From the NCBI GenBank assembly GCA_030576275.1, contig JALIBN010000028.1:6952-70951 (forward strand): a stretch of 64,000 nucleotides of DNA. Direction: 5' to 3'. Origin of the DNA: Pseudomonadota bacterium. GTDB lineage: Bacteria; Pseudomonadota; Gammaproteobacteria; Nitrosococcales; Methylophagaceae. The notes beneath the pieces were generated by a model. The model searched no databases. It was given only the letters and a program-made list of their open reading frames with translations, and was not told the DNA's origin. The first letter of the stretch is position 1; the number at the start of each line of letters is the position of its first letter. The translations under genes were made by a program, and so were the position numbers. Of this stretch, positions 1-64,000 are shown piece after piece.

Positions 1-1
1 G

Positions 2-1741
2 TTACTTAACACCATCTATTTCTAGTTCTGGGTGTGAGTTGTGAACATGATGCTTGCTGTCCACCTTACGAAGTGTCAGATTGGCGAAAAATGCTATCAG
101 TAGTAAACAAGCCATTGCATACATCGTTGAATTGTATAATGTTGGAGTTGGGTCAATTGTCCCCACCGGTGAAATCTCCATTAATTTAGAAATTGATACT
201 GTTTTTGCATCAACTAACTCTTGAAGATGGCTAACACTGGCACCAAATTTTTCTTGGAAGGCTGCCGGATCAATTCTTGCGACTAATGCGTTGATTGCAC
301 TTTCAACTGAATTTTGTCGAAGATATGTAATAACAAAAGGACCTAATATTCCTGCAGTACTCCACGCGGTAAGTAATCGACCATGGATCCCGCCGACATG
401 CATAGTGCCAAAGATATCTGCTAAATATGCAGGAATCGTAGCAAAACCGCCACCATACATAGTGAAGATAATCATGGTTACCGCATAAAACATGACCAGC
501 CATGTTACGGCAGGATTGATACTAGCCTGCGTTGCTATATATGGGATTGATACATACAGCAGTATCCCTAGGGCAAAAAATATGTGATACGTATTTTTTC
601 GACCGATATAATCGGATAGTGATGCCCAAATGAAGCGCCCGCTCATATTGAACACACTTATCATCAACACATAGGTTGCTGCAAAACTAGCATCAACAAT
701 ATCAGGTAAACTTGGACCAAAAATATCCGTTATCATTGTTTTAGCGACACCAATAACACCAATACCAGCAGTCACATTAAAACAAAGTACAATCCAGAGA
801 CGATAAAATTGTGGTGTTTTCAATGCTTGATCAATATGTACATGGTCATCTGTCACTAAACTTTTAGCGGATTCATTTGCCGCAGGTGATACCCAACCTT
901 CAGGTTTCCAACCTTTAGCCGGAACACGGAAAGAAAATGCCGCAATAGTCATCACTATAAAATACAGTACGCCAAGCGTGATAAAGACACTTGCAACGCC
1001 GGTATCACCCGTGCCGATCACATAAACACCTTCAGGTCCTGGAACAGGTAATTTTGCCATATCCGTTACTGAAGCAATAACAACTTCAACTTTACTTCCG
1101 GCAATTTCAGCAAAGCGACGGCCACCTTCAGTAACAAGGTTAATGTCGGCTGTTTTACCTAGATATTCTGGTGCTTGATAAAAATGTTTTAACAGGTAGG
1201 TTTTTAATGGTGCAGCGATCATGGCGCCTCCACCAAACCCCATGATGGCAATCCCAGTAGCCATGCCTCGCCGATCTGGAAACCATCGAATCAATGTACT
1301 TACAGGTGTAACATAAGCAAGACCTAGCCCACAGCCCCCAACAACGCCATAACCTAGATAAATCATCCACAGTTCGTGTGATGAAATGCCAATACTGCCT
1401 ATAATAAAACCGCCTCCCCATAAACATGCCGCTAAAAAACCTGTGGCTCGGGGACCAACCTCTTCTAACCACTTACCACCGATAGCCGCTGCAAGACCAA
1501 GAAAAACAATCGCTGTAGAAAATATCCAAACAACGGAAGAAAAGCTCCAATCACCAGCTGAACTTGCCACAACGCCGAACTGTTTAATCAACGGTGGATT
1601 AAATATGCTCCACGCATAGACCGAACCAATACACATGTGAATCGCAATGGCTGCTGGTGCTATAAGCCATCTATTAAAACCTGATTTGGCGACTATTTGT
1701 TGCTTAGATAGAAAGGTCATAAGACCGGGTTGTTGAGGCAT
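2..1741 (-). CDS. OFA-family MFS transporter (oxalate/formate-antiporter type)
   Basis: Inner-membrane carrier of about 579 residues with the hydrophobic pattern of a 12-helix MFS protein. The first helix carries the motif GSVYAWSIFNPPL, typical of the oxalate/formate antiporter (OFA) family, and an RGMATGIAIMGFGGGAM stretch follows around residues 175-195. The family moves small carboxylates such as oxalate, formate or pyruvate; the substrate here is unknown. I chose the ATG at 1741 because AAAGGG lies about 10 nt upstream, rather than an in-frame ATG 20 codons earlier. The gene is downstream of a kinase/regulator pair on the same strand and has its own sigma54-type promoter. A roughly 70-residue loop after helix 6 is longer than in the smallest family members. 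Confidence 0.85.
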   Translation of the reverse strand: MPQQPGLMTFLSKQQIVAKSGFNRWLIAPAAIAIHMCIGSVYAWSIFNPPLIKQFGVVASSAGDWSFSSVVWIFSTAIVFLGLAAAIGGKWLEEVGPRATGFLAACLWGGGFIIGSIGISSHELWMIYLGYGVVGGCGLGLAYVTPVSTLIRWFPDRRGMATGIAIMGFGGGAMIAAPLKTYLLKHFYQAPEYLGKTADINLVTEGGRRFAEIAGSKVEVVIASVTDMAKLPVPGPEGVYVIGTGDTGVASVFITLGVLYFIVMTIAAFSFRVPAKGWKPEGWVSPAANESAKSLVTDDHVHIDQALKTPQFYRLWIVLCFNVTAGIGVIGVAKTMITDIFGPSLPDIVDASFAATYVLMISVFNMSGRFIWASLSDYIGRKNTYHIFFALGILLYVSIPYIATQASINPAVTWLVMFYAVTMIIFTMYGGGFATIPAYLADIFGTMHVGGIHGRLLTAWSTAGILGPFVITYLRQNSVESAINALVARIDPAAFQEKFGASVSHLQELVDAKTVSISKLMEISPVGTIDPTPTLYNSTMYAMACLLLIAFFANLTLRKVDSKHHVHNSHPELEIDGVK

Positions 1742-1872
1742 AAAATGGTACCCTTTAAAAATGACTAAAAAATGCTCATAAAAACTAGAACAAAAAGGCA
1801 TGAACTAGCTTTGCTGATTGCATGTTTTTCATTACGGACTTCCATTATTTGAAACTTCCGAACAAATATTAG

Positions 1873-1889
1873 AGCAATTTTTAAACCAA
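1873..1889 (-). promoter_or_regulatory. Sigma54 (-24/-12) promoter for the OFA transporter
   Basis: On the minus strand the element reads TTGGTTTAAAAATTGCT, with the invariant GG and GC separated by exactly 10 nt, as sigma54 promoters require. It would start transcription near 1862, about 120 nt before the transporter ATG. The neighbouring regulator is of the GAFTGA sigma54-activator class, which supports the call. Confidence 0.65.
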
Positions 1890-1938
1890 CTTTAAAATGA
1901 CCATATTTCTGATGTTTGCAATCAATACACACAACCTG

Positions 1939-1988
1939 CTTGGACAAAATGTCTCATATTAATTGATTGTCGGGACGTTTTGTCCAAG
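1939..1988. promoter_or_regulatory. Paired dyad upstream activator sites
   Basis: Two related imperfect palindromes face each other: TTGGACAAAATGTC (1940-1953) and, on the other strand, TTGGACAAAACGTCC (1974-1988). The outer arms CTTGGACAAAA/TTTTGTCCAAG are perfect inverted repeats. They sit roughly 75-125 bp upstream of the predicted sigma54 start, the usual place for enhancer sites of NtrC-class dimers. The likely ligand is the regulator encoded at 4226-5644. Confidence 0.6.
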
Positions 1989-2166
1989 TAAAATATTTAT
2001 TTATGTTCGGCAACAAGTCTAGATTTGAAGTGTGGCTTTGATGGTGTAATTAAATGAAAAGTTGATATTGACTTAGCAGTTTTATACGTGGTGATGGGTG
2101 ACATTGCCTTAGCAATTTTAATATGGTTAGTGCATTATGAATTTCGAGTTATCGAACAGTTTATTA

Positions 2167-4233
2167 TTAAAGCTGAAGTTGCGAGGTCTCATTTTTCTTT
2201 ACTGAATCGCGATAAAACCAAACAAAAAAACAACTCCCCACACCAACTCGCGAGCGGACCAAAATTTCAGCACCATAGCGATTTAGAATGCCGCTACTAA
2301 CATAGAGACCTAATCCCGTTCCGCTCTTTGTCTGAGTGAAAAAGGGATTGAAAATTCTGGGCAATGCTTTCGCGCTAATGCCTTTACCATTATCGCGGAC
2401 AACCATTAATACGCCTTGGGCACGCCAGTTTCTAGTTCGAATGGTAATGTGACCATTTGTATCTTGTGCATTTATTGCATTTACAATTAAATTGATTAAG
2501 ACTTGTTGAAATTGCTGATGATTACCATCTACTAGTAGCGTTGATTTCAAATCTAGATTTAATGTTATTTTTCGGCGACTCAAATCATGTTGAACTAATG
2601 CTAAGGTGTCATTGATAACATGTCGAATATCAACATCAGTACAGACTATTTGATAATCTTCAGGTCGTGAATATTGTAATAAGTTATTGATAATCGCCCT
2701 AATCCGATAGACCTGTTGAAAAATAAGCTTAGTTTCGTGTTCTACGAGTTTTGCATTGTCACCTAACTCTTCAATCAACAAATCCATATTACCTAAAATG
2801 ACCGCGGTTGGATTATTAATTTCATGGGCAATACCTGCAGTAAGCTCGCCTATAGCTGCAAGTTTTTCGTTGGCAACCAATTTTTCACGAGTTTGCTTTA
2901 AGAGTCGAAGATTATGTTGCAGACTGGCTTTTTGATTTCGTAGTTGGTGGGTGCGATCTTCAACTTTAACCTCTAACAGATTCGCAGCATCTTGGATTTG
3001 TTCACGTTGTTCCTGCAACTTATCTAACATGGCATCAAATTGTTGTGCCAGTATAGCCAGTTCATCTTTTGAGTCTAGTTGACCTATACGAACTTCTTTA
3101 CCATGTTCGATGGTATTAATTACCTTTGCCATGGCCTCTATAGGTTTATAGATTGATTTTGCGCCAAACACGGCCAATAGCACAGATAATAAGATGATGA
3201 TGACAAATATCAATAATAATAAGCCTAGTCCAGTAAAATATGTTGCTTGGAACGGCGCCTCGAGAAAACCGATGTAGAGCATACCAACACGTTGCCCAAA
3301 TACATCTACAATGGGTTCGTAGGCAGAGATGTACCAGTCACTTACTACAAAAGCCCGATCTATCCATGGTCTTCCTTGTGTCAGTACTTTATCTCTAACT
3401 TCATTTGAGACCTGAGTGCCGATTGCTCGCTGTTGTGGATACTGAATTTGTTCAGGTACATTTGTACTTATACGAACATCTCCAAGGAAAATGGTTACCG
3501 TCCCTAGACCATTTTCTGCCAAGCTTCCCTTGCTATAAACTAGATCTCGAAGTGTATCGACAAACTTAAAATTTTTGTTGAGCAATACCCCTCCAACTAA
3601 AATTGCCAGTACCTTTGAATTACCATCAAGTATTGGGTAATGGCTATAAAGTACCATTCCTCTATCTTCAGATAAATTAAGGGAAGGTTGTGCATGTGGT
3701 GTTTGTATCAGGGGTAAAAATGCGAGTTCAGCTAATTTGGGGTTTATAGCGTGTAACTCTTGCGATGTAAAAAGCTTAACGCCAGTTACTGGCTGACCAG
3801 ATAATGCTTTAGTTAACAGCGGGGTTTTCTTTATATTACAGTTATCTGATTGCCAATAGTCACAACCATTCACCGATACTAATTTAACAAAATCAAATCC
3901 TTTTTTTGTTTGGAGATCATTCATCAATGCTCTAATTTCAAGATGCTGCTGTTCCTTTGATAACTCATTTTCCATCGGCTTACGGAAGTGATAGGATTCA
4001 GCCAACAACTCAAGTTCAGTGAGGTATTTATTCTGATTATCGAGAAAAGCTTGATGAGCGACATTAATATCAGCATTTACTTTCATTAATAATTGTTGGT
4101 AGCTGACCTCGTTTACCCATAAATAAGCCATAACAATTATGGCACTCATGACCAGTAAAACAGGTAGCATCACTAAAGCCAGTAGCTTATATCTTAGGCA
4201 ACTGATAATGAGTGCATACACTTTCTTAATCAT
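2167..4233 (-). CDS. Sensor histidine kinase with large periplasmic Cache-type sensor
   Basis: Membrane histidine kinase of 688 residues. Helix 1 is at about residues 15-40, followed by a periplasmic region of about 290 residues. That region ends in GQRVGMLYIGFLEAPF, the closing motif of Cache_3/Cache_2-type sensors that bind small organic acids. Helix 2 is at about 332-355, then HAMP, a coiled coil, HisKA with the phospho-acceptor His in GIAHEINNP, and HATPase with N box NLIVNAINA, G1 DNGKGI and G2 GTGLGL. The start codon overlaps the regulator gene by 8 bp, implying translational coupling. Two cysteines in the sensor (GCDYWQSDNC) could form a disulfide. The pair resembles DctB/DctD or MifS/MifR in build; the ligand is inferred to be a transporter substrate. 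Confidence 0.85.
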   Translation of the reverse strand: MIKKVYALIISCLRYKLLALVMLPVLLVMSAIIVMAYLWVNEVSYQQLLMKVNADINVAHQAFLDNQNKYLTELELLAESYHFRKPMENELSKEQQHLEIRALMNDLQTKKGFDFVKLVSVNGCDYWQSDNCNIKKTPLLTKALSGQPVTGVKLFTSQELHAINPKLAELAFLPLIQTPHAQPSLNLSEDRGMVLYSHYPILDGNSKVLAILVGGVLLNKNFKFVDTLRDLVYSKGSLAENGLGTVTIFLGDVRISTNVPEQIQYPQQRAIGTQVSNEVRDKVLTQGRPWIDRAFVVSDWYISAYEPIVDVFGQRVGMLYIGFLEAPFQATYFTGLGLLLLIFVIIILLSVLLAVFGAKSIYKPIEAMAKVINTIEHGKEVRIGQLDSKDELAILAQQFDAMLDKLQEQREQIQDAANLLEVKVEDRTHQLRNQKASLQHNLRLLKQTREKLVANEKLAAIGELTAGIAHEINNPTAVILGNMDLLIEELGDNAKLVEHETKLIFQQVYRIRAIINNLLQYSRPEDYQIVCTDVDIRHVINDTLALVQHDLSRRKITLNLDLKSTLLVDGNHQQFQQVLINLIVNAINAQDTNGHITIRTRNWRAQGVLMVVRDNGKGISAKALPRIFNPFFTQTKSGTGLGLYVSSGILNRYGAEILVRSRVGVGSCFFVWFYRDSVKKNETSQLQL

Positions 4234-5644
4234 TAGCGTCTTCTAGATTCCAAGCATGTAGTTTTCGATCTAGTGTCTTTCGAGAAATGCCAAGGCTATT
4301 TGCTGCCTGACTTTTGTTACCTTCAAGAGTTGTTAGAACTTTCATAATATGATTTTTTTCAACCATATCTAGAGACCATAAGTCAGGATAACCGGTTTTA
4401 TTATCCTTATTGCTACGATCTGAAATCAATAGTTCGCTTGGTAGTCGCCCGAGTAATATGCAGCGCTCCACCATATTTTTTAACTCACGAATGTTACCTG
4501 GCCAGTTATATGATTCTAATTGCTGCATATCATTGTGGTTAAAAGGAATCGCCGGCAAGGAAAGTTGATTTGCTAGCATCGTCGAATAGTACTGCACCAA
4601 AGCGGCAATATCTTGTTTTCTTTCTCTTAATGGTGGCACACGAATATTTAACACATTGAGCCTATAGAAGAGATCTTCACGAAAGCGGCCTTCCTCAACC
4701 TCTTCTTTTAAATTTCGATTAGTTGCAGCTACTACTCGAACATTTACAGGAATTTCACGTTCGTTGCCGATTGGACGAATACATCCTTCTTCTAACGCCC
4801 GTAAAAACTTTGCCTGCATTGATAAGGGCATTTCAGCGATCTCATCTAAAAATAATGTTCCTCCATCAGCGTAGGAAAATAACCCACTATGGGCATGGTC
4901 TGCCCCTGTAAAAGCACCTTTCTTATGTCCAAAAAATTCCGACTCAATTAATTCAGGTGATATGGCACCACAATTAACAGGTACGAACGGACCTGTGCGA
5001 TTACTTTCTTTGTGAATGGCATTGGCAACAAGCTCTTTACCTGTACCTGATTCTCCTTCGATCAATACAATAGAGGGTGTTGGCCCAACTCGGTTTATCA
5101 ATTGGCACATATCTCGAATTTGAGGGCTGTTACCAATCATCCCTTCAAATGAATATAATTGATCAATTTGACGACGTAAAACAAAGTTTTCTCGTTGCAA
5201 ACGCCGTTGCTTCAAACAACGTTCTACAGATAAGGTCATTTCCTCCAAGCGAAATGGTTTTTGAATAAAATCAAAAGCGCCAAGACGTAGTGCTTCAATA
5301 GCATTGTCAATATTTGAGAATGCTGTCATGAAGACCACATCTGGCATGCAGTTTTGTTGGGCAAGTAATTTTAGCCAATCAACACCAGAAAGCCCCGGCA
5401 GACATATATCAATAATTAATAGGTCAAAGTAACTCTCCAGACGAAGAGTCTCTGCTTCTTCAACAGATCCGGCGGTTTCCACTAATGCATAAGTTTTGCT
5501 CAATGCGCGTTGTAGAAAATCCTGTATGCCGGGCTCATCATCCACAATTAAGATAGAAAGTGCTTCTTTACTATCAGGTTTAATTATTTCAGTAATAGTT
5601 TGAGAGTGTTCAGAATCAACATAAGTATCTACAGTATCCGCCAT
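4226..5644 (-). CDS. Sigma54-dependent response regulator (NtrC/DctD class)
   Basis: Regulator of about 472 residues with all three NtrC modules. The receiver has the acidic pocket in LIVDDE, phospho-acceptor Asp in LLIIDICLPG, and the Thr/Lys of FMTAF and IQKPF. The AAA+ domain has Walker A GESGTGKE, the sigma54-contacting GAFTGA loop, Walker B GTLFLDEIAE and the arginine-finger region FREDLFYRLNV. The C-terminal Fis-type helix-turn-helix contains KSQAANSLGISRKTLDRKL. AAGGAAA lies too close to the first of two consecutive ATGs, so the second (5644) is preferred. It is expected to activate the OFA transporter promoter through the paired sites near 1940-1988. Confidence 0.9.
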   Translation of the reverse strand: MADTVDTYVDSEHSQTITEIIKPDSKEALSILIVDDEPGIQDFLQRALSKTYALVETAGSVEEAETLRLESYFDLLIIDICLPGLSGVDWLKLLAQQNCMPDVVFMTAFSNIDNAIEALRLGAFDFIQKPFRLEEMTLSVERCLKQRRLQRENFVLRRQIDQLYSFEGMIGNSPQIRDMCQLINRVGPTPSIVLIEGESGTGKELVANAIHKESNRTGPFVPVNCGAISPELIESEFFGHKKGAFTGADHAHSGLFSYADGGTLFLDEIAEMPLSMQAKFLRALEEGCIRPIGNEREIPVNVRVVAATNRNLKEEVEEGRFREDLFYRLNVLNIRVPPLRERKQDIAALVQYYSTMLANQLSLPAIPFNHNDMQQLESYNWPGNIRELKNMVERCILLGRLPSELLISDRSNKDNKTGYPDLWSLDMVEKNHIMKVLTTLEGNKSQAANSLGISRKTLDRKLHAWNLEDAND

Positions 5645-6692
5645 CATTTTCCTTTTATGATATTTTATGAGTATCTATAATATGAATCTCTCACTAAAGC
5701 CATAGTCAGCTTTGTAAGCTTTTATAAATCGCACCGAAAGAATCATATATCCTTCATGATTTGAATCCAGACAAATCATAACATTAGATGTTGATTGGAG
5801 CGATATACACTCACTAGTTTAATAAATCGTAGCAATCTGACCTCTGATTTTTGTATTGACTGATAGTTGTATTGAGTTACAAACATGAGGAGATATTGAA
5901 AATATGCCTAATTCCAGCCTCTCTTTATAATCAGCTACAAATCAAGATATCTGTAGAGTAGATGAGTGGCCATTAGAACACGATTATAGAAATATATAGT
6001 TTGTTTCTGTGCAATGGATATTGAATGGAGCAATTCCATAGTAATCGAATATTGTCGTTGGGAATGAAAATAATGCTCTCATTACATTACTGTCGTTGAT
6101 AACGGCATCATTTTAGTACGGGAAAAGATTTGATGATGTAGGGTTGGTCAAAAGTTAGTCGAATATGGATTTAGTTGTACTGAAAACTCTTACAAATGTT
6201 GCATTGCTCTCAAGTGTAATTATTAATAAACCTCTATTTTATTTTTAAACAGTCAATAATTCAGGTGCAGTTATATAATTGATTTTTTCTTGCCAATCCA
6301 AGGAAAAGCATCATTTTGTATTCGATTAAATGTTCTAGCTGAATGGTCTTCTGTTCTGTTTGCACTAAATTTAGTGTGCCACTTAGCCCAACTAGACGAG
6401 GCTTAAAATATAAATCCACCAGCAAAACCATGCAAGTGTTCATTAATTAGCACGCATTAAATTCCTGACACTTTCGGATCAGACTCTTAGTTTTTTGGTA
6501 GTAGATAGCTGGCGATTATATTATTATCCGTCATCGTTTTCAAAATCTCTCAAGTGACCGTATGAATGTTTATCTAAGGCATTGGTCATGGATTTGCATC
6601 TACTGGCATTTTGAACGCGCCCTACCCACCACTAGCTAGTTAAATCGTATATAGTTCAGACTTAATATTCCGCACTCACTTATGTCTGAGAT

Positions 6693-6728
6693 TGATGTGA
6701 TGTTGCATCGATCGGTTGAATCCACAAC
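6693..6728 (+). mobile_element. IS30-family 3'-end footprint
   Basis: The segment around GCATCGATCGGTTGAATCCACA matches, in the opposite orientation, the terminal sequence of the IS30 transposase remnant at 10366-10590 and another copy near 10988. No transposase body remains here. It is probably the scar of a deleted or decayed insertion. Confidence 0.5.
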
Positions 6729-6781
6729 CCAAAGCAGTCATAACCAACTTAATCTATAGGGTTTAGGCTAAGTAGCATATA

Positions 6782-6885
6782 ACATGTGAGCAAGCGAAGT
6801 AAGGCTAAAGACTCATCATTCCCTGTTTTGTCTTGATTATCCGCTTACTAGGAATTATAGCCTCACATGTAGATATGACAGGGAA
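6782..6885. repeat. Interleaved inverted repeats (pseudoknot-like)
   Basis: ACATGTGAG at 6782-6790 is the perfect reverse complement of CTCACATGT at 6862-6870. TTCCCTGT at 6819-6826 is the reverse complement of ACAGGGAA at 6878-6885. The arms alternate (a-b-a'-b'), so as RNA they would form a pseudoknot rather than nested stems. The block lies just upstream of the methyltransferase gene. Function unknown. Confidence 0.5.
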
Positions 6886-6948
6886 AGACTATTACCCTTA
6901 ACATCAAGTTAGGCACTCGCTCAAATCCATTTTATTTTGGGGAATGAC

Positions 6949-7668
6949 ATGTCAGCAAAGACGGTTAATGAAGAGGTAACTCAAACAGTATCCGCTCGCC
7001 AGTGGATTAGATTAGTTGTGGCGTTTCTCCTAATCCCGCTAATTTTATTTATATGTGGTTGGGACTTCGGCTGGTGGCAGGCGTGGCTATATTCCATGTT
7101 GATCTTGGCCGCTGGTATTGGTGGGCGCATGTGGGCGGAACGAAGACATCCCGGATTAACAGCCGAAAGACAAAATATTGAAAATATCCAAAACGCAAAA
7201 GCCTGGGACAAAGTGCTTGCTCCACTGATGGCAGTTAGTGTTGGGTTTCCTATGGTCATTTTAGCAGGGCTAGACCACCGCTATAACTGGTCCTCTGAAT
7301 TTCCGCTATGGCTCATCGTGATTGGCTTCATTGTGGTCTCGCTCGGATACGCTTTCGCTACATGGGCATTGGCTGAGAACCGCTTTTTCTCCAGTGTGGT
7401 CCGCATTCAGACGAATCGAGGGCATGTGGTGTGTGACAGTGGCCCTTACCGGTTTGTGCGACATCCGGGTTATGCCGGGAATATTCTTGCAACGTTCGGT
7501 ATTGTTCTTGCTTTGGGCTCGGTATGGACACTGATTCCTGCCGCGGTGGCATTAATCATCGCGGTGATTAGAACCGAACTTGAAGACCAGACTTTACAAG
7601 AAGAGTTGCCGGGCTATCAAGACTATGCAAGACGCGTGCGATATCGGCTGATTCCAGGGATATACTGA
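6949..7668 (+). CDS. Isoprenylcysteine/phospholipid methyltransferase-like membrane protein
   Basis: Integral membrane protein of about 239 residues with five or so hydrophobic helices. Its C-terminal half carries the ICMT/PEMT signature: GPYRFVRHPGYAGNIL, then a TELEDQTLQEELPGYQDYARRVRYRLIPG tail with the conserved Glu and Tyr-Arg-Leu-Pro residues that bind S-adenosylmethionine. The likely reaction is methyl transfer to a lipid or thiol; the substrate cannot be told. The ATG at 6949 follows a TTGGGGAA Shine-Dalgarno and is preferred to an in-frame TTG at 6937. The gene looks more GC-rich than its surroundings and is bracketed by integron-like core sites (GTTAGGC at 6908, attC-like structure at 7731-7775), suggesting arrival as a gene cassette. 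Confidence 0.8.
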   Translation: MSAKTVNEEVTQTVSARQWIRLVVAFLLIPLILFICGWDFGWWQAWLYSMLILAAGIGGRMWAERRHPGLTAERQNIENIQNAKAWDKVLAPLMAVSVGFPMVILAGLDHRYNWSSEFPLWLIVIGFIVVSLGYAFATWALAENRFFSSVVRIQTNRGHVVCDSGPYRFVRHPGYAGNILATFGIVLALGSVWTLIPAAVALIIAVIRTELEDQTLQEELPGYQDYARRVRYRLIPGIY

Positions 7669-8077
7669 GAGACCTGAGTGGTGGATATACCAGAACAGAG
7701 ATTGAGGTCCAACCGAGAGAGTTAAGCGCAGCCTAACAATGTCGTCGAGTGGACCCAATGCCGCCCGACGTTATGTGGCAGGCATGTGTGCGATTTGGGT
7801 CCAGAGATGAAATGCAAACGTCTGCTTATGGCACTTAAGCGTCGAATGTCTCAAAGGACGCTTCTTGACCCTCAGCGGACATTGATTGATTGGTAATATG
7901 TTTGCTACTCATACATAAATAAAAGCGAAAAGCATCGCGATGTGTCTATCTAAGGAAAATCCTGATCATTAACAAGCGTTTCGCTTATTTCCATAATAGC
8001 TATAGAGGGTCATAATGTTTATAACGTTGATAAGAATGTTCTTTCAACACTTAAATAGTTAACACGAGGATATTATC
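7669..8077. other. Intergenic stretch with attC-like site and dispersed repeat
   Basis: No gene is seen. It holds the attC-like structure at 7731-7775, one copy of a dispersed repeat (7816-7860, GGCACTTAAGCGTCGAATGT and following) also found at 37339-37384, and the leader of pqqA with its GAGGA ribosome site. Confidence 0.5.
7731..7775 (+). repeat. attC-like imperfect palindrome
   Basis: Begins with GCCTAAC, a perfect match to the RYYYAAC core, and ends in GTTATGT, one mismatch from GTTRRRY. Between them GTCGAGTGGAC and GCCGCCCGAC are near-complementary arms with one unpaired base, the normal attC layout. It lies about 60 bp after the stop of the methyltransferase gene. The match is suggestive, not decisive; no integrase gene is in the window. 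Confidence 0.35.
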
Positions 8078-8149
8078 ATGTGGACTAAACCAGAATACTC
8101 AGATATGCGTTTCGGCTTCGAAGTAACAATGTATATCTGCAATCGTTAA
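8078..8149 (+). CDS. pqqA: PQQ precursor peptide PqqA
   Basis: Encodes a 23-residue peptide, the normal length of PqqA, beginning MWTKPEYSDMRFGF and continuing with the core EVTMYICNR. The Glu15 and Tyr19 that PqqE cross-links to build pyrroloquinoline quinone are in the exact family positions. A GAGGA ribosome site stands 8 nt before the ATG. A strong intrinsic terminator follows 22 bp after the stop, so it is transcribed alone. None of pqqB, C, D, E or F is in the window, so maturation would depend on genes elsewhere. In methylotrophs extra, separate pqqA copies are known. PQQ serves methanol, glucose and alcohol dehydrogenases in the periplasm. Confidence 0.9.
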   Translation: MWTKPEYSDMRFGFEVTMYICNR

Positions 8150-8171
8150 GATACAGTTACAAAAAGCTTAA

Positions 8172-8210
8172 AAAAAGCCTCGGTAGTTAATTCTGCTGGG
8201 GCTTTTTGCT
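8172..8210 (+). terminator. Intrinsic terminator after pqqA
   Basis: AAAAAGCCTC (8172-8181) pairs with GGGGCTTTTT (8198-8207) with a single G-U wobble, and the run of T closes the stem. It ends a monocistronic pqqA transcript. Confidence 0.8.
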
Positions 8211-8699
8211 TTTACTGGGCTTTAAAGTTAAATTCTTTTCTAAAATCCACCTCTAAAGTGTCTACGTAGGTACTACTATAATCTAAAAACAAAGCAAACC
8301 CTGCCCCCACCACTAAATCACTGTACAAGTTCTCCAGAGGCTAACAAGAAACTTCACGTCTATGCAGGCTAATCAGTGCGGAGACAGATGACTGTAGAGA
8401 GCTGTTGAGTAAATGGTAGACATATTGACCTTCTAGTTTACGTGAGACCGAAAATACTCAAAAGAATGTTATTGATTCTGCAGTGAGGAAAGGTTAAAAA
8501 CATTACTGAGTCGGCAAAACTTTCAAATTCGCAGAATACTTGGTTTACCTTAAAAGATGACTAACATCAGGAAAAATGCCCGAGACTTTTAAGGTAGAGT
8601 TTAGATTAAACAAAACGATATTTTGCAAGCTAAAAAGGCGTTATCATGAAGCTCGTTCGAGCAATCTATTGTAAATTAGAATAATTTCTGGAGAAGAAT
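8211..8699. other. Intergenic stretch, nothing recognised
   Basis: No gene or recognisable remnant was found in these 490 bases. A short palindrome GCTCGTTCGAGC lies at 8652-8663. The last bases contain the GGAGAAG ribosome site of the next gene. Confidence 0.5.
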
Positions 8700-9074
8700 A
8701 TGACTGGCATAACTGATATAAACGACTATGAAGCAATAACTGACTTAGTGACAAACCATTATTTAAAAGGTGCTATTTCGGGAAAAGGCTCTGAAATGAA
8801 AGCATCCTTCAGTGAAGGTGCAACTTGGGCTGGATATGTCGGTCCAGATTTGGTGGCAGGTCCAATTCAGTCATTATTTGACTGGAATGACTCAAATGGA
8901 GCAGCTAAAGATTTAGTCTATAAAATTTCAAAAATAGAGATTGTTGGCTCGATAGCGAGTGTAAGAATAGAGATGGACAACTGGACAGGAAACCGATTTA
9001 CCGACTTCTTCAATCTATTAAAAGTTGATGGGCAATGGAAGGTTATAAACAAAGTTTTTCACTTACACACTTAG
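8700..9074 (+). CDS. NTF2/SnoaL-like small protein
   Basis: Protein of 124 residues fitting the nuclear-transport-factor-2-like (Lumazine_bd_2) fold: an N-terminal helix with YEAITDLVTNHYLKG, central strands, and a closing DFFNLLKVDGQWKVINKVFHLH, the usual end of this family. Such proteins are small cone-shaped binding or enzymatic domains with varied functions, so none is assigned. GGAGAAG stands 5-6 nt before the ATG. It lies alone in the decayed region and is followed by a 10-bp perfect inverted repeat at 9121-9158 (TTTTTGATTG/CAATCAAAAA) that could act as a terminator. Confidence 0.75.
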   Translation: MTGITDINDYEAITDLVTNHYLKGAISGKGSEMKASFSEGATWAGYVGPDLVAGPIQSLFDWNDSNGAAKDLVYKISKIEIVGSIASVRIEMDNWTGNRFTDFFNLLKVDGQWKVINKVFHLHT

Positions 9075-9270
9075 TCTCGAAATATTGCTTTCTAGGTTGA
9101 TTTAAGGATTATTGAATTAGTTTTTGATTGCCTTTGTTCCTTTTTAGACAATCAAAAATCAACTAAACAACCGTTAAACATCGCATTTTCAAGGTGTAAT
9201 AATTAATTACCAATAAGCGGTTCTCGCTACTGGTGCTGACCGGTAAAAACTATTGGGAACGGATTAACAG

Positions 9271-9546
9271 GTGAACGGAAACATCTTTCCCGTTAAGAAC
9301 ATTTTTGGTGAAAAAAGATTGAATTACAAAATTGATATAAATTTTGATTATCGCTCAGAGATTGCACCCAAATGTGATCCAGATAAATGTAGCCCGACAC
9401 TTCGTAAGTATCATCAAATCCTCTGGGCCAAACACCTCCCACATGGCGAAGTGTTTACACTAATCGACTCGTACCCCGAAGGGTATTTAAGCCACCAATC
9501 TTGTTTTGGGGAATTTAAACTTAGTAGCCATGCCATAACTAATTAA
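9271..9546 (+). pseudogene. Truncated DUF6994-like gene
   Basis: The reading frame contains INFDYRSEIAPKCDPD, SPTLRKYHQILWAKHLPHG and YLSHQSCFGEFKLSS, which match the conserved start of DUF6994 proteins as I recall that family. The match stops after LSS, where intact members continue for another hundred or more residues, so the 3' part is lost. The only start in frame is a GTG at 9271. Function of the family is unknown. Confidence 0.5.
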
Positions 9547-10365
9547 TATAAAAATACTAGATGATAAAGAGGATTGATGCTCTTGGCCCCTTTTGGAGCT
9601 TTGAGAGTATATCAACGGTGGACAGAACCGTCCAAACCGTTGAAGAACTTTGTAAACCTGCATTTTATATGGTGGCGGGCACGACCATACTGAGCATCTA
9701 ATTCCATACATATCAACACTTAAAAATAACATTAACCTAAAGCCCCACCAGACATCTTTTCTTACCCATCTCTAATAATGCTTTTATATGTGCCGCACTC
9801 ACCGTGCAACACAACAGAACGGTTAACAGCAGGGACCGATTAGATTGTTCAACAACACCATCATTTCTATAAGACTCAGCCACACCAAACAATACAGCTA
9901 ATAGTCACCCTATTGAACTTTTTATATAGCCGTTGCTCTTAAATTTAATCTAGCTGATGAGTGTAATGTTGCGAAACATGCAAGCCCGAAGGCTTTGTGT
10001 ACTGCTTTTTATCCCGTGCTGTGTGTGTTGGGATGCTAAAAGATTATTGGTGAGTTTTCTTCGGGATATTCTTCTGTACAGTGAGACACCCATACACCCT
10101 GAAACTCATCATTGGTGCGTTCTCTACATCTACTGCTCATCACATGCGCGACTAGCCGATCCCTACCCTAACTCGATCAAGCTGAACGAACAGCCTACGC
10201 CGTAATTATTGAGTCTAGGCGTTGGCGCTTTAGATTAGTGCCATGATATTTTTTATAGGGTGTGAGATTACAGTCGCTATCATTTGAAGCGCCTGCTGAT
10301 AATGCATTCCTGAAAAAGCCAGGCGCGTTACGGAATAGCCTGACCGTCCGTTCCGTGCTGTGGAT
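9547..10365. other. Gene-free decayed stretch
   Basis: No supported gene. Open frames here lack a ribosome site and recognisable protein character. The right end (10351-10385) carries the IS30 terminal sequence. Confidence 0.5.
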
Positions 10366-10590
10366 TCAACCGGTCGACGCGACACATATATTAAATCGTT
10401 CTACTGGTGTTTCAAAGTTTAGTGTCTTTATGGGGCGTTCATTGAGTTGGCGAGCAACTGCACTTAGTTTACTTTGGGTGTGAATCGATAAACTAGTTCC
10501 TTTAGGAAAATACTGCCTTAATAAACTATTGGTATTTTCATTTGAACCTCGTTGCCAAGGGCTACTGGGATCACAAAAGAATACCTGAAT
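10366..10590 (-). pseudogene. IS30-family transposase C-terminal remnant
   Basis: The minus strand encodes about 74 residues of an IS30 transposase C-terminus: FFCDPSSPWQRGSNENTNS followed by LLRQYFPKGTSLS and LNERPIKTLNFETP, with the catalytic Glu in SNEN. It ends in a natural stop at 10366. The sequence upstream of the DPSSPWQRG block is not transposase, so about three quarters of the gene, including the first catalytic residues, is gone. The element cannot move by itself. Confidence 0.85.
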
Positions 10591-10623
10591 ATTTTAAGCG
10601 CCCTTTCTACTACTTTGATAGGT

Positions 10624-10773
10624 GATCTAGATCAAAGTGATTCAGCGTCATTACCTTGACCATGCCGTAACAAAGTCATTAATGAAGTGCAATTTCGCAA
10701 CATTAGCCGCATAAACATCCGCTAGATCGGGAAGCTCGTTGTTAGATCCGAATACAAGATCTACCGTCAAGCT
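10624..10773 (-). pseudogene. katG: Catalase-peroxidase (katG) C-terminal remnant
   Basis: In one minus-strand frame the DNA encodes [20 protein letters not shown], continuing as [18 protein letters not shown]. After a 1-2 nt frameshift near 10660 it continues [10 protein letters not shown]. This is the extreme C-terminus of KatG (intact proteins have [28 protein letters not shown] and NLDRFDL). All of the haem-binding catalytic part is missing. Only a scar of a hydrogen-peroxide defence gene remains, next to an IS30 remnant. Confidence 0.8.
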
Positions 10774-10840
10774 CAATAAGTTTGCCCTCTTCTTGAATTT
10801 CAATCTGAGACGGCCAGAAACTAATTGTTAGATATTTTAA

Positions 10841-10923
10841 ATTTCTGGTATGATGAAATCAGAAATACCAGAAATACCAGAAATACCAGAAATACCAGAA
10901 ATACCAGAATTACTAGAAGTACC
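10841..10923 (+). repeat. 9-bp tandem repeat (AGAAATACC)5 plus two degenerate units
   Basis: Five perfect copies of AGAAATACC occupy 10861-10905, followed by two diverged units to 10923. In the frame starting ATG at 10850 they encode (EIP) repeats within a 58-codon frame that ends in IS30-derived sequence, so it is probably not a real gene. The flank TTTCTGGTAT at 10842-10851 is the complement of the repeat unit junction and could pair with it. Confidence 0.8.
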
Positions 10924-10987
10924 GAGTTACTTATATTTCTCGGCTTTAGTTCTGCTGATAAAGTCTTTTGACAATTCGTCGCTTACG

Positions 10988-11026
10988 TGCTGTGGATTCA
11001 ACAGGTCGATGCAGCATAGGCATTAA
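10988..11026 (-). mobile_element. IS30-family 3'-end footprint
   Basis: GTGCTGTGGATTCAACAGGT here repeats, with minor changes, GTGCTGTGGATTCAACCGGT at 10355-10374, the end of the IS30 transposase remnant. It is a second terminal scar in the same orientation. Confidence 0.5.
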
Positions 11027-11127
11027 ATTTTTATCCGAGATTCAAGTCTCTATCCTATAAAAAAAGCAGCATTTTAATGATCTTGTCTTAATAGTACGTG
11101 ATTATTCCGATTAATTATTTTTATATT

Positions 11128-11505
11128 ATGGTATCTTTTATGTACGCATTAATCATTATCGTCACTGTCGTGGTAATTACTTTCTGTTTAATTGCTTTCT
11201 TTATTTTATTTGAAAGGCCCAAGCCAACGCCACTGAAAAAGTCATCCCCATTCAGAGCAGTATCAATTAATCCTTGCGCTAACGCATGCCAACAGAGCCT
11301 CCAAATACAGGGGCAGAGATTTCTTGGTAGTGAGGTAAGTATGTTGCCTTTAGATGGTTGCAATAACAGTTGCACATGCTCGTATTTCCATCATGATGAT
11401 CGACGTGATGCTGATGACCGAAGATACTCCATGAATAATATGCAAAGCTCTTTGGTTGAGATAGACAATCGTGAGAGAAAGTCAGGTAGAAGAAAAAATG
11501 ATTGA
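11128..11505 (+). CDS. Small conserved membrane protein with Cys-rich tail
   Basis: About 126 residues: a single N-terminal membrane helix (YALIIIVTVVVITFCLIAFF), then a soluble part with cysteines in CANACQQ and DGCNNSCTCSYFHHDDRRDADDRR, followed by a basic tail. The CxxxC...CxxxCxC spacing next to HHDDRR suggests a metal-binding or redox-related cytosolic domain. I have seen this layout in hypothetical proteins of other Proteobacteria but know no function. Start is uncertain: ATG at 11128 or 11140, neither with a clear ribosome site. Confidence 0.65.
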   Translation: MVSFMYALIIIVTVVVITFCLIAFFILFERPKPTPLKKSSPFRAVSINPCANACQQSLQIQGQRFLGSEVSMLPLDGCNNSCTCSYFHHDDRRDADDRRYSMNNMQSSLVEIDNRERKSGRRKND

Positions 11506-11999
11506 TGCTGCCGTATGAATGATATGTAATCAATAATTCGTTGACACAAAAAACAACACTTGCGCATCAGGATTTTGCAAGTATTAGCCTCTTAACCAGT
11601 GTGTCGCTTTACTCGTGAAAGAATTAACTCCTCCATGGTTTAATTCAACTCCGTTCGAAGACGACCAATTTGCCCCTGACGTCCTCGTCACCTCGCTAAC
11701 GCTTAGGCTCTCAAGCGACTGACGGAGTGAGGATGTAATTACTGCACTATTCTTCGCTACGCTACAAAAGCTGCGGTAATTTCCAACTCCTAATGGCGGC
11801 TTGCACTAATTACTCGCAAGCGCATCGTTCCATATAGTGAGTCTTAGGACAACAGCTACAAAGTAGTTGAATTGCCTGATCACTTTTCTTTCCTTACTAA
11901 CCAGTTTTTAGTCAAAAATACACTAAGTTAGATCAATTTAGGTTATGATGAAGTATGTTCAATTTATTGCACCTATATCAATGAATTGTGAGGAAAAAT
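11506..11999. other. Intergenic stretch containing an interrupted repeat
   Basis: Nothing coding is seen. Positions 11599-11631 and 11791-11820 are the two halves of a repeat whose uninterrupted copy is at 13341-13420. The 159-bp interrupting segment is flanked by AACTCC direct repeats. The right end has the GAGGAAAA ribosome site of the hydrolase. Confidence 0.6.
11599..11820. repeat. Interrupted copy of an island repeat
   Basis: Matches 13341-13420 (CTCGTGAAAGAATTAACT and TAATGGCGGCTTGCACT blocks in common) but is split at 11632-11790 by a segment bordered by AACTCC at 11626-11631 and 11785-11790. This looks like an insertion with a 6-bp target duplication. The insert has short inverted repeats (ACTCCG/CGGAGT, ATTAC/GTAAT) but no gene. 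Confidence 0.55.
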
Positions 12000-12893
12000 A
12001 TGGTTAAATTAATTATCAGTTTGTTGCTAGTGCTAATCCAGCTACCTCCGCCATTATTAGCAAAGGAATTACCGCCAATGCTAGGTACACGGTATGATAT
12101 TGGTGATTACAAACTGCATATCTATTGCCAAGGTCAAGGTTCACCGACAGTCATTATTGATGCAGGCCTAGGTGATGATTCATGGGACTGGCAAGAGATT
12201 GTCAAAAGTGCATCAAAAAAGAGTCAAACCTGTGTCTATGACCGTGCTGGTTATGGTTGGAGCGATACTGGTCCAAGGCCACGTACCAGTGGTCGTATTG
12301 CATTAGAACTAAATTTATTATTAAACGAAGCACAGCTATCACCACCTTATATTCTAGTTGGTCACTCATTTGGAGGTTACAACATGAGACTATTTGCTAC
12401 TTCGCACCCAGAAGATGTTGCAGGTTTAGTCTTAGTTGATGCCTCACATGAAGGCCAATATGAACTGCTAAATATCAAATTACCCCCACCTGATAAAGGG
12501 CATCGCACCATATTTGTATCTATTCCACTGGATAAAATGGATGCCAATGATCCTAAAAATTATACGTTACGTGATCGTGCATTTCGCTCGGCAAGTTTCG
12601 AGATTGCCGCTTTGTCGCAAAGCTCACTTCAAGTAAAAAATTCCGGCGCTATTCCTCCAGTACCACTAATTGTAATCAGCAGAGGAAAACCAGAATGGTA
12701 TGGTAGTCCTGATGCCACAAAAAGAGAAAAAATTTGGATTCATTTACAGCGGGACTTAACACAATTGTCTCCAATTAGTGAACAAATCTTTGCTAATGAC
12801 AGTGGCCATGATATTCCTAAACAGCAACCAGAGATCATCGTCGATGCTATTTCGAATGTGATTGACCTTACACTGCTCATAAAATCGCCCTAA
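12000..12893 (+). CDS. Exported alpha/beta hydrolase
   Basis: About 297 residues. A signal peptide (VKLIISLLLVLIQLPPPLLA) is followed by an alpha/beta-hydrolase domain with oxyanion-hole segment IIDAGLGDDSWDW and nucleophile elbow GHSFGG (Ser about residue 120). A catalytic Asp is likely in LVLVDASHEG or further on, and the His in DSGHDIPKQQPE. Family members hydrolyse esters, lactones or similar small substrates; none can be named. The ATG at 12000 has GAGGAAAA just upstream and is preferred over the GTG at 11988. A broken rnd gene starts 37 bp downstream. Confidence 0.8.
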   Translation: MVKLIISLLLVLIQLPPPLLAKELPPMLGTRYDIGDYKLHIYCQGQGSPTVIIDAGLGDDSWDWQEIVKSASKKSQTCVYDRAGYGWSDTGPRPRTSGRIALELNLLLNEAQLSPPYILVGHSFGGYNMRLFATSHPEDVAGLVLVDASHEGQYELLNIKLPPPDKGHRTIFVSIPLDKMDANDPKNYTLRDRAFRSASFEIAALSQSSLQVKNSGAIPPVPLIVISRGKPEWYGSPDATKREKIWIHLQRDLTQLSPISEQIFANDSGHDIPKQQPEIIVDAISNVIDLTLLIKSP

Positions 12894-12929
12894 AACGCCT
12901 ATACTTTGAGCTTTTTGAAGTAAAAATTC

Positions 12930-13335
12930 ATGACAGTTGAATACATTGAGGAATCAGCCAACTCACCGACTTCTGTCAGCATATTACTAATAGTTCATGG
13001 TTAGCAGTTGATACTGAATTTCTACGTGAACAAACATATTATCCACAACTTGGCTTAATTCAAGTGGCAAATGATGGCTATATTGCCTGTATCGGATCCT
13101 ATAGCGCTTGAAGATTTAAGCCCCATTCTCGACATCTTTTACAACCCGAATGTCACCGTTATTTTTCACGCAGCTAGACAAGATCTTGAATTTTTCTATT
13201 TGCTTTTTAATAGGTTGCCCGCAACAATATTTGATACCCAGCTAGCCGCGACAGTTCTGGCTTATGGTGAACAAATAAGTTGTGGCAATCTTGTTAAACA
13301 ATGTATGAATATCGATCTTCATAAAGCACATTCAC
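12930..13335 (+). pseudogene. rnd: Ribonuclease D (rnd) remnant
   Basis: Joining three frames restores the N-terminal third of RNase D: YIEES, then QLTDFCQHITNSSWLAVDTE, FLREQTYYPQLGLIQVAND, then DPIALEDLSPILDIFYNP and HAARQDLEFF, including the DEDD exonuclease residues of VDTEF and HAARQDLE. Frameshifts lie near 12957 and 13091. The match ends near 13335, where repeat sequence (13341-13420) begins, so the remaining two thirds including the HRDC domain is missing. Not functional as it stands. Confidence 0.85.
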
Positions 13336-13340
13336 GTAAA

Positions 13341-13420
13341 GTGTGTTGCCGTACTCGTGAAAGAATTAACTGCTAATGGCGGCTTGCACTACTTACTCGC
13401 TAGCGCATCGATCTATGTAG
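13341..13420. repeat. Uninterrupted copy of the island repeat
   Basis: Shares ACTCGTGAAAGAATTAACT and TAATGGCGGCTTGCACTA with 11599-11820. A 7-bp inverted repeat GCACTAC (13386-13392)/GTAGTGC (13417-13423) surrounds CGCTAGCG. It begins exactly where rnd homology ends. Confidence 0.55.
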
Positions 13421-13487
13421 TGCTGCGTTAGTGATAAATATCTAGTATGCCCATTAGAAAATCTGATTAATTAGTCTCATTATTGAA

Positions 13488-14144
13488 CTACTCTGACAAC
13501 CATTTTTCTGCCAATTGTTGTGATTGTATAACTTGCTCAGCTGACATGGCATCGGTTAATGTTTCAAGATTCATTTTTGCCAGTTGATTTCCATTATCAG
13601 CTGCGAGAGTCCATAGCATGTATGCCATTGCATAATCTTGCTCAATACCTAGACCTTGATCATACATTACTGCTAAATTGTATTGTGCATTGGCATTACC
13701 ATTTTTCGCCGACTTGGCATACCAATCGACCGCACTGGCATAGTCGCGAGTAACACCATCGCCTTTATGGGATATAAGACCTAAATTGAACTGCGCTTTG
13801 TCATTACCGAGCTTTGCAGCACGTTGATACCATTCAATAGCATGTGAAATATCCTGTTCAGTGCCTATACCTTTTTGATACATCAAGGCTAAATTATATT
13901 GTGCCTTAACATTTTCTTGTTCGGCTGCATGACGATACCATACGAACGCTTGCTCAAGGTCTTGCTCTACACCGTTACCTACCCGATACATCAAGGCCAA
14001 ATTGTATTGCGCTTTCTGATCACCTTTTTCAGCAGCTGATTGGCAGTTTATAAAGTTATTTTGATCTGATAATTCGGCTTTATAACATGCTAATGACATT
14101 GATGAATAAAGTAATGATAGGCTTATGATTAATAGTTTCATCAT
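13488..14144 (-). CDS. Exported Sel1-like repeat protein
   Basis: 218 residues: a signal peptide (MKLLIISLSLLYSSMSLA) followed by four clear Sel1 repeats of about 36 residues, each with the A.YNLALMY..G.GVEQD...A..WY..AA pattern, from about residue 40 to 190. Sel1 repeats form alpha-solenoids that hold protein partners, usually in the periplasm or on the outer membrane. GGAGAAAT lies directly before the start. No operon partner is seen; the downstream side is the decayed rnd region. Confidence 0.85.
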   Translation of the reverse strand: MMKLLIISLSLLYSSMSLACYKAELSDQNNFINCQSAAEKGDQKAQYNLALMYRVGNGVEQDLEQAFVWYRHAAEQENVKAQYNLALMYQKGIGTEQDISHAIEWYQRAAKLGNDKAQFNLGLISHKGDGVTRDYASAVDWYAKSAKNGNANAQYNLAVMYDQGLGIEQDYAMAYMLWTLAADNGNQLAKMNLETLTDAMSAEQVIQSQQLAEKWLSE

Positions 14145-14298
14145 ATTTCTCCAAACGAAATTAATGTTGCTAATGCTTGTTTAGTCACTACATTTATTTT
14201 TCAAACTGATTCCTTGTAGAGATAAGATGATAATCGTACAAATGAAACGGCTGGTTTGCCATTGCTTATAACGCGACATCAAACTATCGACCTTCCTA
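14145..14298. other. Spacer between Sel1 gene and integrase stub
   Basis: Presumed promoter of the Sel1 gene. Sequence to 14298 is non-coding. Confidence 0.4.
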
Positions 14299-14409
14299 TT
14301 CAAGATATAAACCTTATTCATCTGTCATACGATAAGGCTTACTGGTGGGCGTACCGTCAGGCTTTACGCTTGGCTTTGCGTTTTTTATCTTTACATCAGT
14401 TAAAGGCAT
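14299..14409 (-). pseudogene. P4-type tyrosine integrase N-terminal stub
   Basis: From the ATG at 14409 the minus strand encodes MPLTDVKIKNAKP and KPYRMTDE, a stop (TAA at 14314), then in frame GLYLE and another stop. This is the characteristic opening of P4-family phage/island integrases (LTDxKIRNAKPxxKPYKLxDGGGLYLE). Everything after the first 36 or so codons is missing. It lies 160 bp from the 3' end of tmRNA and points away from it, the standard place for an integrase whose element uses ssrA as attachment site. Confidence 0.8.
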
Positions 14410-14511
14410 TTGGGTGCATCTCCGTTGTCATGTAACCACATGTTCCTAATGTTGCCCCCTATCATGGTGCATGTCAAGGAATGCCGTGAGACCTTATGAA
14501 ACGCCAGACAC

Positions 14512-14534
14512 AAAAAAACCCGTTATAAAACGGG
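14512..14534 (-). terminator. Intrinsic terminator of tmRNA
   Basis: CCCGTT at 14519-14524 pairs with AACGGG at 14529-14534. Read on the minus strand it is followed by a run of seven T residues. It lies about 40 nt past the tmRNA CCA end. Confidence 0.8.
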
Positions 14535-14572
14535 CTTCTAAGGTCTTTCCGGTACATCTTGAAACTAGTATT

Positions 14573-14929
14573 TGGTGGAGGCGGGGGGAATCGAACCCCC
14601 GTCCGCAAATCCTCTGCTTTCGGATCTACATGCTTATTTCATCTATTAGTTTAACTACAAGCTACCCGATGAACAGGGAAAACAAATAGCGATCTTGTGA
14701 AATTTCAATCTATCAGCACCAAGCATGCGTCAAGCTTGTCTTATGAGAATCGACCCCTGAAACCTAAACGCATAAGCACGGCTTTAGTCAGAGGCTAGCA
14801 AGCCTAGGCTGCTAGAGAGTAGTTGTTATCGTTTGCAACTATATTTTGCCAATCTGTTTAGCGAGTAGAATTGGCGTGCTCGGCATGCACCTTAAGTTTT
14901 GTAACCCACGTCGAAGCCAGGTCGCCCCC
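14573..14929 (-). ncRNA. ssrA: tmRNA (ssrA)
   Basis: Minus-strand RNA of about 357 nt. The 5' GGGGGCG pairs with CGCCUCC before the encoded ACCA at the 3' end, forming the seven-pair tRNA-Ala-like acceptor stem. The T-arm is GGGTTCGATTCCCCC. The tag reading frame encodes ANDNNYSLAA ending in TAG, close to the common ANDENYALAA tag. It releases stalled ribosomes together with SmpB, whose gene is 58 bp upstream. An integrase stub lies beyond its 3' end. Confidence 0.95.
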
Positions 14930-14987
14930 TAAAGTATTACGATTAAGACAGTATAAATGAGTGGAGGTTCCACTACTAGGTAATTTA

Positions 14988-15470
14988 TTATTTGTTTCTA
15001 AACACACGAGCTTTTTCACGTGCCCAATCTTGGTCTTTCGATGCTGCGCGTTTATCGTGTTGTTGCTTACCTTTGGCTAGCGCTATTTCTAGTTTTGCTC
15101 GGCCTTTCTTCCAATACATGGCAACAGGCACAATCGTGTAGCCTTTGCGATCTACTGCTGCAATGAGTCGATTAAGCTCTGCGCGATTTAATAATAATTT
15201 ACGACGCCGAATATTCTCCGGATGTATATGCGTTGAGGCAGACAACAGTGGCGAAATATGAGCGCCATGTAACCACGCTTCTCTTTTATCGATTGCGATA
15301 TAGCTTTCGTTCAGTTGTAGTCGTCCATCACGCAGACTTTTGACTTCCCACCCTTCTAAGACAATACCTGCTTCAAACTTGTCTTCAAGGAAGTAATCGT
15401 GTCGCGCTCGTCGATTTTGGGCAATATTGCTAGTGCCAGCTGGATTTTTTGTATTTTTTTTCGTTGCCAT
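14988..15470 (-). CDS. smpB: SsrA-binding protein SmpB
   Basis: 160 residues from the ATG at 15470, matching the usual SmpB length; an upstream in-frame ATG would add 16 residues not seen in the family. Recognisable are [20 protein letters not shown], the EVKSLR motif, the HP-rich loop and the C-terminal basic tail ending [11 protein letters not shown] that enters the ribosomal mRNA channel. It binds tmRNA and brings it to stalled ribosomes. It precedes ssrA on the same strand. Confidence 0.95.
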
Positions 15471-15565
15471 TCGCTTATTATATAATGCTATTCTAGTTGT
15501 AGGTTCAAGCATTTTCATTAATGGCCAATAAACAGACCTTAATTCTTACTAAATCGAGTACATTT

Positions 15566-16933
15566 ATGAGCAGACCAACAGACTCTATTCATGGCCAATG
15601 GTCTTCACGTTGGACATTTATACTCGCAGCGACAGGCTCTGCTGTCGGTTTGGGTAATATTTGGAAGTTTCCATATATCGCAGGCGAAAATGGTGGCGGT
15701 GCTTTTGTTTTAGTTTATTTATTATGCATTGCAGCTATTGGCCTACCCTTAATGATGGCGGAAGTTATGATCGGGCGCCGTGGGCGGCAAAATCCTGTCA
15801 ATACGCTTCGTTCTCTAGCTAAAGACGAAAACAAAAGCGCCTCTTGGGGATTGGTTGGCTGGATCGGCATTGTGGCCGGTTTTATTATTTTATCTTATTA
15901 CAGCGTGATTGCTGGTCAAGCGATAGCGTATGTATTTCGATCATTTGCCGGTGTTTTTGAAGGTGTTACGGCCGATGGCGCTCATCATATTTATTTATCA
16001 CTAACTCATGATCCAGAACGTTTATTAGCATGGCATACCGTTTTTATGGTTTTGACGATGGTCGTTGTTGCTCGTGGCGTTAAAAGTGGCATAGAAAGAT
16101 TTGTTAGATACATCATGCCAGCGCTATTTGCCATTTTATTAATGTTAGTCGGTTACGCAGCAAATACCGGAGATTATTTCACGCAAGGTCTTCATTTTTT
16201 ATTCACACCTGATTTTTCAAAATTAACGGCCAACGCTATATTGACTGCGATGGGCCATGCTTTTTTCACCCTTAGTTTGGGCATGGGGGCCATTATGGTC
16301 TATGGCTCGTATCTTTCTAAAAAGACCTCAATCGTAAAGGTATCTATCTGGATCGCGATTACCGATACAGTCGTTGCCCTGCTTGCTGGAATGGCGATCT
16401 TTCCCCTAGCCTTTGCCAATGATTTAACGCCGGGAGTAGGACCAGGCCTTATTTTTGAAACATTACCTATTGCCTTCGGTCATATGGCTGGTGGTGCATT
16501 ATTTGGTGGTCTATTTTTCTTATTACTGGTTTTTGCAGCATGGAGTTCTGCGATATCAATTGTCGAACCGGTTATTGCTTGGCTGGTTGAGAACAAAAAT
16601 ATTAGCCGCCGTAGAGCAAGTGTTACCGCAGGCTTTGGCATCTGGCTGTTAGGCTTACTAACTGTTTTTTCATTTAATATCGGTGAGAATTGGATTTTGT
16701 TTGGTAAAACTATGTTTGAGTTACTAGATTATTTAACTGCAAATATATTGTTACCCATCGGTGGCTTATTAACCGCCATATTCGCAGGCTGGGTCATCTC
16801 GAAAAATAACTCTAAAGAAGAATTAGCTATTCAGATACCATTTTTCTATTCTATTTGGCGATTGATCATACGTTTCATTACACCAATAGCCGTTATTATT
16901 GTATTCTTGAACGTTATTGGTCTCTTAGGATAA
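15566..16933 (+). CDS. Sodium-dependent NSS-family transporter
   Basis: About 455 residues, an inner-membrane neurotransmitter:sodium symporter. The first helix has the hallmark SAVGLGNIWKFPY with the unwound region that binds sodium and substrate. Helix 6 has LSLGMGAIMVYGSYL. Eleven to twelve helices are predicted. Bacterial members import amino acids with Na+. The ATG at 15566 starts MSRPTDSIHGQWSSR, the common family N-terminus, and is preferred to the ATG at 15521. It diverges from smpB. Confidence 0.85.
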   Translation: MSRPTDSIHGQWSSRWTFILAATGSAVGLGNIWKFPYIAGENGGGAFVLVYLLCIAAIGLPLMMAEVMIGRRGRQNPVNTLRSLAKDENKSASWGLVGWIGIVAGFIILSYYSVIAGQAIAYVFRSFAGVFEGVTADGAHHIYLSLTHDPERLLAWHTVFMVLTMVVVARGVKSGIERFVRYIMPALFAILLMLVGYAANTGDYFTQGLHFLFTPDFSKLTANAILTAMGHAFFTLSLGMGAIMVYGSYLSKKTSIVKVSIWIAITDTVVALLAGMAIFPLAFANDLTPGVGPGLIFETLPIAFGHMAGGALFGGLFFLLLVFAAWSSAISIVEPVIAWLVENKNISRRRASVTAGFGIWLLGLLTVFSFNIGENWILFGKTMFELLDYLTANILLPIGGLLTAIFAGWVISKNNSKEELAIQIPFFYSIWRLIIRFITPIAVIIVFLNVIGLLG

Positions 16934-16945
16934 ATTAATTTAATT

Positions 16946-17386
16946 ATGACAACCATTACTCGTAGCTCGCTCGTTGTATTCACTCCCGACCAAATGTTTG
17001 ACTTAGTTAATGATGTAGAAGCCTACTCTTCCTTTTTACCGTGGTGTCGGAACAGTAAAATTATTACTAAAACCGATACGGTGATTACTGCGTCCTTAGA
17101 CTTGGCTAAAGGTGGTATTCATCACGTATTTTCAACAAAAAACACATTGGTAGCGGGTGAATCGATCGACATCGCATTAATAGAAGGTCCTTTTCAACAT
17201 TTAGAAGGCCACTGGCAATTCGGCAAGATAGGCGATAATCAAGGCTGCCGTATTCAACTAGATATGGATTTTGAATTCTCAAATCGTATTATCAGCATGG
17301 CACTTGGTCCTATATTTACTCAGATTTCAGGCTCTTTGGTTGATGCCTTTTGTAAACGCGCTCAGGATATCTATGGCAGTCAGTAA
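16946..17386 (+). CDS. ratA: RatA/COQ10-like START-domain protein
   Basis: 146 residues of the polyketide cyclase/START superfamily as in RatA (YfjG): SSLVVFTPDQMFDLVNDVE, SFLPWC, GPFQHLEGHWQF and ISGSLVDAFCKRAQ near the end. RatA was described as a toxin blocking 50S association in E. coli; its relatives COQ10 bind ubiquinone, so the true role is debated. The following rnfH overlaps by 14 bp, a gene pair conserved across gammaproteobacteria. Confidence 0.9.
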   Translation: MTTITRSSLVVFTPDQMFDLVNDVEAYSSFLPWCRNSKIITKTDTVITASLDLAKGGIHHVFSTKNTLVAGESIDIALIEGPFQHLEGHWQFGKIGDNQGCRIQLDMDFEFSNRIISMALGPIFTQISGSLVDAFCKRAQDIYGSQ

Positions 17387-17708
17387 ACAAGCAAGCGAAG
17401 CAATTAATATGATTACCGTTGAGGTTGCTTATGCTCTACCTGAAGAACAGGTCATTATGTCATTGGAAGTCGCTAGTGATTGTACTGTTGAAGAAGCAGT
17501 CAAACGTTCAGGTATTCTAGAGGCTTATCCTGATATAGATCTCGGTAGTGATAAAGTCGGTATCTTCGGTAAGATGTGCAAACTCAGTGCAACGCTTCGT
17601 AATAAAGATCGAATTGAAATCTACCGGAAATTAATCGCAGATCCTAAAGAGTCACGCCGTCAACAAGCTGAAATGCAAAAAAAGAAAGCCTTGGAAGAAG
17701 CGCAGTAA
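17373..17708 (+). CDS. rnfH: RnfH family ubiquitin-fold protein
   Basis: About 111 residues with ITVEVAYALPEEQ, TVEEAVKRSGI, VGIFGKMCKLSATLRNKDRI and EIYRKLIADPKESRR, all diagnostic of RnfH (beta-grasp fold). The start at 17373 has AGGA 5 nt upstream and overlaps the ratA end; an internal ATG at 17409 is possible. Function is unclear despite the name linking it to Rnf electron transport. Confidence 0.9.
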   Translation: MAVSKQASEAINMITVEVAYALPEEQVIMSLEVASDCTVEEAVKRSGILEAYPDIDLGSDKVGIFGKMCKLSATLRNKDRIEIYRKLIADPKESRRQQAEMQKKKALEEAQ

Positions 17709-17717
17709 TTGCCCTGA

Positions 17718-17746
17718 TTTGATACAGATAACGTATCTGCATCAAA
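17718..17746 (+). terminator. Terminator after ratA-rnfH
   Basis: TTTGATACAGATA pairs with TATCTGCATCAAA across a 3-nt loop with one mismatch, followed by TTATTATT. It may work in both directions. Confidence 0.65.
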
Positions 17747-17878
17747 TTATTATTAGGTATAAATTTACTACTTCCGTCCTGCTTTTGAAGAATAGTCAAA
17801 ACTTAAGATAAATCATCAGCGTCACTGAGTTTTCAGTATTTTAATGATGCCTTTGAGCTAAGATATAGTTTACGCCAA

Positions 17879-18679
17879 CTATCTGACTTCTAATAAGGCC
17901 ATTTCAGCATCGGTAAAGCCTGCCAATTTTCGCGCTTCAGTATTAAATGGGCCTCGTAGCTCACCTGCAAAGTAGTTATCTAATAAATCTTTAAAAGTTG
18001 CTAATGAATCGACATTACGCAGTTCACAGAGATAGTTAAACCAGTGAGTACCTATTTTCACATGGCCAATTTCTTCGCTTAAAATAATCTCTAAAATTTC
18101 AACCGCCCGATGATCGCCACTGCCCCTGAGTTTATTCATCATTTTAGGCGTAACGTCCAAGCCTCTCGCTTCCAGTACTCGCGGTACCAAAGCCATGCGT
18201 ATCAATACATCATGATGTGTTTTTTGAGCCATTTCCCACATCCCTCCATGTGCAGGAAAATCACCATAGTCATAACCAAGTGTTATTAAATGGTTACGTA
18301 ATAAGGTGAAATGTTGCGATTCTTCAAACGCTACTTGTAACCAATCACTGTAATATTGTGTGGGTAAATCAGCAAATCGTGCCACGGCATCTAAGCCTAA
18401 ATTAATGGCATTAAATTCAATATGAGTAACAGCGTGAATAAGGGGCGCAACACCCGTCTCAGCGCTATTACGTCGACGCGGTAAATCTCGTGCCGCGACT
18501 AGTTCAGGTTTATCAGGATGTCCCGCTACATCGGGAACGGATATTTCATCATTTGTGAGTGTTAAGTCACCTGCAAGCCATTGCTGATGGAGCTTTTGTG
18601 TTTGTTCGACTTTAAGCAGTGGATCAGTGATGGCATGGCAGGCTAAGGCGCCTAAACGTAAATCGGTATAGTTATCCAT
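17879..18679 (-). CDS. DUF455 ferritin-like protein
   Basis: 266 residues, DUF455. Helical four-bundle features include HIEFNAINLGLDA, FEESQHFTLLRNHL and EEIGHVKIGTHWF, which supply the E...ExxH pairs expected for a di-metal centre as in ferritin-like proteins. The function is not established; relatives sit near miaE-type or transport genes. The ATG overlaps the upstream permease gene by 8 bp, so the two are translated together. Confidence 0.85.
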   Translation of the reverse strand: MDNYTDLRLGALACHAITDPLLKVEQTQKLHQQWLAGDLTLTNDEISVPDVAGHPDKPELVAARDLPRRRNSAETGVAPLIHAVTHIEFNAINLGLDAVARFADLPTQYYSDWLQVAFEESQHFTLLRNHLITLGYDYGDFPAHGGMWEMAQKTHHDVLIRMALVPRVLEARGLDVTPKMMNKLRGSGDHRAVEILEIILSEEIGHVKIGTHWFNYLCELRNVDSLATFKDLLDNYFAGELRGPFNTEARKLAGFTDAEMALLEVR

Positions 18680-19652
18680 CTAGACGTACTCGCGGGTCAA
18701 CAAGGGTGTAAGACACGTCGGTAAGAACTAAACCGACGATATAGAGTACAGAACCCAGAAAAACCATGGCACGCACAATGGCAAAGTCTTGAGCATTAAT
18801 CGCATCAATGGTGTAACTCCCTAAACCGGGAATACCAAAAAATGATTCGAGAATTAGACTACCCATAAACAAGGTAGGAATGACCACCACCGCACCGGTC
18901 AAAATCGGAATCATCGCATTTTTAAGTACATGTTTAAACAAGACCCGCACTTCTGATAAACCTTTTGCCCGTGCAGTTCGTACGTAGTCTTTGGATACTT
19001 CTTCTAGAAATAAGGTGCGATACCAACGTGAACCGGCACCAATGCCCGACACAATACCAATTGCTACTGGTAAAATCAGAAATTTTATAGCACTAAATCC
19101 TTCGCCGTAACCAGAAATAGGCACTAATTGCATCAATTTACCCACTAGAAATTGTCCTCCAATAATATAGAACAGCCCAGAGATGGACATAATGACCACG
19201 CAGATAATTACACCGCCAAGATCGATATAAGTTGCCCGAAAAAACACCATTAATAAGGCAAATGTAATATTCACCATTAGACCAATGACAAAGATCGGTA
19301 TCGCAATCGCTAAACTCGGCCACATTCTCGTTTTGATATCCTGACCGATATCGCGGCCATCATCCGCCTGACCAAATTCAAAGATAAATAACGACAAGGA
19401 TTTATCAAAAAATATCGTGTCCGTTGCTTTACTTAGCCCGTAACTGTCTGAATTCCACAATAAGGCCTTGTCATAACCTCGTTCTTGTTTCCAGCCATCT
19501 ACGGCTTCTTGAGTTACATGTTTAGCACCTAAATTCATCCGTGCCATATCATCAGGTGTATTAACCATAAAAAATAAGGCAAAGGTCAACGCATTAACAC
19601 CAATAAGGATCGGAAATGCGTACAAAATTCTTCTAACGATATAAGCGAACAT
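18672..19652 (-). CDS. Orphan DppB/OppB-type ABC permease
   Basis: About 326 residues, inner-membrane permease of the peptide/nickel class. It opens MFAYIVRRILYAFPILIGVN, like DppB/OppB, and has the ATPase-docking EAA loop around TARAKGLSEVRVLFKHVLKNAMIP, then GSLILESFFGIPGLG and the end LTDVSYTLVDPRVRLDG. A periplasmic segment of about 75 residues after helix 1 is usual for this class. No binding protein, second permease or ATPase is nearby, so it must borrow partners or do something else with DUF455, whose gene it overlaps. ATG at 19652 is preferred over a TTG two codons upstream. Confidence 0.85.
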   Translation of the reverse strand: MFAYIVRRILYAFPILIGVNALTFALFFMVNTPDDMARMNLGAKHVTQEAVDGWKQERGYDKALLWNSDSYGLSKATDTIFFDKSLSLFIFEFGQADDGRDIGQDIKTRMWPSLAIAIPIFVIGLMVNITFALLMVFFRATYIDLGGVIICVVIMSISGLFYIIGGQFLVGKLMQLVPISGYGEGFSAIKFLILPVAIGIVSGIGAGSRWYRTLFLEEVSKDYVRTARAKGLSEVRVLFKHVLKNAMIPILTGAVVVIPTLFMGSLILESFFGIPGLGSYTIDAINAQDFAIVRAMVFLGSVLYIVGLVLTDVSYTLVDPRVRLDG

Positions 19653-19734
19653 AAACAAGTATTTCCAAAATGGCTGTATTTATATATTAGTAACTGCTAA
19701 TCTTCATGTTACTTCGGCAATCAAATTATTTACT

Positions 19735-20640
19735 ATGATACCTGTGATCGGCTTAGCAATGATAATTGGCATTACATTAGGCCTTTTTGGCGGTGGTGGC
19801 GGAATTTTAACCGTGCCGCTGTTACATTACGGTCTAGCAATGCCTGTCGATCAAGCTATCACTACCTCACTACTTATAATTTGTATAACAAGTATTGTTA
19901 CAACATGGCAATATGCCAAACAAAAATACGTATTGTGGCGCGAAGGTTCTTTACTTGGTTTCAGCGGCATCATCGGAGCTGCGGTGGGTGCTCAGCTCTC
20001 TGTAATCTTCCCCTCACAAGCTTTAATGCTCATGCTAGCCGCCATGATGTTAGCGAGTAGCATTGCCATGTTATGTCATAAAAATGAGACCTTACTCTGT
20101 AACCTAAACACAACGATACATTCACCTATCAGTATATTAGCAATTGGCCTAGCAGTGGGCATTGTAACGGGTACGGTTGGGGCTGGCGGTGGATTTCTAG
20201 TGGTACCCGCGCTCGTCGTGTTCCTTAGATTGCCCTTACCTATCGCCATCGGCACTTCACTTTTTATTATATCGCTCAATACGGCCTCGGGCTTTATTGC
20301 TCATTTTCAAAATGGTACGTTAGATGTTAAGTTAATTACCATCATCACATTACTTGCTGTTATGGGTGCTTTAATAGGCGGGAAAATCGCGATCAAGATT
20401 TCGATAAATACGCTTCGAAAAAGTTTTTCTTTGTTCATTATTTTAGTCGCCTTATTGCTTATTGCTACAGAGCTACCTATAGCTATTCAGCAAGATTGGT
20501 TTCAACAACATAATTTTTTATGGTCATTATTAGTACTAGCAATCATCATCAGTTTGTTTTATTTTCTAACAAGAAGTTGTTTATCAAAAATATGGCGAGT
20601 ACCTTTTTTAATTAACAAAACAGATCAGCCAGATATTTAA
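19735..20640 (+). CDS. TauE/SafE-family sulfite/organosulfonate exporter
   Basis: 301 residues with two repeats of the TauE/SafE domain: GLFGGGGGILTVPLL near residue 17 and TGTVGAGGGFLVVPAL near residue 145, each opening a four-helix unit. The family exports sulfite, sulfoacetate or related anions. A rhodanese gene follows after 23 bp and a periplasmic protein gene after that, which points to inorganic sulfur handling. Confidence 0.85.
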   Translation: MIPVIGLAMIIGITLGLFGGGGGILTVPLLHYGLAMPVDQAITTSLLIICITSIVTTWQYAKQKYVLWREGSLLGFSGIIGAAVGAQLSVIFPSQALMLMLAAMMLASSIAMLCHKNETLLCNLNTTIHSPISILAIGLAVGIVTGTVGAGGGFLVVPALVVFLRLPLPIAIGTSLFIISLNTASGFIAHFQNGTLDVKLITIITLLAVMGALIGGKIAIKISINTLRKSFSLFIILVALLLIATELPIAIQQDWFQQHNFLWSLLVLAIIISLFYFLTRSCLSKIWRVPFLINKTDQPDI

Positions 20641-20663
20641 TTCTTATTAACCGAGGTTCAACC

Positions 20664-21029
20664 ATGACAAAATCAGCAATGGATTTAGTTCAGGCAGCAA
20701 AAGTGAACATAACTGAAATCACAATTTCGCAAGCTAATGAATTATTCGTAACGGGAAGTATTCCTCTCGATGTACGCGAATTACTAGAGTATGAAACAGG
20801 TCATATACCCAATGCTCGTCATATTTCACGTGGCATGCTGGAATTTAAAATTGCTAATCACCCTGATTTTCACGATAGTGCTACTTCCATTGTGGTGTAT
20901 TGTAAAAGCGGTGGACGCTCAGCTTTAGCGACTGAAACCTTACAACAAATGGGCTTTAGCAACGTTCAATCAATGCTAGGTGGTTTTGATGATTGGAACG
21001 CTGGTTCTGATATTCCGGCTGAAAAATAA
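20664..21029 (+). CDS. Rhodanese-like sulfurtransferase
   Basis: 121-residue single rhodanese domain with the active-site loop CKSGGRS (Cys about residue 83), substrate-fold motif PLDVRELLEYETGHIPNA and the closing LGGFDDWNAG. It carries sulfane sulfur as a cysteine persulfide. No signal peptide, so cytosolic. The gene order TauE exporter-rhodanese suggests a role in oxidising or trafficking reduced sulfur with sulfite export. Confidence 0.9.
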   Translation: MTKSAMDLVQAAKVNITEITISQANELFVTGSIPLDVRELLEYETGHIPNARHISRGMLEFKIANHPDFHDSATSIVVYCKSGGRSALATETLQQMGFSNVQSMLGGFDDWNAGSDIPAEK

Positions 21030-21077
21030 GCCAAACAAATACAATTACTTAGAGAATAATGCTAAGGAGAGATTAAG

Positions 21078-21830
21078 ATGAAATTAACAAAATTATTAAC
21101 CATAACCGCAATAGGTCTCGCAATCAGTTTTAATTCTTTTGCGACTGAAACTAGCGTTATGGTTCGAGCTAAATCGAATGATGCTAAATACATTGGTACT
21201 AGTGTGGGTGGCGTTAAAGTCGTTGTCGAAGATGCTGAAACAGGCGAGATCCTTGACCAAGGATGGATTAACGGTGATACAGGAAGCACTACTAGCCTTA
21301 TCAAAGAACCTATCGCACGCGGTCAGGTGTTAACAGATGACAGTACTGCTGGATTTTTAGCTAAAATTGACATTAAGAGCCCACGTTTACTTCGCTTTAA
21401 ACTTATTGGTCCTTATGGATTTCGTCAATCATTACAAGAAGCAACAGTCACCAGTTGGGTGATTCCTGGCAAAGATATCTTAGGTGATGGTATTACCCTT
21501 AACATGCCTGGTTTTATTGTTGATGCTTGGACAAACGTATTAGAAGGTGGCCATGTTGATATTTTTACCAAAGCGTCGATGTTATGTGGTTGCCCGATTT
21601 ATCCAGATGGCCCTTGGGATCCAAGTAATTATGAAGTGACGGCAATCTTGATGAAAAATGAAGTTAAAGTCGAAGAAGTGAAGTTAGATTTCACCGGACC
21701 CGTTGGCATTTTCTCAGGTAAAACCACGCTTACTAAACCAGGACACTATAAAGCCATCGTTTATTTATTTGATAAAAAAACGGGGAATGTCGGTGTTGAT
21801 CGCACTATGTTTGAAATAAATGCTAAATAG
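21078..21830 (+). CDS. Periplasmic protein of unknown family
   Basis: 250 residues with a clear signal peptide (MKLTKLLTITAIGLAISFNSFA). The mature part looks beta-rich. It has a CGCPIYPDGPWDP motif near residue 170, followed by an Ig-like segment (YEVTAILMKN, GIFSGKTTLTKPGHYKAIVYLFD). The two cysteines and surrounding residues could bind a metal or form a disulfide. I do not recognise the family. AGGAGA precedes the start, and the gene is the third of the TauE-rhodanese group with a 48-bp gap. It may be a binding protein for a sulfur compound, but that is inference. Confidence 0.7.
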   Translation: MKLTKLLTITAIGLAISFNSFATETSVMVRAKSNDAKYIGTSVGGVKVVVEDAETGEILDQGWINGDTGSTTSLIKEPIARGQVLTDDSTAGFLAKIDIKSPRLLRFKLIGPYGFRQSLQEATVTSWVIPGKDILGDGITLNMPGFIVDAWTNVLEGGHVDIFTKASMLCGCPIYPDGPWDPSNYEVTAILMKNEVKVEEVKLDFTGPVGIFSGKTTLTKPGHYKAIVYLFDKKTGNVGVDRTMFEINAK

Positions 21831-21851
21831 CTTTTAGAATTCGTCTTTTTT

Positions 21852-21885
21852 CAGGAGTTGAGCGTTGAATTCAGCTTAACTCCTG
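21852..21885. other. Stem-loop after the TauE-rhodanese group
   Basis: CAGGAGTTGAGC (21852-21863) pairs with GCTTAACTCCTG (21874-21885) with one G-U wobble. There is no T run on either side, so it may be a transcript-end stabiliser rather than an intrinsic terminator. Confidence 0.45.
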
Positions 21886-21948
21886 GAAATAAAATAGACT
21901 GAAACCAATAAACCTTATATAAGGTATATTGATCATAGAGTAATTAAT

Positions 21949-22905
21949 ATGTCTAAACCTCTCGAAGCCTCATCAATCACTACCTTATGCCTTAATCCAG
22001 CTCTGGATGTTACTTACCATGTCTCCAAACTGATAGCTGAGCAGAAATCTCGTTCTGATCTAGCGCGCCATGATCCCGGTGGCAATGGTATTAACATTGG
22101 TCGAGCACTGCAACGGATGAACGTTAATGCCCGCACTCTTTGTATCGTTGCGGGTGATATAGGTCAGTTACTACAACGACTATTAAAACAACAGCTTATC
22201 AACGTTTATTATGAACAAGTTGATGGTGAGACGCGTATCAATAGCACTATTATCGAAATAGATACTAAGATGCAATATCAAGTCACGGATGCTGGCACTG
22301 ACATACCACAACAGCAATTGACGTCGATCATTGAAGACTTTGTCGCTCAAACGGGAAAGGGCTTTGGTATTATCACCGGATCCTGTCAGTCCAATATCCC
22401 CAACTCCCTATATGCTGACCTTGTCGAACGTATCAATGCCAATGGTGGTAAACCCGTTGTTGATACCCATGGTGACACCCTCCGCCATGCCATTAATGCT
22501 AAACCCTTTCTTATTAAACCCAATCTATACGAACTAGAGTCCATTATTAAACGTGAGTTACCGACTATTCACGATATTGCTAATGAAGCACGGCGCTTGC
22601 AGCGACAAGGCATCACCCATGTGTGTGTTTCTCTCGGTGATAAAGGTGCGGTATTAGTCAGTCCTGACAATAGTTATTATGCTCAAGCGCTTGATGTTAA
22701 AGTTAATACCACAGTTGGTGCTGGTGACTCAATGGTGGCGGGTTTAGTTGCGGGGCTAAGTCTAGATGATGATCCCAAACGAGCACTTTGTTATGGCATT
22801 GCCTGTGGCGCGGGTACGGTCATGCATCCAGGTACCGAATTGTTTTCAGGTCATGAACTTGCCGATTTTAGGCAACTCGTTAATATTGAAACATTAGATA
22901 TATAA
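21949..22905 (+). CDS. PfkB-family sugar-phosphate kinase (1-phosphofructokinase type)
   Basis: 318 residues of the PfkB (ribokinase) fold: TLCLNPALDVTY at the start, GGNGINIGRAL in place of the usual GGKGINVA, KPNLYELE, and the catalytic anion hole NTTVGAGDSMVAG with Asp as base. It resembles E. coli PfkB/FruK and likely phosphorylates fructose-6-phosphate, fructose-1-phosphate or tagatose-6-phosphate. The Lys to Asn change in the first motif is notable. It is monocistronic; a stem-loop separates it from the sulfur genes. Confidence 0.85.
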   Translation: MSKPLEASSITTLCLNPALDVTYHVSKLIAEQKSRSDLARHDPGGNGINIGRALQRMNVNARTLCIVAGDIGQLLQRLLKQQLINVYYEQVDGETRINSTIIEIDTKMQYQVTDAGTDIPQQQLTSIIEDFVAQTGKGFGIITGSCQSNIPNSLYADLVERINANGGKPVVDTHGDTLRHAINAKPFLIKPNLYELESIIKRELPTIHDIANEARRLQRQGITHVCVSLGDKGAVLVSPDNSYYAQALDVKVNTTVGAGDSMVAGLVAGLSLDDDPKRALCYGIACGAGTVMHPGTELFSGHELADFRQLVNIETLDI

Positions 22906-22996
22906 ACTATTTCGTCAACAAATCGAGCCTTCACAGAGACTTTGTCACGCAGACTATGTGTAACACATTATCTAAGGTTATGATTAAAGTCGAACG

Positions 22997-23191
22997 CTAG
23001 TTATGGGTAACATGCAAATAAAGCAAGACAAGGTTAGCCACAAATAAAATTCCGGTCATCGCTTTCCAAAACCCTAATGGATTACGTTCTAACAACGGCG
23101 ACTGCTCTTCTCTTAAAAAGCTAGGATTCGGTTTTCTTAGATCACTTTCTAATTCAGATAGTTTTTCATAACGATTGTAGGGTGTTAACAA
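22997..23191 (-). CDS. Possible small membrane protein
   Basis: A 64-codon frame with a charged N-terminal half (RYEKLSELESDLRKPNPSF) and one C-terminal membrane helix (AMTGILFVANLVLLYLHV). The only in-frame start is a TTG at 23191 without a good ribosome site. The sequence is protein-like but unrecognised; it might be a fragment. Confidence 0.4.
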   Translation of the reverse strand: MLTPYNRYEKLSELESDLRKPNPSFLREEQSPLLERNPLGFWKAMTGILFVANLVLLYLHVTHN

Positions 23192-23508
23192 TAGAACAAA
23201 AAGTCCTAAGTAAGTTGTTCAGCCGCAAGAAAATGCAATCAAGAAATTATTCAGCTTGATTTTCATGAAACACGTCTAACAATTAGGCTTTGCTGAGCAA
23301 GCACTAACCTTGAAAGAAAGGAGGATTTCATTTTCTCTAAAAAGCACAGTTAATTTATTTAATCTCCGGTAGTAAGTGAATCAATAACGGTGCTTGGATT
23401 AATCCTGCTTGAGTCCTTAGAACACAAGAAAGGTTAGGTCTTCATTTTTTATTAACAAAGACATTTATATAATACGCAGTGAATAAATTTTATAGCAACT
23501 CGGACTTA
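23192..23508. other. Intergenic stretch, nothing recognised
   Basis: No gene, repeat or clear terminator was found between the small frame and the photolyase gene. Confidence 0.4.
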
Positions 23509-25035
23509 TTAGTCGTCAAGACTATCAAAAAATTGTTGGCTGTCATACGTAATAGCCAGTTTTTTATCATCGGCCATACGATCGTAGGTTTTATACATCA
23601 TTCCAATACGATGATTAGACTCTAGTTTATCTCGGTTTCTAGCTAAAAAGTCCCAATATAGGTAATTAAACGGACAGGCGTCTAGTCCATTTTTTTCCGT
23701 CACCTTGTAACTGCAATTTTTACAATAATTCGACATCTTATTAATGTAATTCCCCCCAGCGGCATAAGGCTTGCTTGCTAAGTATCCACCGTCAGCAAAA
23801 AGTATCATACCGGAGACATTTGGAAGCTCCACCCATTCATAGGCATCGGCATAAACGGCTAGAAACCATTCGTTGACATATACAGGATCAATAGCTGCTA
23901 ACAGTGCAAAATTACCCAAAACCATAAGACGTTGAATGTGATGTGCATACGCATTCTGTTTGGTTTCCTCAACACATTGATGCAGGCAATTCATTTTTGT
24001 ATCAGCGGTCCAATAAAAGTCAGGAAGATTACGTTTGGCATCAAAAAAGTTTTGTTTTGGATAGTCTGGCATTTTCAACCAGTAAATCCCACGTACATAT
24101 TCCCGCCAGCCGATAATCTGACGAATAAAGCCTTCAACAGCATTCAAAGGAGCCTTTCCCTGATTGTAAGCTTCTTCGGCTGCCTGAACACACTCTAAAG
24201 GCAACAGCAAGCCACAGTTTAAATAAAAACTAATATGGGAATGATACATCCATGGTTCAGACTCGAGCATTGCATCCTGATAATGACCGAAATTACACAG
24301 CCGTTGCTCTATAAATAAGAACAACGCTTGCTGTGCCTGTTCACGCGTCACAGCGAAATAAAATGGCTCAATATCACCAAAATGACTGGCAAACTGATCA
24401 GCAACTAGCTCCATCACCTCGCGAGTAATCTCATCAACTTCATTGCAATAATGTTTGGGTATCTGCAGGCCTTCTTTTGGTGGCTTTCGATTTTGAGCGT
24501 CATAATTCCATTGCCCCCCCTCAGGAAGATGATCTTTCATTAGAATTGAATATTTCTTACGCATTTCCCGGTAAAAATATTCCATACGTAATTGCTTGCG
24601 CTCTTTGGCCCACTGAAAAAACTCGTCTGGTTCGCACAGAAAACGATTATCAGGCCGAATTTCGACAGGAATGCCAAAATGGCTCTGCCAGTTTTGCATG
24701 TCCTTTAGCACTCGATACTCACCGGGGTAGGTCACAACGATACGAGAAATTGTGTGATGTTTTAAAGCTCGCCCTACTTCGCCCTGGAGGGAACCTGCAT
24801 TATGCTTATCATCAAGTTTTATGTATGAAACTTGGTAACCATTATTCTTTAGTTCCTGCGAAAAATGGCGCATTGCAGAGAATATAAAAGTAATTTTCTT
24901 TTTGTGATGATTGACATAGGTGGCTTCGTCCCACACCTCACATATAAGAATGATATCTTTCGATTTTTCACATCCCTCAAGGCTTGAGATCGTCTGAGAG
25001 AGTTGGTCTCCTAAAATGAGTCGCAAGGTACTCAT
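23509..25035 (-). CDS. Iron-sulfur photolyase/cryptochrome (FeS-BCP, (6-4) type)
   Basis: 508 residues matching the iron-sulfur bacterial cryptochrome-photolyase group, whose characterised members repair (6-4) photoproducts. It begins LRLILGDQLS, the group's N-terminal antenna domain. The FAD domain has GFIRQIIGWREYVRG, HIQRLMVLGNFALLA and WVELPNVSGMILFADGG. Cysteines in CKNCSYKV and DACPFNYLYWDFL, with one near LHQC, supply the 4Fe-4S ligands. The ATG overlaps the stop of the upstream cryptochrome gene by 4 bp (ATGA). Light-dependent DNA repair in the cytosol. Confidence 0.9.
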   Translation of the reverse strand: MSTLRLILGDQLSQTISSLEGCEKSKDIILICEVWDEATYVNHHKKKITFIFSAMRHFSQELKNNGYQVSYIKLDDKHNAGSLQGEVGRALKHHTISRIVVTYPGEYRVLKDMQNWQSHFGIPVEIRPDNRFLCEPDEFFQWAKERKQLRMEYFYREMRKKYSILMKDHLPEGGQWNYDAQNRKPPKEGLQIPKHYCNEVDEITREVMELVADQFASHFGDIEPFYFAVTREQAQQALFLFIEQRLCNFGHYQDAMLESEPWMYHSHISFYLNCGLLLPLECVQAAEEAYNQGKAPLNAVEGFIRQIIGWREYVRGIYWLKMPDYPKQNFFDAKRNLPDFYWTADTKMNCLHQCVEETKQNAYAHHIQRLMVLGNFALLAAIDPVYVNEWFLAVYADAYEWVELPNVSGMILFADGGYLASKPYAAGGNYINKMSNYCKNCSYKVTEKNGLDACPFNYLYWDFLARNRDKLESNHRIGMMYKTYDRMADDKKLAITYDSQQFFDSLDD

Positions 25036-26559
25036 GCAGTGTATTTATTATTTGTCATAAAGGTAACTCTAATTGTTTGTTTGTTTGTCTTTTCTTTCTT
25101 TGCTCTTTTCGATGTTGCTAATTTTCGGCTAGCATGCTTGCTGACTATTTTGCGAGCGGCTTCTTTGTGCTCACTATTTTGTCTCAATGGATAAAGTTTA
25201 TCTGCAGCGGCTTTTCTGGCGATTTTTTCATCAACAATAGGCATTGGATAGCCATTCATTTTAGAAGGCATCATCCACGGGGTGTGAATGTATTGTTGTG
25301 GCATAGCCATTAATTCAGGGACCCCATTTACGAATAAATTCGCCATTAGGATCATGATCAAAGCCCTGTTTAATAGGGTTGTAAATACGAATGCTATTAA
25401 TACCTGTGGTTCCTGATTGCATTTGGACTTGGCTGTAATGAATTCCAGGCTCATAGTCGGTAAAAAGTCTGGCCAGATGTAATGCCGGTTCGCGCCAATG
25501 TAGCCATAAATGATAGCTGACAAAGCTCATCAACATTGCACGCATTCGAAAGTTTAGCCATCCAGTAACGGTTAATGCTCTCATGCAGGCATCTACCATG
25601 GGATATCCTGTTTTACCCGTTTTCCATGCTTCAAAATACGCGTCATCAAACTTGGCTTCTCTCAAACCATCGTATGTAGGATGAACGTTCTCAAATTCGA
25701 TAGGTGGCTCGTCTTCTAGTTTCTGAATAAAATGACAATGCCAGCGCAATCTTCCTGAATAAGACCGCAGAGCGCTTGACCATTTACCTTTGGTGCCGAA
25801 TGGCATTTTTTTAATTTCTTGAATGCGCTGTTCCAAAGCGTGAAACACTTCGCAAATAGAGATGTATCCAAAAGCAAGATGCCCTGATAGTCTTGAACAA
25901 CTCTCAAATGCAGTCACTGGTGATGACATATCCTTTGTATAGCCTTCACCGCGCTCACTTAAAAAACTATGTAGCAACTTGAGTCCTTCAGCTCGGCCAG
26001 CTTTTTGAAGAATCATACCGCCATCATAGTACAAGCCTAATTTTTCCTCAGCAGGTAAAACGTCGCAAGCCTCATCAACAGGGCATAGACGCTTAGGTGA
26101 ATTTAAAACAGGCTTCTTCATTTCTCCATACCAACGGCTTGCCCAGCCATCACGGTCATTTAAACATCTAATAACACCATATTGTATGGGTTCATGCCAT
26201 GGGATATTGTGATTTTTAGTCCATTGCTCAACCTTCTTATCACGCGCGTAAGTCCAGCCATTCCATGTTTCTTGATGTGACCATAGCATTTGGATACTAT
26301 GGCGTTCATTTAACTGCTCTAAAATCTCAACAGCATCACCAACTTTAATTATCAGACGTTGACCCAATCCATGAAGTGATTGGTCAAGCTCTGCCAAGCA
26401 TTCTTTTAAGAATTGATAGCGGCGGTAGCTGAGATCGGGTTGCTTCCACAATTCTGGCTCAAAAATATAAAGTGGCAAAACAGGACCATGTTTGACAGCT
26501 TCTACTAATGCTATGTGATCTTCAATTCTTAAATCGCGTTTAAACCAAACGACATGCAT
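25032..26559 (-). pseudogene. Cryptochrome/class I photolyase, single-base frameshift
   Basis: Begins VVWFKRDLRIEDH, as CPD photolyases do. The FAD-binding domain includes LRWHCHFIQKLED, TGYPMVDACMRALTVTGWLNFRMR and FTDYEPGIHYSQVQMQSGTTG. The frame breaks at a GGGG run (25322-25325): it reads RKWGP and stops, whereas removing one G gives RKWVPELMAMPQQYIHTPW and continues about 90 residues to the stop at 25032. Joined, the protein is about 508 residues and ends in a Lys-rich tail. Either a recent mutation, a sequencing error or, less likely, a slippage site. It starts right after the SDR gene and overlaps the next photolyase gene. Confidence 0.85.
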
Positions 26560-27279
26560 TTATGGCTCAACCTCCCTGCCATCCCAAGCAAAGCACTTAC
26601 CACTATCTTTGGCTGTTAGGTTTTCTAATACTATAAGCAGCTTTTTTACTGAAAACTCGGGCGTAAATAACTTAGCCTCTGGGACATTGCGTTGGAATGG
26701 TTCTGATAAAACGCTATCGACAGTTCCTGGATGTAGTCCGACAATAACTGCTTGCTTGTTGCGTCTGCCAATTTCAATAGCGGCATTCTTAATGATCATA
26801 TTCAGCGCCGCTTTCGATGACCGGTATGCATACCAGCCACCAAGATGGTTATCTGAGATGCTTCCCACACGGGCAGAAATAGCCGCAAAGACTACTCGTT
26901 TATCTTTGCTTAGTTTAGGAAGAAAATGTTTAGCAATAAGTGCGGGTAGAATCGTATTGACTTCAAATAAACGACGAAATTTTACAGCTGACAGCTCTTT
27001 CAGTGATTTTTCAGGCTCGACTCCATCATCATGCAAAATGCCTGTCGCAATAACGATCATAGTGAGTGGAAAATATTTTGATGCAAGTAATGCTGCAGCC
27101 TCAATTGAGGCTTCATCAGCATAATCTATTCTGTAGTGTGAGGTATTTTGGGTGGTTTCATTTGGCTCACTCCGAGAAAAAGCGTGAATGGTTGCCTCAG
27201 GATACAATACAGCTAATTGCTGTGTGAATGCACTGCCAATAGCGCCTGAACTACCGATAACCGCAATATTATTAACCAT
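26560..27279 (-). CDS. SDR-family oxidoreductase (CsgA/photolyase-operon type)
   Basis: About 239 residues, a Rossmann short-chain dehydrogenase with cofactor motif GSSGAIGSAF, an NTILP segment and the catalytic YAYRSSKAALN (Tyr-x3-Lys with a preceding Ser region AISARVGSIS). The end matches the SDR variants found beside photolyase genes (KCFAWDGREVEP). The stop abuts the start of the cryptochrome gene. I prefer the second ATG (27279), which has GGAAG 5 nt upstream; the first is at 27291. Substrate unknown. Confidence 0.85.
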   Translation of the reverse strand: MVNNIAVIGSSGAIGSAFTQQLAVLYPEATIHAFSRSEPNETTQNTSHYRIDYADEASIEAAALLASKYFPLTMIVIATGILHDDGVEPEKSLKELSAVKFRRLFEVNTILPALIAKHFLPKLSKDKRVVFAAISARVGSISDNHLGGWYAYRSSKAALNMIIKNAAIEIGRRNKQAVIVGLHPGTVDSVLSEPFQRNVPEAKLFTPEFSVKKLLIVLENLTAKDSGKCFAWDGREVEP

Positions 27280-27501
27280 CTTATCTTCCATGCTTTAACT
27301 TCGTTAATTGCCATATCAAAGACTTGAATGAAAGGTGTTTCATCGCGGCATTGAATTAAATGATTTTCATATAGCAATTCTCTGATCCATATGGAGAAAA
27401 ACAAAGAGTCACGCTACAGGTAATGAGTCTGAAATCATGTTGTGGACCGTTCATGATCTAAAAATAGAATGGAGTTCATGGACGTCCAACATTGACTTAG
27501 T

Positions 27502-27849
27502 CTAGTCTTTATTGACTTCTCTTTTGTCAATGTACATTAGAATAATTTGCTGATCTGTATAAATGTCATTGTTGCCATGTTGACGTATACTTTCATAGTA
27601 GATGTTAAATCTAGGATCACGTTGTTTCATTCCCTCTAGATCCTGATTCAAGACCTCTGCCTGAAAAGCTCTGGGGGCTGTATCAAAATAACGCGAGGCA
27701 CAATATATAGCCGTTGTTTGTTTGAATTTTTCAGCGTTTACGTCGTTGTTCTTATTGAAAAGACAGTCGTGATAATTAGATTCTTCAGCATTGGATTGGT
27801 TATTAAACAATAACGCGATAAAAATGATTGATAATTTGTTGTATCCCAT
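27502..27849 (-). CDS. Small exported protein, unknown
   Basis: 115 residues from an ATG with AAGGA upstream. A hydrophobic N-terminus (KLSIIFIALLFNNQSNA) looks like a signal peptide. The mature part has cysteines in YHDCLF and IYCASRYF and an abundance of Asn, Asp and Gln. I do not recognise the family. It stands alone, 223 bp from the SDR operon. Confidence 0.55.
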   Translation of the reverse strand: MGYNKLSIIFIALLFNNQSNAEESNYHDCLFNKNNDVNAEKFKQTTAIYCASRYFDTAPRAFQAEVLNQDLEGMKQRDPRFNIYYESIRQHGNNDIYTDQQIILMYIDKREVNKD

Positions 27850-28469
27850 CACGGTTCCTTATTGATATTGTCGAATTATGACTTAACTTATTGCAAAAGG
27901 TTCCAAAATAGAGGTGAAATAATCCTAAATTTTGGGACGTATAATAGTAATTATGAATTCGGGTAATAAGCCTAAACGAAAGTAGCATAATCAACTGATT
28001 TACGTGGTGCGGGGACAAGGTCTTTAATCACCCGATGTCAATAGAAAAAACTCTTTTAACTGACACGCAATGGCATTAAACTGTAGCTAAAAAATGTTCA
28101 CTTATGGTAATGAACAGAGTGTTAAATTTCATCAAAAATTTACTTTAAACAGTGTCATATCAAATCTAAACTCAGACAATTAAATTCTTACTTATTTGAA
28201 TTTTATTAACTATAAATTGCTCCTGGCACTTTATAGCTAATAAAATTTCGAGTGGCGTATCGGAAGAGCTCAATGTGATATTTGTATGTTGTCTATTTTA
28301 AATTGATAAACTCACCAAAATTCAAGCGACATCATCCATCTGAGTATTCAAATCCCACACAAGTAAAGTCCGCAAAAACACCACCAACCCTCCCGGCGTT
28401 TCTTTCGACGCTATGTATTTGGATGAAAATTGAAAAAGACAACAATACCGGCACGTGTTAATTGACGTT
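27850..28469. other. 620-bp intergenic stretch
   Basis: AT-rich with no gene that can be supported and no strong hairpin. The right end must hold the rsuA promoter. Confidence 0.4.
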
Positions 28470-29165
28470 ATGCGTTTAGATAAATTTATATGCAAAAGCA
28501 CAGAATACGCTTTGGTTGATGCATTAGCGTTAATCGAAAATAGACGTGTTGTCATCAACAGCATTATTGCAACAGAAGCATCTCATCAAGTACATAAAAA
28601 TAATATTGTTATGCTGGATGGTAAAACATTAACGCCACGACCTTCCCGGTATTTTTTGCTGAATAAACCCATTGATACGATTTGCTCTAATGTTGATGAG
28701 CAATATCCATCGGTACTCAAACTTCTTGATGTAGATAGAGTGACAGAACTACATATAGCAGGTCGTTTAGATGCGGATACGACTGGTCTTGTGCTGATTA
28801 CTGATGATGGGCACTGGTCTTTTAATCTAACTTCACCTAAGAATAAATGCGAAAAAGTGTATAGGGTGTTGTTATCTAGACCAATATCAGCTGATGCGAC
28901 CAAGCGTTTTCTGGAAGGAATTATACTTCAAGGTGAGTCAAAGCTAACCCTTCCTGCGAAATTACATATTATTGATTCATATAACGTATTGTTAACCCTA
29001 ACTGAAGGTCGCTTCCATCAGGTCAAACGTATGTTTTCTGCCATCGGCAATAGAGTTAAATCACTGCATCGCCAGCAAATTGGTAACCTAGAATTGGATG
29101 TAGATATTGGCCATTGGCGTAGATTAACGCATGCAGAAGTTGAAGCGCTTTCAATTCATGAGTAA
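28470..29165 (+). CDS. rsuA: 16S rRNA pseudouridine(516) synthase
   Basis: 231 residues with an N-terminal S4 domain (MRLDKFICKSTEYALVDA) and a RsuA-type catalytic domain: YFLLNKPIDTICSN, the catalytic Asp in AGRLDADTTGLVLIT, and LTEGRFHQVKRMFSAIGN. It converts U516 in helix 18 of 16S rRNA during 30S assembly. The ATG at 28470 gives the standard N-terminus; the GTG five codons earlier is not needed. The ribosome site is weak. Confidence 0.9.
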   Translation: MRLDKFICKSTEYALVDALALIENRRVVINSIIATEASHQVHKNNIVMLDGKTLTPRPSRYFLLNKPIDTICSNVDEQYPSVLKLLDVDRVTELHIAGRLDADTTGLVLITDDGHWSFNLTSPKNKCEKVYRVLLSRPISADATKRFLEGIILQGESKLTLPAKLHIIDSYNVLLTLTEGRFHQVKRMFSAIGNRVKSLHRQQIGNLELDVDIGHWRRLTHAEVEALSIHE

Positions 29166-29449
29166 TTAGATTAAAGGACTTAGCGACCCATTTTTAAAAT
29201 GGTCGCCATTCAGCCTAACATCATCATCCCCATCTTGTTTTCATTCTTCTAAATCATCTATCACCGTCGATCTATCGATTTCAATTAACATCATGTGATT
29301 GAATAAAATCGGTTTGTATATTTTTTTGCTCCTTAATCTACCGGTTGGATATAAATTAAAGCTGATATTAGCCTTTATTTCTTTATATTACCCATCTTTC
29401 AATGCATTAAGTTAAAATTTGATTCAATATATTTTAAGGCACAATAATT

Positions 29450-29824
29450 ATGGAATATGAATTTCAACGTAATACCTTAACAGGTACCTTACTTGCGAAT
29501 TTTAGTATGGATCAAGAAGCACTAGGTTTTTGGTTGGTCGAGGAGCTAGGGGAATGTGCAGAAAAATATGGAGAGATCTGCCAAGTCATCACTAAATTGC
29601 AGTTCAATCAGCTAACAGAGTGGCGTAGCGTAGGTAAAGCCTTATCAATAGAACTCGATAGTGAGCAAGTTAGGGTTTATGCCAATGATCTTGAAAGTGG
29701 TGAAGAGTTTGAACTTGAAGATGCAATGTCTCTCTATGATGGTGAATCGGAAGCTATCTGTGGCTTAGAGGATTTCCACGTTGCACTAGAGAGTTGGCGT
29801 GCCTTTATAGATGAAGTCTATTAA
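29450..29824 (+). CDS. yacL: UPF0231 family protein YacL
   Basis: 124 residues, strongly acidic. It shares the YacL pattern: MEYEFQR at the start, WRSVGKALSIELDSEQVRVYAN, then YDGESEAICGLEDF. Function is unknown in E. coli as well. An AAGG ribosome site is upstream; a hairpin follows the stop. Confidence 0.85.
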   Translation: MEYEFQRNTLTGTLLANFSMDQEALGFWLVEELGECAEKYGEICQVITKLQFNQLTEWRSVGKALSIELDSEQVRVYANDLESGEEFELEDAMSLYDGESEAICGLEDFHVALESWRAFIDEVY

Positions 29825-29883
29825 GTTTACTTCTATACCATGCCAATTCAAAATTTAGGACAGAGCATATCGTCAAGCAATTA

Positions 29884-29917
29884 AAAGGGACGTCAATTAA
29901 TAGAGACGTTACCCTTT
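29884..29917. terminator. Probable bidirectional terminator
   Basis: AAAGGG with CGTC (29884-29894) pairs with GACG and CCCTTT (to 29917) around a short bulge, between yacL and the convergent small gene. Confidence 0.5.
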
Positions 29918-29975
29918 ATCTATGATAATGCTTGCAAGTCACCAATATCAGGGGTAATTGGTGGCTGATTAATAA

Positions 29976-30236
29976 TTACCCCATTCCATCACGAAGCTCA
30001 AGGTAGGCAGCCAAAACTTCTGGCTTATTTTCAGTAGTGGTTTTGGCTAAATAGCGTTGTTCAAACCAGTCAAGATCAACATTGCAGTAATAACACGCGG
30101 TCAGACCATCGTTGATCCATGCCGCTGGTTTTTTGTACCTGATAGCTAAATGCTCTGCCTTCTTCCATATCCACCGGTCTTCAGCTTCTACATTCAGCAG
30201 TATCTTGATGCTGCTTGCATTGTAATCATCAGACAT
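29976..30236 (-). CDS. Small conserved protein, unknown
   Basis: 86 residues, soluble. Motifs are DDYNASSIKILLNVEAEDRWIWKKAEHLA, CYYCNVDLDWFEQRYL and a closing AYLELRDGMG. The CxxC with aromatic residues could bind a metal. I do not know the family. It follows the LysR regulator on the same strand with a 167-bp gap. Confidence 0.6.
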   Translation of the reverse strand: MSDDYNASSIKILLNVEAEDRWIWKKAEHLAIRYKKPAAWINDGLTACYYCNVDLDWFEQRYLAKTTTENKPEVLAAYLELRDGMG

Positions 30237-30403
30237 TACTTCTCCAATCGCTATAAAAAGGTTGCTCTATTGCGATTATAGTTCAATAGAAAAACATTCA
30301 CGCCGTAAAAATTAGATTTTAAAAATTAAGTAATACGCTATCTAGTTATGACTAACTAAATCTGACGAGATAAACCTTAATTAAATGTAATCACATTTGC
30401 CCT

Positions 30404-31282
30404 CTAAAAATGAGAGTTCATCATTTCACGGACAATGTCAGGAATGAACTTACGCTTCATTGTTACGGCATAAAAATTTTCATATACGTTCGGCAAGACC
30501 AGATATTCTGATAAAACACCATTCTCAATCTCATCCTTAACAACCACTGGTGGTAAAACAGCTAGTGTCCCCGTATCTCGAGCTAAAAGGCGTAGCATTG
30601 CCATATCATCTACTTGAGCTACTACTGTCGGTTTAAAATTTTTCACAGCACAAAACGCATTGAATGCTGAACGAATTTCAATATTTTGAGAAGGTAATAT
30701 CCATTTTATTTTACTGTAGCCTTTGGGAAAGTCACCTGATGGTGCTTTACCGGCAGGTCCGATAATAGATATTGATTGTCGTGAAATAAGCTGTGAATTG
30801 TATTCGGGCCCTTTGTTTAGAATACCAATATGTTGATTAGTTAAAATAATGTCGAATTTATGTTTGCTTAGGCCATCTAAAAGATCGTTTATACCTCGAG
30901 TTGAAATAGAAAATGTATTGTCAGGTTTCAATAAAAGAGGGTTAATGAAACGTTCTGTGAAATTTCTCGATAGCGTAGTTTGAACGCCAACAGAAATATG
31001 TTGTTGATGGTTCTCTGAACCCTTTTTGATAAATGATTCAAGCTCTTGCCCCGTTGTAAATATATCATCGGCATACGCAAAAACCTTTTCACCCATATCA
31101 GTTAACGTTAGCTTCCTGCCTGTTCGCTCAAAAAGACTTACATTCATATTTTGCTCAAAAAGCTTGATTTGCTGTGAGAGTGCAGATTGAGAAACGAAGC
31201 ATTCTTGTGCTGTTTTTGTGACGCTTCCGCTTAAGGCAATGTGCCAGAAATAATAAAGATGGTGGTAATTTAATTTTTTCAT
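30404..31282 (-). CDS. NhaR-like LysR-type regulator of the carbon cluster
   Basis: 292 residues. The N-terminal HTH reads LNYHHLYYFWHIALSGSVTKTAQECFVSQSALSQQIKLFE, closest in wording to NhaR, the Na+-responsive LysR activator, rather than to CbbR or CmpR. The C-terminal half is a LysR substrate-binding domain (NQHIGILNKGP, RLLARDTGTLAVLPP). It diverges from the delta-carbonic anhydrase gene with a 120-bp spacer holding a 13-bp palindrome right before its own start. It probably controls carbonic anhydrase and SbtA expression. The ligand (Na+, bicarbonate or a metabolite) is unknown. Confidence 0.85.
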   Translation of the reverse strand: MKKLNYHHLYYFWHIALSGSVTKTAQECFVSQSALSQQIKLFEQNMNVSLFERTGRKLTLTDMGEKVFAYADDIFTTGQELESFIKKGSENHQQHISVGVQTTLSRNFTERFINPLLLKPDNTFSISTRGINDLLDGLSKHKFDIILTNQHIGILNKGPEYNSQLISRQSISIIGPAGKAPSGDFPKGYSKIKWILPSQNIEIRSAFNAFCAVKNFKPTVVAQVDDMAMLRLLARDTGTLAVLPPVVVKDEIENGVLSEYLVLPNVYENFYAVTMKRKFIPDIVREMMNSHF

Positions 31283-31284
31283 GA

Positions 31285-31297
31285 TTAGTTAAACTAA
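31285..31297. promoter_or_regulatory. Candidate LysR operator
   Basis: TTAGTTAAACTAA is a palindrome around a central base and satisfies the T-N11-A rule for LysR boxes. It begins 3 bp upstream of the regulator ATG, so binding would also block the regulator's own translation start region (autorepression). Confidence 0.5.
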
Positions 31298-31402
31298 TGT
31301 ATTTAATAATTATTATATATTTTTATTATAGTATTATTTTTGGCATAGTAACGACAGATTTTTGAAACCATAAACTTAAATTAAAATTTGGAGAAATGGA
31401 AA

Positions 31403-32254
31403 ATGAAATTAGTCATCATTACTCTGGCTTCAACATTGATTGCTTTTTCTGCTCATGCGGCTGATTTAGGCCATACTAAAGCGAGCGATGAAATAGTCAA
31501 AAAACAACGTGATAATCTTGCCAGAAACACCAAAGGAATTGGTTTTGGGCCACAATCACCTCGCGATATTGATTCTAAATCAGGTGTTAATAAACGAGTT
31601 TTCAGTGAGGCTCCGGCTTACACAGAAATGAACTTGTGTAACATTCATTTTCATCAAAATGCTGAGCATAAGGGGGGTGAATTTACAAAATATGCAGGTA
31701 ATGGTGACGGCAAAGGTTATGGCACTGGCTACAAATACTCAGGAAATTTAACAGACAAAGAGCTAAGGCCATTAGATATTGAAATTTGTCCTAGTGAGCA
31801 TCAAGCTTTATTTCCGGGCGATACAATTGAAGTGCATTACGTTCATTCCTCTGCACAAGCAACACCAGGGTCGACTCTCGGTGCATGTCTTAGTGATGCG
31901 GTAGTTAATCCTCAATTACGAGTAGAGACTCAGGTATATGTGCTTGTGAATGACAATCAAGCAGCAGATTTCTCTAAATTGACCGAGCATAGCCTCGTTA
32001 ATGGTTTGCATCAGGCTATCAATATTCCGAGTGATACTGGTATTCCCGTCCAATATGAAGGTTCAACCACTGGCCCCGGATATAATGAAAAGGCATCTCC
32101 CTTAAAGGTTTCATGGAGTGTTAGACCTCAAGTTCGCAAGGTCAATATTAGTAGTGTTGGAGAATGGTGCAAACAAAACACGTTTGATGAAGACCATGCC
32201 CATGGAGTGAGAAACCTTGTCATAAACCCCGAACTTTTATCTCAGATTGAGTGA
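31403..32254 (+). CDS. Delta-class carbonic anhydrase, exported
   Basis: 283 residues with signal peptide MKLVIITLASTLIAFSAHA. The body carries the bacterial delta-CA hallmarks: NIHFHQNAEHKGGEF with the zinc His-x-His, IEVHYVHSS, GACLSDAVVNPQLRVETQV, STTGPGY and the late DEDHAHGVRNLV. It interconverts CO2 and bicarbonate, here in the periplasm. Delta-CAs were first known from diatoms and occur in sulfur-oxidising bacteria. The ATG at 31403 has GGAG 10 nt upstream; a TTG at 31388 is less likely. SbtA follows after a terminator, so the pair could feed periplasmic bicarbonate to uptake. Confidence 0.85.
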   Translation: MKLVIITLASTLIAFSAHAADLGHTKASDEIVKKQRDNLARNTKGIGFGPQSPRDIDSKSGVNKRVFSEAPAYTEMNLCNIHFHQNAEHKGGEFTKYAGNGDGKGYGTGYKYSGNLTDKELRPLDIEICPSEHQALFPGDTIEVHYVHSSAQATPGSTLGACLSDAVVNPQLRVETQVYVLVNDNQAADFSKLTEHSLVNGLHQAINIPSDTGIPVQYEGSTTGPGYNEKASPLKVSWSVRPQVRKVNISSVGEWCKQNTFDEDHAHGVRNLVINPELLSQIE

Positions 32255-32299
32255 TATGACTCAATTGACTATTACAAAGTAAAGGACTCAACATACTAT

Positions 32300-32324
32300 A
32301 AAGCCCCAAATAGGGGCTTTTTTT
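32300..32324 (+). terminator. Terminator between carbonic anhydrase and sbtA
   Basis: AAAGCCCC (32300-32307) pairs with GGGGCTTT (32313-32320), followed by TTTT. It separates or attenuates transcription into sbtA. Confidence 0.85.
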
Positions 32325-32398
32325 CGAGTGACTTACGCTTTAATTTCATTCTATTAATCAGATATATATCAATAACATATCAATAATAGGAGTTTATA

Positions 32399-33328
32399 AT
32401 GCCTGACATAGTCGTGATGTTTTTTTTGCTTGGTTTATTAGCTGGACTCGTAAAGTCAGATCTTGAAATTCCTAAAGCAGCGTATGATGTCCTCAGTCTA
32501 CTGTTGATGCTAACGATTGGTCTAAAAGGTGGGATGGCGCTCTATGGTAATATCGGTTGGCATCTGTTGCCAGAATTAATGGGCGTAGCACTTTTAGGCG
32601 TTATCATTCCAAGTATTATTTATCCTCTCTCAAGAAAAGTTCTAAACTTAAGCATTGCTGATAGTGCCAGTTTTTCAGCCCATTATGGCTCTGTTAGTGC
32701 CGGGACATTTGCTGTAGCACTTGCATATGCGGAGTCCCATGCTCTAGATGTTAGTGGACAAGTAACACTCTACCTAGTCCTCTTGGAATTACCCGCCATA
32801 CTATTTGGGATTATGATTTTTAAACATTTTACGCAAGGTAAGTCGGATCCAGTTGGAGGCCCCCATATACTAAGAGAAGCGGTAACAAGCAGAGGTGTTA
32901 TTTTATTGGCTGGAGGAGTTATCATTGGTATGATATATGGTCCAATTCAGGGGGCTGTTGTCACCGATTTGTATAGCACTGCATTCAAGGGTGTTTTGGC
33001 CTTATTTCTTTTAGAGATGGGTATGGTTGCAGCGGTTGCTTTATTGAACGTTTCTTTCGGAAACGTTAGAGTGATTATTTTTGCCGTCTTGATACCTCCT
33101 TTCCTGGCGGTATTTGGCATTATCGCAGGTAAAATTATTGGTTTGGAGAGTGGCTCGATACTTGTACTGGCAAGTCTCACTGCCAGTGCATCATACATTG
33201 CAGCACCCGTTGCTATCAGAACAGCCATTCCTAAAGCAGATATTGGCCTTGTTATGCTAGCTTCGTTAGGGCTGACCTTCCCATTTAATGTTTTAGTGGG
33301 TATACCCCTCTACCATAGCTGGCTGTAA
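32399..33328 (+). CDS. sbtA: SbtA sodium-dependent bicarbonate transporter
   Basis: 309 residues, about ten membrane helices. It matches the SbtA/DUF897 family: LLAGLVKSDLEIPKAAYD, LLMLTIGLKGG, the helix with SFSAHYGSVSAGTFAVA (bicarbonate/Na+ site), and the second repeat GMVAAVALL and SASYIAAPVAIRTAIPKA. In cyanobacteria it imports bicarbonate with Na+ as part of the CO2-concentrating mechanism and is gated by the PII-like SbtB. No sbtB is seen here. AATAGGAG precedes the ATG. Confidence 0.9.
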   Translation: MPDIVVMFFLLGLLAGLVKSDLEIPKAAYDVLSLLLMLTIGLKGGMALYGNIGWHLLPELMGVALLGVIIPSIIYPLSRKVLNLSIADSASFSAHYGSVSAGTFAVALAYAESHALDVSGQVTLYLVLLELPAILFGIMIFKHFTQGKSDPVGGPHILREAVTSRGVILLAGGVIIGMIYGPIQGAVVTDLYSTAFKGVLALFLLEMGMVAAVALLNVSFGNVRVIIFAVLIPPFLAVFGIIAGKIIGLESGSILVLASLTASASYIAAPVAIRTAIPKADIGLVMLASLGLTFPFNVLVGIPLYHSWL

Positions 33329-33349
33329 CTAAAAATATCACTCAATAAA

Positions 33350-33379
33350 AAGCCCCAATACTCAATCGTGTTGGGGCTT
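33350..33379. terminator. Bidirectional terminator after sbtA
   Basis: AAGCCCCAA (33350-33358) pairs perfectly with TTGGGGCTT (33371-33379). The minus strand reads GGGGCTTTTTATT, serving the convergent ABC gene too. Confidence 0.75.
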
Positions 33380-33508
33380 CAATAACTTTTAGTGTCTAGA
33401 GGCTAAAAACGAACTAGCATTTTGCATCTATAACTATCTCCTTTTCGCACACAATCAATTTAGTCACTATCAAAGGGCTCCCAGATTGCTCATTGGCTTG
33501 ATTAGCGA

Positions 33509-35302
33509 TTAGTTTTCAAACTGTAATTCAGCAAGCCTTGCATACAAGCCACCTTTTTGTCGCAGTTCGACCGCATCGCCTATTTCTACAATTTCACCAT
33601 TTTCCATAACGACGATTTTATCGGCCGTTTGTACGGTGGCTAATCGATGGGCAATAATCAATGTGGTTCGGCCTTTTATGGCGGCATTGAGTCCTTCTTG
33701 CACGAGTATCTCAGATTCAGCATCGAGTGCACTGGTAGCTTCGTCTAATAATAAAATAGGCGCATTTCTTAACATGGCGCGCGCAATCGCAATACGTTGT
33801 CTTTGCCCACCTGATAAACGTGTACCACGCTCACCTAAGAAAGTGTTGTAACCATCGGGTAATTGCACGACAAATTGTGCTACTTGTGCGGCATTTGCGA
33901 CCGCTATTACTGCTTCATCCGTCGCATCTGGTTGCCCGTAGCGTATATTGTCGAATACATTAGCTGAAAAAATAATAGGATCTTGAGGCACAATCGCAAT
34001 TAATCGACGTAAATCATGCAAGCTGATGTCATTAATATTTTGGCCATTAATACTAATGTTGCCTGTTTGAGCATCGTAGAATCGTAACAGCAATTGAAAA
34101 ATGGTAGTTTTACCTGCACCTGACGGCCCAACCAAAGCCACGGTTTCACCAGCATTTATGTGCAGGTTAACGTTCTTTAATGCTGGGTTAAGTGGTCGTG
34201 ATGGGTAGTGAAATTGCACATTGTTAAATTGAATATCAGCTCGGGAACTGTTGGCTAATGGTGAGGGATTAGCCGTTTCGGTAACGGCTGTTTCTGTATG
34301 CAATAATTCGAGCAAACGCTCAGTGGCGCCAGCGGCACGCATAATGTCGCCCCATACTTGAGCCATTGTACTTACGCTACCCGCCACCATGGCGGCATAT
34401 AAGACAAATGAAGCCAGTTCCCCGCCCGTCATCACGCCGTTACTCACTTGCCGTGCGCCTAACCATAATACAAAAATAATCGTGCCCATCACCGCGGTTA
34501 TAATCACTGCGGTGAATAATGCTCTGACCTTTGTTCTTCGAATTGCAGTTAAAAAACTTAATTCAGCACTATTAGCAAAGCGGTTAGTTTCACGCATTTC
34601 TTGCGTATAAGATTGCACTGTTGGCATGGCATTTAAAATTTCACCGGCCATGGCTGAACTATCGGCAATACGGTCTTGCGATTCACGTGAAAGTTTTTTG
34701 ACTGAACGGCCGATTAACATGATGGGAAAAATCAAGCAGATCATTAAACCAATATTGATTGAAAACAAGTAAAAACTGGTCACGGCAAGCATAATCATGC
34801 CGCCAACAAACTGAAACAAACTGCGTAAACCCATCGACGCCGAACTACCCACGACCGTTTGAATAAGCGTAGTATCCCCCGTTAAACGAGAAAGCACCTC
34901 GCCTGTTTGTAGCGTTTCAAAAAACTGTGGAGATTGCCTCAATACACTACCATAAACCGCACTACGCAAATCCACCGTTACGCGCTCTCCTATCCATGAA
35001 ACTATGTAGTAGCGCGAGGAAACCATGAGTGCCCAAAAAGTAGCTAAACCAAATAACACGCCAAACTTGGTATCGATATTAATTGTCGGAACTTGGCCAT
35101 CACGATTACCAAAGCCCACATCAATTAAATCACGAAATGCTAATGGCACTAATAGTAAAGTTACCGAAGCCAAGCATAACAACACAAAAGCAATGCCAAT
35201 TTGTAAGCGATAAGGTTTTAAAAAAGGCCATAAATCTTTTAACGAGACAACGCGTTTTGGTTTAGGTCTGCCTTTGTGATTCGTCGTATTTTCTTGTGTC
35301 AT
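33509..35302 (-). CDS. MsbA-like ABC exporter (fused permease-ATPase)
   Basis: About 597 residues. An N-terminal six-helix ABC transmembrane domain (residues about 25-310, including SRLTGDTTLIQTVVG) is fused to an ATPase with Walker A GPSGAGKTT, Q-loop VPQDP, signature LSGGQRQR, Walker B ILLLDEATSALD and the H-loop IIAHRL. A homodimeric half-exporter for lipids or small hydrophobic compounds, close to MsbA/LmrA types. The basic N-terminal tail (HKGRPKPKR) is cytosolic. ATG at 35302 or the GTG three codons earlier may be the start. Confidence 0.85.
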   Translation of the reverse strand: MTQENTTNHKGRPKPKRVVSLKDLWPFLKPYRLQIGIAFVLLCLASVTLLLVPLAFRDLIDVGFGNRDGQVPTINIDTKFGVLFGLATFWALMVSSRYYIVSWIGERVTVDLRSAVYGSVLRQSPQFFETLQTGEVLSRLTGDTTLIQTVVGSSASMGLRSLFQFVGGMIMLAVTSFYLFSINIGLMICLIFPIMLIGRSVKKLSRESQDRIADSSAMAGEILNAMPTVQSYTQEMRETNRFANSAELSFLTAIRRTKVRALFTAVIITAVMGTIIFVLWLGARQVSNGVMTGGELASFVLYAAMVAGSVSTMAQVWGDIMRAAGATERLLELLHTETAVTETANPSPLANSSRADIQFNNVQFHYPSRPLNPALKNVNLHINAGETVALVGPSGAGKTTIFQLLLRFYDAQTGNISINGQNINDISLHDLRRLIAIVPQDPIIFSANVFDNIRYGQPDATDEAVIAVANAAQVAQFVVQLPDGYNTFLGERGTRLSGGQRQRIAIARAMLRNAPILLLDEATSALDAESEILVQEGLNAAIKGRTTLIIAHRLATVQTADKIVVMENGEIVEIGDAVELRQKGGLYARLAELQFEN

Positions 35303-35393
35303 TGGATGCACTTTCTAGATGAATATTAGGTATGACAGTATAGTAGCTTTAACGTGCGTACTCGTTTTTGCTTGGTTAAAATCTAATAGGCGA

Positions 35394-36857
35394 TTAACCC
35401 ATAACAGGCTTATGCTTGTTGTGAGTAAACACAAGTAAAATCATACCAATAACAATCACAACAGCACCGATAGGCTTACCCAAATTTTGAGATAAATTAA
35501 GGCCAATTGCAGCTGTCATAATATAAGAAATGGTTACACCGGTAGTAATAACGGCAGGAATGCTGACAATCCAATGAAAGGTGCCACGGTCAAACAGGTA
35601 TTTAGTGCCTAACCACAACACACTGGTAGACAATAACATGTTTGAGAACGCGAAATAACGCCAAATTAATGAAAAGTCGAGTTTCGTCATAAAGTAAGCA
35701 ATAGTCAAAATAGGTATTGCTAGCAATAAGCGGTTACGCACACTTTGTGGAATATTAAACGCATCAACCACGGTTAAGCGTAATGAACGAAACGCGGTAT
35801 CACCCGAGGTTATCGGGAACACAGCCACGGCAACAATCGCCATAATGCCGCCAAATGCACCTAAGTAACTGTTCGCGATGTGGTTCACCACTAATCCAGG
35901 ACCGCCTTGGTCGAGTAATTCTTTTAGTCCTGCATAACCATCAGGGAACGCGGCAATACCGGCTAGCGCCCAAACGCAGGCTACGATGCCTTCACACAAC
36001 ATTGCGCCATAATACACCGGACGCACGTATTTTTCGTTGGTTAAACAACGAGCGATAATAGGCGCTTGGGTCGAGTGAAAACCACTGATCGCACCACAGG
36101 TAATCGTCACGAATAATAGCGGCCAAGTCGGAAAGCCATCGGGATTAGGCGTTAAGAAATCATGAGCATGGTCGGCCTCAAAATAGGCCATAAAATCCCC
36201 CGTTACCGGTAAGTGTGGCGCATCGATTAATAACGCGACCGCGATCATGGTGGTCATCACTATCATTAACAAACCAAAAACAGGGTAAAACTTGGTGATG
36301 ATTTTGTCGACGGGCAACAAGGTCGCTAAAAAGTAGTAACCCAAAATAACCAGCACCCAAAAAGTATTGTTAGCTAAAAACGTACCTTGGAATGAATCCA
36401 AATTACTTAATAAACCAGCGGGGCTCATGATAAAGACTACACCAACAAAAAACAGCAACATGGCAGTAAATATCAGCATAAAGCCCTTGAATACCAGGTT
36501 GTAATAATGGCCTGCTATTTCTGGCAGACTTTTACCGCCTTCTTTAATGCTCATCACACCAGAGAAATAATCATGAACAGCCCCTCCTAAAACATTACCT
36601 ATAACAATCCACACTAATGCAATTGGGCCATACAACGCGCCCAAAATAGGGCCGAAAATAGGGCCTACACCGGCAATGTTTAAAAACTGGATTAGAAAAG
36701 CGCGAACAGGATGAATCGGCAGGTAATCCACACCGTCACTGAAGCGAGATTGCGGAGTGACAATAGTCGGGTCGATCCCTGCTTGTTTTTCAACAAAGGG
36801 GCTATAAAACTTATAGCCAAGGATCAATATAGTGATACATATAAAAAAGATGGTCAT
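35394..36857 (-). CDS. CstA-family pyruvate/peptide transporter
   Basis: 487 residues, about 14 helices. It matches CstA-type carriers: DYLPIHPVRAFLIQFLNIAG, GPIFGPILGALYGP, GGAVHDYFSGVMS, GFHSTQAPIIARCL and the SGDTAFRSLRLTV loop. Shorter than E. coli CstA (701), as in the compact CstA subfamily. Characterised members import pyruvate or peptides under carbon limitation. No regulator is adjacent. Confidence 0.85.
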   Translation of the reverse strand: MTIFFICITILILGYKFYSPFVEKQAGIDPTIVTPQSRFSDGVDYLPIHPVRAFLIQFLNIAGVGPIFGPILGALYGPIALVWIVIGNVLGGAVHDYFSGVMSIKEGGKSLPEIAGHYYNLVFKGFMLIFTAMLLFFVGVVFIMSPAGLLSNLDSFQGTFLANNTFWVLVILGYYFLATLLPVDKIITKFYPVFGLLMIVMTTMIAVALLIDAPHLPVTGDFMAYFEADHAHDFLTPNPDGFPTWPLLFVTITCGAISGFHSTQAPIIARCLTNEKYVRPVYYGAMLCEGIVACVWALAGIAAFPDGYAGLKELLDQGGPGLVVNHIANSYLGAFGGIMAIVAVAVFPITSGDTAFRSLRLTVVDAFNIPQSVRNRLLLAIPILTIAYFMTKLDFSLIWRYFAFSNMLLSTSVLWLGTKYLFDRGTFHWIVSIPAVITTGVTISYIMTAAIGLNLSQNLGKPIGAVVIVIGMILLVFTHNKHKPVMG

Positions 36858-37604
36858 AACAGCGCGTGTCTCTGTTTAGCGTATTTCGTAATAGAGCGCG
36901 ACAAACGCACCCTGCCTTTAATGCTATGAATATGTTTAATAATTTAACAGAACGTTAAAATATGGTAGAGATAATAGCAAACTCGAACACAACAAATAGA
37001 AAATACCACTTATTGCTACTCACGACTGGTTAAAGAAAATGTAACTAACCAGCATTTATCAAATCAATGGCGTCAAATCAATGGCAAATCAATGGGGTCA
37101 GAGTCGTTGATTTTCACCGTCGACAAAGCCGATGCTTTTTTTGGTGGCTACGCTACGGCTTTTGAGTGTACCCCACTGTACCGCATATTTTTATAGGATC
37201 TGTTGAGCAATAGTAAAATGACTTAACAGTTCACTTATCAAAATTCACCCGAAATAAGACGTTATTATGATGCCAACAGTCACTTGTTAGCTCATACTCG
37301 CTTAAGGCGATAAGTTAAATTAATACTCGAACGATCGCTCATGGCACTTAAGCGACGAATCTCTCAAAGGTCGCCTTCCGACCCATTATAGTAACTCCGT
37401 CCTGTTTTCCGTGATAATAATCACAACTGGCAGGTAGCTGTCAGTGAAAATAGGATATGTACCTACGGATTACGAATATTCGACCCTAACATTCGATGTT
37501 TTCTGCTTTGGCTTCGAGTCCTTAGGTGCGCTGGGGTTCACTAACGAATACTCAGGGCTCGCCTCACAACAGCTCGCTATATTGGCTTCGCAGAACCCAG
37601 CATG
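36858..37604. other. Intergenic stretch leading into the IS110 element
   Basis: No gene. Holds the cstA promoter side, a GGGGTCAGAGTCG repeat at 37094-37106 (related copies near 49107 and 53902), and a dispersed repeat at 37339-37384. From about 37440 the DNA is probably the left non-coding end of the IS110 element, where a guide (bridge) RNA would be encoded in this family. Confidence 0.5.
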
Positions 37605-37658
37605 CATATCCATATCCATATCCATATCCATATCCATATCCATATCCATATCCATATC
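37605..37658 (+). repeat. Hexanucleotide microsatellite (CATATC)9
   Basis: Nine perfect copies of CATATC followed by a partial unit, ending 28 bp before the transposase start. Because it lies in the leader, copy-number change would alter spacing, not frame. Confidence 0.95.
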
Positions 37659-37686
37659 CATAATCAACCATTAAGTGGAGATGATT

Positions 37687-39000
37687 ATGAATACGCAATC
37701 TATACATTCCTTTACAGCCCTTGTTGGCATTGATTGGGCCGACAAGAAACATGATTTCTGTTTACAAGTCGCAGGTGAAGGTCAGCGGGAATTTGGAACC
37801 TTTGCTCATACGCCTGAAGCTATCGCCTTATGGGCTAAAGCATTACATGACCGCTTTGATGGCCCCATCGCTATCTGTCTTGAGTTATCCAAAGGCCCAG
37901 TGGTCGATGCATTACAGCGATGCCCATTTCTTGAGATATTTCCCGTACACCCATCGACACTGGCCAAATACCGAGAAGCTTTCGTACCCAGTCATGCTAA
38001 AGATGATCCGACGGTTGCTGAAATGGCACTGGAGATATTGCTACGCCATCCAGACAAACTTGACCCCATTCAATTGCAAAGTGAGCCTATGCGAATGCTA
38101 TCTAGGCTCGTCGAAGAGCGACGTGGTTTAGTCAATGAGGTGATTGGCATCACCAATCGTTTAACCAACGCACTGAAGCAATACTACCCGCAGGCATTGG
38201 AGTGGTTCGAACAAAAAGATACCGTGATATTCTGTGACTTTTTAAACCGCTGGCCAACCCTCAAACAGGTCAAACGAGCAAGACAATCCACGCTCGAATC
38301 ATTCTTCCATCAGCACAACGTACGTCGAGCCTATCTCATTGAAAGACGTATTCAAGGGATCCGTTCTGCAACTGCACTGACAGATGATGAAGCTGTAATT
38401 AGACCTTATCAGATGGTCGCACAAGCGATGACTGAACAATTACGAGCACTGTTGCACGCCATTGACGATTTCGATACTGAAATCGATCAGATTGCTAAAG
38501 GTCTGCCAGACTATGATTTGTTTGCCGCATTGCCTGGTGCTGGACACGTTATGGCACCTAGGCTATTAGTTGCTTTTGGTGAGGATCGTGAGCGATATAC
38601 CAATGCCGCTCAGATCCAACGATATTCTGGCGTAGCCCCAGTGGTTGAACGCAGCGGTAAAAAGTGTTGGGGACATTGGCGGATTGCCTGTCCCACCTTT
38701 TTAAGGCAAACCTTTGTTGAATGGGCAGGCTCTACCATTCCGAGATCGTTCTGGGCCGGAGCTTACTACCAACAGCAACGCAACAAAGGTTGTTCTCACA
38801 GTGTTGCCGTGCGAGCGTTGGCCTTTAAGTGGATCCGGATCCTTTATCGTTGCTGGCAATCAAAGACACCTTATGACGAGTCAATTTATTTAAAATCACT
38901 ACGACGCAGAGGTTCTCCTTTATTGGCAAACCTCTCAGAGGATGTAAAACAACTTGACGGAGTACCTCAGGGCGTAAAGCGGACATTGACTAATTCTTGA
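37687..39000 (+). mobile_element. IS110-family transposase
   Basis: 437 residues. The N-terminal RuvC-like DEDD domain begins LVGIDWADKKHDFCL and continues with LELSKGPVVDAL, then SHAKDDPTVAEMALE for the acidic residues. The C-terminal Transposase_20 domain has ALPGAGHVMAPRLLVAFGED and QRYSGVAPVVERSGKK, which contains the catalytic Ser region. IS110 enzymes recombine DNA through a bridge RNA made from non-coding DNA of the element. GTGGAG 6 nt before the ATG at 37687 decides the start. No terminal inverted repeats are expected. The gene appears intact and its codon use differs from its neighbours. Confidence 0.9.
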
Positions 39001-39098
39001 AAGTTGGGATTATAGCGACTCATCACCAAAAAATAGATCGATACTAATTTTCATACTGCCAGTAGAAATAGTTATTCACTCACCGATATTACACTTTT

Positions 39099-40160
39099 TT
39101 ATTTAAGTAACGGAAGCTTGTTTAGCATTTCTTCACAATAATCCCATTCATCCAATGTCTCTTTCCACTCCAATGGAATCGCATTTACGCCTTTGTATGC
39201 ACCAAGAACCATGCCGATAGCAATTGCCCTTGAAGCATTGTCTCCACCGACCATGGTATTTGCTTGTAGTGCTTTTTTTAGTCCATCTTCCTCGTTTTCA
39301 TATTTTAGTATGAAGTAGACAGCGCCTGGAAGCGTTCCCTCAGTCGGACTTGCTTTGCCTACTTTTATCGGTTCTGAGCGACCTACGTCCCATAGTCTTG
39401 CCATGCTTGTAATTGCAAGATCATCAGCAAACTTCTCCTGCGAAAGTGCCGAGTTTTCATCAGTTACTTCTTTTACTTTTGCAATTGCTTGAGCAACTTT
39501 ATCCTGAAAAAAACCGCCCATTTTTAAAGCAACAGACTCAATTGCATTCGATGCTGTCTCTTTGTTAATTACAAGGTGGGTGACACGAGCGAAAAACTCG
39601 CCGCCACCTAGCGCATGAACATCTCTATGTGTGAACATGCTTTTTCTTGCAACATCTACTACTTCATCTTCTGTGTCGTAATATGCATGTGCTGCTACAT
39701 GACGTATTGCCATCGCGTTAGAAATCCCACCAAGACGCTCAACAGGTACCCCCTGTCTTACTTGTCCATAAGTCTCTTTAGTCATAGTACATATCCAAGA
39801 ACCCCAGCCGTTTTCAAGACGCTTCATCCAGTGAGGAATCATGTTTGTTACATTAAATGGTATTGGGCTATCTGAAAGAGATGCCAAATACTCTAATACC
39901 AAGATGTTGTAGTCTCCAGCATCAGTTGTCCCACCTGCCTTTTTACCTGGATGGTAGTTACGCTCTCCCCAGCCAATGCCATGTGTATGGCCACCCATCA
40001 TCTCTCCTGGTGACATGAATTTTTCTATAGGTTTATTGCCATAAGCTTTATATATTTTTTTAGCGTCATACTCATAATGACTTCCAAGACAAAGTGCATC
40101 ACCGATTATCGCACCAAAAAAAGCACCTTTTATTCTTTCTTCTTTTGAAATATTATTCAT
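39099..40160 (-). CDS. ADP-ribosylglycohydrolase family protein
   Basis: 353 residues. The family's first metal motif is GAFFGAIIGDALCLGSHYEYD; a later TTDAGDYNILVLEYL and the C-terminal VGGDNASRAIAIGMVLGA replace the usual GGDTDT loop, where Asn replaces Asp. The fold removes ADP-ribose from proteins or nucleic acids with two Mg2+. The altered motif means activity may differ. The codon use (many AAA, ATA, AAG) looks foreign, and it stands alone beside the IS110 element, so acquisition is likely. GGGAT precedes the ATG. Confidence 0.85.
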   Translation of the reverse strand: MNNISKEERIKGAFFGAIIGDALCLGSHYEYDAKKIYKAYGNKPIEKFMSPGEMMGGHTHGIGWGERNYHPGKKAGGTTDAGDYNILVLEYLASLSDSPIPFNVTNMIPHWMKRLENGWGSWICTMTKETYGQVRQGVPVERLGGISNAMAIRHVAAHAYYDTEDEVVDVARKSMFTHRDVHALGGGEFFARVTHLVINKETASNAIESVALKMGGFFQDKVAQAIAKVKEVTDENSALSQEKFADDLAITSMARLWDVGRSEPIKVGKASPTEGTLPGAVYFILKYENEEDGLKKALQANTMVGGDNASRAIAIGMVLGAYKGVNAIPLEWKETLDEWDYCEEMLNKLPLLK

Positions 40161-40365
40161 GATTTATCCCATTTTTTTGTCAATTGTATCTGTGTGAATA
40201 TTTTATTTCACCCACTGCTTTTAAATGGGTACTTGAACTAATACAAATTTAAGTAGTAGAGAATTAGTCTAAAATTTTGTAATTACGATTTTTAATATGT
40301 AATAAGCCACTTAGGTCCACAGAGACTAGTTGTTGCTAATCAAAGTAAAAAGTATTGTAATAAAA

Positions 40366-40401
40366 CATCCCAATCAAAGTGATTATTCTCTGGCTGGGAT
40401 G
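40366..40401 (-). terminator. Terminator of the HupE-type operon
   Basis: CATCCCA (40366-40372) pairs with TGGGATG (40395-40401). Read leftward it is followed by TTTTATT. Confidence 0.6.
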
Positions 40402-40416
40402 AATACTTCAGGATTT

Positions 40417-40779
40417 TTACTTGCCAGTGTAATTAGCTGCAATATATTCGCCATTCACCGTAAGGAACACATACAGTTTCTGCTTAGCCACGTCAGGAAT
40501 TGCATCATTTAGAAAGATCACCACCCATTCAGGCGTGCCATCAAACTCTTTTTTCTCGACGGTAGTAGCTGAGATAGATCCCCAGCTCACTTCCAGCTTT
40601 TCTTTTTGCACGAGTTCGGCAACAATATTGGTCGCATTTGATTCTGCTTTTACATTATCCACCGCCTCCTGTGAATGTGAGTGACCATGATCGTGACCGT
40701 GGTCCTGATCATTTCCTGCCATAACTAAAAATGTGACTGAACTAAAAATGAAACCAAGTAATAATATATTTAATCGCAT
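40417..40779 (-). CDS. DUF6488-type periplasmic protein with His-rich segment
   Basis: 120 residues. Signal peptide (RLNILLLGFIFSSVTFLVMA), then a His-rich stretch NDQDHGHDHGHSHSQE, then a small domain (SWGSISATTVEKKEFDGTPEWVVIF ... KLYVFLTVNGEYIAANYTGK) that I assign to DUF6488. The His/Asp run would bind Ni, Zn or Cu. The ATG at 40779 has GGGAG 9 nt upstream. It lies 16 bp after the HupE-type gene in one operon, suggesting periplasmic metal capture for that transporter. Confidence 0.75.
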   Translation of the reverse strand: MRLNILLLGFIFSSVTFLVMAGNDQDHGHDHGHSHSQEAVDNVKAESNATNIVAELVQKEKLEVSWGSISATTVEKKEFDGTPEWVVIFLNDAIPDVAKQKLYVFLTVNGEYIAANYTGK

Positions 40780-40795
40780 AATATGAATCTCCCAA

Positions 40796-41977
40796 TTAAT
40801 CAATGCTATCGTGAATTTTTGGGGTTGAGATTTCTAGTGGATCTTCTGTTATTTCCATTCCTGTATCTAGACGCTGGTAAGCCCCTTTAATATTTAATGT
40901 GATGGTGACAGGTTGTTTGGTATCGTTTTTCCAGTACCAACCATGAGTCCCTGCAAATGGCGTTGTTAACGTACCGCTAGCCTGACTATCAGTATTTTCT
41001 AGGTAACTCTTGAAATAGCCTGATGTGTCACCTGCCGGTTCTCCATGAAAGTCATAAAACAATGCCTCGCCATCTGTTTCCCATGCATAGTTAAGTGTTG
41101 AATCTTTTTCTAAATATAACTTGTATTCCTTGTAATCTCTAGCAGGAATAGTAACGCTGATTGAGTCTTGCCATTGGGATTGCTGAGATAATTCAGAACT
41201 TTTTTCGATTGCAACTGGTTTAGCACCGCTCAGTTTTTGAGCATTAACCTCAGCCCCACTAAACGCTTCTGAATTAGTGCTGTGTTCATAACCGTGCATC
41301 TGCATCAGGAAAAGTAATCCACCGAAGAGGATAAGGCTATAGTTTGCAATCAAGCTAAATGTTTTAAAAGCGTGGCTTTTTCGCCAAGCAACAAGCAAAA
41401 TTAACATAAGAGCCAATGCGCTGATCTGACCTAGCTCAATGCCAACATTAAACGATATGATGTTTAGAAGAAGATGGTCTCCACTTAATGGTAGCTCTTG
41501 TAAGCGAGTGGATAAACCAAAGCCGTGTATCAGACCTAACCCAACAATCATTAACAACATGTTGGGCGGATTAATATTGAGATATTTTCTAAAACCATCA
41601 ATATTGGCAAAGGCAATATAACAAACGCTCAGAGCAACCACTGCATCAATGACAAAGTAATTAAGTTGAATCGCGTTAAAGGTAGCAAAAATTAGCGTGA
41701 CACTGTGGCCAAGCGTAAATGCCGTGACGTATTTCGCAATATCTCGGAAGCTGGTCAGAAAAAAGATAATTCCGAACACAAATGCCAGATGATCGTAACC
41801 AGACAACATGTGCGTAGCACCTAGCCACATATAGCGAAGATTACCCCCTTCGATAATAGATAACTTTTCAGCTTCAGACATACCGTGAGCATAGGAAAAT
41901 TGTGAAAATAAACACAATATTAGTAGGCCTACACTTAGGTAGAAAGTACGGGTATAGAAATTTTTTGTGGGTAGCAC
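40796..41977 (-). CDS. HupE/UreJ-family metal transporter with C-terminal extension
   Basis: 393 residues with a GTG start after AAGGAGC. A signal-like first helix ends ...SYAHG, followed by a HupE/UreJ_2 domain: ATHMLSGYDHLAFVFG, FTLGHSVTLIFA and LGLIHGFGLSTRLQE, with His/Asp residues typical of Ni/Co permeases. After about residue 225 comes a soluble part of about 165 residues (ISVTIPARDYKEYKLYLEKD ... GTHGWYWKNDTKQPVTITLNIKG) that resembles a GOLD/PPC beta-sandwich for binding at the periplasmic face. The fusion and its partner DUF6488 suggest metal uptake. Confidence 0.8.
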   Translation of the reverse strand: MLPTKNFYTRTFYLSVGLLILCLFSQFSYAHGMSEAEKLSIIEGGNLRYMWLGATHMLSGYDHLAFVFGIIFFLTSFRDIAKYVTAFTLGHSVTLIFATFNAIQLNYFVIDAVVALSVCYIAFANIDGFRKYLNINPPNMLLMIVGLGLIHGFGLSTRLQELPLSGDHLLLNIISFNVGIELGQISALALMLILLVAWRKSHAFKTFSLIANYSLILFGGLLFLMQMHGYEHSTNSEAFSGAEVNAQKLSGAKPVAIEKSSELSQQSQWQDSISVTIPARDYKEYKLYLEKDSTLNYAWETDGEALFYDFHGEPAGDTSGYFKSYLENTDSQASGTLTTPFAGTHGWYWKNDTKQPVTITLNIKGAYQRLDTGMEITEDPLEISTPKIHDSID

Positions 41978-42189
41978 TTATTATGCTCCTTGTTCATATA
42001 GTCCATTACTGCACTTCCAAAGTAAAAATGATCATTTTTTGATCTTATTTCACTATCAATATTCTAAGGAAGCGAGTTTTGGCAGGCACGGTTACTGTTG
42101 ACCACCCAGCAATTTAAAAATTAGATATAGCAGTTCTCTGACTCAGACTTACAATTGAGCTCTGGAACAAACTTATCCGAATGGATAGT

Positions 42190-42615
42190 TTAAACTGGGG
42201 GTGCGCGCAGTGGGGGGGAAAGGATATATCGTCGAACAGTAATGACATTTTTGTCACGCCGACGATGTAATGTAATTACATTAAAGTTATGAAGAAGAAA
42301 AGTAAACACCATAACGAATATGGCCAGCATGGGACCATAACTAGTAATTTTCTTAAGCAATACTTGCGAATTTAGTCCTTGCTCAGAAATTACTTCATCA
42401 TGGTGGTCAGCATGTGATAAGTCAGTAGTTAAATGAATGCCACTTTGATGTAAATGTCCAGCCGCTACTTCGGGTGCAATACTGTGTCTCGACTCATGGT
42501 CATGACCAAAACTGTGTACATGGAGTTTCACACCCTGCGCGCACAATTGTGCTACGGATAACAAAAGTACCCACAGAAACAAAGTTGGTTTATGCATGCG
42601 CTTGAAAAAAGACAT
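42190..42615 (-). CDS. His-rich DUF2946-like membrane protein
   Basis: 141 residues. An N-terminal hydrophobic segment (TLFLWVLLLSVAQLCAQG) is followed by HVHSFGHDHESRHS and HADHHDE, a second membrane helix (LAIFVMVFTFLLHN), and the ending LSPPLRAPPV. That ending and the short His-rich loop recall DUF2946-like proteins found with copper/zinc efflux operons. It probably senses or binds a metal at the membrane; no efflux pump is adjacent. Separated from the HupE-type operon by 212 bp. Confidence 0.6.
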   Translation of the reverse strand: MSFFKRMHKPTLFLWVLLLSVAQLCAQGVKLHVHSFGHDHESRHSIAPEVAAGHLHQSGIHLTTDLSHADHHDEVISEQGLNSQVLLKKITSYGPMLAIFVMVFTFLLHNFNVITLHRRRDKNVITVRRYILSPPLRAPPV

Positions 42616-42869
42616 TAGAACACTATAGGTTAATATATTAGCAAGTACAACTAACTCATCGATGGCTTACATTAGGCTGTTAATTACCCCTTATACAAAT
42701 GACTGTTTTTAGCACCTTAGCGATGGATTGTTAACAGTCTGCTCTTCCGACCCACACCGGACAGTCAGAGTATTAAACTTTAGCAAGAAAGAGTCTCAAT
42801 AATTGCAGGCATCCTATTTATTAAAACAAACTTAGCATAGAAACTTTATTTTCGCTCGCCCAAGGTCAT

Positions 42870-42898
42870 AAACAAAAACGGCTCCCGAAAGAGCCGTT
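42870..42898 (-). terminator. Intrinsic terminator (minus strand)
   Basis: AACGGCTC (42877-42884) and GAGCCGTT (42891-42898) form a perfect 8-bp stem. Leftward it is followed by TTTTTGTTT, so it ends a minus-strand transcript that has no ordinary gene above it. Confidence 0.8.
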
Positions 42899-42990
42899 AT
42901 AAGAGGTCTAATCACCTTAGACTGTTAACGCTTTTTAAATAAGGTGAACATAAAAAACCGTGCTTTTTAGAGCCGACCTTGGATTAAATA

Positions 42991-43023
42991 CTAGAAGTGC
43001 TCACGGCATAATTTACAAGACAT
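42991..43023 (-). CDS. Possible 10-residue leader peptide MSCKLCREHF
   Basis: ATG-to-TAG frame of 10 codons with AAGGA 9 nt upstream. The peptide has a CxxC pair and ends in Phe. It sits about 95 nt before the terminator at 42877-42898, an arrangement like an attenuator leader or small-protein gene. A second mini-frame (MFTLFKKR, 42925-42951) lies between them. No homology is claimed. Confidence 0.3.
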   Translation of the reverse strand: MSCKLCREHF

Positions 43024-43362
43024 AACTAATCATCCTTGACTTTAATAAAAAGTTCAATATATTTATAACAATGTCAACATTTGACTGTAATGATCTAATT
43101 CTTAAGGGGGATATCAGCCATATTTTTCAACTATGCTATTTTTGCATTGGCGTAATATAGCCCAATGAAGAACGAACGCTTCTGGCACGCTAGCGACGGA
43201 TTGTTAAAAGTCTGCTGCCGACCCACATTAGCCTGTTAGATTGTTAACGAAAGCAGTCTTTGTATAAAGTAACCTACTAATAGCCGCTACATACATCATA
43301 AAAATGTTGTCGTTAAATGGCTAAATAAAATTTACTATACTTTTAAGAGGAGTGACCTATTT

Positions 43363-44229
43363 ATGAGTAATCCTATCGACGTGGCACAAAGATATTTTGA
43401 TGCGTGGAACTCTCACGATGCGGTTAGTATAGTCAACATCTTTGCGATTAATGGTGTTTACCAAGATCCTACTATAACAGCCCGTGGTGATAAAATTGGC
43501 GCTAATGCCCAAAGCCTGTGGGAAGCATTCCCAGATCTTTCTTTTGAAATTGTCAGCAAGGCAGAGACTGCCGCTGGAATGGTGGCAACAGAATGGTTAA
43601 TGACTGGAACCAATTCTAAGCCATTCCAAGGCTTACCTCCTTCGGGGAATAAAATTTCACTTGCGGGTGCCGATTTTTTCAAGATATCAGCTGATAAAAT
43701 TGAATCGGTTAAGGGGTATTTCGATACGAAAGTGATTCCAGAACAGCTTGGCTTACAGGTGATTGTTCAGCCGTCTGAACTTGGCCCCTTTTCGTTTGGC
43801 TATAGTGTCTTTGCACAAACTGGAAAATTGGTGAAACCTGGTGCATTTAGTATCACGTCGATTTGGAGTTCTGATGATGATGTTGATGAAATAAAAAACC
43901 AATCAAGAGAAATAGCCAAGGAAATGTTAAGTATGGACGGCTTTATTGGTTTGAGCTTATCCCGTGCTGGTGGACGTGGGGTTAGCATCAGTGCATGGGA
44001 AAAACCTGAAGATATTCGCCAGATTATGCAAAGTCCTGCCCATGATCATGCAATGAAAAGATTCTGGGATAATTTAAGTGATGCGGCGCATACAAGTGTA
44101 TGGGTACCTGATCACATTAATCCCCTATGGATAAGATGCAAGGGATGCAAAACAATGATTAACCATGAAAAAAGTAAAGGCCAGTGTTCTTGTGGCAGTA
44201 AACTTCCTGATCCTCCACCTTATTTTTGA
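43363..44229 (+). CDS. SnoaL-like / dimeric alpha-beta barrel / zinc-ribbon fusion protein
   Basis: 288 residues in three parts. Residues 1-125 are a SnoaL-like ester-cyclase domain (AQRYFDAWNSHDAVSIVNIF, LWEAFPDLSFEI, TGTNSKPFQGLPPSG). Residues about 140-245 look like an antibiotic-monooxygenase/DUF3291-type dimeric alpha-beta barrel (FSITSIWSSDDD, AHDHAMKRFWD). The last 30 are a zinc ribbon (CKGCKTMI ... CSCGSKLP). AGGAG precedes the ATG. The combination is unusual; function unknown. A coiled-coil stress-type gene follows 119 bp downstream. Confidence 0.7.
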   Translation: MSNPIDVAQRYFDAWNSHDAVSIVNIFAINGVYQDPTITARGDKIGANAQSLWEAFPDLSFEIVSKAETAAGMVATEWLMTGTNSKPFQGLPPSGNKISLAGADFFKISADKIESVKGYFDTKVIPEQLGLQVIVQPSELGPFSFGYSVFAQTGKLVKPGAFSITSIWSSDDDVDEIKNQSREIAKEMLSMDGFIGLSLSRAGGRGVSISAWEKPEDIRQIMQSPAHDHAMKRFWDNLSDAAHTSVWVPDHINPLWIRCKGCKTMINHEKSKGQCSCGSKLPDPPPYF

Positions 44230-44348
44230 GTTCAGTAACTATCAAACCTAAAAAAGCATAACCTTGACCAAATACCGCTAAATATTAAGGTAATGAACGC
44301 TTCTGGTAAGGTGTCGTAAAACATCAAAGTAATCAAACGGAGAAAACA

Positions 44349-44639
44349 ATGAGCAAGAAAGAACTTTATAAACAGAAGATGCAGGCCCAGTTGGACGAAT
44401 GGGAAGCAGAGGTCGTGAGGTTCAAGGCTAAGTCGTCTGGAGCCAGTGCTAATGTACAACTGGAGCTGAACAAGGAGCTCAACGCACTGAAAGGAAAAAT
44501 AGGGCAAGGAAAGACTAAGCTTACTGAACTTGCCGACACTAGCGAAGATTCGTGGGAGTCGATTAAAGTGGGTCTAGATTCCGCGTGGGATTCGCTAAGG
44601 GCTGCTGTCAGTGATGCAAAAGCGAAGTTCAAAGGGTAG
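44349..44639 (+). CDS. Small coiled-coil stress-response protein (sll1863 type)
   Basis: 96 residues, almost wholly helical: KKELYKQKMQAQLDEWEAE, then a heptad region and the repeat-like DTSEDSWESIKVGLDSAWDSLRAAVSDAKAKF. This fits the sll1863-family stress proteins. No signal peptide or membrane segment. CGGAG lies before the ATG. Probably induced under salt, oxidative or light stress, judging by the family. Confidence 0.75.
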   Translation: MSKKELYKQKMQAQLDEWEAEVVRFKAKSSGASANVQLELNKELNALKGKIGQGKTKLTELADTSEDSWESIKVGLDSAWDSLRAAVSDAKAKFKG

Positions 44640-44721
44640 TATCTGCCTAAAAGAACCGCTTTCAACGGACAGTTAGGCCATAGCGAAACTGAACTTCCCA
44701 GCTTTAGTAGACGATTAACAA

Positions 44722-47116
44722 TCAGCCTTTCTTGAGCAACGCTTCAAACTCATCAATCGGCACAGGCTTACTAAATAAGTAGCCTTGATAATCCATGCAG
44801 CCATTATCTAACAGGTATTGTCTTTGCTCTTGTGTCTCTACACCCTCAGCAATAACGTCAATATCCAAGTTATACGCCAAGGTAATGATGGTGCGTATAA
44901 TCGCCTTGTCAGAGGCATCTGTGACAAGATCACGCACAAATGACTGGTCGATCTTTAATTGATTGAGTGGCAATTTTTTTAGATATTGCAATGATGAATA
45001 ACCCGTACCAAAGTCATCCAATGAGAAGTGAACACCTATTTTGCTCAGCACATTCATTTTGCTAATGATGTCGTCGATGTTGTTCACCACTATACTTTCA
45101 GTGAGCTCTAGCTTGAGCCTGGTAGGGTTAATGTCATGACGCGCTATCGTGGTAAGCACTTGTTCTACAAAATTATCATGATGAAATTGCTTGGCACTGA
45201 CATTGACAGCGAGTAAAAGGTTTTGGGTCAGTGGGTTGTGTTGCCATGCTTTAAGTTGAACGCAGGCGGTATCCAGCACCCATTGCCCAATAGGTAAAAT
45301 CAGTCCTGTTTCTTCGGCTAAAGTAATAAAGTTAAACGGCGAAATCATGCCGTGCTCTGGATGGATGCAACCAACGGATCAACGCTTCCGCCCCTAATGC
45401 TTGACCAGAACTGCTAACCTGTATTTGATAATATAGCTGAAATTGATTGTGTTCAATCGCTTTGCGTAGGTCTCTTTCCATGTCTGCACGGAGAGTGATA
45501 GCTTCTTGCATTACTGGGTCAAAGAAACGCACGGTATTGCGCCCCGAGTCCTTGGAGTGATACATGGCTAAATCTGCTTGCTTTAACAGTTCCCCAGAGG
45601 TTTCTTCATTTCCACTGAATACTGTCGCGCCTATACTGGGCGTACTGCGATGCTCATGCGCACCAAGTTGATAGGATTGATTGAGTACAACGATGATTTT
45701 TTCTGCAATATCTTGGGTTTGGGCCGCAGCTTCAATGACTTGTTCACTTAATCTTTCTAGTAGCACCACAAACTCATCCCCACCTAATCTAGCGACCGTG
45801 TCACCCTCTCTTATAGTGTCCGTCAAGCGAGTGGCTACTTGCTGTAAGAGTGTGTCTCCCGCGTCGTGGCCCAGCGTGTCGTTGAGGGTTTTAAAGTAAT
45901 CTAAATCAAGAAACAATAATGCACCACACTGACGACTTCGCCCACTGGTAGCGAGGGCATGCTCAAGCCTATCAACTAGTAGCCGGCGATTTGGCAAGTG
46001 AGTGAGCGGATCAAAATAGGCGAGGCTATTAATTTCCTCTGAGGCAGCTTTACTCTTGGTAATGTCAGTGAGCGAGGCAACATAATTAGAAACCATCCCA
46101 CTGCCGTCTTTCACTGCAGTAATAGTGAGATACTCTGGATAGACTTCGCCATTTTTGCGCCGATTCCAGACTTCACCTTGCCAAGCATCGTTATGAGTAA
46201 TTTCCTTCCACATATTAGCGTAGAAAGTTGGGTCGTGCTTTCCCGATGATAATAGTCGAGGAGTTTGGCCAACCGCTTCTTCTGAAGTATAGCCGGTAAT
46301 TTGGGTGAATGCATTGTTGACTCGAAGAATTAGGCTATCAGAATCGGTGACAAAAACACCCTCTTGTGATTCAAAAGCGACGGCAGCGATACGCAATTCA
46401 ATTTCAACCTTCTGACGCATCAAGACTTCTTTAGAAAGATCAAGGTTATGCTCTAAAAGATCTTTATTGGCCTGATCTTGTGACAATATTCGCTGACGTG
46501 ATTCGCGATAAATAAATAATGAAGAAAACATGGCCATCAAAAGAATCATAATGCTCGATGTAGTATTAACTAATGACAAATTACTCAATCTGTAATCAAA
46601 TTGTTCTTCTCGCTGGGCTAATGAGGCAGTCTCGCTTTTTTCGAATTTTCTTATCAACTGACGAATTTCATCCATTAATTTCTTATCTAGACCCAATTTT
46701 AGCCTTGCCAATGCTTCATCGTTATGATGATTACTCTCCAATTGAATGTAGCTAGCATATGACACCATTAGTTTGTCAAGGATAGGTTCAATAGCGTGAA
46801 TTAGTGTTTGTTGACTAGAGTCCTCCAGCATAACATCGTGAAGCGTTTTTAGATCAGCAACCATTTTGTCCTTAGCGGTCCAATAAGGTTCAAGATAATT
46901 TTTTTCACCAGTGAGAATATAGCCGCGTATTCCTGTTTCTGCATCTATTATATTAGAGAGAAGGCGACTCGATGCGTCCATAGTAATCAGAGATCGTTTG
47001 CGTTCAAACGTAGCGTGCTCACTTTTATTAACAGCACCTAGAGTAATGTAAATATTTACTGCAACTAGTATGGTTGCAGAGATAAATAATACGATTACAA
47101 TTCGAGATATTTTCAT
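44722..47116 (-). pseudogene. CHASE3-PAS-GGDEF-EAL protein, EAL split by 4-bp duplication
   Basis: The first frame (594 residues) has helix 1, a CHASE3 periplasmic domain (residues about 30-175: DASSRLLSNIIDAETGIRGY), helix 2, a PAS domain with PAC, and an intact GGDEF site RLGGDEFVVLLE. It runs into EAL as EALIRWLHP, then shifts frame at a tandem GGAT GGAT (45359-45366) and stops at 45332. The second frame resumes MISPFNFITLAEETGLILP and keeps the phosphodiesterase residues (LELTES, DDFGTGYSS, KIDQSFV, EGVET). Deleting one GGAT restores a protein of about 797 residues. As it stands the diguanylate cyclase may work and the EAL domain is lost. Confidence 0.85.
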
Positions 47117-47173
47117 GGGTTATACTTACGCAATAAATGGATGACAATTAGTGTCGCTAAGTGTTGGTATAGT

Positions 47174-48958
47174 TTAAACCTGCTTAGCATAAAGTCTTTT
47201 ATATAAGCCTTCTTGATTTATTAATGAATCATGATCGCCATCCATGATAATCTCACCGCCATCAAAAACCACCACTCTATCAGCCTGTTTCACAGCACTT
47301 AAACGATGAGCAATAATTATCGTAGTACGGTTTTTCAAGTAACTTTCCATTGCCGTATGTAGTTGATATTCAGTATTACTATCCAACGCAGAAGTCGCTT
47401 CATCTAACACCACTACACTTGGGTTAATTAACACCATTCGAGCAATGGCTAAACGCTGACGTTGACCGCCTGATAACTTCACGCCATCACGACCAATAAT
47501 CGAATCAAGTTGCTTAGGCATGGCCTTAATAACATCGCCTAATTGAGCAATATGAATGGCTTCCCAGATGGCAGCATCATCATATTCACGGCCCATAGTA
47601 ATATTGTGTCGTACGCTATCGTTGAATAATGCTGGGGCTTGTAACACGGTGGCAACATGTTCTCTTACCAGATCTAAACCAATCTCACTTACGGGTGTTT
47701 CGTTAAAAAACACCATGCCTTGATCAGCTGGATATAAGCCCAATAAAACATTCACCAAGGTTGATTTACCAGCACCACTGGCGCCTACCAATGCAACTTT
47801 TTCACCTGCTTTAATATTGAGTGATACACCATTCAATACTTTTGTGTTGTCACCATATTGAAAGTGCAAATTTTCAATACGAATACTGCATGGCTTACCA
47901 ACTTCAAATGGATTAACGTTAGAGGGATAATGCTGTTCTTGTTTCATCGAGAATAAACGATTTAGACGGGTGACAGCAGCACATGCAGAATAAAATGAAT
48001 ATTGAATGTTCAGTATTTCTTGTACCGGCCCCATCATGAACCACAGGTAGCCAAACACGGCAAACATTTGGCCGATTGATAAATCAGAAAATACCACCAT
48101 CAACATGGCAACCGCTCTAAAGATATCAAAGCCAAACAAAAATATAACAAATGATAATCGATTAGCAGCTTCGCTTTTCCATGCAAATTCTGAAGCATGG
48201 TTTCTCACTTGTCGTGCATTGCCGATAACACGACCCAGATAATATTTCTCACGGTTTACAGCACGTATCTGCTGCACGGCATCTAGTGTCTCCGTCAGGC
48301 TTTGTTGAAATATTTCAAATGCTGAATTTTCTTTTCTTTTTAGGTCTTTAACCTGCTTACCTACGACCGTCGTAAAATAAATAACCAAGGGGTTAAAAAA
48401 CAAAATGAGCAGGGCTAATTGCCAATGAAGAAACAATAAAACCACTGCCGTACCGATAATGCTCAAAGTCGCCACAATAAAACGACTAATCGTGCCACCA
48501 ATAAAATTATCGATGACTTCAATATCCGTTACAAAATGTGAAGCAATAGCAGCACTGCCTCGTGTTTCATATTCACTAATCGCAATAGTGCCTAAACGTT
48601 TGATAAGCCGAGTACGAATGCGGTAAGTAATGTGTTTAGCAATTATGGTGAAATAACGTGACTGAACAACATTCAGTAATACTGAGGCAAGCCGTAATAC
48701 CAAAGTGAATACCAAAACAGCCATCACAAATAAAACAGGCCCATGCCATGCTTGAGGTGTGAATTGTGCAATAAAATGAACCGTCGGTCCCGGTTGATCT
48801 AGCAATACCTCATCAACAATTAGGGGCAATAATAACGGTATAGGCACTGCACACAACGTTGCCAACAAGGCGATAAAATTTGCTTTGATCAAATGTTTTT
48901 TATAACTAAAGGCCTGTTTGATGATGCCCTTCAGTTCATAACTACTTTCTTGTGACAT
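47174..48958 (-). CDS. ABC exporter (fused permease-ATPase)
   Basis: 594 residues. The six-helix exporter domain is at residues about 20-320 and the ATPase follows: Walker A GASGAGKST, Q-loop VLQAPALF, signature LSGGQRQRLAIARM, Walker B VVVLDEATSALDS, H-loop IIAHRLS. A half-size homodimeric exporter of the lipid A/peptide type; substrate unknown. The Q-loop Gln is followed by Ala rather than the usual Glu/Asp. It is 57 bp upstream of the GGDEF gene on the same strand. Confidence 0.85.
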   Translation of the reverse strand: MSQESSYELKGIIKQAFSYKKHLIKANFIALLATLCAVPIPLLLPLIVDEVLLDQPGPTVHFIAQFTPQAWHGPVLFVMAVLVFTLVLRLASVLLNVVQSRYFTIIAKHITYRIRTRLIKRLGTIAISEYETRGSAAIASHFVTDIEVIDNFIGGTISRFIVATLSIIGTAVVLLFLHWQLALLILFFNPLVIYFTTVVGKQVKDLKRKENSAFEIFQQSLTETLDAVQQIRAVNREKYYLGRVIGNARQVRNHASEFAWKSEAANRLSFVIFLFGFDIFRAVAMLMVVFSDLSIGQMFAVFGYLWFMMGPVQEILNIQYSFYSACAAVTRLNRLFSMKQEQHYPSNVNPFEVGKPCSIRIENLHFQYGDNTKVLNGVSLNIKAGEKVALVGASGAGKSTLVNVLLGLYPADQGMVFFNETPVSEIGLDLVREHVATVLQAPALFNDSVRHNITMGREYDDAAIWEAIHIAQLGDVIKAMPKQLDSIIGRDGVKLSGGQRQRLAIARMVLINPSVVVLDEATSALDSNTEYQLHTAMESYLKNRTTIIIAHRLSAVKQADRVVVFDGGEIIMDGDHDSLINQEGLYKRLYAKQV

Positions 48959-49201
48959 TGAAACTCGTGTTTTAGGAGGTGTATTAATGCGCCGCTAGAA
49001 TGAAATGATACTCCATTTAACATCAGAAAATGAGCTAATGTCTTTAATCTGTATTAATTGGCTATAAGGTGATGCTGATTATTTTTCAGGGGGCGAGCTA
49101 TGCAATCGGGTCAGACTCGATTGATTTCTGACTTGCGTACTTCTTTTTACAGTGAATCTTGAATGATCTTCATTCAGCCCTTGTTGCTGTCCGAGCAGAT
49201 G

Positions 49202-49876
49202 TTATTTATTAGCCAACTTATCATTAAGCTCTAAAAGGCTTTTTACCGTAATCGTAGGATCGATTCCCCATGGATCAAAAATAGCTTCTTGCGAACGCTG
49301 AATCCAAGCAGCATTCATACCTGCTGAAATGGCCCCAATAACATCAAATGAATTACTTGAAACTAGCCAAGCCAGATTAGCAGAGGCGTTAGATTCTTTT
49401 AAAAAGTGTCGATAGACTGCAGGATTAGGTTTAAATGATTGAATATCATCGGTACTAATAACACCAACAAAGAGATCTCTTATACCTGCAGCTACTAGGA
49501 GTGTTTCAACAGCATCAGCACTACCATTAGAGAAAGCATATAAGCGATATCCTGCTTCCTTCAATTGACTTAAACCTGCTTGCACATCTTGGAATGCCGG
49601 AAGCGTACGATAATGATCAAGTAACGCTAATCTTTGGTGTTTTGTGAGATTTTCTTTGTAAAAGGTACAGGTGTAATCAAGCGCATTGCTCGTGCAAACA
49701 GAAAAATTCTGGTAATTCTGCATAAGCCCACGACGAAAGGTATATTCCAACTGTTTTTCTCGCCAAGTTTGCGAAAAACTAGCCGCTTTATCACCAACTA
49801 ACTCCTGTAATTTTGATACAACACCCTGCGTATCAATTAATGTCCCATACACATCAAACGCCAGTGTTACTGACAT
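49202..49876 (-). CDS. Haloacid dehalogenase type II
   Basis: 224 residues, HAD superfamily. The nucleophile Asp is in AFDVYGTLID, motif II Ser in YAFSNGSADA, the Lys in SFKPNPAVYRHFL, and motif IV in VSSNSFDVIGAISAGM. The type II L-2-haloacid dehalogenase signature (TWREKQLEYTFRR) is present. It likely hydrolyses short L-2-haloacids to hydroxyacids. ATAGGAGAAAT stands before the ATG. Confidence 0.85.
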   Translation of the reverse strand: MSVTLAFDVYGTLIDTQGVVSKLQELVGDKAASFSQTWREKQLEYTFRRGLMQNYQNFSVCTSNALDYTCTFYKENLTKHQRLALLDHYRTLPAFQDVQAGLSQLKEAGYRLYAFSNGSADAVETLLVAAGIRDLFVGVISTDDIQSFKPNPAVYRHFLKESNASANLAWLVSSNSFDVIGAISAGMNAAWIQRSQEAIFDPWGIDPTITVKSLLELNDKLANK

Positions 49877-50003
49877 AAATTTCTCCTATAGTATTGATCA
49901 GGAAAGCGACTGCCAGTAAATGCGACAAGGATGCCAGCAATTAACGCTTTAGATTGAACTAATCATCAGAACGAGCGTGTTATTATATATTTATAGACTC
50001 TTA

Positions 50004-50351
50004 TTAGGTTGGCAATACTACACTCAAACTATCTAATAAATAGTAGTAAGAAACGATCGTTAAGATAGAAAGACCTGCAACCACAACTGTGCGGTATTTC
50101 AATCCATAGCTATGATGAATTTTTCGTTCTTTGTGCGATGTCACAGCCATCATTTCATCACCAAAATATATCGATAAAAGCGTGCCTGCCGCACTTAATA
50201 TCAAGATAGTCCAATATGGATAAGGCACAGTCAAAATATGCTTTAACAGCTTAGTTAAGAAGGTCAAATCATAGGCATTAGATTCTGAAAGTAGCATAAA
50301 TACATTAACACCTATAGCGACAAACCACAGCACTACCTGTGTTAGTGCCAT
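50004..50351 (-). CDS. Small membrane protein, unknown (partner a)
   Basis: 115 residues with three membrane helices (ALTQVVLWFVAIGVNVFMLL, YPYWTILILSAAGTLLSIYFG, YRTVVVAGLSILTIVSYYYLL) and a charged cytosolic loop SHKERKIHHSYG. GGAATTAA precedes the ATG. Not recognised. It lies 32 bp after another small membrane gene, likely co-transcribed. Confidence 0.6.
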   Translation of the reverse strand: MALTQVVLWFVAIGVNVFMLLSESNAYDLTFLTKLLKHILTVPYPYWTILILSAAGTLLSIYFGDEMMAVTSHKERKIHHSYGLKYRTVVVAGLSILTIVSYYYLLDSLSVVLPT

Positions 50352-50383
50352 TTTAATTCCAAATAGTAAGCGAATTGGAAATG

Positions 50384-50599
50384 CTAAAATAAACCCGCCA
50401 TCAGCAACCGGTGTACAGAGTACAAAATACTCCAGGTCAACGCTGCAACGGCAAAGCCTGTCGAGGCATCATATTTCCAGATCATATATAAAAAATAGCC
50501 TATAAAGATTAGTGCAATAGCAATGAACTTTAATAACGTTTCTTTATGTGTTTCATGTTTAATATGAAATTTTTTAGCTGTGGAGTTTATTTTAAACAT
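50384..50599 (-). CDS. Small membrane protein, unknown (partner b)
   Basis: 71 residues: a charged N-terminus (KINSTAKKFHIKHETHKET) and two membrane helices (LLKFIAIALIFIGYFLYMIW, FAVAALTWSILYSVHRLL). It precedes the three-helix protein on the same strand, and together they may form a small complex. Family unknown; the ribosome site is weak. Confidence 0.5.
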   Translation of the reverse strand: MFKINSTAKKFHIKHETHKETLLKFIAIALIFIGYFLYMIWKYDASTGFAVAALTWSILYSVHRLLMAGLF

Positions 50600-50771
50600 C
50601 TGGTTAGAGTCTTTTGCCTAGTAGTGGCACTGAATGTAAAAATCATATCAATAAGTTCAGAGCAATCGATAATCGCTCTATCTTGGCATAACGAGTTATT
50701 CTTAACCTAATGATTCTACCAAGATATGTTTATAAACAAAGCAAAGGACACAGTGGCAGCTGGAATTTTTG

Positions 50772-51536
50772 TTAGACATTTGTATCATCGGTTATTTGTT
50801 TTGAAAGCACAACGGGAGTTACCTCAATATTTTTGCGAGATCTCACCCTAATATTCAATATTTCTACAGCGAATGAAAATGCCATTGCAAAATAGATGTA
50901 GCTCTTTGGTACATGAACGCCAAATCCCTCGGCCATTAGCGTAAATCCAATTAACATTAGGAAAGACAACGATAACATTTTGATGGTTGGATTATTGTCT
51001 ACAAAGTTACCTATCGATTCAGCGGCAACTAACATAACCCCAACGGAGATCACTACTGCTATAATCATAATACTCAGATGGTCGACCAATCCAACGGCAG
51101 TTATTACCGAATCGAGAGAGAAAACAATATCCAGCACTGCAATTTGAACTAATATGGATAAAAAGCTAGAAACCTTTTTTGAATGCTCAGATTCAACTAC
51201 AACTTCTAAACTGTTATGTATTTCATGTGTTGACTTAGCAAGAAGAAATAGCCCCCCTACGATCAAAATGATATCTCTTCCAGATACTTCATGGCCAACA
51301 ATTGAGAAAAAGGGTTCAACTAAACCCATCACCCAAACCAGACTGAAAAGTAACAATAGTCTACTGAGCATGGCTAGCCCTAACCCGAATTTTCTAGCCT
51401 TATTTCGTTGAGCCTCTGGTAATCTTCCAACAAGTATTGATATAAATATAATATTGTCTATTCCAAGCACAATTTCTAAGGCTATTAATGTAGCTAAAGC
51501 AACCCATGCCTCAGGATTCACGACCCATTCAAACAT
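50772..51536 (-). CDS. TerC-family membrane protein
   Basis: About 254 residues with seven helices. TerC motifs are ALEIVLGIDNIIFISI and VLDIVFSLDSVITAVG, each with the conserved Asp pair that lies in the membrane. The family is linked to tellurite resistance and to Mn2+ export (Alx/MntP relatives, sometimes loading exoenzymes). GGTGGAAT just before the ATG at 51536 decides that start over the GTG at 51545. A CDF transporter gene sits 191 bp upstream, so metal export is a shared theme. Confidence 0.85.
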   Translation of the reverse strand: MFEWVVNPEAWVALATLIALEIVLGIDNIIFISILVGRLPEAQRNKARKFGLGLAMLSRLLLLFSLVWVMGLVEPFFSIVGHEVSGRDIILIVGGLFLLAKSTHEIHNSLEVVVESEHSKKVSSFLSILVQIAVLDIVFSLDSVITAVGLVDHLSIMIIAVVISVGVMLVAAESIGNFVDNNPTIKMLSLSFLMLIGFTLMAEGFGVHVPKSYIYFAMAFSFAVEILNIRVRSRKNIEVTPVVLSKQITDDTNV

Positions 51537-51727
51537 ATATTCCACCCATTTATATCTAACGTGTTGTTAACGGCAAACAGTATACTCGGTGAGCAGATGA
51601 TTCATAATAAAATCGAGAATTCTTGGTCCAATTATTTTTCCGCAGCCATATCGTGACTGAACCCATTAGTTCTAAGCTTAATAACGGTGACAGATTCCAG
51701 TAGCTTTTTTCATAACAATAAAAACCT

Positions 51728-52363
51728 TCATATAATTTCTCCTTTTGACTGCTTAGACTGCGCCATCTCAGATAAAGCTTCTTTTATCACTCGGGCGGAT
51801 GAATTCAAAAGAAGTACGGCCAAAAGTCCGCCAATAACGATGTCCGGCAACCCTGAGTTGAACAACCAAACACCGACAGCCGCTAAAATGACAGAAAGAT
51901 TTGTTGCAATATCATTCCGTGAACACTCGTAAACAGAACTCATATTTATATCTTCATGCCGATGGCGCCAAAGTAAGTATAGACATAAACCGTTTGCTAC
52001 TAGACCCGCAATACTAAAGATACTCATTACTTCATATAAGGGCAGTACTGGAGTTACGAGTCTATAGATTACCTGAGCAATAACAAGACAAGCAGCTAAA
52101 AAAATTAAACCACCTTTAAATAGAGCGACCTGAGCCTTTTTAGCCCTGCTTTTAGCTACAACGTAAAAGCTCAAACCGTAAGTCAGTGCATCTCCTAGGT
52201 TGTCTAAGCCATCGGTAAATAAGGCGGTAGATTTACTATAAAAGGCTGCAGAGACTATAACAATGAACATAACAGCATTGATCCATAGCACCTTGATAAG
52301 CGTGATACGTTGCCTTTCTTGTAGCGCTTCGATAGCGCAATTATTGTCACAACAGGATGCCAT
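51728..52363 (-). CDS. Cation diffusion facilitator (short)
   Basis: 211 residues with six helices. The N-terminus ASCCDNNC could bind metal. Helix 2 carries FTDGLDNLGDALTYG and helix 5 ECSRNDIATNLSVILAAV, the Asp pairs that form the transport site (one Asp replaces the usual His of HxxxD). It lacks the C-terminal cytosolic domain of full-length CDFs. It most likely exports Zn, Co or similar. CAGGAGAAAT precedes the ATG. Confidence 0.8.
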   Translation of the reverse strand: MASCCDNNCAIEALQERQRITLIKVLWINAVMFIVIVSAAFYSKSTALFTDGLDNLGDALTYGLSFYVVAKSRAKKAQVALFKGGLIFLAACLVIAQVIYRLVTPVLPLYEVMSIFSIAGLVANGLCLYLLWRHRHEDINMSSVYECSRNDIATNLSVILAAVGVWLFNSGLPDIVIGGLLAVLLLNSSARVIKEALSEMAQSKQSKGEII

Positions 52364-52510
52364 ATATTTCTCCTGAGCAATCTAACTCCTAAATATCAGG
52401 TAATTTCGCTAGTCTAAAACTAAATCGAAGCGGGATAGTCAGCTGTATCAATTACGCTGGCCCTATTGATTTTCGGTAGCCTTGCAAACAATGTTCTATT
52501 AACCGTTTTG

Positions 52511-53782
52511 TTATACCTTTTCTAAAGCTTGGCTAACATCTGCAATAATGTCGTCGATGTGTTCAATACCAACAGATATCCTGATCAAATCAGCACTGAC
52601 GCCAGCGGAAGCTAATTCTTTATCATTCAACTGCCGATGAGTGGTTGAGGCTGGATGACAAGCTAGCGATTTTGCATCACCAATGTTTACTAGACGTAAA
52701 ATCATTTCAAGAGAATCAATAAACCTTGCGCAGGCTTCTACACCACCTTCAACTCCGAAACTCAAAATGCCTGATGCTCTAGAGTTAGTGATCTTTATAC
52801 AGCTTTCAAAGTAAGGGCTATCCGGTAACGCAGCGTAACTAACCCACTTAACTTTTTTATGTTGCTGCAGATATCTAGCAAGCTTTTCAGCATTCTCGCA
52901 ATGTCGGTCCATACGTAAACCAAGGGTTTCAAGCCCTTGTAGAATTTGAAAAGAATTCATGGGGGATATAGCTGCCCCTGTATTCCTTAAAGGCACAACG
53001 CGACAACGTCCAATATAGGCCGCGGCACCTAATGCCTCAGTGTAAATGACATCGTGATATGAAGGATCTGGCTCATTTAAAACAGGAAAACGAGCCTTGT
53101 TTGCAACCCAGTCAAATTTTCCTGAATCGACAATCGCACCACCGATCGAGGTTCCATGACCACCAATATACTTAGTGAGGGAATGCACGACGATATCCGC
53201 CCCAAGCTCAAATGGTCGGCATAGATAAGGTGTTGCTACCGTGTTATCAACAATCAATGGCACACCATGCTTGTGTGCAATTTCTGCTAGACGGACAATA
53301 TCAACAATATTACCAGCGGGGTTGCCGATGGATTCGCAAAACACCGCTTTAGTCTTTTCATCAATGGCTTTATCAAACCCTTCATAATCGTCGTGCGAAA
53401 TCATGCGAGCCTCAACACCTTGTCTTGGTAGTGAATGTGCAAAGAAGTTATAAGTACCGCCGTACAATTCACTGGTACTGACGATATTATCTCCAACCTG
53501 ACAGATACATTGAATGGCGTAAGTGATTGCAGCCATTCCAGATGCAACACATAGAGCTGCAATACCACCCTCCATTGCAGCAATACGCTTTTCTAGTACA
53601 TCAGTTGTAGGATTCATAATGCGAGTGTAAATATTGCCAGGTACTTTAAGGTCAAATAAATCTGCACCATGCTGAGTATCGTCAAAAGTGTAAGACGTCG
53701 TCTGGTAAATCGGAACGGCGGCGGCTTTAGTCGTTTCTTCCGATTTGTAACCTTCATGAAGGGCAATTGATTCGAGCTTCAT
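52511..53782 (-). CDS. O-acetylhomoserine sulfhydrylase (MetY type)
   Basis: 423 residues, PLP enzyme of the Cys/Met-metabolism family. The Schiff-base Lys lies in VVHSLTKYIGGHGTSIGG, with phosphate-binding residues in SGMAAITYA and YTRIMNPTTDVLEKRIA. The end SIGDAK/HPASTTHRQL and RISVGIEHIDDI fits MetY rather than MetB. It makes homocysteine from O-acetylhomoserine and sulfide. AGGAGTGAG precedes the ATG. Confidence 0.9.
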   Translation of the reverse strand: MKLESIALHEGYKSEETTKAAAVPIYQTTSYTFDDTQHGADLFDLKVPGNIYTRIMNPTTDVLEKRIAAMEGGIAALCVASGMAAITYAIQCICQVGDNIVSTSELYGGTYNFFAHSLPRQGVEARMISHDDYEGFDKAIDEKTKAVFCESIGNPAGNIVDIVRLAEIAHKHGVPLIVDNTVATPYLCRPFELGADIVVHSLTKYIGGHGTSIGGAIVDSGKFDWVANKARFPVLNEPDPSYHDVIYTEALGAAAYIGRCRVVPLRNTGAAISPMNSFQILQGLETLGLRMDRHCENAEKLARYLQQHKKVKWVSYAALPDSPYFESCIKITNSRASGILSFGVEGGVEACARFIDSLEMILRLVNIGDAKSLACHPASTTHRQLNDKELASAGVSADLIRISVGIEHIDDIIADVSQALEKV

Positions 53783-53939
53783 ACTATCTCACTCCTAGGT
53801 GATTATGCTTACTAACTGGCATGACGTTTTATAATGTAGCTTAGCATGCATTGTACCAGTAGATAGTTCAAGCCCTTAGAGGCAGGTATTGGGAAAATAC
53901 AAGTCGAGTCTGACACCAATTGTTGCTATTAATGCTGGC

Positions 53940-54107
53940 TCAATTCTCAGAAACAATAACTGTATCTTCAGTGGACTCTGCTTCTAATTCTAATTTCGCC
54001 CGTTCGGCTTTACTAATGTATTTGGGCTTATTTTGTGGGGCCAATTTGGCCTTAGCCTTTTTAATACGAGCCTTTACTATCTCAATACCTTTTTGACGAC
54101 GGTTCAT
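53940..54107 (-). CDS. DUF2986 small basic protein
   Basis: 55 residues: MNRRQKGIEIVKARIKKAKA, KLAPQNKPKYISKAERAKLE and an acidic tail ELEAESTEDTVIVSEN. The NRRxK start and KPKYISKAERAKL core are the DUF2986 signature. Probably a small nucleic-acid or ribosome-associated protein, but nothing is established. No strong ribosome site is seen. Confidence 0.8.
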   Translation of the reverse strand: MNRRQKGIEIVKARIKKAKAKLAPQNKPKYISKAERAKLELEAESTEDTVIVSEN

Positions 54108-54212
54108 TTATGTCTTCTCAATTTGTAAATACCTGCATGATGTCAACTTTAAAACTAGCGTAATATCATGCCCATGATAATTTGAATTGTTATGCTTTTT
54201 ATAGCACTCTTA

Positions 54213-55082
54213 TTATTCTTGAAGTGCCATGGCTGCCATTTTCATCGTACTTTCAAATGATTCTGCACCCGCAATAAATAAACCGTTATGGCAGAACATA
54301 GCATCATCAATACCAGTGACTTCTTTAAGTGCGTCATCAGATAAGCCAGCCCATTGTTTAGGTAGCGATTTTCTATCTTCAAATGAACCGGGTTCTACAG
54401 GTACGGTTTGAATTCTCCATTGGCCAGTCTGAGATGGATAAACGACATATAAAGCAGCTTCAGATAGGGAGTGAACCGTTCTTTTCCACGGCGTATATTT
54501 TTCTAATACTATCACTCTTGGATCTTCTGCATTATCAATAGCTTTAGCCACAATTGCTTTCGCACTAATACCGCCGTTAGCAGAGGCAATGAAACGTGTT
54601 AAAACACGAGATGCAAACTCAACGGCTTCATCAAAACAGCTATCAAAGTGACTATCTTCTTGCCACGTTGGGTTAAACATTGAAATAGTTTGGCTAAGGC
54701 TAATACCTTGAGAAACTCCCTCGACATGACCACAATCAATAGCATCAATTGTAGATACTAAACCCGCATCTACTGCATTAGCTATGTCTTGATTACCTCG
54801 GCATATTTCTAAGCCATATTTCTGCCAAATTAAACCAAATGAAGAATACGGAATGCCGTTTTCTCGACCACCAGCACCGCCACGTTGATGATGATCAAAA
54901 CGCCCTGCCTCTGGGTCATATTCACCACCGACATCAATCACAATATCTGCTTTGCCGATAAGCTCTAAATCTCGTGTGCGTATCAGTTTAAAAGAGGGGA
55001 AAATATTCTTAAGTGCAGCGATACTGAAAACATCGTCTGCATGAAAATTACCGTTGTGCGTTGCTATCATTTTATCAGTCAT
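54213..55082 (-). CDS. MYG1-family DHH-like exonuclease
   Basis: 289 residues. The MYG1/UPF0160 metal motifs are THNGNFHADDVFSIAAL, IVIDVGGEYD and GRFDHHQRGGAGGRENGIPYSS, followed by DAIDCG. Eukaryotic MYG1 is a 3'-5' RNA exonuclease; bacterial members are poorly studied. It is near the start of a minus-strand block and stands alone. Confidence 0.9.
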   Translation of the reverse strand: MTDKMIATHNGNFHADDVFSIAALKNIFPSFKLIRTRDLELIGKADIVIDVGGEYDPEAGRFDHHQRGGAGGRENGIPYSSFGLIWQKYGLEICRGNQDIANAVDAGLVSTIDAIDCGHVEGVSQGISLSQTISMFNPTWQEDSHFDSCFDEAVEFASRVLTRFIASANGGISAKAIVAKAIDNAEDPRVIVLEKYTPWKRTVHSLSEAALYVVYPSQTGQWRIQTVPVEPGSFEDRKSLPKQWAGLSDDALKEVTGIDDAMFCHNGLFIAGAESFESTMKMAAMALQE

Positions 55083-55378
55083 TTATTTTGTGTCATTTTA
55101 GAAAGGGACAAGAAGGCGTTGCTAGTTAAACCTTACTATTTTAGAAATAGTTAATTAGCAATAATTTAGGATAGATTTTATACGAAGACAGCTCACAAAA
55201 GTGGCAGATTATTAATAAAAAAATATCAATCAAGTCTCAGCCCCCATTGAGTCGTACTTAATGAGCCAGCTATCATTTTAAGCTAGCTGTTACCTTGAAA
55301 TATTGATTGAAGAAATTGCGACCTGACTTTATGCCTATGACATTGATGTTTATTTTGTCTTTTCAAGCTAACGGTTCC

Positions 55379-56842
55379 CTAAATGGCTTCATCTTTTCTA
55401 TTTAGACAACGCCCTCTCGGCTCATCACCCTCATAGAGCACAATGTCGGAATGAAGGAACTGTGCAGCTTCTGCAGACTCCTTCACTTTGATAGCACTGC
55501 GTTCTAACATTTCTGATTCAAACTCAGTTAATACACTTTCCCTCACACCAGCGTCCCTCCATTGCGATAAGGGCCTGCAGCCTATTGATATCCCACGAGC
55601 CAGCGCCAGCGCATCTAGTAGTGCTTGATTCGCGCCCTGTCCTTTGAATGGACTCATCGGGTGAGCCGCATCTCCGATCAAGGTTACTTTAGCTGCTTTT
55701 TCCAACAATTCTGAAGTGAGTAATGCTCGATCATATACCGGATAACCAGACACCTGTGTAGCCTGAGTGGCGGCTAAAATCTGAGGAACGGGATCGTGCC
55801 ACTGCGTTCTACGGCATGCTTCATCTTTAAGAGATTGAGCACCTTGCTCACTCAACGCTTTCGCCTCGTCTTCTGGCACTGGGAAACTGAGCTGCCACAT
55901 TACCGAGTCTGATGCGTAAGGCATAATGTAGATCCGCTCAATGCCATTTGCAGTTTGAAATACTGTTGCTGAATCCAGCAAATCACTTTCAATACCATCG
56001 AGATCCGCCAAAGGACAAATACCCAAGATCACAATACAACCTAGATAACGCAAAGGGGTAGTATCCTCGCCAATCAGCAAGCTTCGCACCGCACTACGAA
56101 TACCATCTGCTCCCACGACAAGATCTGCTTTGGCGTGCTTCATCTCACCATTTACTTCAAAGCTCAGATCAACACCAACACCTTCAGACTCCTTAAAATA
56201 GACTAACTGATGATCCCACCGTATCGCATCATGTCCGCCAAGTTGTTCAAGCAGCGCTAAACGCAAAGACTGCCGAGCGATATGGACATTAGTACGCTTC
56301 GGAGTTGTTTTTTCACCTGAATGCATCCACTTTCTCATTCCCCATTCACCGACCACTTTACCTGCTGTCGTATGAACCACATGTCTTGTTGAAATCACCC
56401 CTTCTTCTAAGGTGAAAATGCCCAATCCTTCGATCGCTTTACTTGCTTGCTGCAAGGTCAGGCCATAGCCCTGAGATCGAGTATCGAAACCGCTATCGCG
56501 TTCATAAAGTGTAAAAGGGATCCCACGGTGCAAACAAGCCACAGCCAGAGCAACGCCACCTATACCACCACCAATAATAGCAACGTGAGGGTAGTTTTCT
56601 GTATCCGCTACAGGACGACTAGAAGCACGAATTAAGCCAGAGCCAGCACAATTTAAACATAATTCGAGATGACGCTTAGGTGGTACGGGGGCCGTTCCTT
56701 CACCATTAAATTTTTCAAATTCATCCAGTTCCCTCTGGAACTGCAGTCGCACTTTCTTACGAAGGCGCCTGCTTGTTCTGCCAAGGCCCCGACATTTCCG
56801 ACAAATAGTCCAACTACCCGCTTCATTTTCCACTTTTTTCAC
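55379..56842 (-). CDS. FAD-dependent monooxygenase with N-terminal zinc motif
   Basis: 487 residues. The first 75 carry two CxxCxGxG-like units (CRKCRGLGRTSRR; CLNCAGSGLIRA), as in half a DnaJ zinc domain. Then comes a PHBH-fold flavin monooxygenase: GGGIGGVALAVAC, DG motif VVGADGIRSAVR and GDAAHPMSPFKGQGANQALLDA. It hydroxylates an aromatic or similar compound using NAD(P)H; substrate unknown. The start appears to be GTG at 56842 with a weak AAGAAG. The zinc part could bind a partner or nucleic acid; this fusion is unusual. Confidence 0.85.
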   Translation of the reverse strand: MKKVENEAGSWTICRKCRGLGRTSRRLRKKVRLQFQRELDEFEKFNGEGTAPVPPKRHLELCLNCAGSGLIRASSRPVADTENYPHVAIIGGGIGGVALAVACLHRGIPFTLYERDSGFDTRSQGYGLTLQQASKAIEGLGIFTLEEGVISTRHVVHTTAGKVVGEWGMRKWMHSGEKTTPKRTNVHIARQSLRLALLEQLGGHDAIRWDHQLVYFKESEGVGVDLSFEVNGEMKHAKADLVVGADGIRSAVRSLLIGEDTTPLRYLGCIVILGICPLADLDGIESDLLDSATVFQTANGIERIYIMPYASDSVMWQLSFPVPEDEAKALSEQGAQSLKDEACRRTQWHDPVPQILAATQATQVSGYPVYDRALLTSELLEKAAKVTLIGDAAHPMSPFKGQGANQALLDALALARGISIGCRPLSQWRDAGVRESVLTEFESEMLERSAIKVKESAEAAQFLHSDIVLYEGDEPRGRCLNRKDEAI

Positions 56843-57178
56843 TTCTTCTTAATTTAAACTAATTGTGACTCCCTATTTATTAAGTGAAATAGTAGCCGAT
56901 ACATCGGAGGCGAACCTAATAGTAAAATGGTGATGATGCTTTGGTGTACATTTCGTCATCCTCGCGTAGGCGGGAATCCATACACTGAGTATTTAGCCAC
57001 AGTCGTAGGCAAATATTATAGTGCTATTTTAACGCCAAAGGCTAAACCTTCTCTGTATTTACCTTCTTTACAATTAACATAAAAAGCGTAGGCTTGATAA
57101 AGTTATCAAAGAGTTACGTAGTGTTAACTTAGTTAAGCTTCACCTCTATTTTGAGCAACATTATCACGGAGCATTACC
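56843..57178. other. Intergenic stretch with REP-like element
   Basis: Divergent promoters for the monooxygenase and DUF2789 genes. CGTCATCCTCGCGTAGGCGG (from 56953) is the common intergenic palindrome found across many proteobacteria (CGTCATTCCCGCG.AAGCGGGAATCC). Confidence 0.6.
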
Positions 57179-57409
57179 ATGGATACATCTCTGCATACTA
57201 TGCCTAACCTGTTCTTACAGCTTGGTTTGGACAATAATGAACAGGCTATGTCTGACTTTATTAGTCATAATCAGCTTTTTGATAATGAGCCTTTGCAAGA
57301 TGCTCATATTTGGACGCCAGCACAAGCTGCTTTTATTGAAGAATGTTTAGTTGATGACTCGGACTGGGCAGAGGTCGTTGATCAATTAAATGTGCAATTG
57401 CATGGTTAA
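57179..57409 (+). CDS. DUF2789 family protein
   Basis: 76 residues. MDTSLHTMPNLFLQLGLDNN, WTPAQAAFIEECLVDDSDWA and VVDQLNVQLHG match DUF2789. Small, acidic, helical; function unknown. CGGAG precedes the ATG. It is convergent with recJ. Confidence 0.85.
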   Translation: MDTSLHTMPNLFLQLGLDNNEQAMSDFISHNQLFDNEPLQDAHIWTPAQAAFIEECLVDDSDWAEVVDQLNVQLHG

Positions 57410-57774
57410 TCAACAATATCCTCAACTTACAACCAATGTTTGTTTGTTACTCATGCAAGCCTCAAATATTCTAATTAACTTTATTAGGGCTTTTAAGCAC
57501 ATATCGCGCCTAACTTTATATGCGATTGATACCTATGAAAATTATATGCCAACACAGTTATATTTTGCGGTAAAATAGCTTGCTTGCGCACCGACGTAGT
57601 GCGGAATAAATCAGCTTTGGTGCATTCCTAATATAATAACTTTCTGTGTCTATGATTAAGCAATAATCACTTTATTATTCACTCTGTTTTCATATGGATA
57701 TAAAGCGGTCATTTATTAGACATAGATATAAAAACAATAAAACTACGTCCCTATATTTTCATCGAAATGTTAAC
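57410..57774. other. Convergent intergenic stretch with NtrC-like sites
   Basis: GCACCGACGTAGTGC (57588-57602) fits the NtrC consensus GCAC-N7-GTGC, and a TTTGGTGCA half-site is at 57616-57624. No gene start is nearby. No clear terminator was found. Confidence 0.4.
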
Positions 57775-59508
57775 TTATGGTTCAAGTAAATTATCTACTA
57801 GCATTTGTACTGATCGTTGTTGTCTGAAATCATTCACTGCTAGGCGATATCGAATAAGCGCCTTTCCGCCTTTTGCTAACCATGCGGGTTGTAGCTGGCG
57901 AAAGGCCATGGCAGTAACAAGTTGTCCATTACCAGTATCTACTGTTAATCGAAGATGATCTTGTTGTTGTCCAACGGATCTAATTTCGGTTACGGTAAAG
58001 TTACCGTGGAACTGTGGCTCGGAAAATCCTTGACCCCAAGGCGCGACGGTTGGCAATAACTCAGCTAGTTGTAATGAAATGTCATTGCCAGTAAGTTCGC
58101 CATCTGATAATAATTCTGCTTGTAATACTGCTGGATCAATCGTTTGTTGTAATGCCGATAAAAACAATTGTTCAAATTGTGCTAAATCTTCTATAGCAAT
58201 AGTTAAGCCTGCCGCCATTGCATGACCACCAAAACGAGTCAACATGCCTGCAGGTGCTTGATTGGCAACCAGTGCTAATACATCGCGAATGTGCACGCCA
58301 GGAATTGAACGTGCAGAGCCTTTTACTTCACCCTCATTACCTGGAGCAAAAGCGATCACTGGCCGATGTTGACGTTCTTTGATCCGTGATGCCAATAAAC
58401 CAATCACGCCTTGATGCCATTGCTCATCATACAAGCAATAACCTAATGGCGGATTATTCTCGTCAAACGACATACCGGTTAACATTGTTAAAGCATCGGT
58501 TTGCATATCTTGTTCTACAACGCGTCGTTGTATATTGATATCATCCAACACATGTGCGGCAGATAAGGCTTCAACTGGATTATTCATTAATAATGTTTCA
58601 ATCCCCATGCCCATATCTTCCAATCGTCCTGCCGCATTCAAGCGCGGTGCAATTGAAAAGCCCATATCCTGCGAAGCTAGAGTAGGCAGATCACGACCTG
58701 AAACTTCAATCAAGGCATTAATACCAGCACATGCTCTACCAGCCCGAATTCTGGCCAAGCCTAAATTCACTAAGGTTCTATTAAGTTTATCCAAGGGAAC
58801 AACATCGGCTACCGTTCCTAGGGCAACCAGATCTAATAAACTATTTAATTTGGGTTCTTCAATATGTTGTTGTTCAAACCAGTTTTCTGCTCGTAAATAC
58901 TGACGTAAGCCAAGTAGTAAATAAAAACATACCCCGACTCCAGCCATATTTTTGCTCGGAAATTCATCACCATGTTGATTAGGGTTAATAATCGCATCTG
59001 CCTTTGGCAAAACTTCGCCCGGTAGATGATGATCCGTTATCAACACTTTGATGCCACGTGCATGGGCAGCTTCAACACCAGCGATACTGGCAATACCGTT
59101 ATCAACCGTCAGTAATAAATCGGGTTGTTGTTGCTCTGGCACTTCTGCCAATAACTCAGGTGTCAGTCCATAACCATGAACAAAACGATTAGGCACAATA
59201 TAATTTAGGTGTTTAGCGCCCATGGCTTGTAGACCACGGATTGCTACCGCGCAACTAGTCGCACCATCAGTATCAAAATCAGCCACGATCATAATACGCT
59301 GTTGAGCCATAACGGCCTTAGCCAACAATGTAACTGCCTCTTCCATGCCTAACATTAATGAAGGTTTAGGTAGTTCATTGAGTGAATAACTCAAGTCTGC
59401 TTCTGCTTTAATACCTCGCGCAGCCAGCACGCGCCGTATACTGTCTGGCCATATTACGGGTAAGTTTTCCCAACCTGAAGCGTTACGTTGAATTATTTTT
59501 TCAGTCAT
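57775..59508 (-). CDS. recJ: Single-strand DNA exonuclease RecJ
   Basis: 577 residues. DHH motifs are MIVADFDTDGATSCAVAI, LTVDNGIAS and LITDHHLPGE; the DHHA1 part has RFGGHAMAAGL, and an OB domain ends the protein. It degrades 5' single strands in recombination and mismatch repair. The ATG at 59508 overlaps the stop of the mutase-like gene (TAATG), so they are coupled; an in-frame ATG 6 codons earlier is unlikely. Confidence 0.95.
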   Translation of the reverse strand: MTEKIIQRNASGWENLPVIWPDSIRRVLAARGIKAEADLSYSLNELPKPSLMLGMEEAVTLLAKAVMAQQRIMIVADFDTDGATSCAVAIRGLQAMGAKHLNYIVPNRFVHGYGLTPELLAEVPEQQQPDLLLTVDNGIASIAGVEAAHARGIKVLITDHHLPGEVLPKADAIINPNQHGDEFPSKNMAGVGVCFYLLLGLRQYLRAENWFEQQHIEEPKLNSLLDLVALGTVADVVPLDKLNRTLVNLGLARIRAGRACAGINALIEVSGRDLPTLASQDMGFSIAPRLNAAGRLEDMGMGIETLLMNNPVEALSAAHVLDDINIQRRVVEQDMQTDALTMLTGMSFDENNPPLGYCLYDEQWHQGVIGLLASRIKERQHRPVIAFAPGNEGEVKGSARSIPGVHIRDVLALVANQAPAGMLTRFGGHAMAAGLTIAIEDLAQFEQLFLSALQQTIDPAVLQAELLSDGELTGNDISLQLAELLPTVAPWGQGFSEPQFHGNFTVTEIRSVGQQQDHLRLTVDTGNGQLVTAMAFRQLQPAWLAKGGKALIRYRLAVNDFRQQRSVQMLVDNLLEP

Positions 59509-60455
59509 TATTTCCAAAATTTCCAAGCGTCGAGGGGAGTTAAAAAATACTGGCCATGCTCAGGTATTTGCAGTGTTATTTTTGATATTTTTCTATTCTT
59601 TAACTGCTGCCAAAGTGTCTGCAGACTATTGTCATCAAATTGCTGTAGTTGCTCTTGCCAGTCAGCTTCAAGATCAAGTTCATCTACCACCCACAAATAC
59701 TTACCGGTGTTTGATGCGTTAAATGAGCTACCCGACCAATCTTGTTTATCATTCAGTTTAACACCAGACTGCTTGGTTAATTGATTAAGAAGTCGACCAT
59801 TACCTTGCACTTGTCGCCATGCATTTTTTTTGGCGATAAATGTACCTGCGCCCCAAAACCAAACACTATTAATCGGTAATTTGCCTGCTGCAATTCGTTG
59901 TTGATTAATATCCGCATCAAAAAGTTGCATTTGGATTTCATTCCATAAGCGTATCCATGCTCTTTGATCCGAACCTTGTGGCAAATGAGTATCAACCCCC
60001 TTGCCGCTAACCTCAGGCAAGGCTGTGAAGGTTAGTTTAGGCATATCTGCTAATGCTAATAGCCAGCTGTCTGATTCTAGGGGAAATAGTTTGCCATTAA
60101 ATTCTTCCAATAGCGGTTGAATCTCAGCTATCAGAGCGGTACTTTCTTCTTTTGTTATATCTAAATCATCAGAAAATAGCAGTAAACGGTCACGATCAGG
60201 ATGTAAATAACAAGGATCGGCTTTGATTATCTGCTGTTCGGAATTAATCAAACTCGCGACAGGTAAATCCGTATCAGTGAGTGGTGTTTGGCTAAAGTGA
60301 TTGAATAATAAACGTGCTGAGCCATTTGTGTCAGCTACAAACTGTGCTTTTTTAATTATTTTGGCTAAAACCGATGGAATGCTACCCGCATTAATCTGTT
60401 GTCCGACTATTCTGGCTAGCCCTTGCCAGACAATGGTTAACTCGGTTTTAGCCAC
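59508..60455 (-). CDS. RPFE/phosphoglycerate-mutase-annotated conserved protein
   Basis: 315 residues with a GTG start 3 bp after hda. It matches the conserved protein next to recJ in many gammaproteobacteria, annotated as a phosphoglycerate mutase or RPFE-like regulatory protein (LLFSDDLDITKEE, CYLHPDRDRLLLF, RLWNEIQMQLFD, SVWFWGAG). The mutase annotation is doubtful as no mutase motif is seen. Function unknown; position suggests a link to DNA repair or cofactor supply. Confidence 0.7.
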   Translation of the reverse strand: MAKTELTIVWQGLARIVGQQINAGSIPSVLAKIIKKAQFVADTNGSARLLFNHFSQTPLTDTDLPVASLINSEQQIIKADPCYLHPDRDRLLLFSDDLDITKEESTALIAEIQPLLEEFNGKLFPLESDSWLLALADMPKLTFTALPEVSGKGVDTHLPQGSDQRAWIRLWNEIQMQLFDADINQQRIAAGKLPINSVWFWGAGTFIAKKNAWRQVQGNGRLLNQLTKQSGVKLNDKQDWSGSSFNASNTGKYLWVVDELDLEADWQEQLQQFDDNSLQTLWQQLKNRKISKITLQIPEHGQYFLTPLDAWKFWK

Positions 60456-60458
60456 GCT

Positions 60459-61163
60459 TTACTTCAGCGCTTGACGAACAAAGGGTATGGTTAACCTACG
60501 TTTTGCAGCCATCGACGCTTTATCAAGATCACGTAATAAGTCCATCAATACATGTATGTCGCGACTGTGATGACGCAATAAGTATTGTGCGACTTCATTG
60601 GGTAAATCCAGACCACGTACTTGTGCTTGGACAATTAAAGCTTGTTGTTTGGCTTCATCATCTAAAATTTCTAATTGATAAATTAAGCCCGTTGCCAAAC
60701 GCGAGCGTAAATCAGCAAGCTGAATTTTTATGGTCGCAGGATTATGGCTAGAAGCGATTAGTAATTTACAGCCAGTCAGTTGTAATCGATTAAAACAATG
60801 AAAGATGGCCTCTTCCCATTCAGCTATACCGACAATGGCTTCCAACTCATCAAGACACAATAAATCTAATTGCTCTAACGATTGCAACAGTTCCGGAGAA
60901 CTCGATGCCACTAATTCAGCTAAGGGCAAATAAACGATTCGTTTACCCGCTTGTTGTGTCTGAATCTGATCTATTATGGCCATTAATAAATGTGATTTAC
61001 CGGAAGCTTTGTCACCCCATAAATACAGAAAGTCGAGTGTTGTCAGTTCGCAAAAGGCAAGTAATGCCTGTTTTACTTCTGCTTGGCTAAAATAAAAGTT
61101 ATCAAGTCGATAAACTTCTTGTGGGTTCAAACGCAAGGGTAATTGCGTGGCTGATTTTTGCAT
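60459..61163 (-). CDS. hda: DnaA inactivator Hda
   Basis: 234 residues, an AAA+ ATPase domain like DnaA domain III: a clamp-binding-like QLPLRL at the N-terminus, Walker A LWGDKASGKSHLL, Walker B LLCLDELEAIVG and the arginine-finger region DLRSRLATGLIYQLE. It promotes ATP hydrolysis by DnaA at the sliding clamp and stops over-initiation. It follows perM by 9 bp. Confidence 0.9.
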   Translation of the reverse strand: MQKSATQLPLRLNPQEVYRLDNFYFSQAEVKQALLAFCELTTLDFLYLWGDKASGKSHLLMAIIDQIQTQQAGKRIVYLPLAELVASSSPELLQSLEQLDLLCLDELEAIVGIAEWEEAIFHCFNRLQLTGCKLLIASSHNPATIKIQLADLRSRLATGLIYQLEILDDEAKQQALIVQAQVRGLDLPNEVAQYLLRHHSRDIHVLMDLLRDLDKASMAAKRRLTIPFVRQALK

Positions 61164-61172
61164 TATGAGGTC

Positions 61173-62222
61173 TTATGAATAAATCTGGCTAGTAAGATAA
61201 CGGCGATGTGCATAGCGTAAAAGCACCATGATAACAGCTGCAACTGGCAGCGCTAATAATACACCGGCGAAACCAAATAGTTGGCCACCAGCTAATACAG
61301 AAAAAATGACCGCGACAGGATGTAGACCAATACGCTCACCAACAAAACGAGGTGTCAGCACAACACTCTCTATCACTTGAGCCACACCAAATACCACTAC
61401 AACCATTACGATGGGTAACCACTCGTGAAACTGGAAAAAAGCGGCCAGTCCTGCTAAACCAATACCTACAATTAAGCCTAAATAAGGCACAAAGCTCACT
61501 ACGCCGGCAACAATACCAACCAGTAATGATAATTCCAAACCTATCATTGCCAAGCCGATGGTATAGATAGTTGAAAGTGCAAACATGACCATCAACTGAC
61601 CGCGAATAAAGGCGGCTAACATATCATCACATTCTAAGGTTAGTTCAATAAATTTTGCAGCATGGCGACGAGGTAATAATTCTCTAAATCGTGCGATTAT
61701 CAAATCCCAATCACGTAATAAATAGAAGGTAACCACCGGCACTAAAATAAGATTAGCTAGCCATTGCAACACAGCAACACCAGAGCCCGTAATATAACTA
61801 AATACACCGCCAGCAATCTGGCCGACTTCAGACCAGTATTTTGTTAAAGCTTGTTTAATTGTATTGATGTCAAAAGAATCTACCGGTAATCCTATTGAAT
61901 TCAGCCATGGCACTACCGTTGATTGAAACACAGATAGATAATCCGGCAATCGTTTAAATAAGGCACCAATTTGAGCTGATAACAGCGGTAAGATCACCAG
62001 TAATAATAATAAAGCCACTAAAAATAGAACCGCAAAGACGATGGATACCGATAACGTCCGTGATAATTTTTTAGCTTCCAACTTATCAACAATCGGATCT
62101 GCCAAATAGGCGAGCAGTGCAGACAAGAAAAACGGCATCAATACGGGGCTAAGTTGATAAAATAACCAGCCAGCGACTACCGTAGAAATCATTAATAATA
62201 ATTTATTACTGTCCGTCATCAT
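61173..62222 (-). CDS. perM: AI-2E family transporter PerM
   Basis: About 349 residues and eight membrane helices; family motifs are LSPVLMPFFLSALLAYLADP, GVVSFVPYLGLIVGIGLAG and the end VLTPRFVGERIGLHPVAVIF. Its role in gammaproteobacteria (PerM/YdiK) is unclear. AAGGAACA precedes the ATG at 62222, which overlaps the CDP-alcohol gene stop by 4 bp. Confidence 0.85.
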   Translation of the reverse strand: MMTDSNKLLLMISTVVAGWLFYQLSPVLMPFFLSALLAYLADPIVDKLEAKKLSRTLSVSIVFAVLFLVALLLLLVILPLLSAQIGALFKRLPDYLSVFQSTVVPWLNSIGLPVDSFDINTIKQALTKYWSEVGQIAGGVFSYITGSGVAVLQWLANLILVPVVTFYLLRDWDLIIARFRELLPRRHAAKFIELTLECDDMLAAFIRGQLMVMFALSTIYTIGLAMIGLELSLLVGIVAGVVSFVPYLGLIVGIGLAGLAAFFQFHEWLPIVMVVVVFGVAQVIESVVLTPRFVGERIGLHPVAVIFSVLAGGQLFGFAGVLLALPVAAVIMVLLRYAHRRYLTSQIYS

Positions 62223-62773
62223 TGTTCCTTGCTTGTCTTCCATGCACGAAGTCCCCAAACAATCAGGTATTCGCCACCACTATTTATGATACTGCCCACA
62301 ACTAGCCATGTCATTATTGTTATCCAATATTGAGCACCAAATAGAACTTGTTGATGAAACATAACGAGCAATACTAGGCTAATCTGCAAGGCTGTATTGA
62401 TCTTGCTACTCCACAAGGGCAACAGTTCAAATTTCCCTACGATATAGTGATAAGCCAATGCACCGACTACGATTAATACATCGCGGCCTAACACCAGCCA
62501 TAATAACCAATAAGGCAATAAATCTAACCATGTTAAGGCGGCAAAACTAGCCACTAGTAACAGTTTATCTGCCAAAGGATCCAGTATAGAACCTAGACGT
62601 GATTCCCAATGATAATGTTTGGCGAGAAAACCATCTAATGCATCTGAAAATCCAGCCATAGCAAATAGCACTAACGCTGTAAAAAAATCAGCTGTCATCA
62701 AAGCCCAAACAACGGGAATGACAAGAATAATTCTTAATAAAGATATCAGATTGGGGATATGGCTCCGATTCAA
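62219..62773 (-). CDS. CDP-alcohol phosphatidyltransferase (PgsA-like)
   Basis: 184 residues. The CDP-OH-P catalytic motif is SDALDGFLAKHYHWESRLGS followed by ILDPLADK (the second residue pair Lys replaces the usual Arg). It transfers a phosphatidyl group from CDP-diacylglycerol to glycerol-phosphate or another alcohol. The start is a TTG that overlaps the DUF2066 stop (TTGA), so expression depends on coupling. The gene order perM-pgsA-like-DUF2066-purM is conserved. Confidence 0.85.
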   Translation of the reverse strand: MNRSHIPNLISLLRIILVIPVVWALMTADFFTALVLFAMAGFSDALDGFLAKHYHWESRLGSILDPLADKLLLVASFAALTWLDLLPYWLLWLVLGRDVLIVVGALAYHYIVGKFELLPLWSSKINTALQISLVLLVMFHQQVLFGAQYWITIMTWLVVGSIINSGGEYLIVWGLRAWKTSKEQ

Positions 62774-63822
62774 GGTAGTAACCGGTAACGCATTACATCT
62801 GTAGTGCCGTCACCACCCTCTTCTTCTATGATATGTTCGATAGCTAATGTACGTGTAAAGACCGATTTATCACCCTTGATCTGCATGGTAACAATCAGCT
62901 TATCATCTTCTAATGTGACCATTTTAAGCTCCGAAACATACTGCAAATTAGCTAAATAGGCCATGGTGCGTGAATAGTCAGCATAGTCTCTTACATTATT
63001 GATCTCTAAGGCTGATAACTCATGATTTTGACTAGTAACAACTTGGGTAAAATTTCTAGCCAACCTATCCGTAAATTCATCAATCCCTGCTTGTAGACTG
63101 GTTCTTATCTCGCCTTTTGATTGCCATTGTTCAGTGGCCCCATTAATTATCGACTCCCAACCGATTTGCACGACATCGTTAGTTAAAACAGTAACACGCG
63201 CCAATAAAATAATTTTAGCACCATAACGCTGTGAGGCTTGCACAATAGGACCGGTCAATCCAGACAAAAGATCATCAGCACTTATTTGGCTTTGATCTTG
63301 TAAATCCATTATCGGCAATAAAATTGGCAATCCACGTCGAGCAGCAGTTTTTTCTAATGTTTTGGTATAAATTGTATCTTCATCATCTGCGGCTACAATC
63401 CGACGAGTTTGTCCGTTGTCGATGGCCAACCAGACCATTACATCTGGTCGTGATTTAGACCAAATAGGTAAACCATTATTTGTCAGCGCTTGATTAACCC
63501 CCGACTCATTAAATGAGAGTAATAAAGCAAGCTTGTCGGACTGCGTTAAATCGTCATCCATTTCGGTCAAACGAAGATATTGAGTTTGCTGAATGAGTGC
63601 CCCTACTTCTGACAATATCTGCGTCAAATCAGCCGCATTTAAGACCGTGCGGTCGCCAACAACCTTAAGCAACACCTGACGTAATATGTCTGGAGAAACA
63701 CGCTCTCGCTCCTGCTCTTGTTGATTAGCAACGGCGAGCTGTGATTGATATATATCTGCAAGCTCAGTGGCAAAACTGCTAGTTGCAGACAATGATAGTA
63801 CAATTAAGATAATTTTATGCAT
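62770..63822 (-). CDS. DUF2066 exported protein
   Basis: 350 residues with a signal peptide (ILIVLSLSATSSFA) and the family's conserved blocks: VSPDILRQVLLKVVGDRTVL, KLALLLSFNESGVNQAL, SRPDVMVWLAIDNG and ILLARVTVL. Function is unknown. It is the first gene of the leftward operon and diverges from purM with a 124-bp spacer containing a 9-bp inverted repeat. Confidence 0.85.
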   Translation of the reverse strand: MHKIILIVLSLSATSSFATELADIYQSQLAVANQQEQERERVSPDILRQVLLKVVGDRTVLNAADLTQILSEVGALIQQTQYLRLTEMDDDLTQSDKLALLLSFNESGVNQALTNNGLPIWSKSRPDVMVWLAIDNGQTRRIVAADDEDTIYTKTLEKTAARRGLPILLPIMDLQDQSQISADDLLSGLTGPIVQASQRYGAKIILLARVTVLTNDVVQIGWESIINGATEQWQSKGEIRTSLQAGIDEFTDRLARNFTQVVTSQNHELSALEINNVRDYADYSRTMAYLANLQYVSELKMVTLEDDKLIVTMQIKGDKSVFTRTLAIEHIIEEEGGDGTTDVMRYRLLP

Positions 63823-63882
63823 TGTGGTATTCTATCACGCTGTTTTTACTGGCGTGAATGCCGTTTTATTTATTTTAAAGCT

Positions 63883-63920
63883 TTGCTCGAAAGATCAGCG
63901 CAAGAAAATGCTTCGAGCAA
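63883..63920. repeat. 9-bp inverted repeat in the DUF2066-purM spacer
   Basis: TTGCTCGAA (63883-63891) is the exact reverse complement of TTCGAGCAA (63912-63920). Possibly a regulatory stem-loop in the purM leader. Confidence 0.5.
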
Positions 63921-63946
63921 TGTGACCAATCCTCAGGAACTGACAT

Positions 63947-64000
63947 ATGACAAACTCGGCCGACACAAATACTTCAGCCACTACATCACTGAGCTATCGC
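63947..64000 (+). CDS. purM: PurM N-terminus (cut by window end)
   Basis: First 18 codons only. The TSLSYR stretch matches the start of phosphoribosylformylglycinamidine cyclo-ligase (usually SLSYRDAGVDIDAG), and the position next to DUF2066 is conserved. CAGGAAC is upstream of the ATG. It makes aminoimidazole ribonucleotide in purine synthesis. Confidence 0.75.
   Translation, partial: MTNSADTNTSATTSLSYR

Follow-up and report, generated by a model that had tools for sequence, protein, structure and literature searches.

The window, by which we mean the whole 64-kb stretch of DNA analysed, contains three neighbouring and intact genes: a LysR-family regulator on the reverse strand (30404..31282; PF00126 and PF03466) and, on the forward strand, a delta-class carbonic anhydrase (CA; 31403..32254) and an SbtA-family transporter (32399..33328). 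The initial annotation had named this trio and read it as a locus for inorganic carbon, and in both respects our results agree with it. For the CA gene, the ATG at 31403, which has GGAG upstream and opens a readable signal peptide, is a likelier start than the TTG at 31388 of the mechanically called open reading frame. The predicted signal peptide, MKLVIITLASTLIAFSAHA (31403..31459, forward strand), was read from the sequence by eye, and the protein is probably exported to the periplasm. It matched the Pfam family ‘Delta carbonic anhydrase’ (PF10563) with an E-value of 4e-80 and 268.5 bits, the cut-off being 26.3, and residues H82, H84, E88, H89 and H145 were invariant in 45 relatives, with H82, H84 and H145 being candidate ligands. 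TweCA of diatoms belongs to the same Pfam family, whereas the protein encoded here is bacterial and has a predicted signal peptide; the two were compared at the level of the family.

In the literature consulted, delta-CAs form a class of their own for which no crystal structure is available (PMC6009927, PMC10880623), and solved structures searched with the CA sequence, both singly and as a profile, gave no match. When a profile of 45 delta-CAs was compared with one of 18 bacterial alpha-CAs the score was 38.5, against a maximum of 22.2 in 40 column shuffles and 15.8 for the reversed profile, whilst the hhalign probability was only 61%. The motifs QSPxDI, HxHxxxEH, ExHxVH, YxGSxTxxP and VxW were matched in order between the two classes. 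Foldseek searches with a predicted model of the CA returned mostly alpha-CAs or alpha-CA-like domains as top matches, at TM-scores of about 0.25, and VIA-align Z values were below 5; since this fold match is weak, it is the order of the motifs that carries the argument, and it suggests that the delta and alpha classes may be related.

The transporter aligned to PF05982 over its full length (residues 5–308; E 2e-99, 333 bits) and in a phmmer search matched the solved SbtA Slr1512 (E 8e-16), which identifies it as a putative Na+-dependent bicarbonate transporter. Slr1512 works with SbtB, whereas the protein encoded here falls in a different clade, without an adjacent SbtB, and its relatives stand alone in their genomes. 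In keeping with the initial annotation, which had remarked on the missing partner, no SbtB gene was adjacent to sbtA or present anywhere in the 64-kb window. SbtB does lie next door to a more distant SbtA (42–44% identical) in two genus-mates, with the P-II (SbtB-like) genes directly 3′ of sbtA (L145:8238-8540 and L146:2833-3138). The host genome carries a second SbtA on another contig (C12; L136:7734-8663), 72% identical to the first and with neither SbtB nor a LysR gene beside it.

Between the CA gene and sbtA we predicted an intrinsic terminator (32300..32324, forward strand) with an 8-bp stem and a GC core followed by U7, the folding energy of 32290-32335 being −13.4 kcal/mol (z −3.3); a simple terminator scan had missed it and it was recovered by the folding-energy test with z-scores. 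This terminator is strong, and a CA gene followed by sbtA therefore need not constitute one operon. A second terminator-like hairpin lies 3′ of sbtA (33350..33379) and would be usable on both strands (−20.1 and −20.2 kcal/mol, z −6.1 and −4.7, respectively).

The regulator had been described as resembling the sodium sensor NhaR, thereby tying bicarbonate uptake to Na+. NhaR is also a LysR-family protein and the NCBIfam NhaR model was indeed the best NCBIfam match of the window LysR, which scored 138 bits against an equivalog cut-off of 219 bits. SbtA-family transport is Na+-coupled, which would fit a sodium signal. However, the same genome encodes a genuine NhaR on another contig, scoring 280 bits, only 24% identical to the window LysR and situated directly upstream of the NhaA antiporter gene, so that nhaA adjoins this other LysR and not the one studied here. 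Close homologues of the window LysR sit instead with dabB-dabA and likewise score below the NhaR cut-off (116–150 bits). The sub-threshold score, together with the true NhaR beside nhaA elsewhere, rules out an NhaR identity for the window LysR, and we regard a sodium-sensing regulator at this locus as very improbable.

The kinship of the regulator lies with the DAB system, dabB-dabA encoding a proton-driven, CO2-hydrating pump. Our set of homologues at E ≤ 1e-60 comprised 19 proteins (10 from a sister genus, 3 more distant and 6 from the order of one of the latter), 18 of which were encoded divergently from dabB, the remaining one being truncated by a contig end and so undecidable. In the sister genus, homologues at 58–62% identity occurred in 10 of 24 genomes, and DabA was present in exactly those 10 (Fisher p 5e-7, uncorrected for kinship). 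In nine of the ten dabB-dabA is divergent from lysR (PF00361 and PF10070, confirmed on a sample), whilst in the tenth lysR begins right where its contig breaks off, dabB being found at the end of another contig. The three distant homologues (39–48% identity), from elsewhere in the class (Gammaproteobacteria), were divergent from dabB, as were the six from the order of one of them, and the homologues found in two further orders were all dabB-linked. In a tree of 12 rows, some with long branches, the window LysR grouped with the dab-linked copies of the sister genus (99/98), inside a clade of dab-linked regulators. As the outgroups are dab-linked too, dab linkage is probably the ancestral state of the clade. 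In its own genome the window LysR is divergent not from dabB-dabA but from the CA gene, and no DabA was found in a search of that genome (G000), nor were dab remnants seen within the 64-kb window. A LysR gene in reverse orientation at the 5′ end of a nuoL-ybcC operon (DUF2309, now DabA; ‘clade A’) has been recorded previously (PMC5700660). That report notes it only as a neighbour; we found nothing further on a DabA-linked LysR, and no description of an operator for a DAB-adjacent LysR, in the open-licence literature.

The intergenic region between lysR and the CA gene aligned with lysR-dabB intergenic regions without gaps over 73 nt, with 41–51 of the 73 positions identical, defining a conserved AT-rich block (31286..31358, forward strand) that extends into the CA promoter and is a candidate operator. 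The initial annotation had proposed footprinting the regulator on 31283-31402, and the conserved block, which lies inside that interval, backs the suggested coupling of regulator and CA. A 73-nt position-specific scoring matrix (PSSM) built from seven dab promoters of other genomes, with the window sequence left out, scored 36.8 bits at 31286 on the forward strand when run over both strands of the window, the runner-up scoring −6.7 bits; when the intergenic region was dinucleotide-shuffled 2000 times, no shuffle reached 36.8 bits. A weak partial match to the matrix at 6217 has no fitting gene start and was taken as chance. With a sequence model that included the window copy, 31286-31358 was the sole strong site genome-wide (3e-11; next 0.05), under strict filters with which weak matches are lost.

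Since the promoter of lysR itself could account for conservation of the lysR-side half, the CA-side half was scored separately. The operator might have been retained for autoregulation of lysR alone, with the CA and sbtA genes being chance neighbours expressed independently, and the lysR-side half is indeed the better conserved (26–30 of 40 positions, vs 15–22 of 33 on the CA side). The trio, moreover, occurs once and the CA is a stand-alone gene elsewhere: among 80 relatives of the CA at 62–70% identity, examined with flanking sequence that reached 8 kb at most and was far shorter for some, no locus (0/80) contained SbtA or a LysR of the window type, and no common neighbour emerged beyond local or lineage synteny. 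Against autoregulation alone, the CA-side 33 nt ranked first of 18704 AT-matched sites, the top site being itself, and carries a probable extended −10 element directed toward the CA gene (TGG-CATAGT; 31341..31349, forward strand; inferred from the consensus) that is in register with the TGn-CATACT of dabB promoters. We therefore think autoregulation alone unlikely. The same survey of CA relatives, which the initial annotation had advised, rules out on the CA side a recurrent three-gene module, the trio having been seen in a single genome. In one genus-mate (G025, L157:834-3340) the delta-CA gene is preceded by DUF4197 and by a gene similar to the neighbours of RuBisCO in L164, and the similarity of these flanking genes suggests that it may close a cbb cluster there.

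Whether the regulator also governs sbtA is a separate matter. No copy of the operator was found upstream of sbtA by the strictly filtered genome-wide search, or in the upstream regions of sbtA relatives, and because of this and of the strong intervening terminator co-regulation of sbtA with the CA gene is doubtful. The earlier view of CA and SbtA under one regulator is thus supported for the CA, with its conserved operator, and is in doubt for sbtA. LysR may then govern the CA gene only, with sbtA transcribed separately from a promoter of its own, as its solitary relatives would suggest. Speaking against this, two inorganic-carbon genes are adjacent on the same strand, and terminators can be read through; we give the CA-only arrangement serious weight, whilst leaning slightly against it.

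The host genome (2.37 Mb in 34 contigs, 99.98% complete), which may belong to the Methylophagaceae to judge from the composition of its order, was also surveyed for carbon-fixation genes, as had been advised, and one RuBisCO large subunit was found outside the window, together with CbbQ, a CbbO-like VWA protein and a divergent CbbR-like LysR. From its sequence and gene set this RuBisCO is probably form II. The genome encodes one beta-CA and one delta-CA, and a search of it gave no match to alpha-CA.

Overall, we consider it likely that this is an inorganic-carbon response locus, made up of a dab-type LysR, its operator, the CA promoter, activation at low carbon and a neighbouring SbtA. LysR would most likely bind the candidate operator at 31286-31358, beside the CA promoter's extended −10, and would activate that promoter when inorganic carbon is short, as LysR regulators of carbon fixation do. 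With DabBA absent, the promoter would drive a secreted CA, which would bring periplasmic CO2 and HCO3− into equilibrium. The neighbouring SbtA would take up HCO3− together with Na+, and once inside the cell the HCO3− could be turned back to CO2 for RuBisCO by the cytoplasmic beta-CA. Control of sbtA by LysR is the weakest step of this explanation. A low-carbon signal is consistent with the strong induction at low DIC, in some autotrophs, of the dac genes of Hydrogenovibrio crunogenus and of one sbtA of Thiomicrospira pelophila (PMC12628692).

Compared with the lysR/nuoL-ybcC arrangement (lysR/dabB-dabA, DAB or DAC; PMC5700660), the window has a LysR that is homologous and likewise divergently placed, and the operator and −10 block are shared, whereas here the regulator faces a putative periplasmic delta-CA, with SbtA beyond a terminator, in a genome without DabA. 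The dab linkage of its LysR kin, an operator common to dabB promoters and the absence of DabA argue that the target changed whilst regulator and operator were kept. On balance we favour, with modest confidence, a natural promoter swap in which DabBA behind the promoter was exchanged for a periplasmic CA, perhaps with SbtA, under one signal. The DAB system does a job comparable to that of CA plus SbtA, by hydration of CO2 driven by the proton motive force (PMC13144422). If the swap is real, two chemically different strategies of carbon uptake have been placed under a single signal. The comparison shows the regulator and the DAB pump to be separable, and it ties a bacterial delta-CA to inorganic-carbon control in a RuBisCO-bearing organism. 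The 73-nt candidate site, obtained by comparison, is directly testable, and the locus would allow a clean test of inorganic carbon versus sodium as the signal.

Further along the window from sbtA lie a CstA-family transporter (PF02554; 35394-36857) of 487 aa, the E. coli CstA model being longer at 701 positions, an IS110-family transposase (37675-39000) 4.3 kb from sbtA, and, at 40417-41977, genes for a HupE/UreJ-like membrane protein and, after it, a small DUF6488 protein rich in His.
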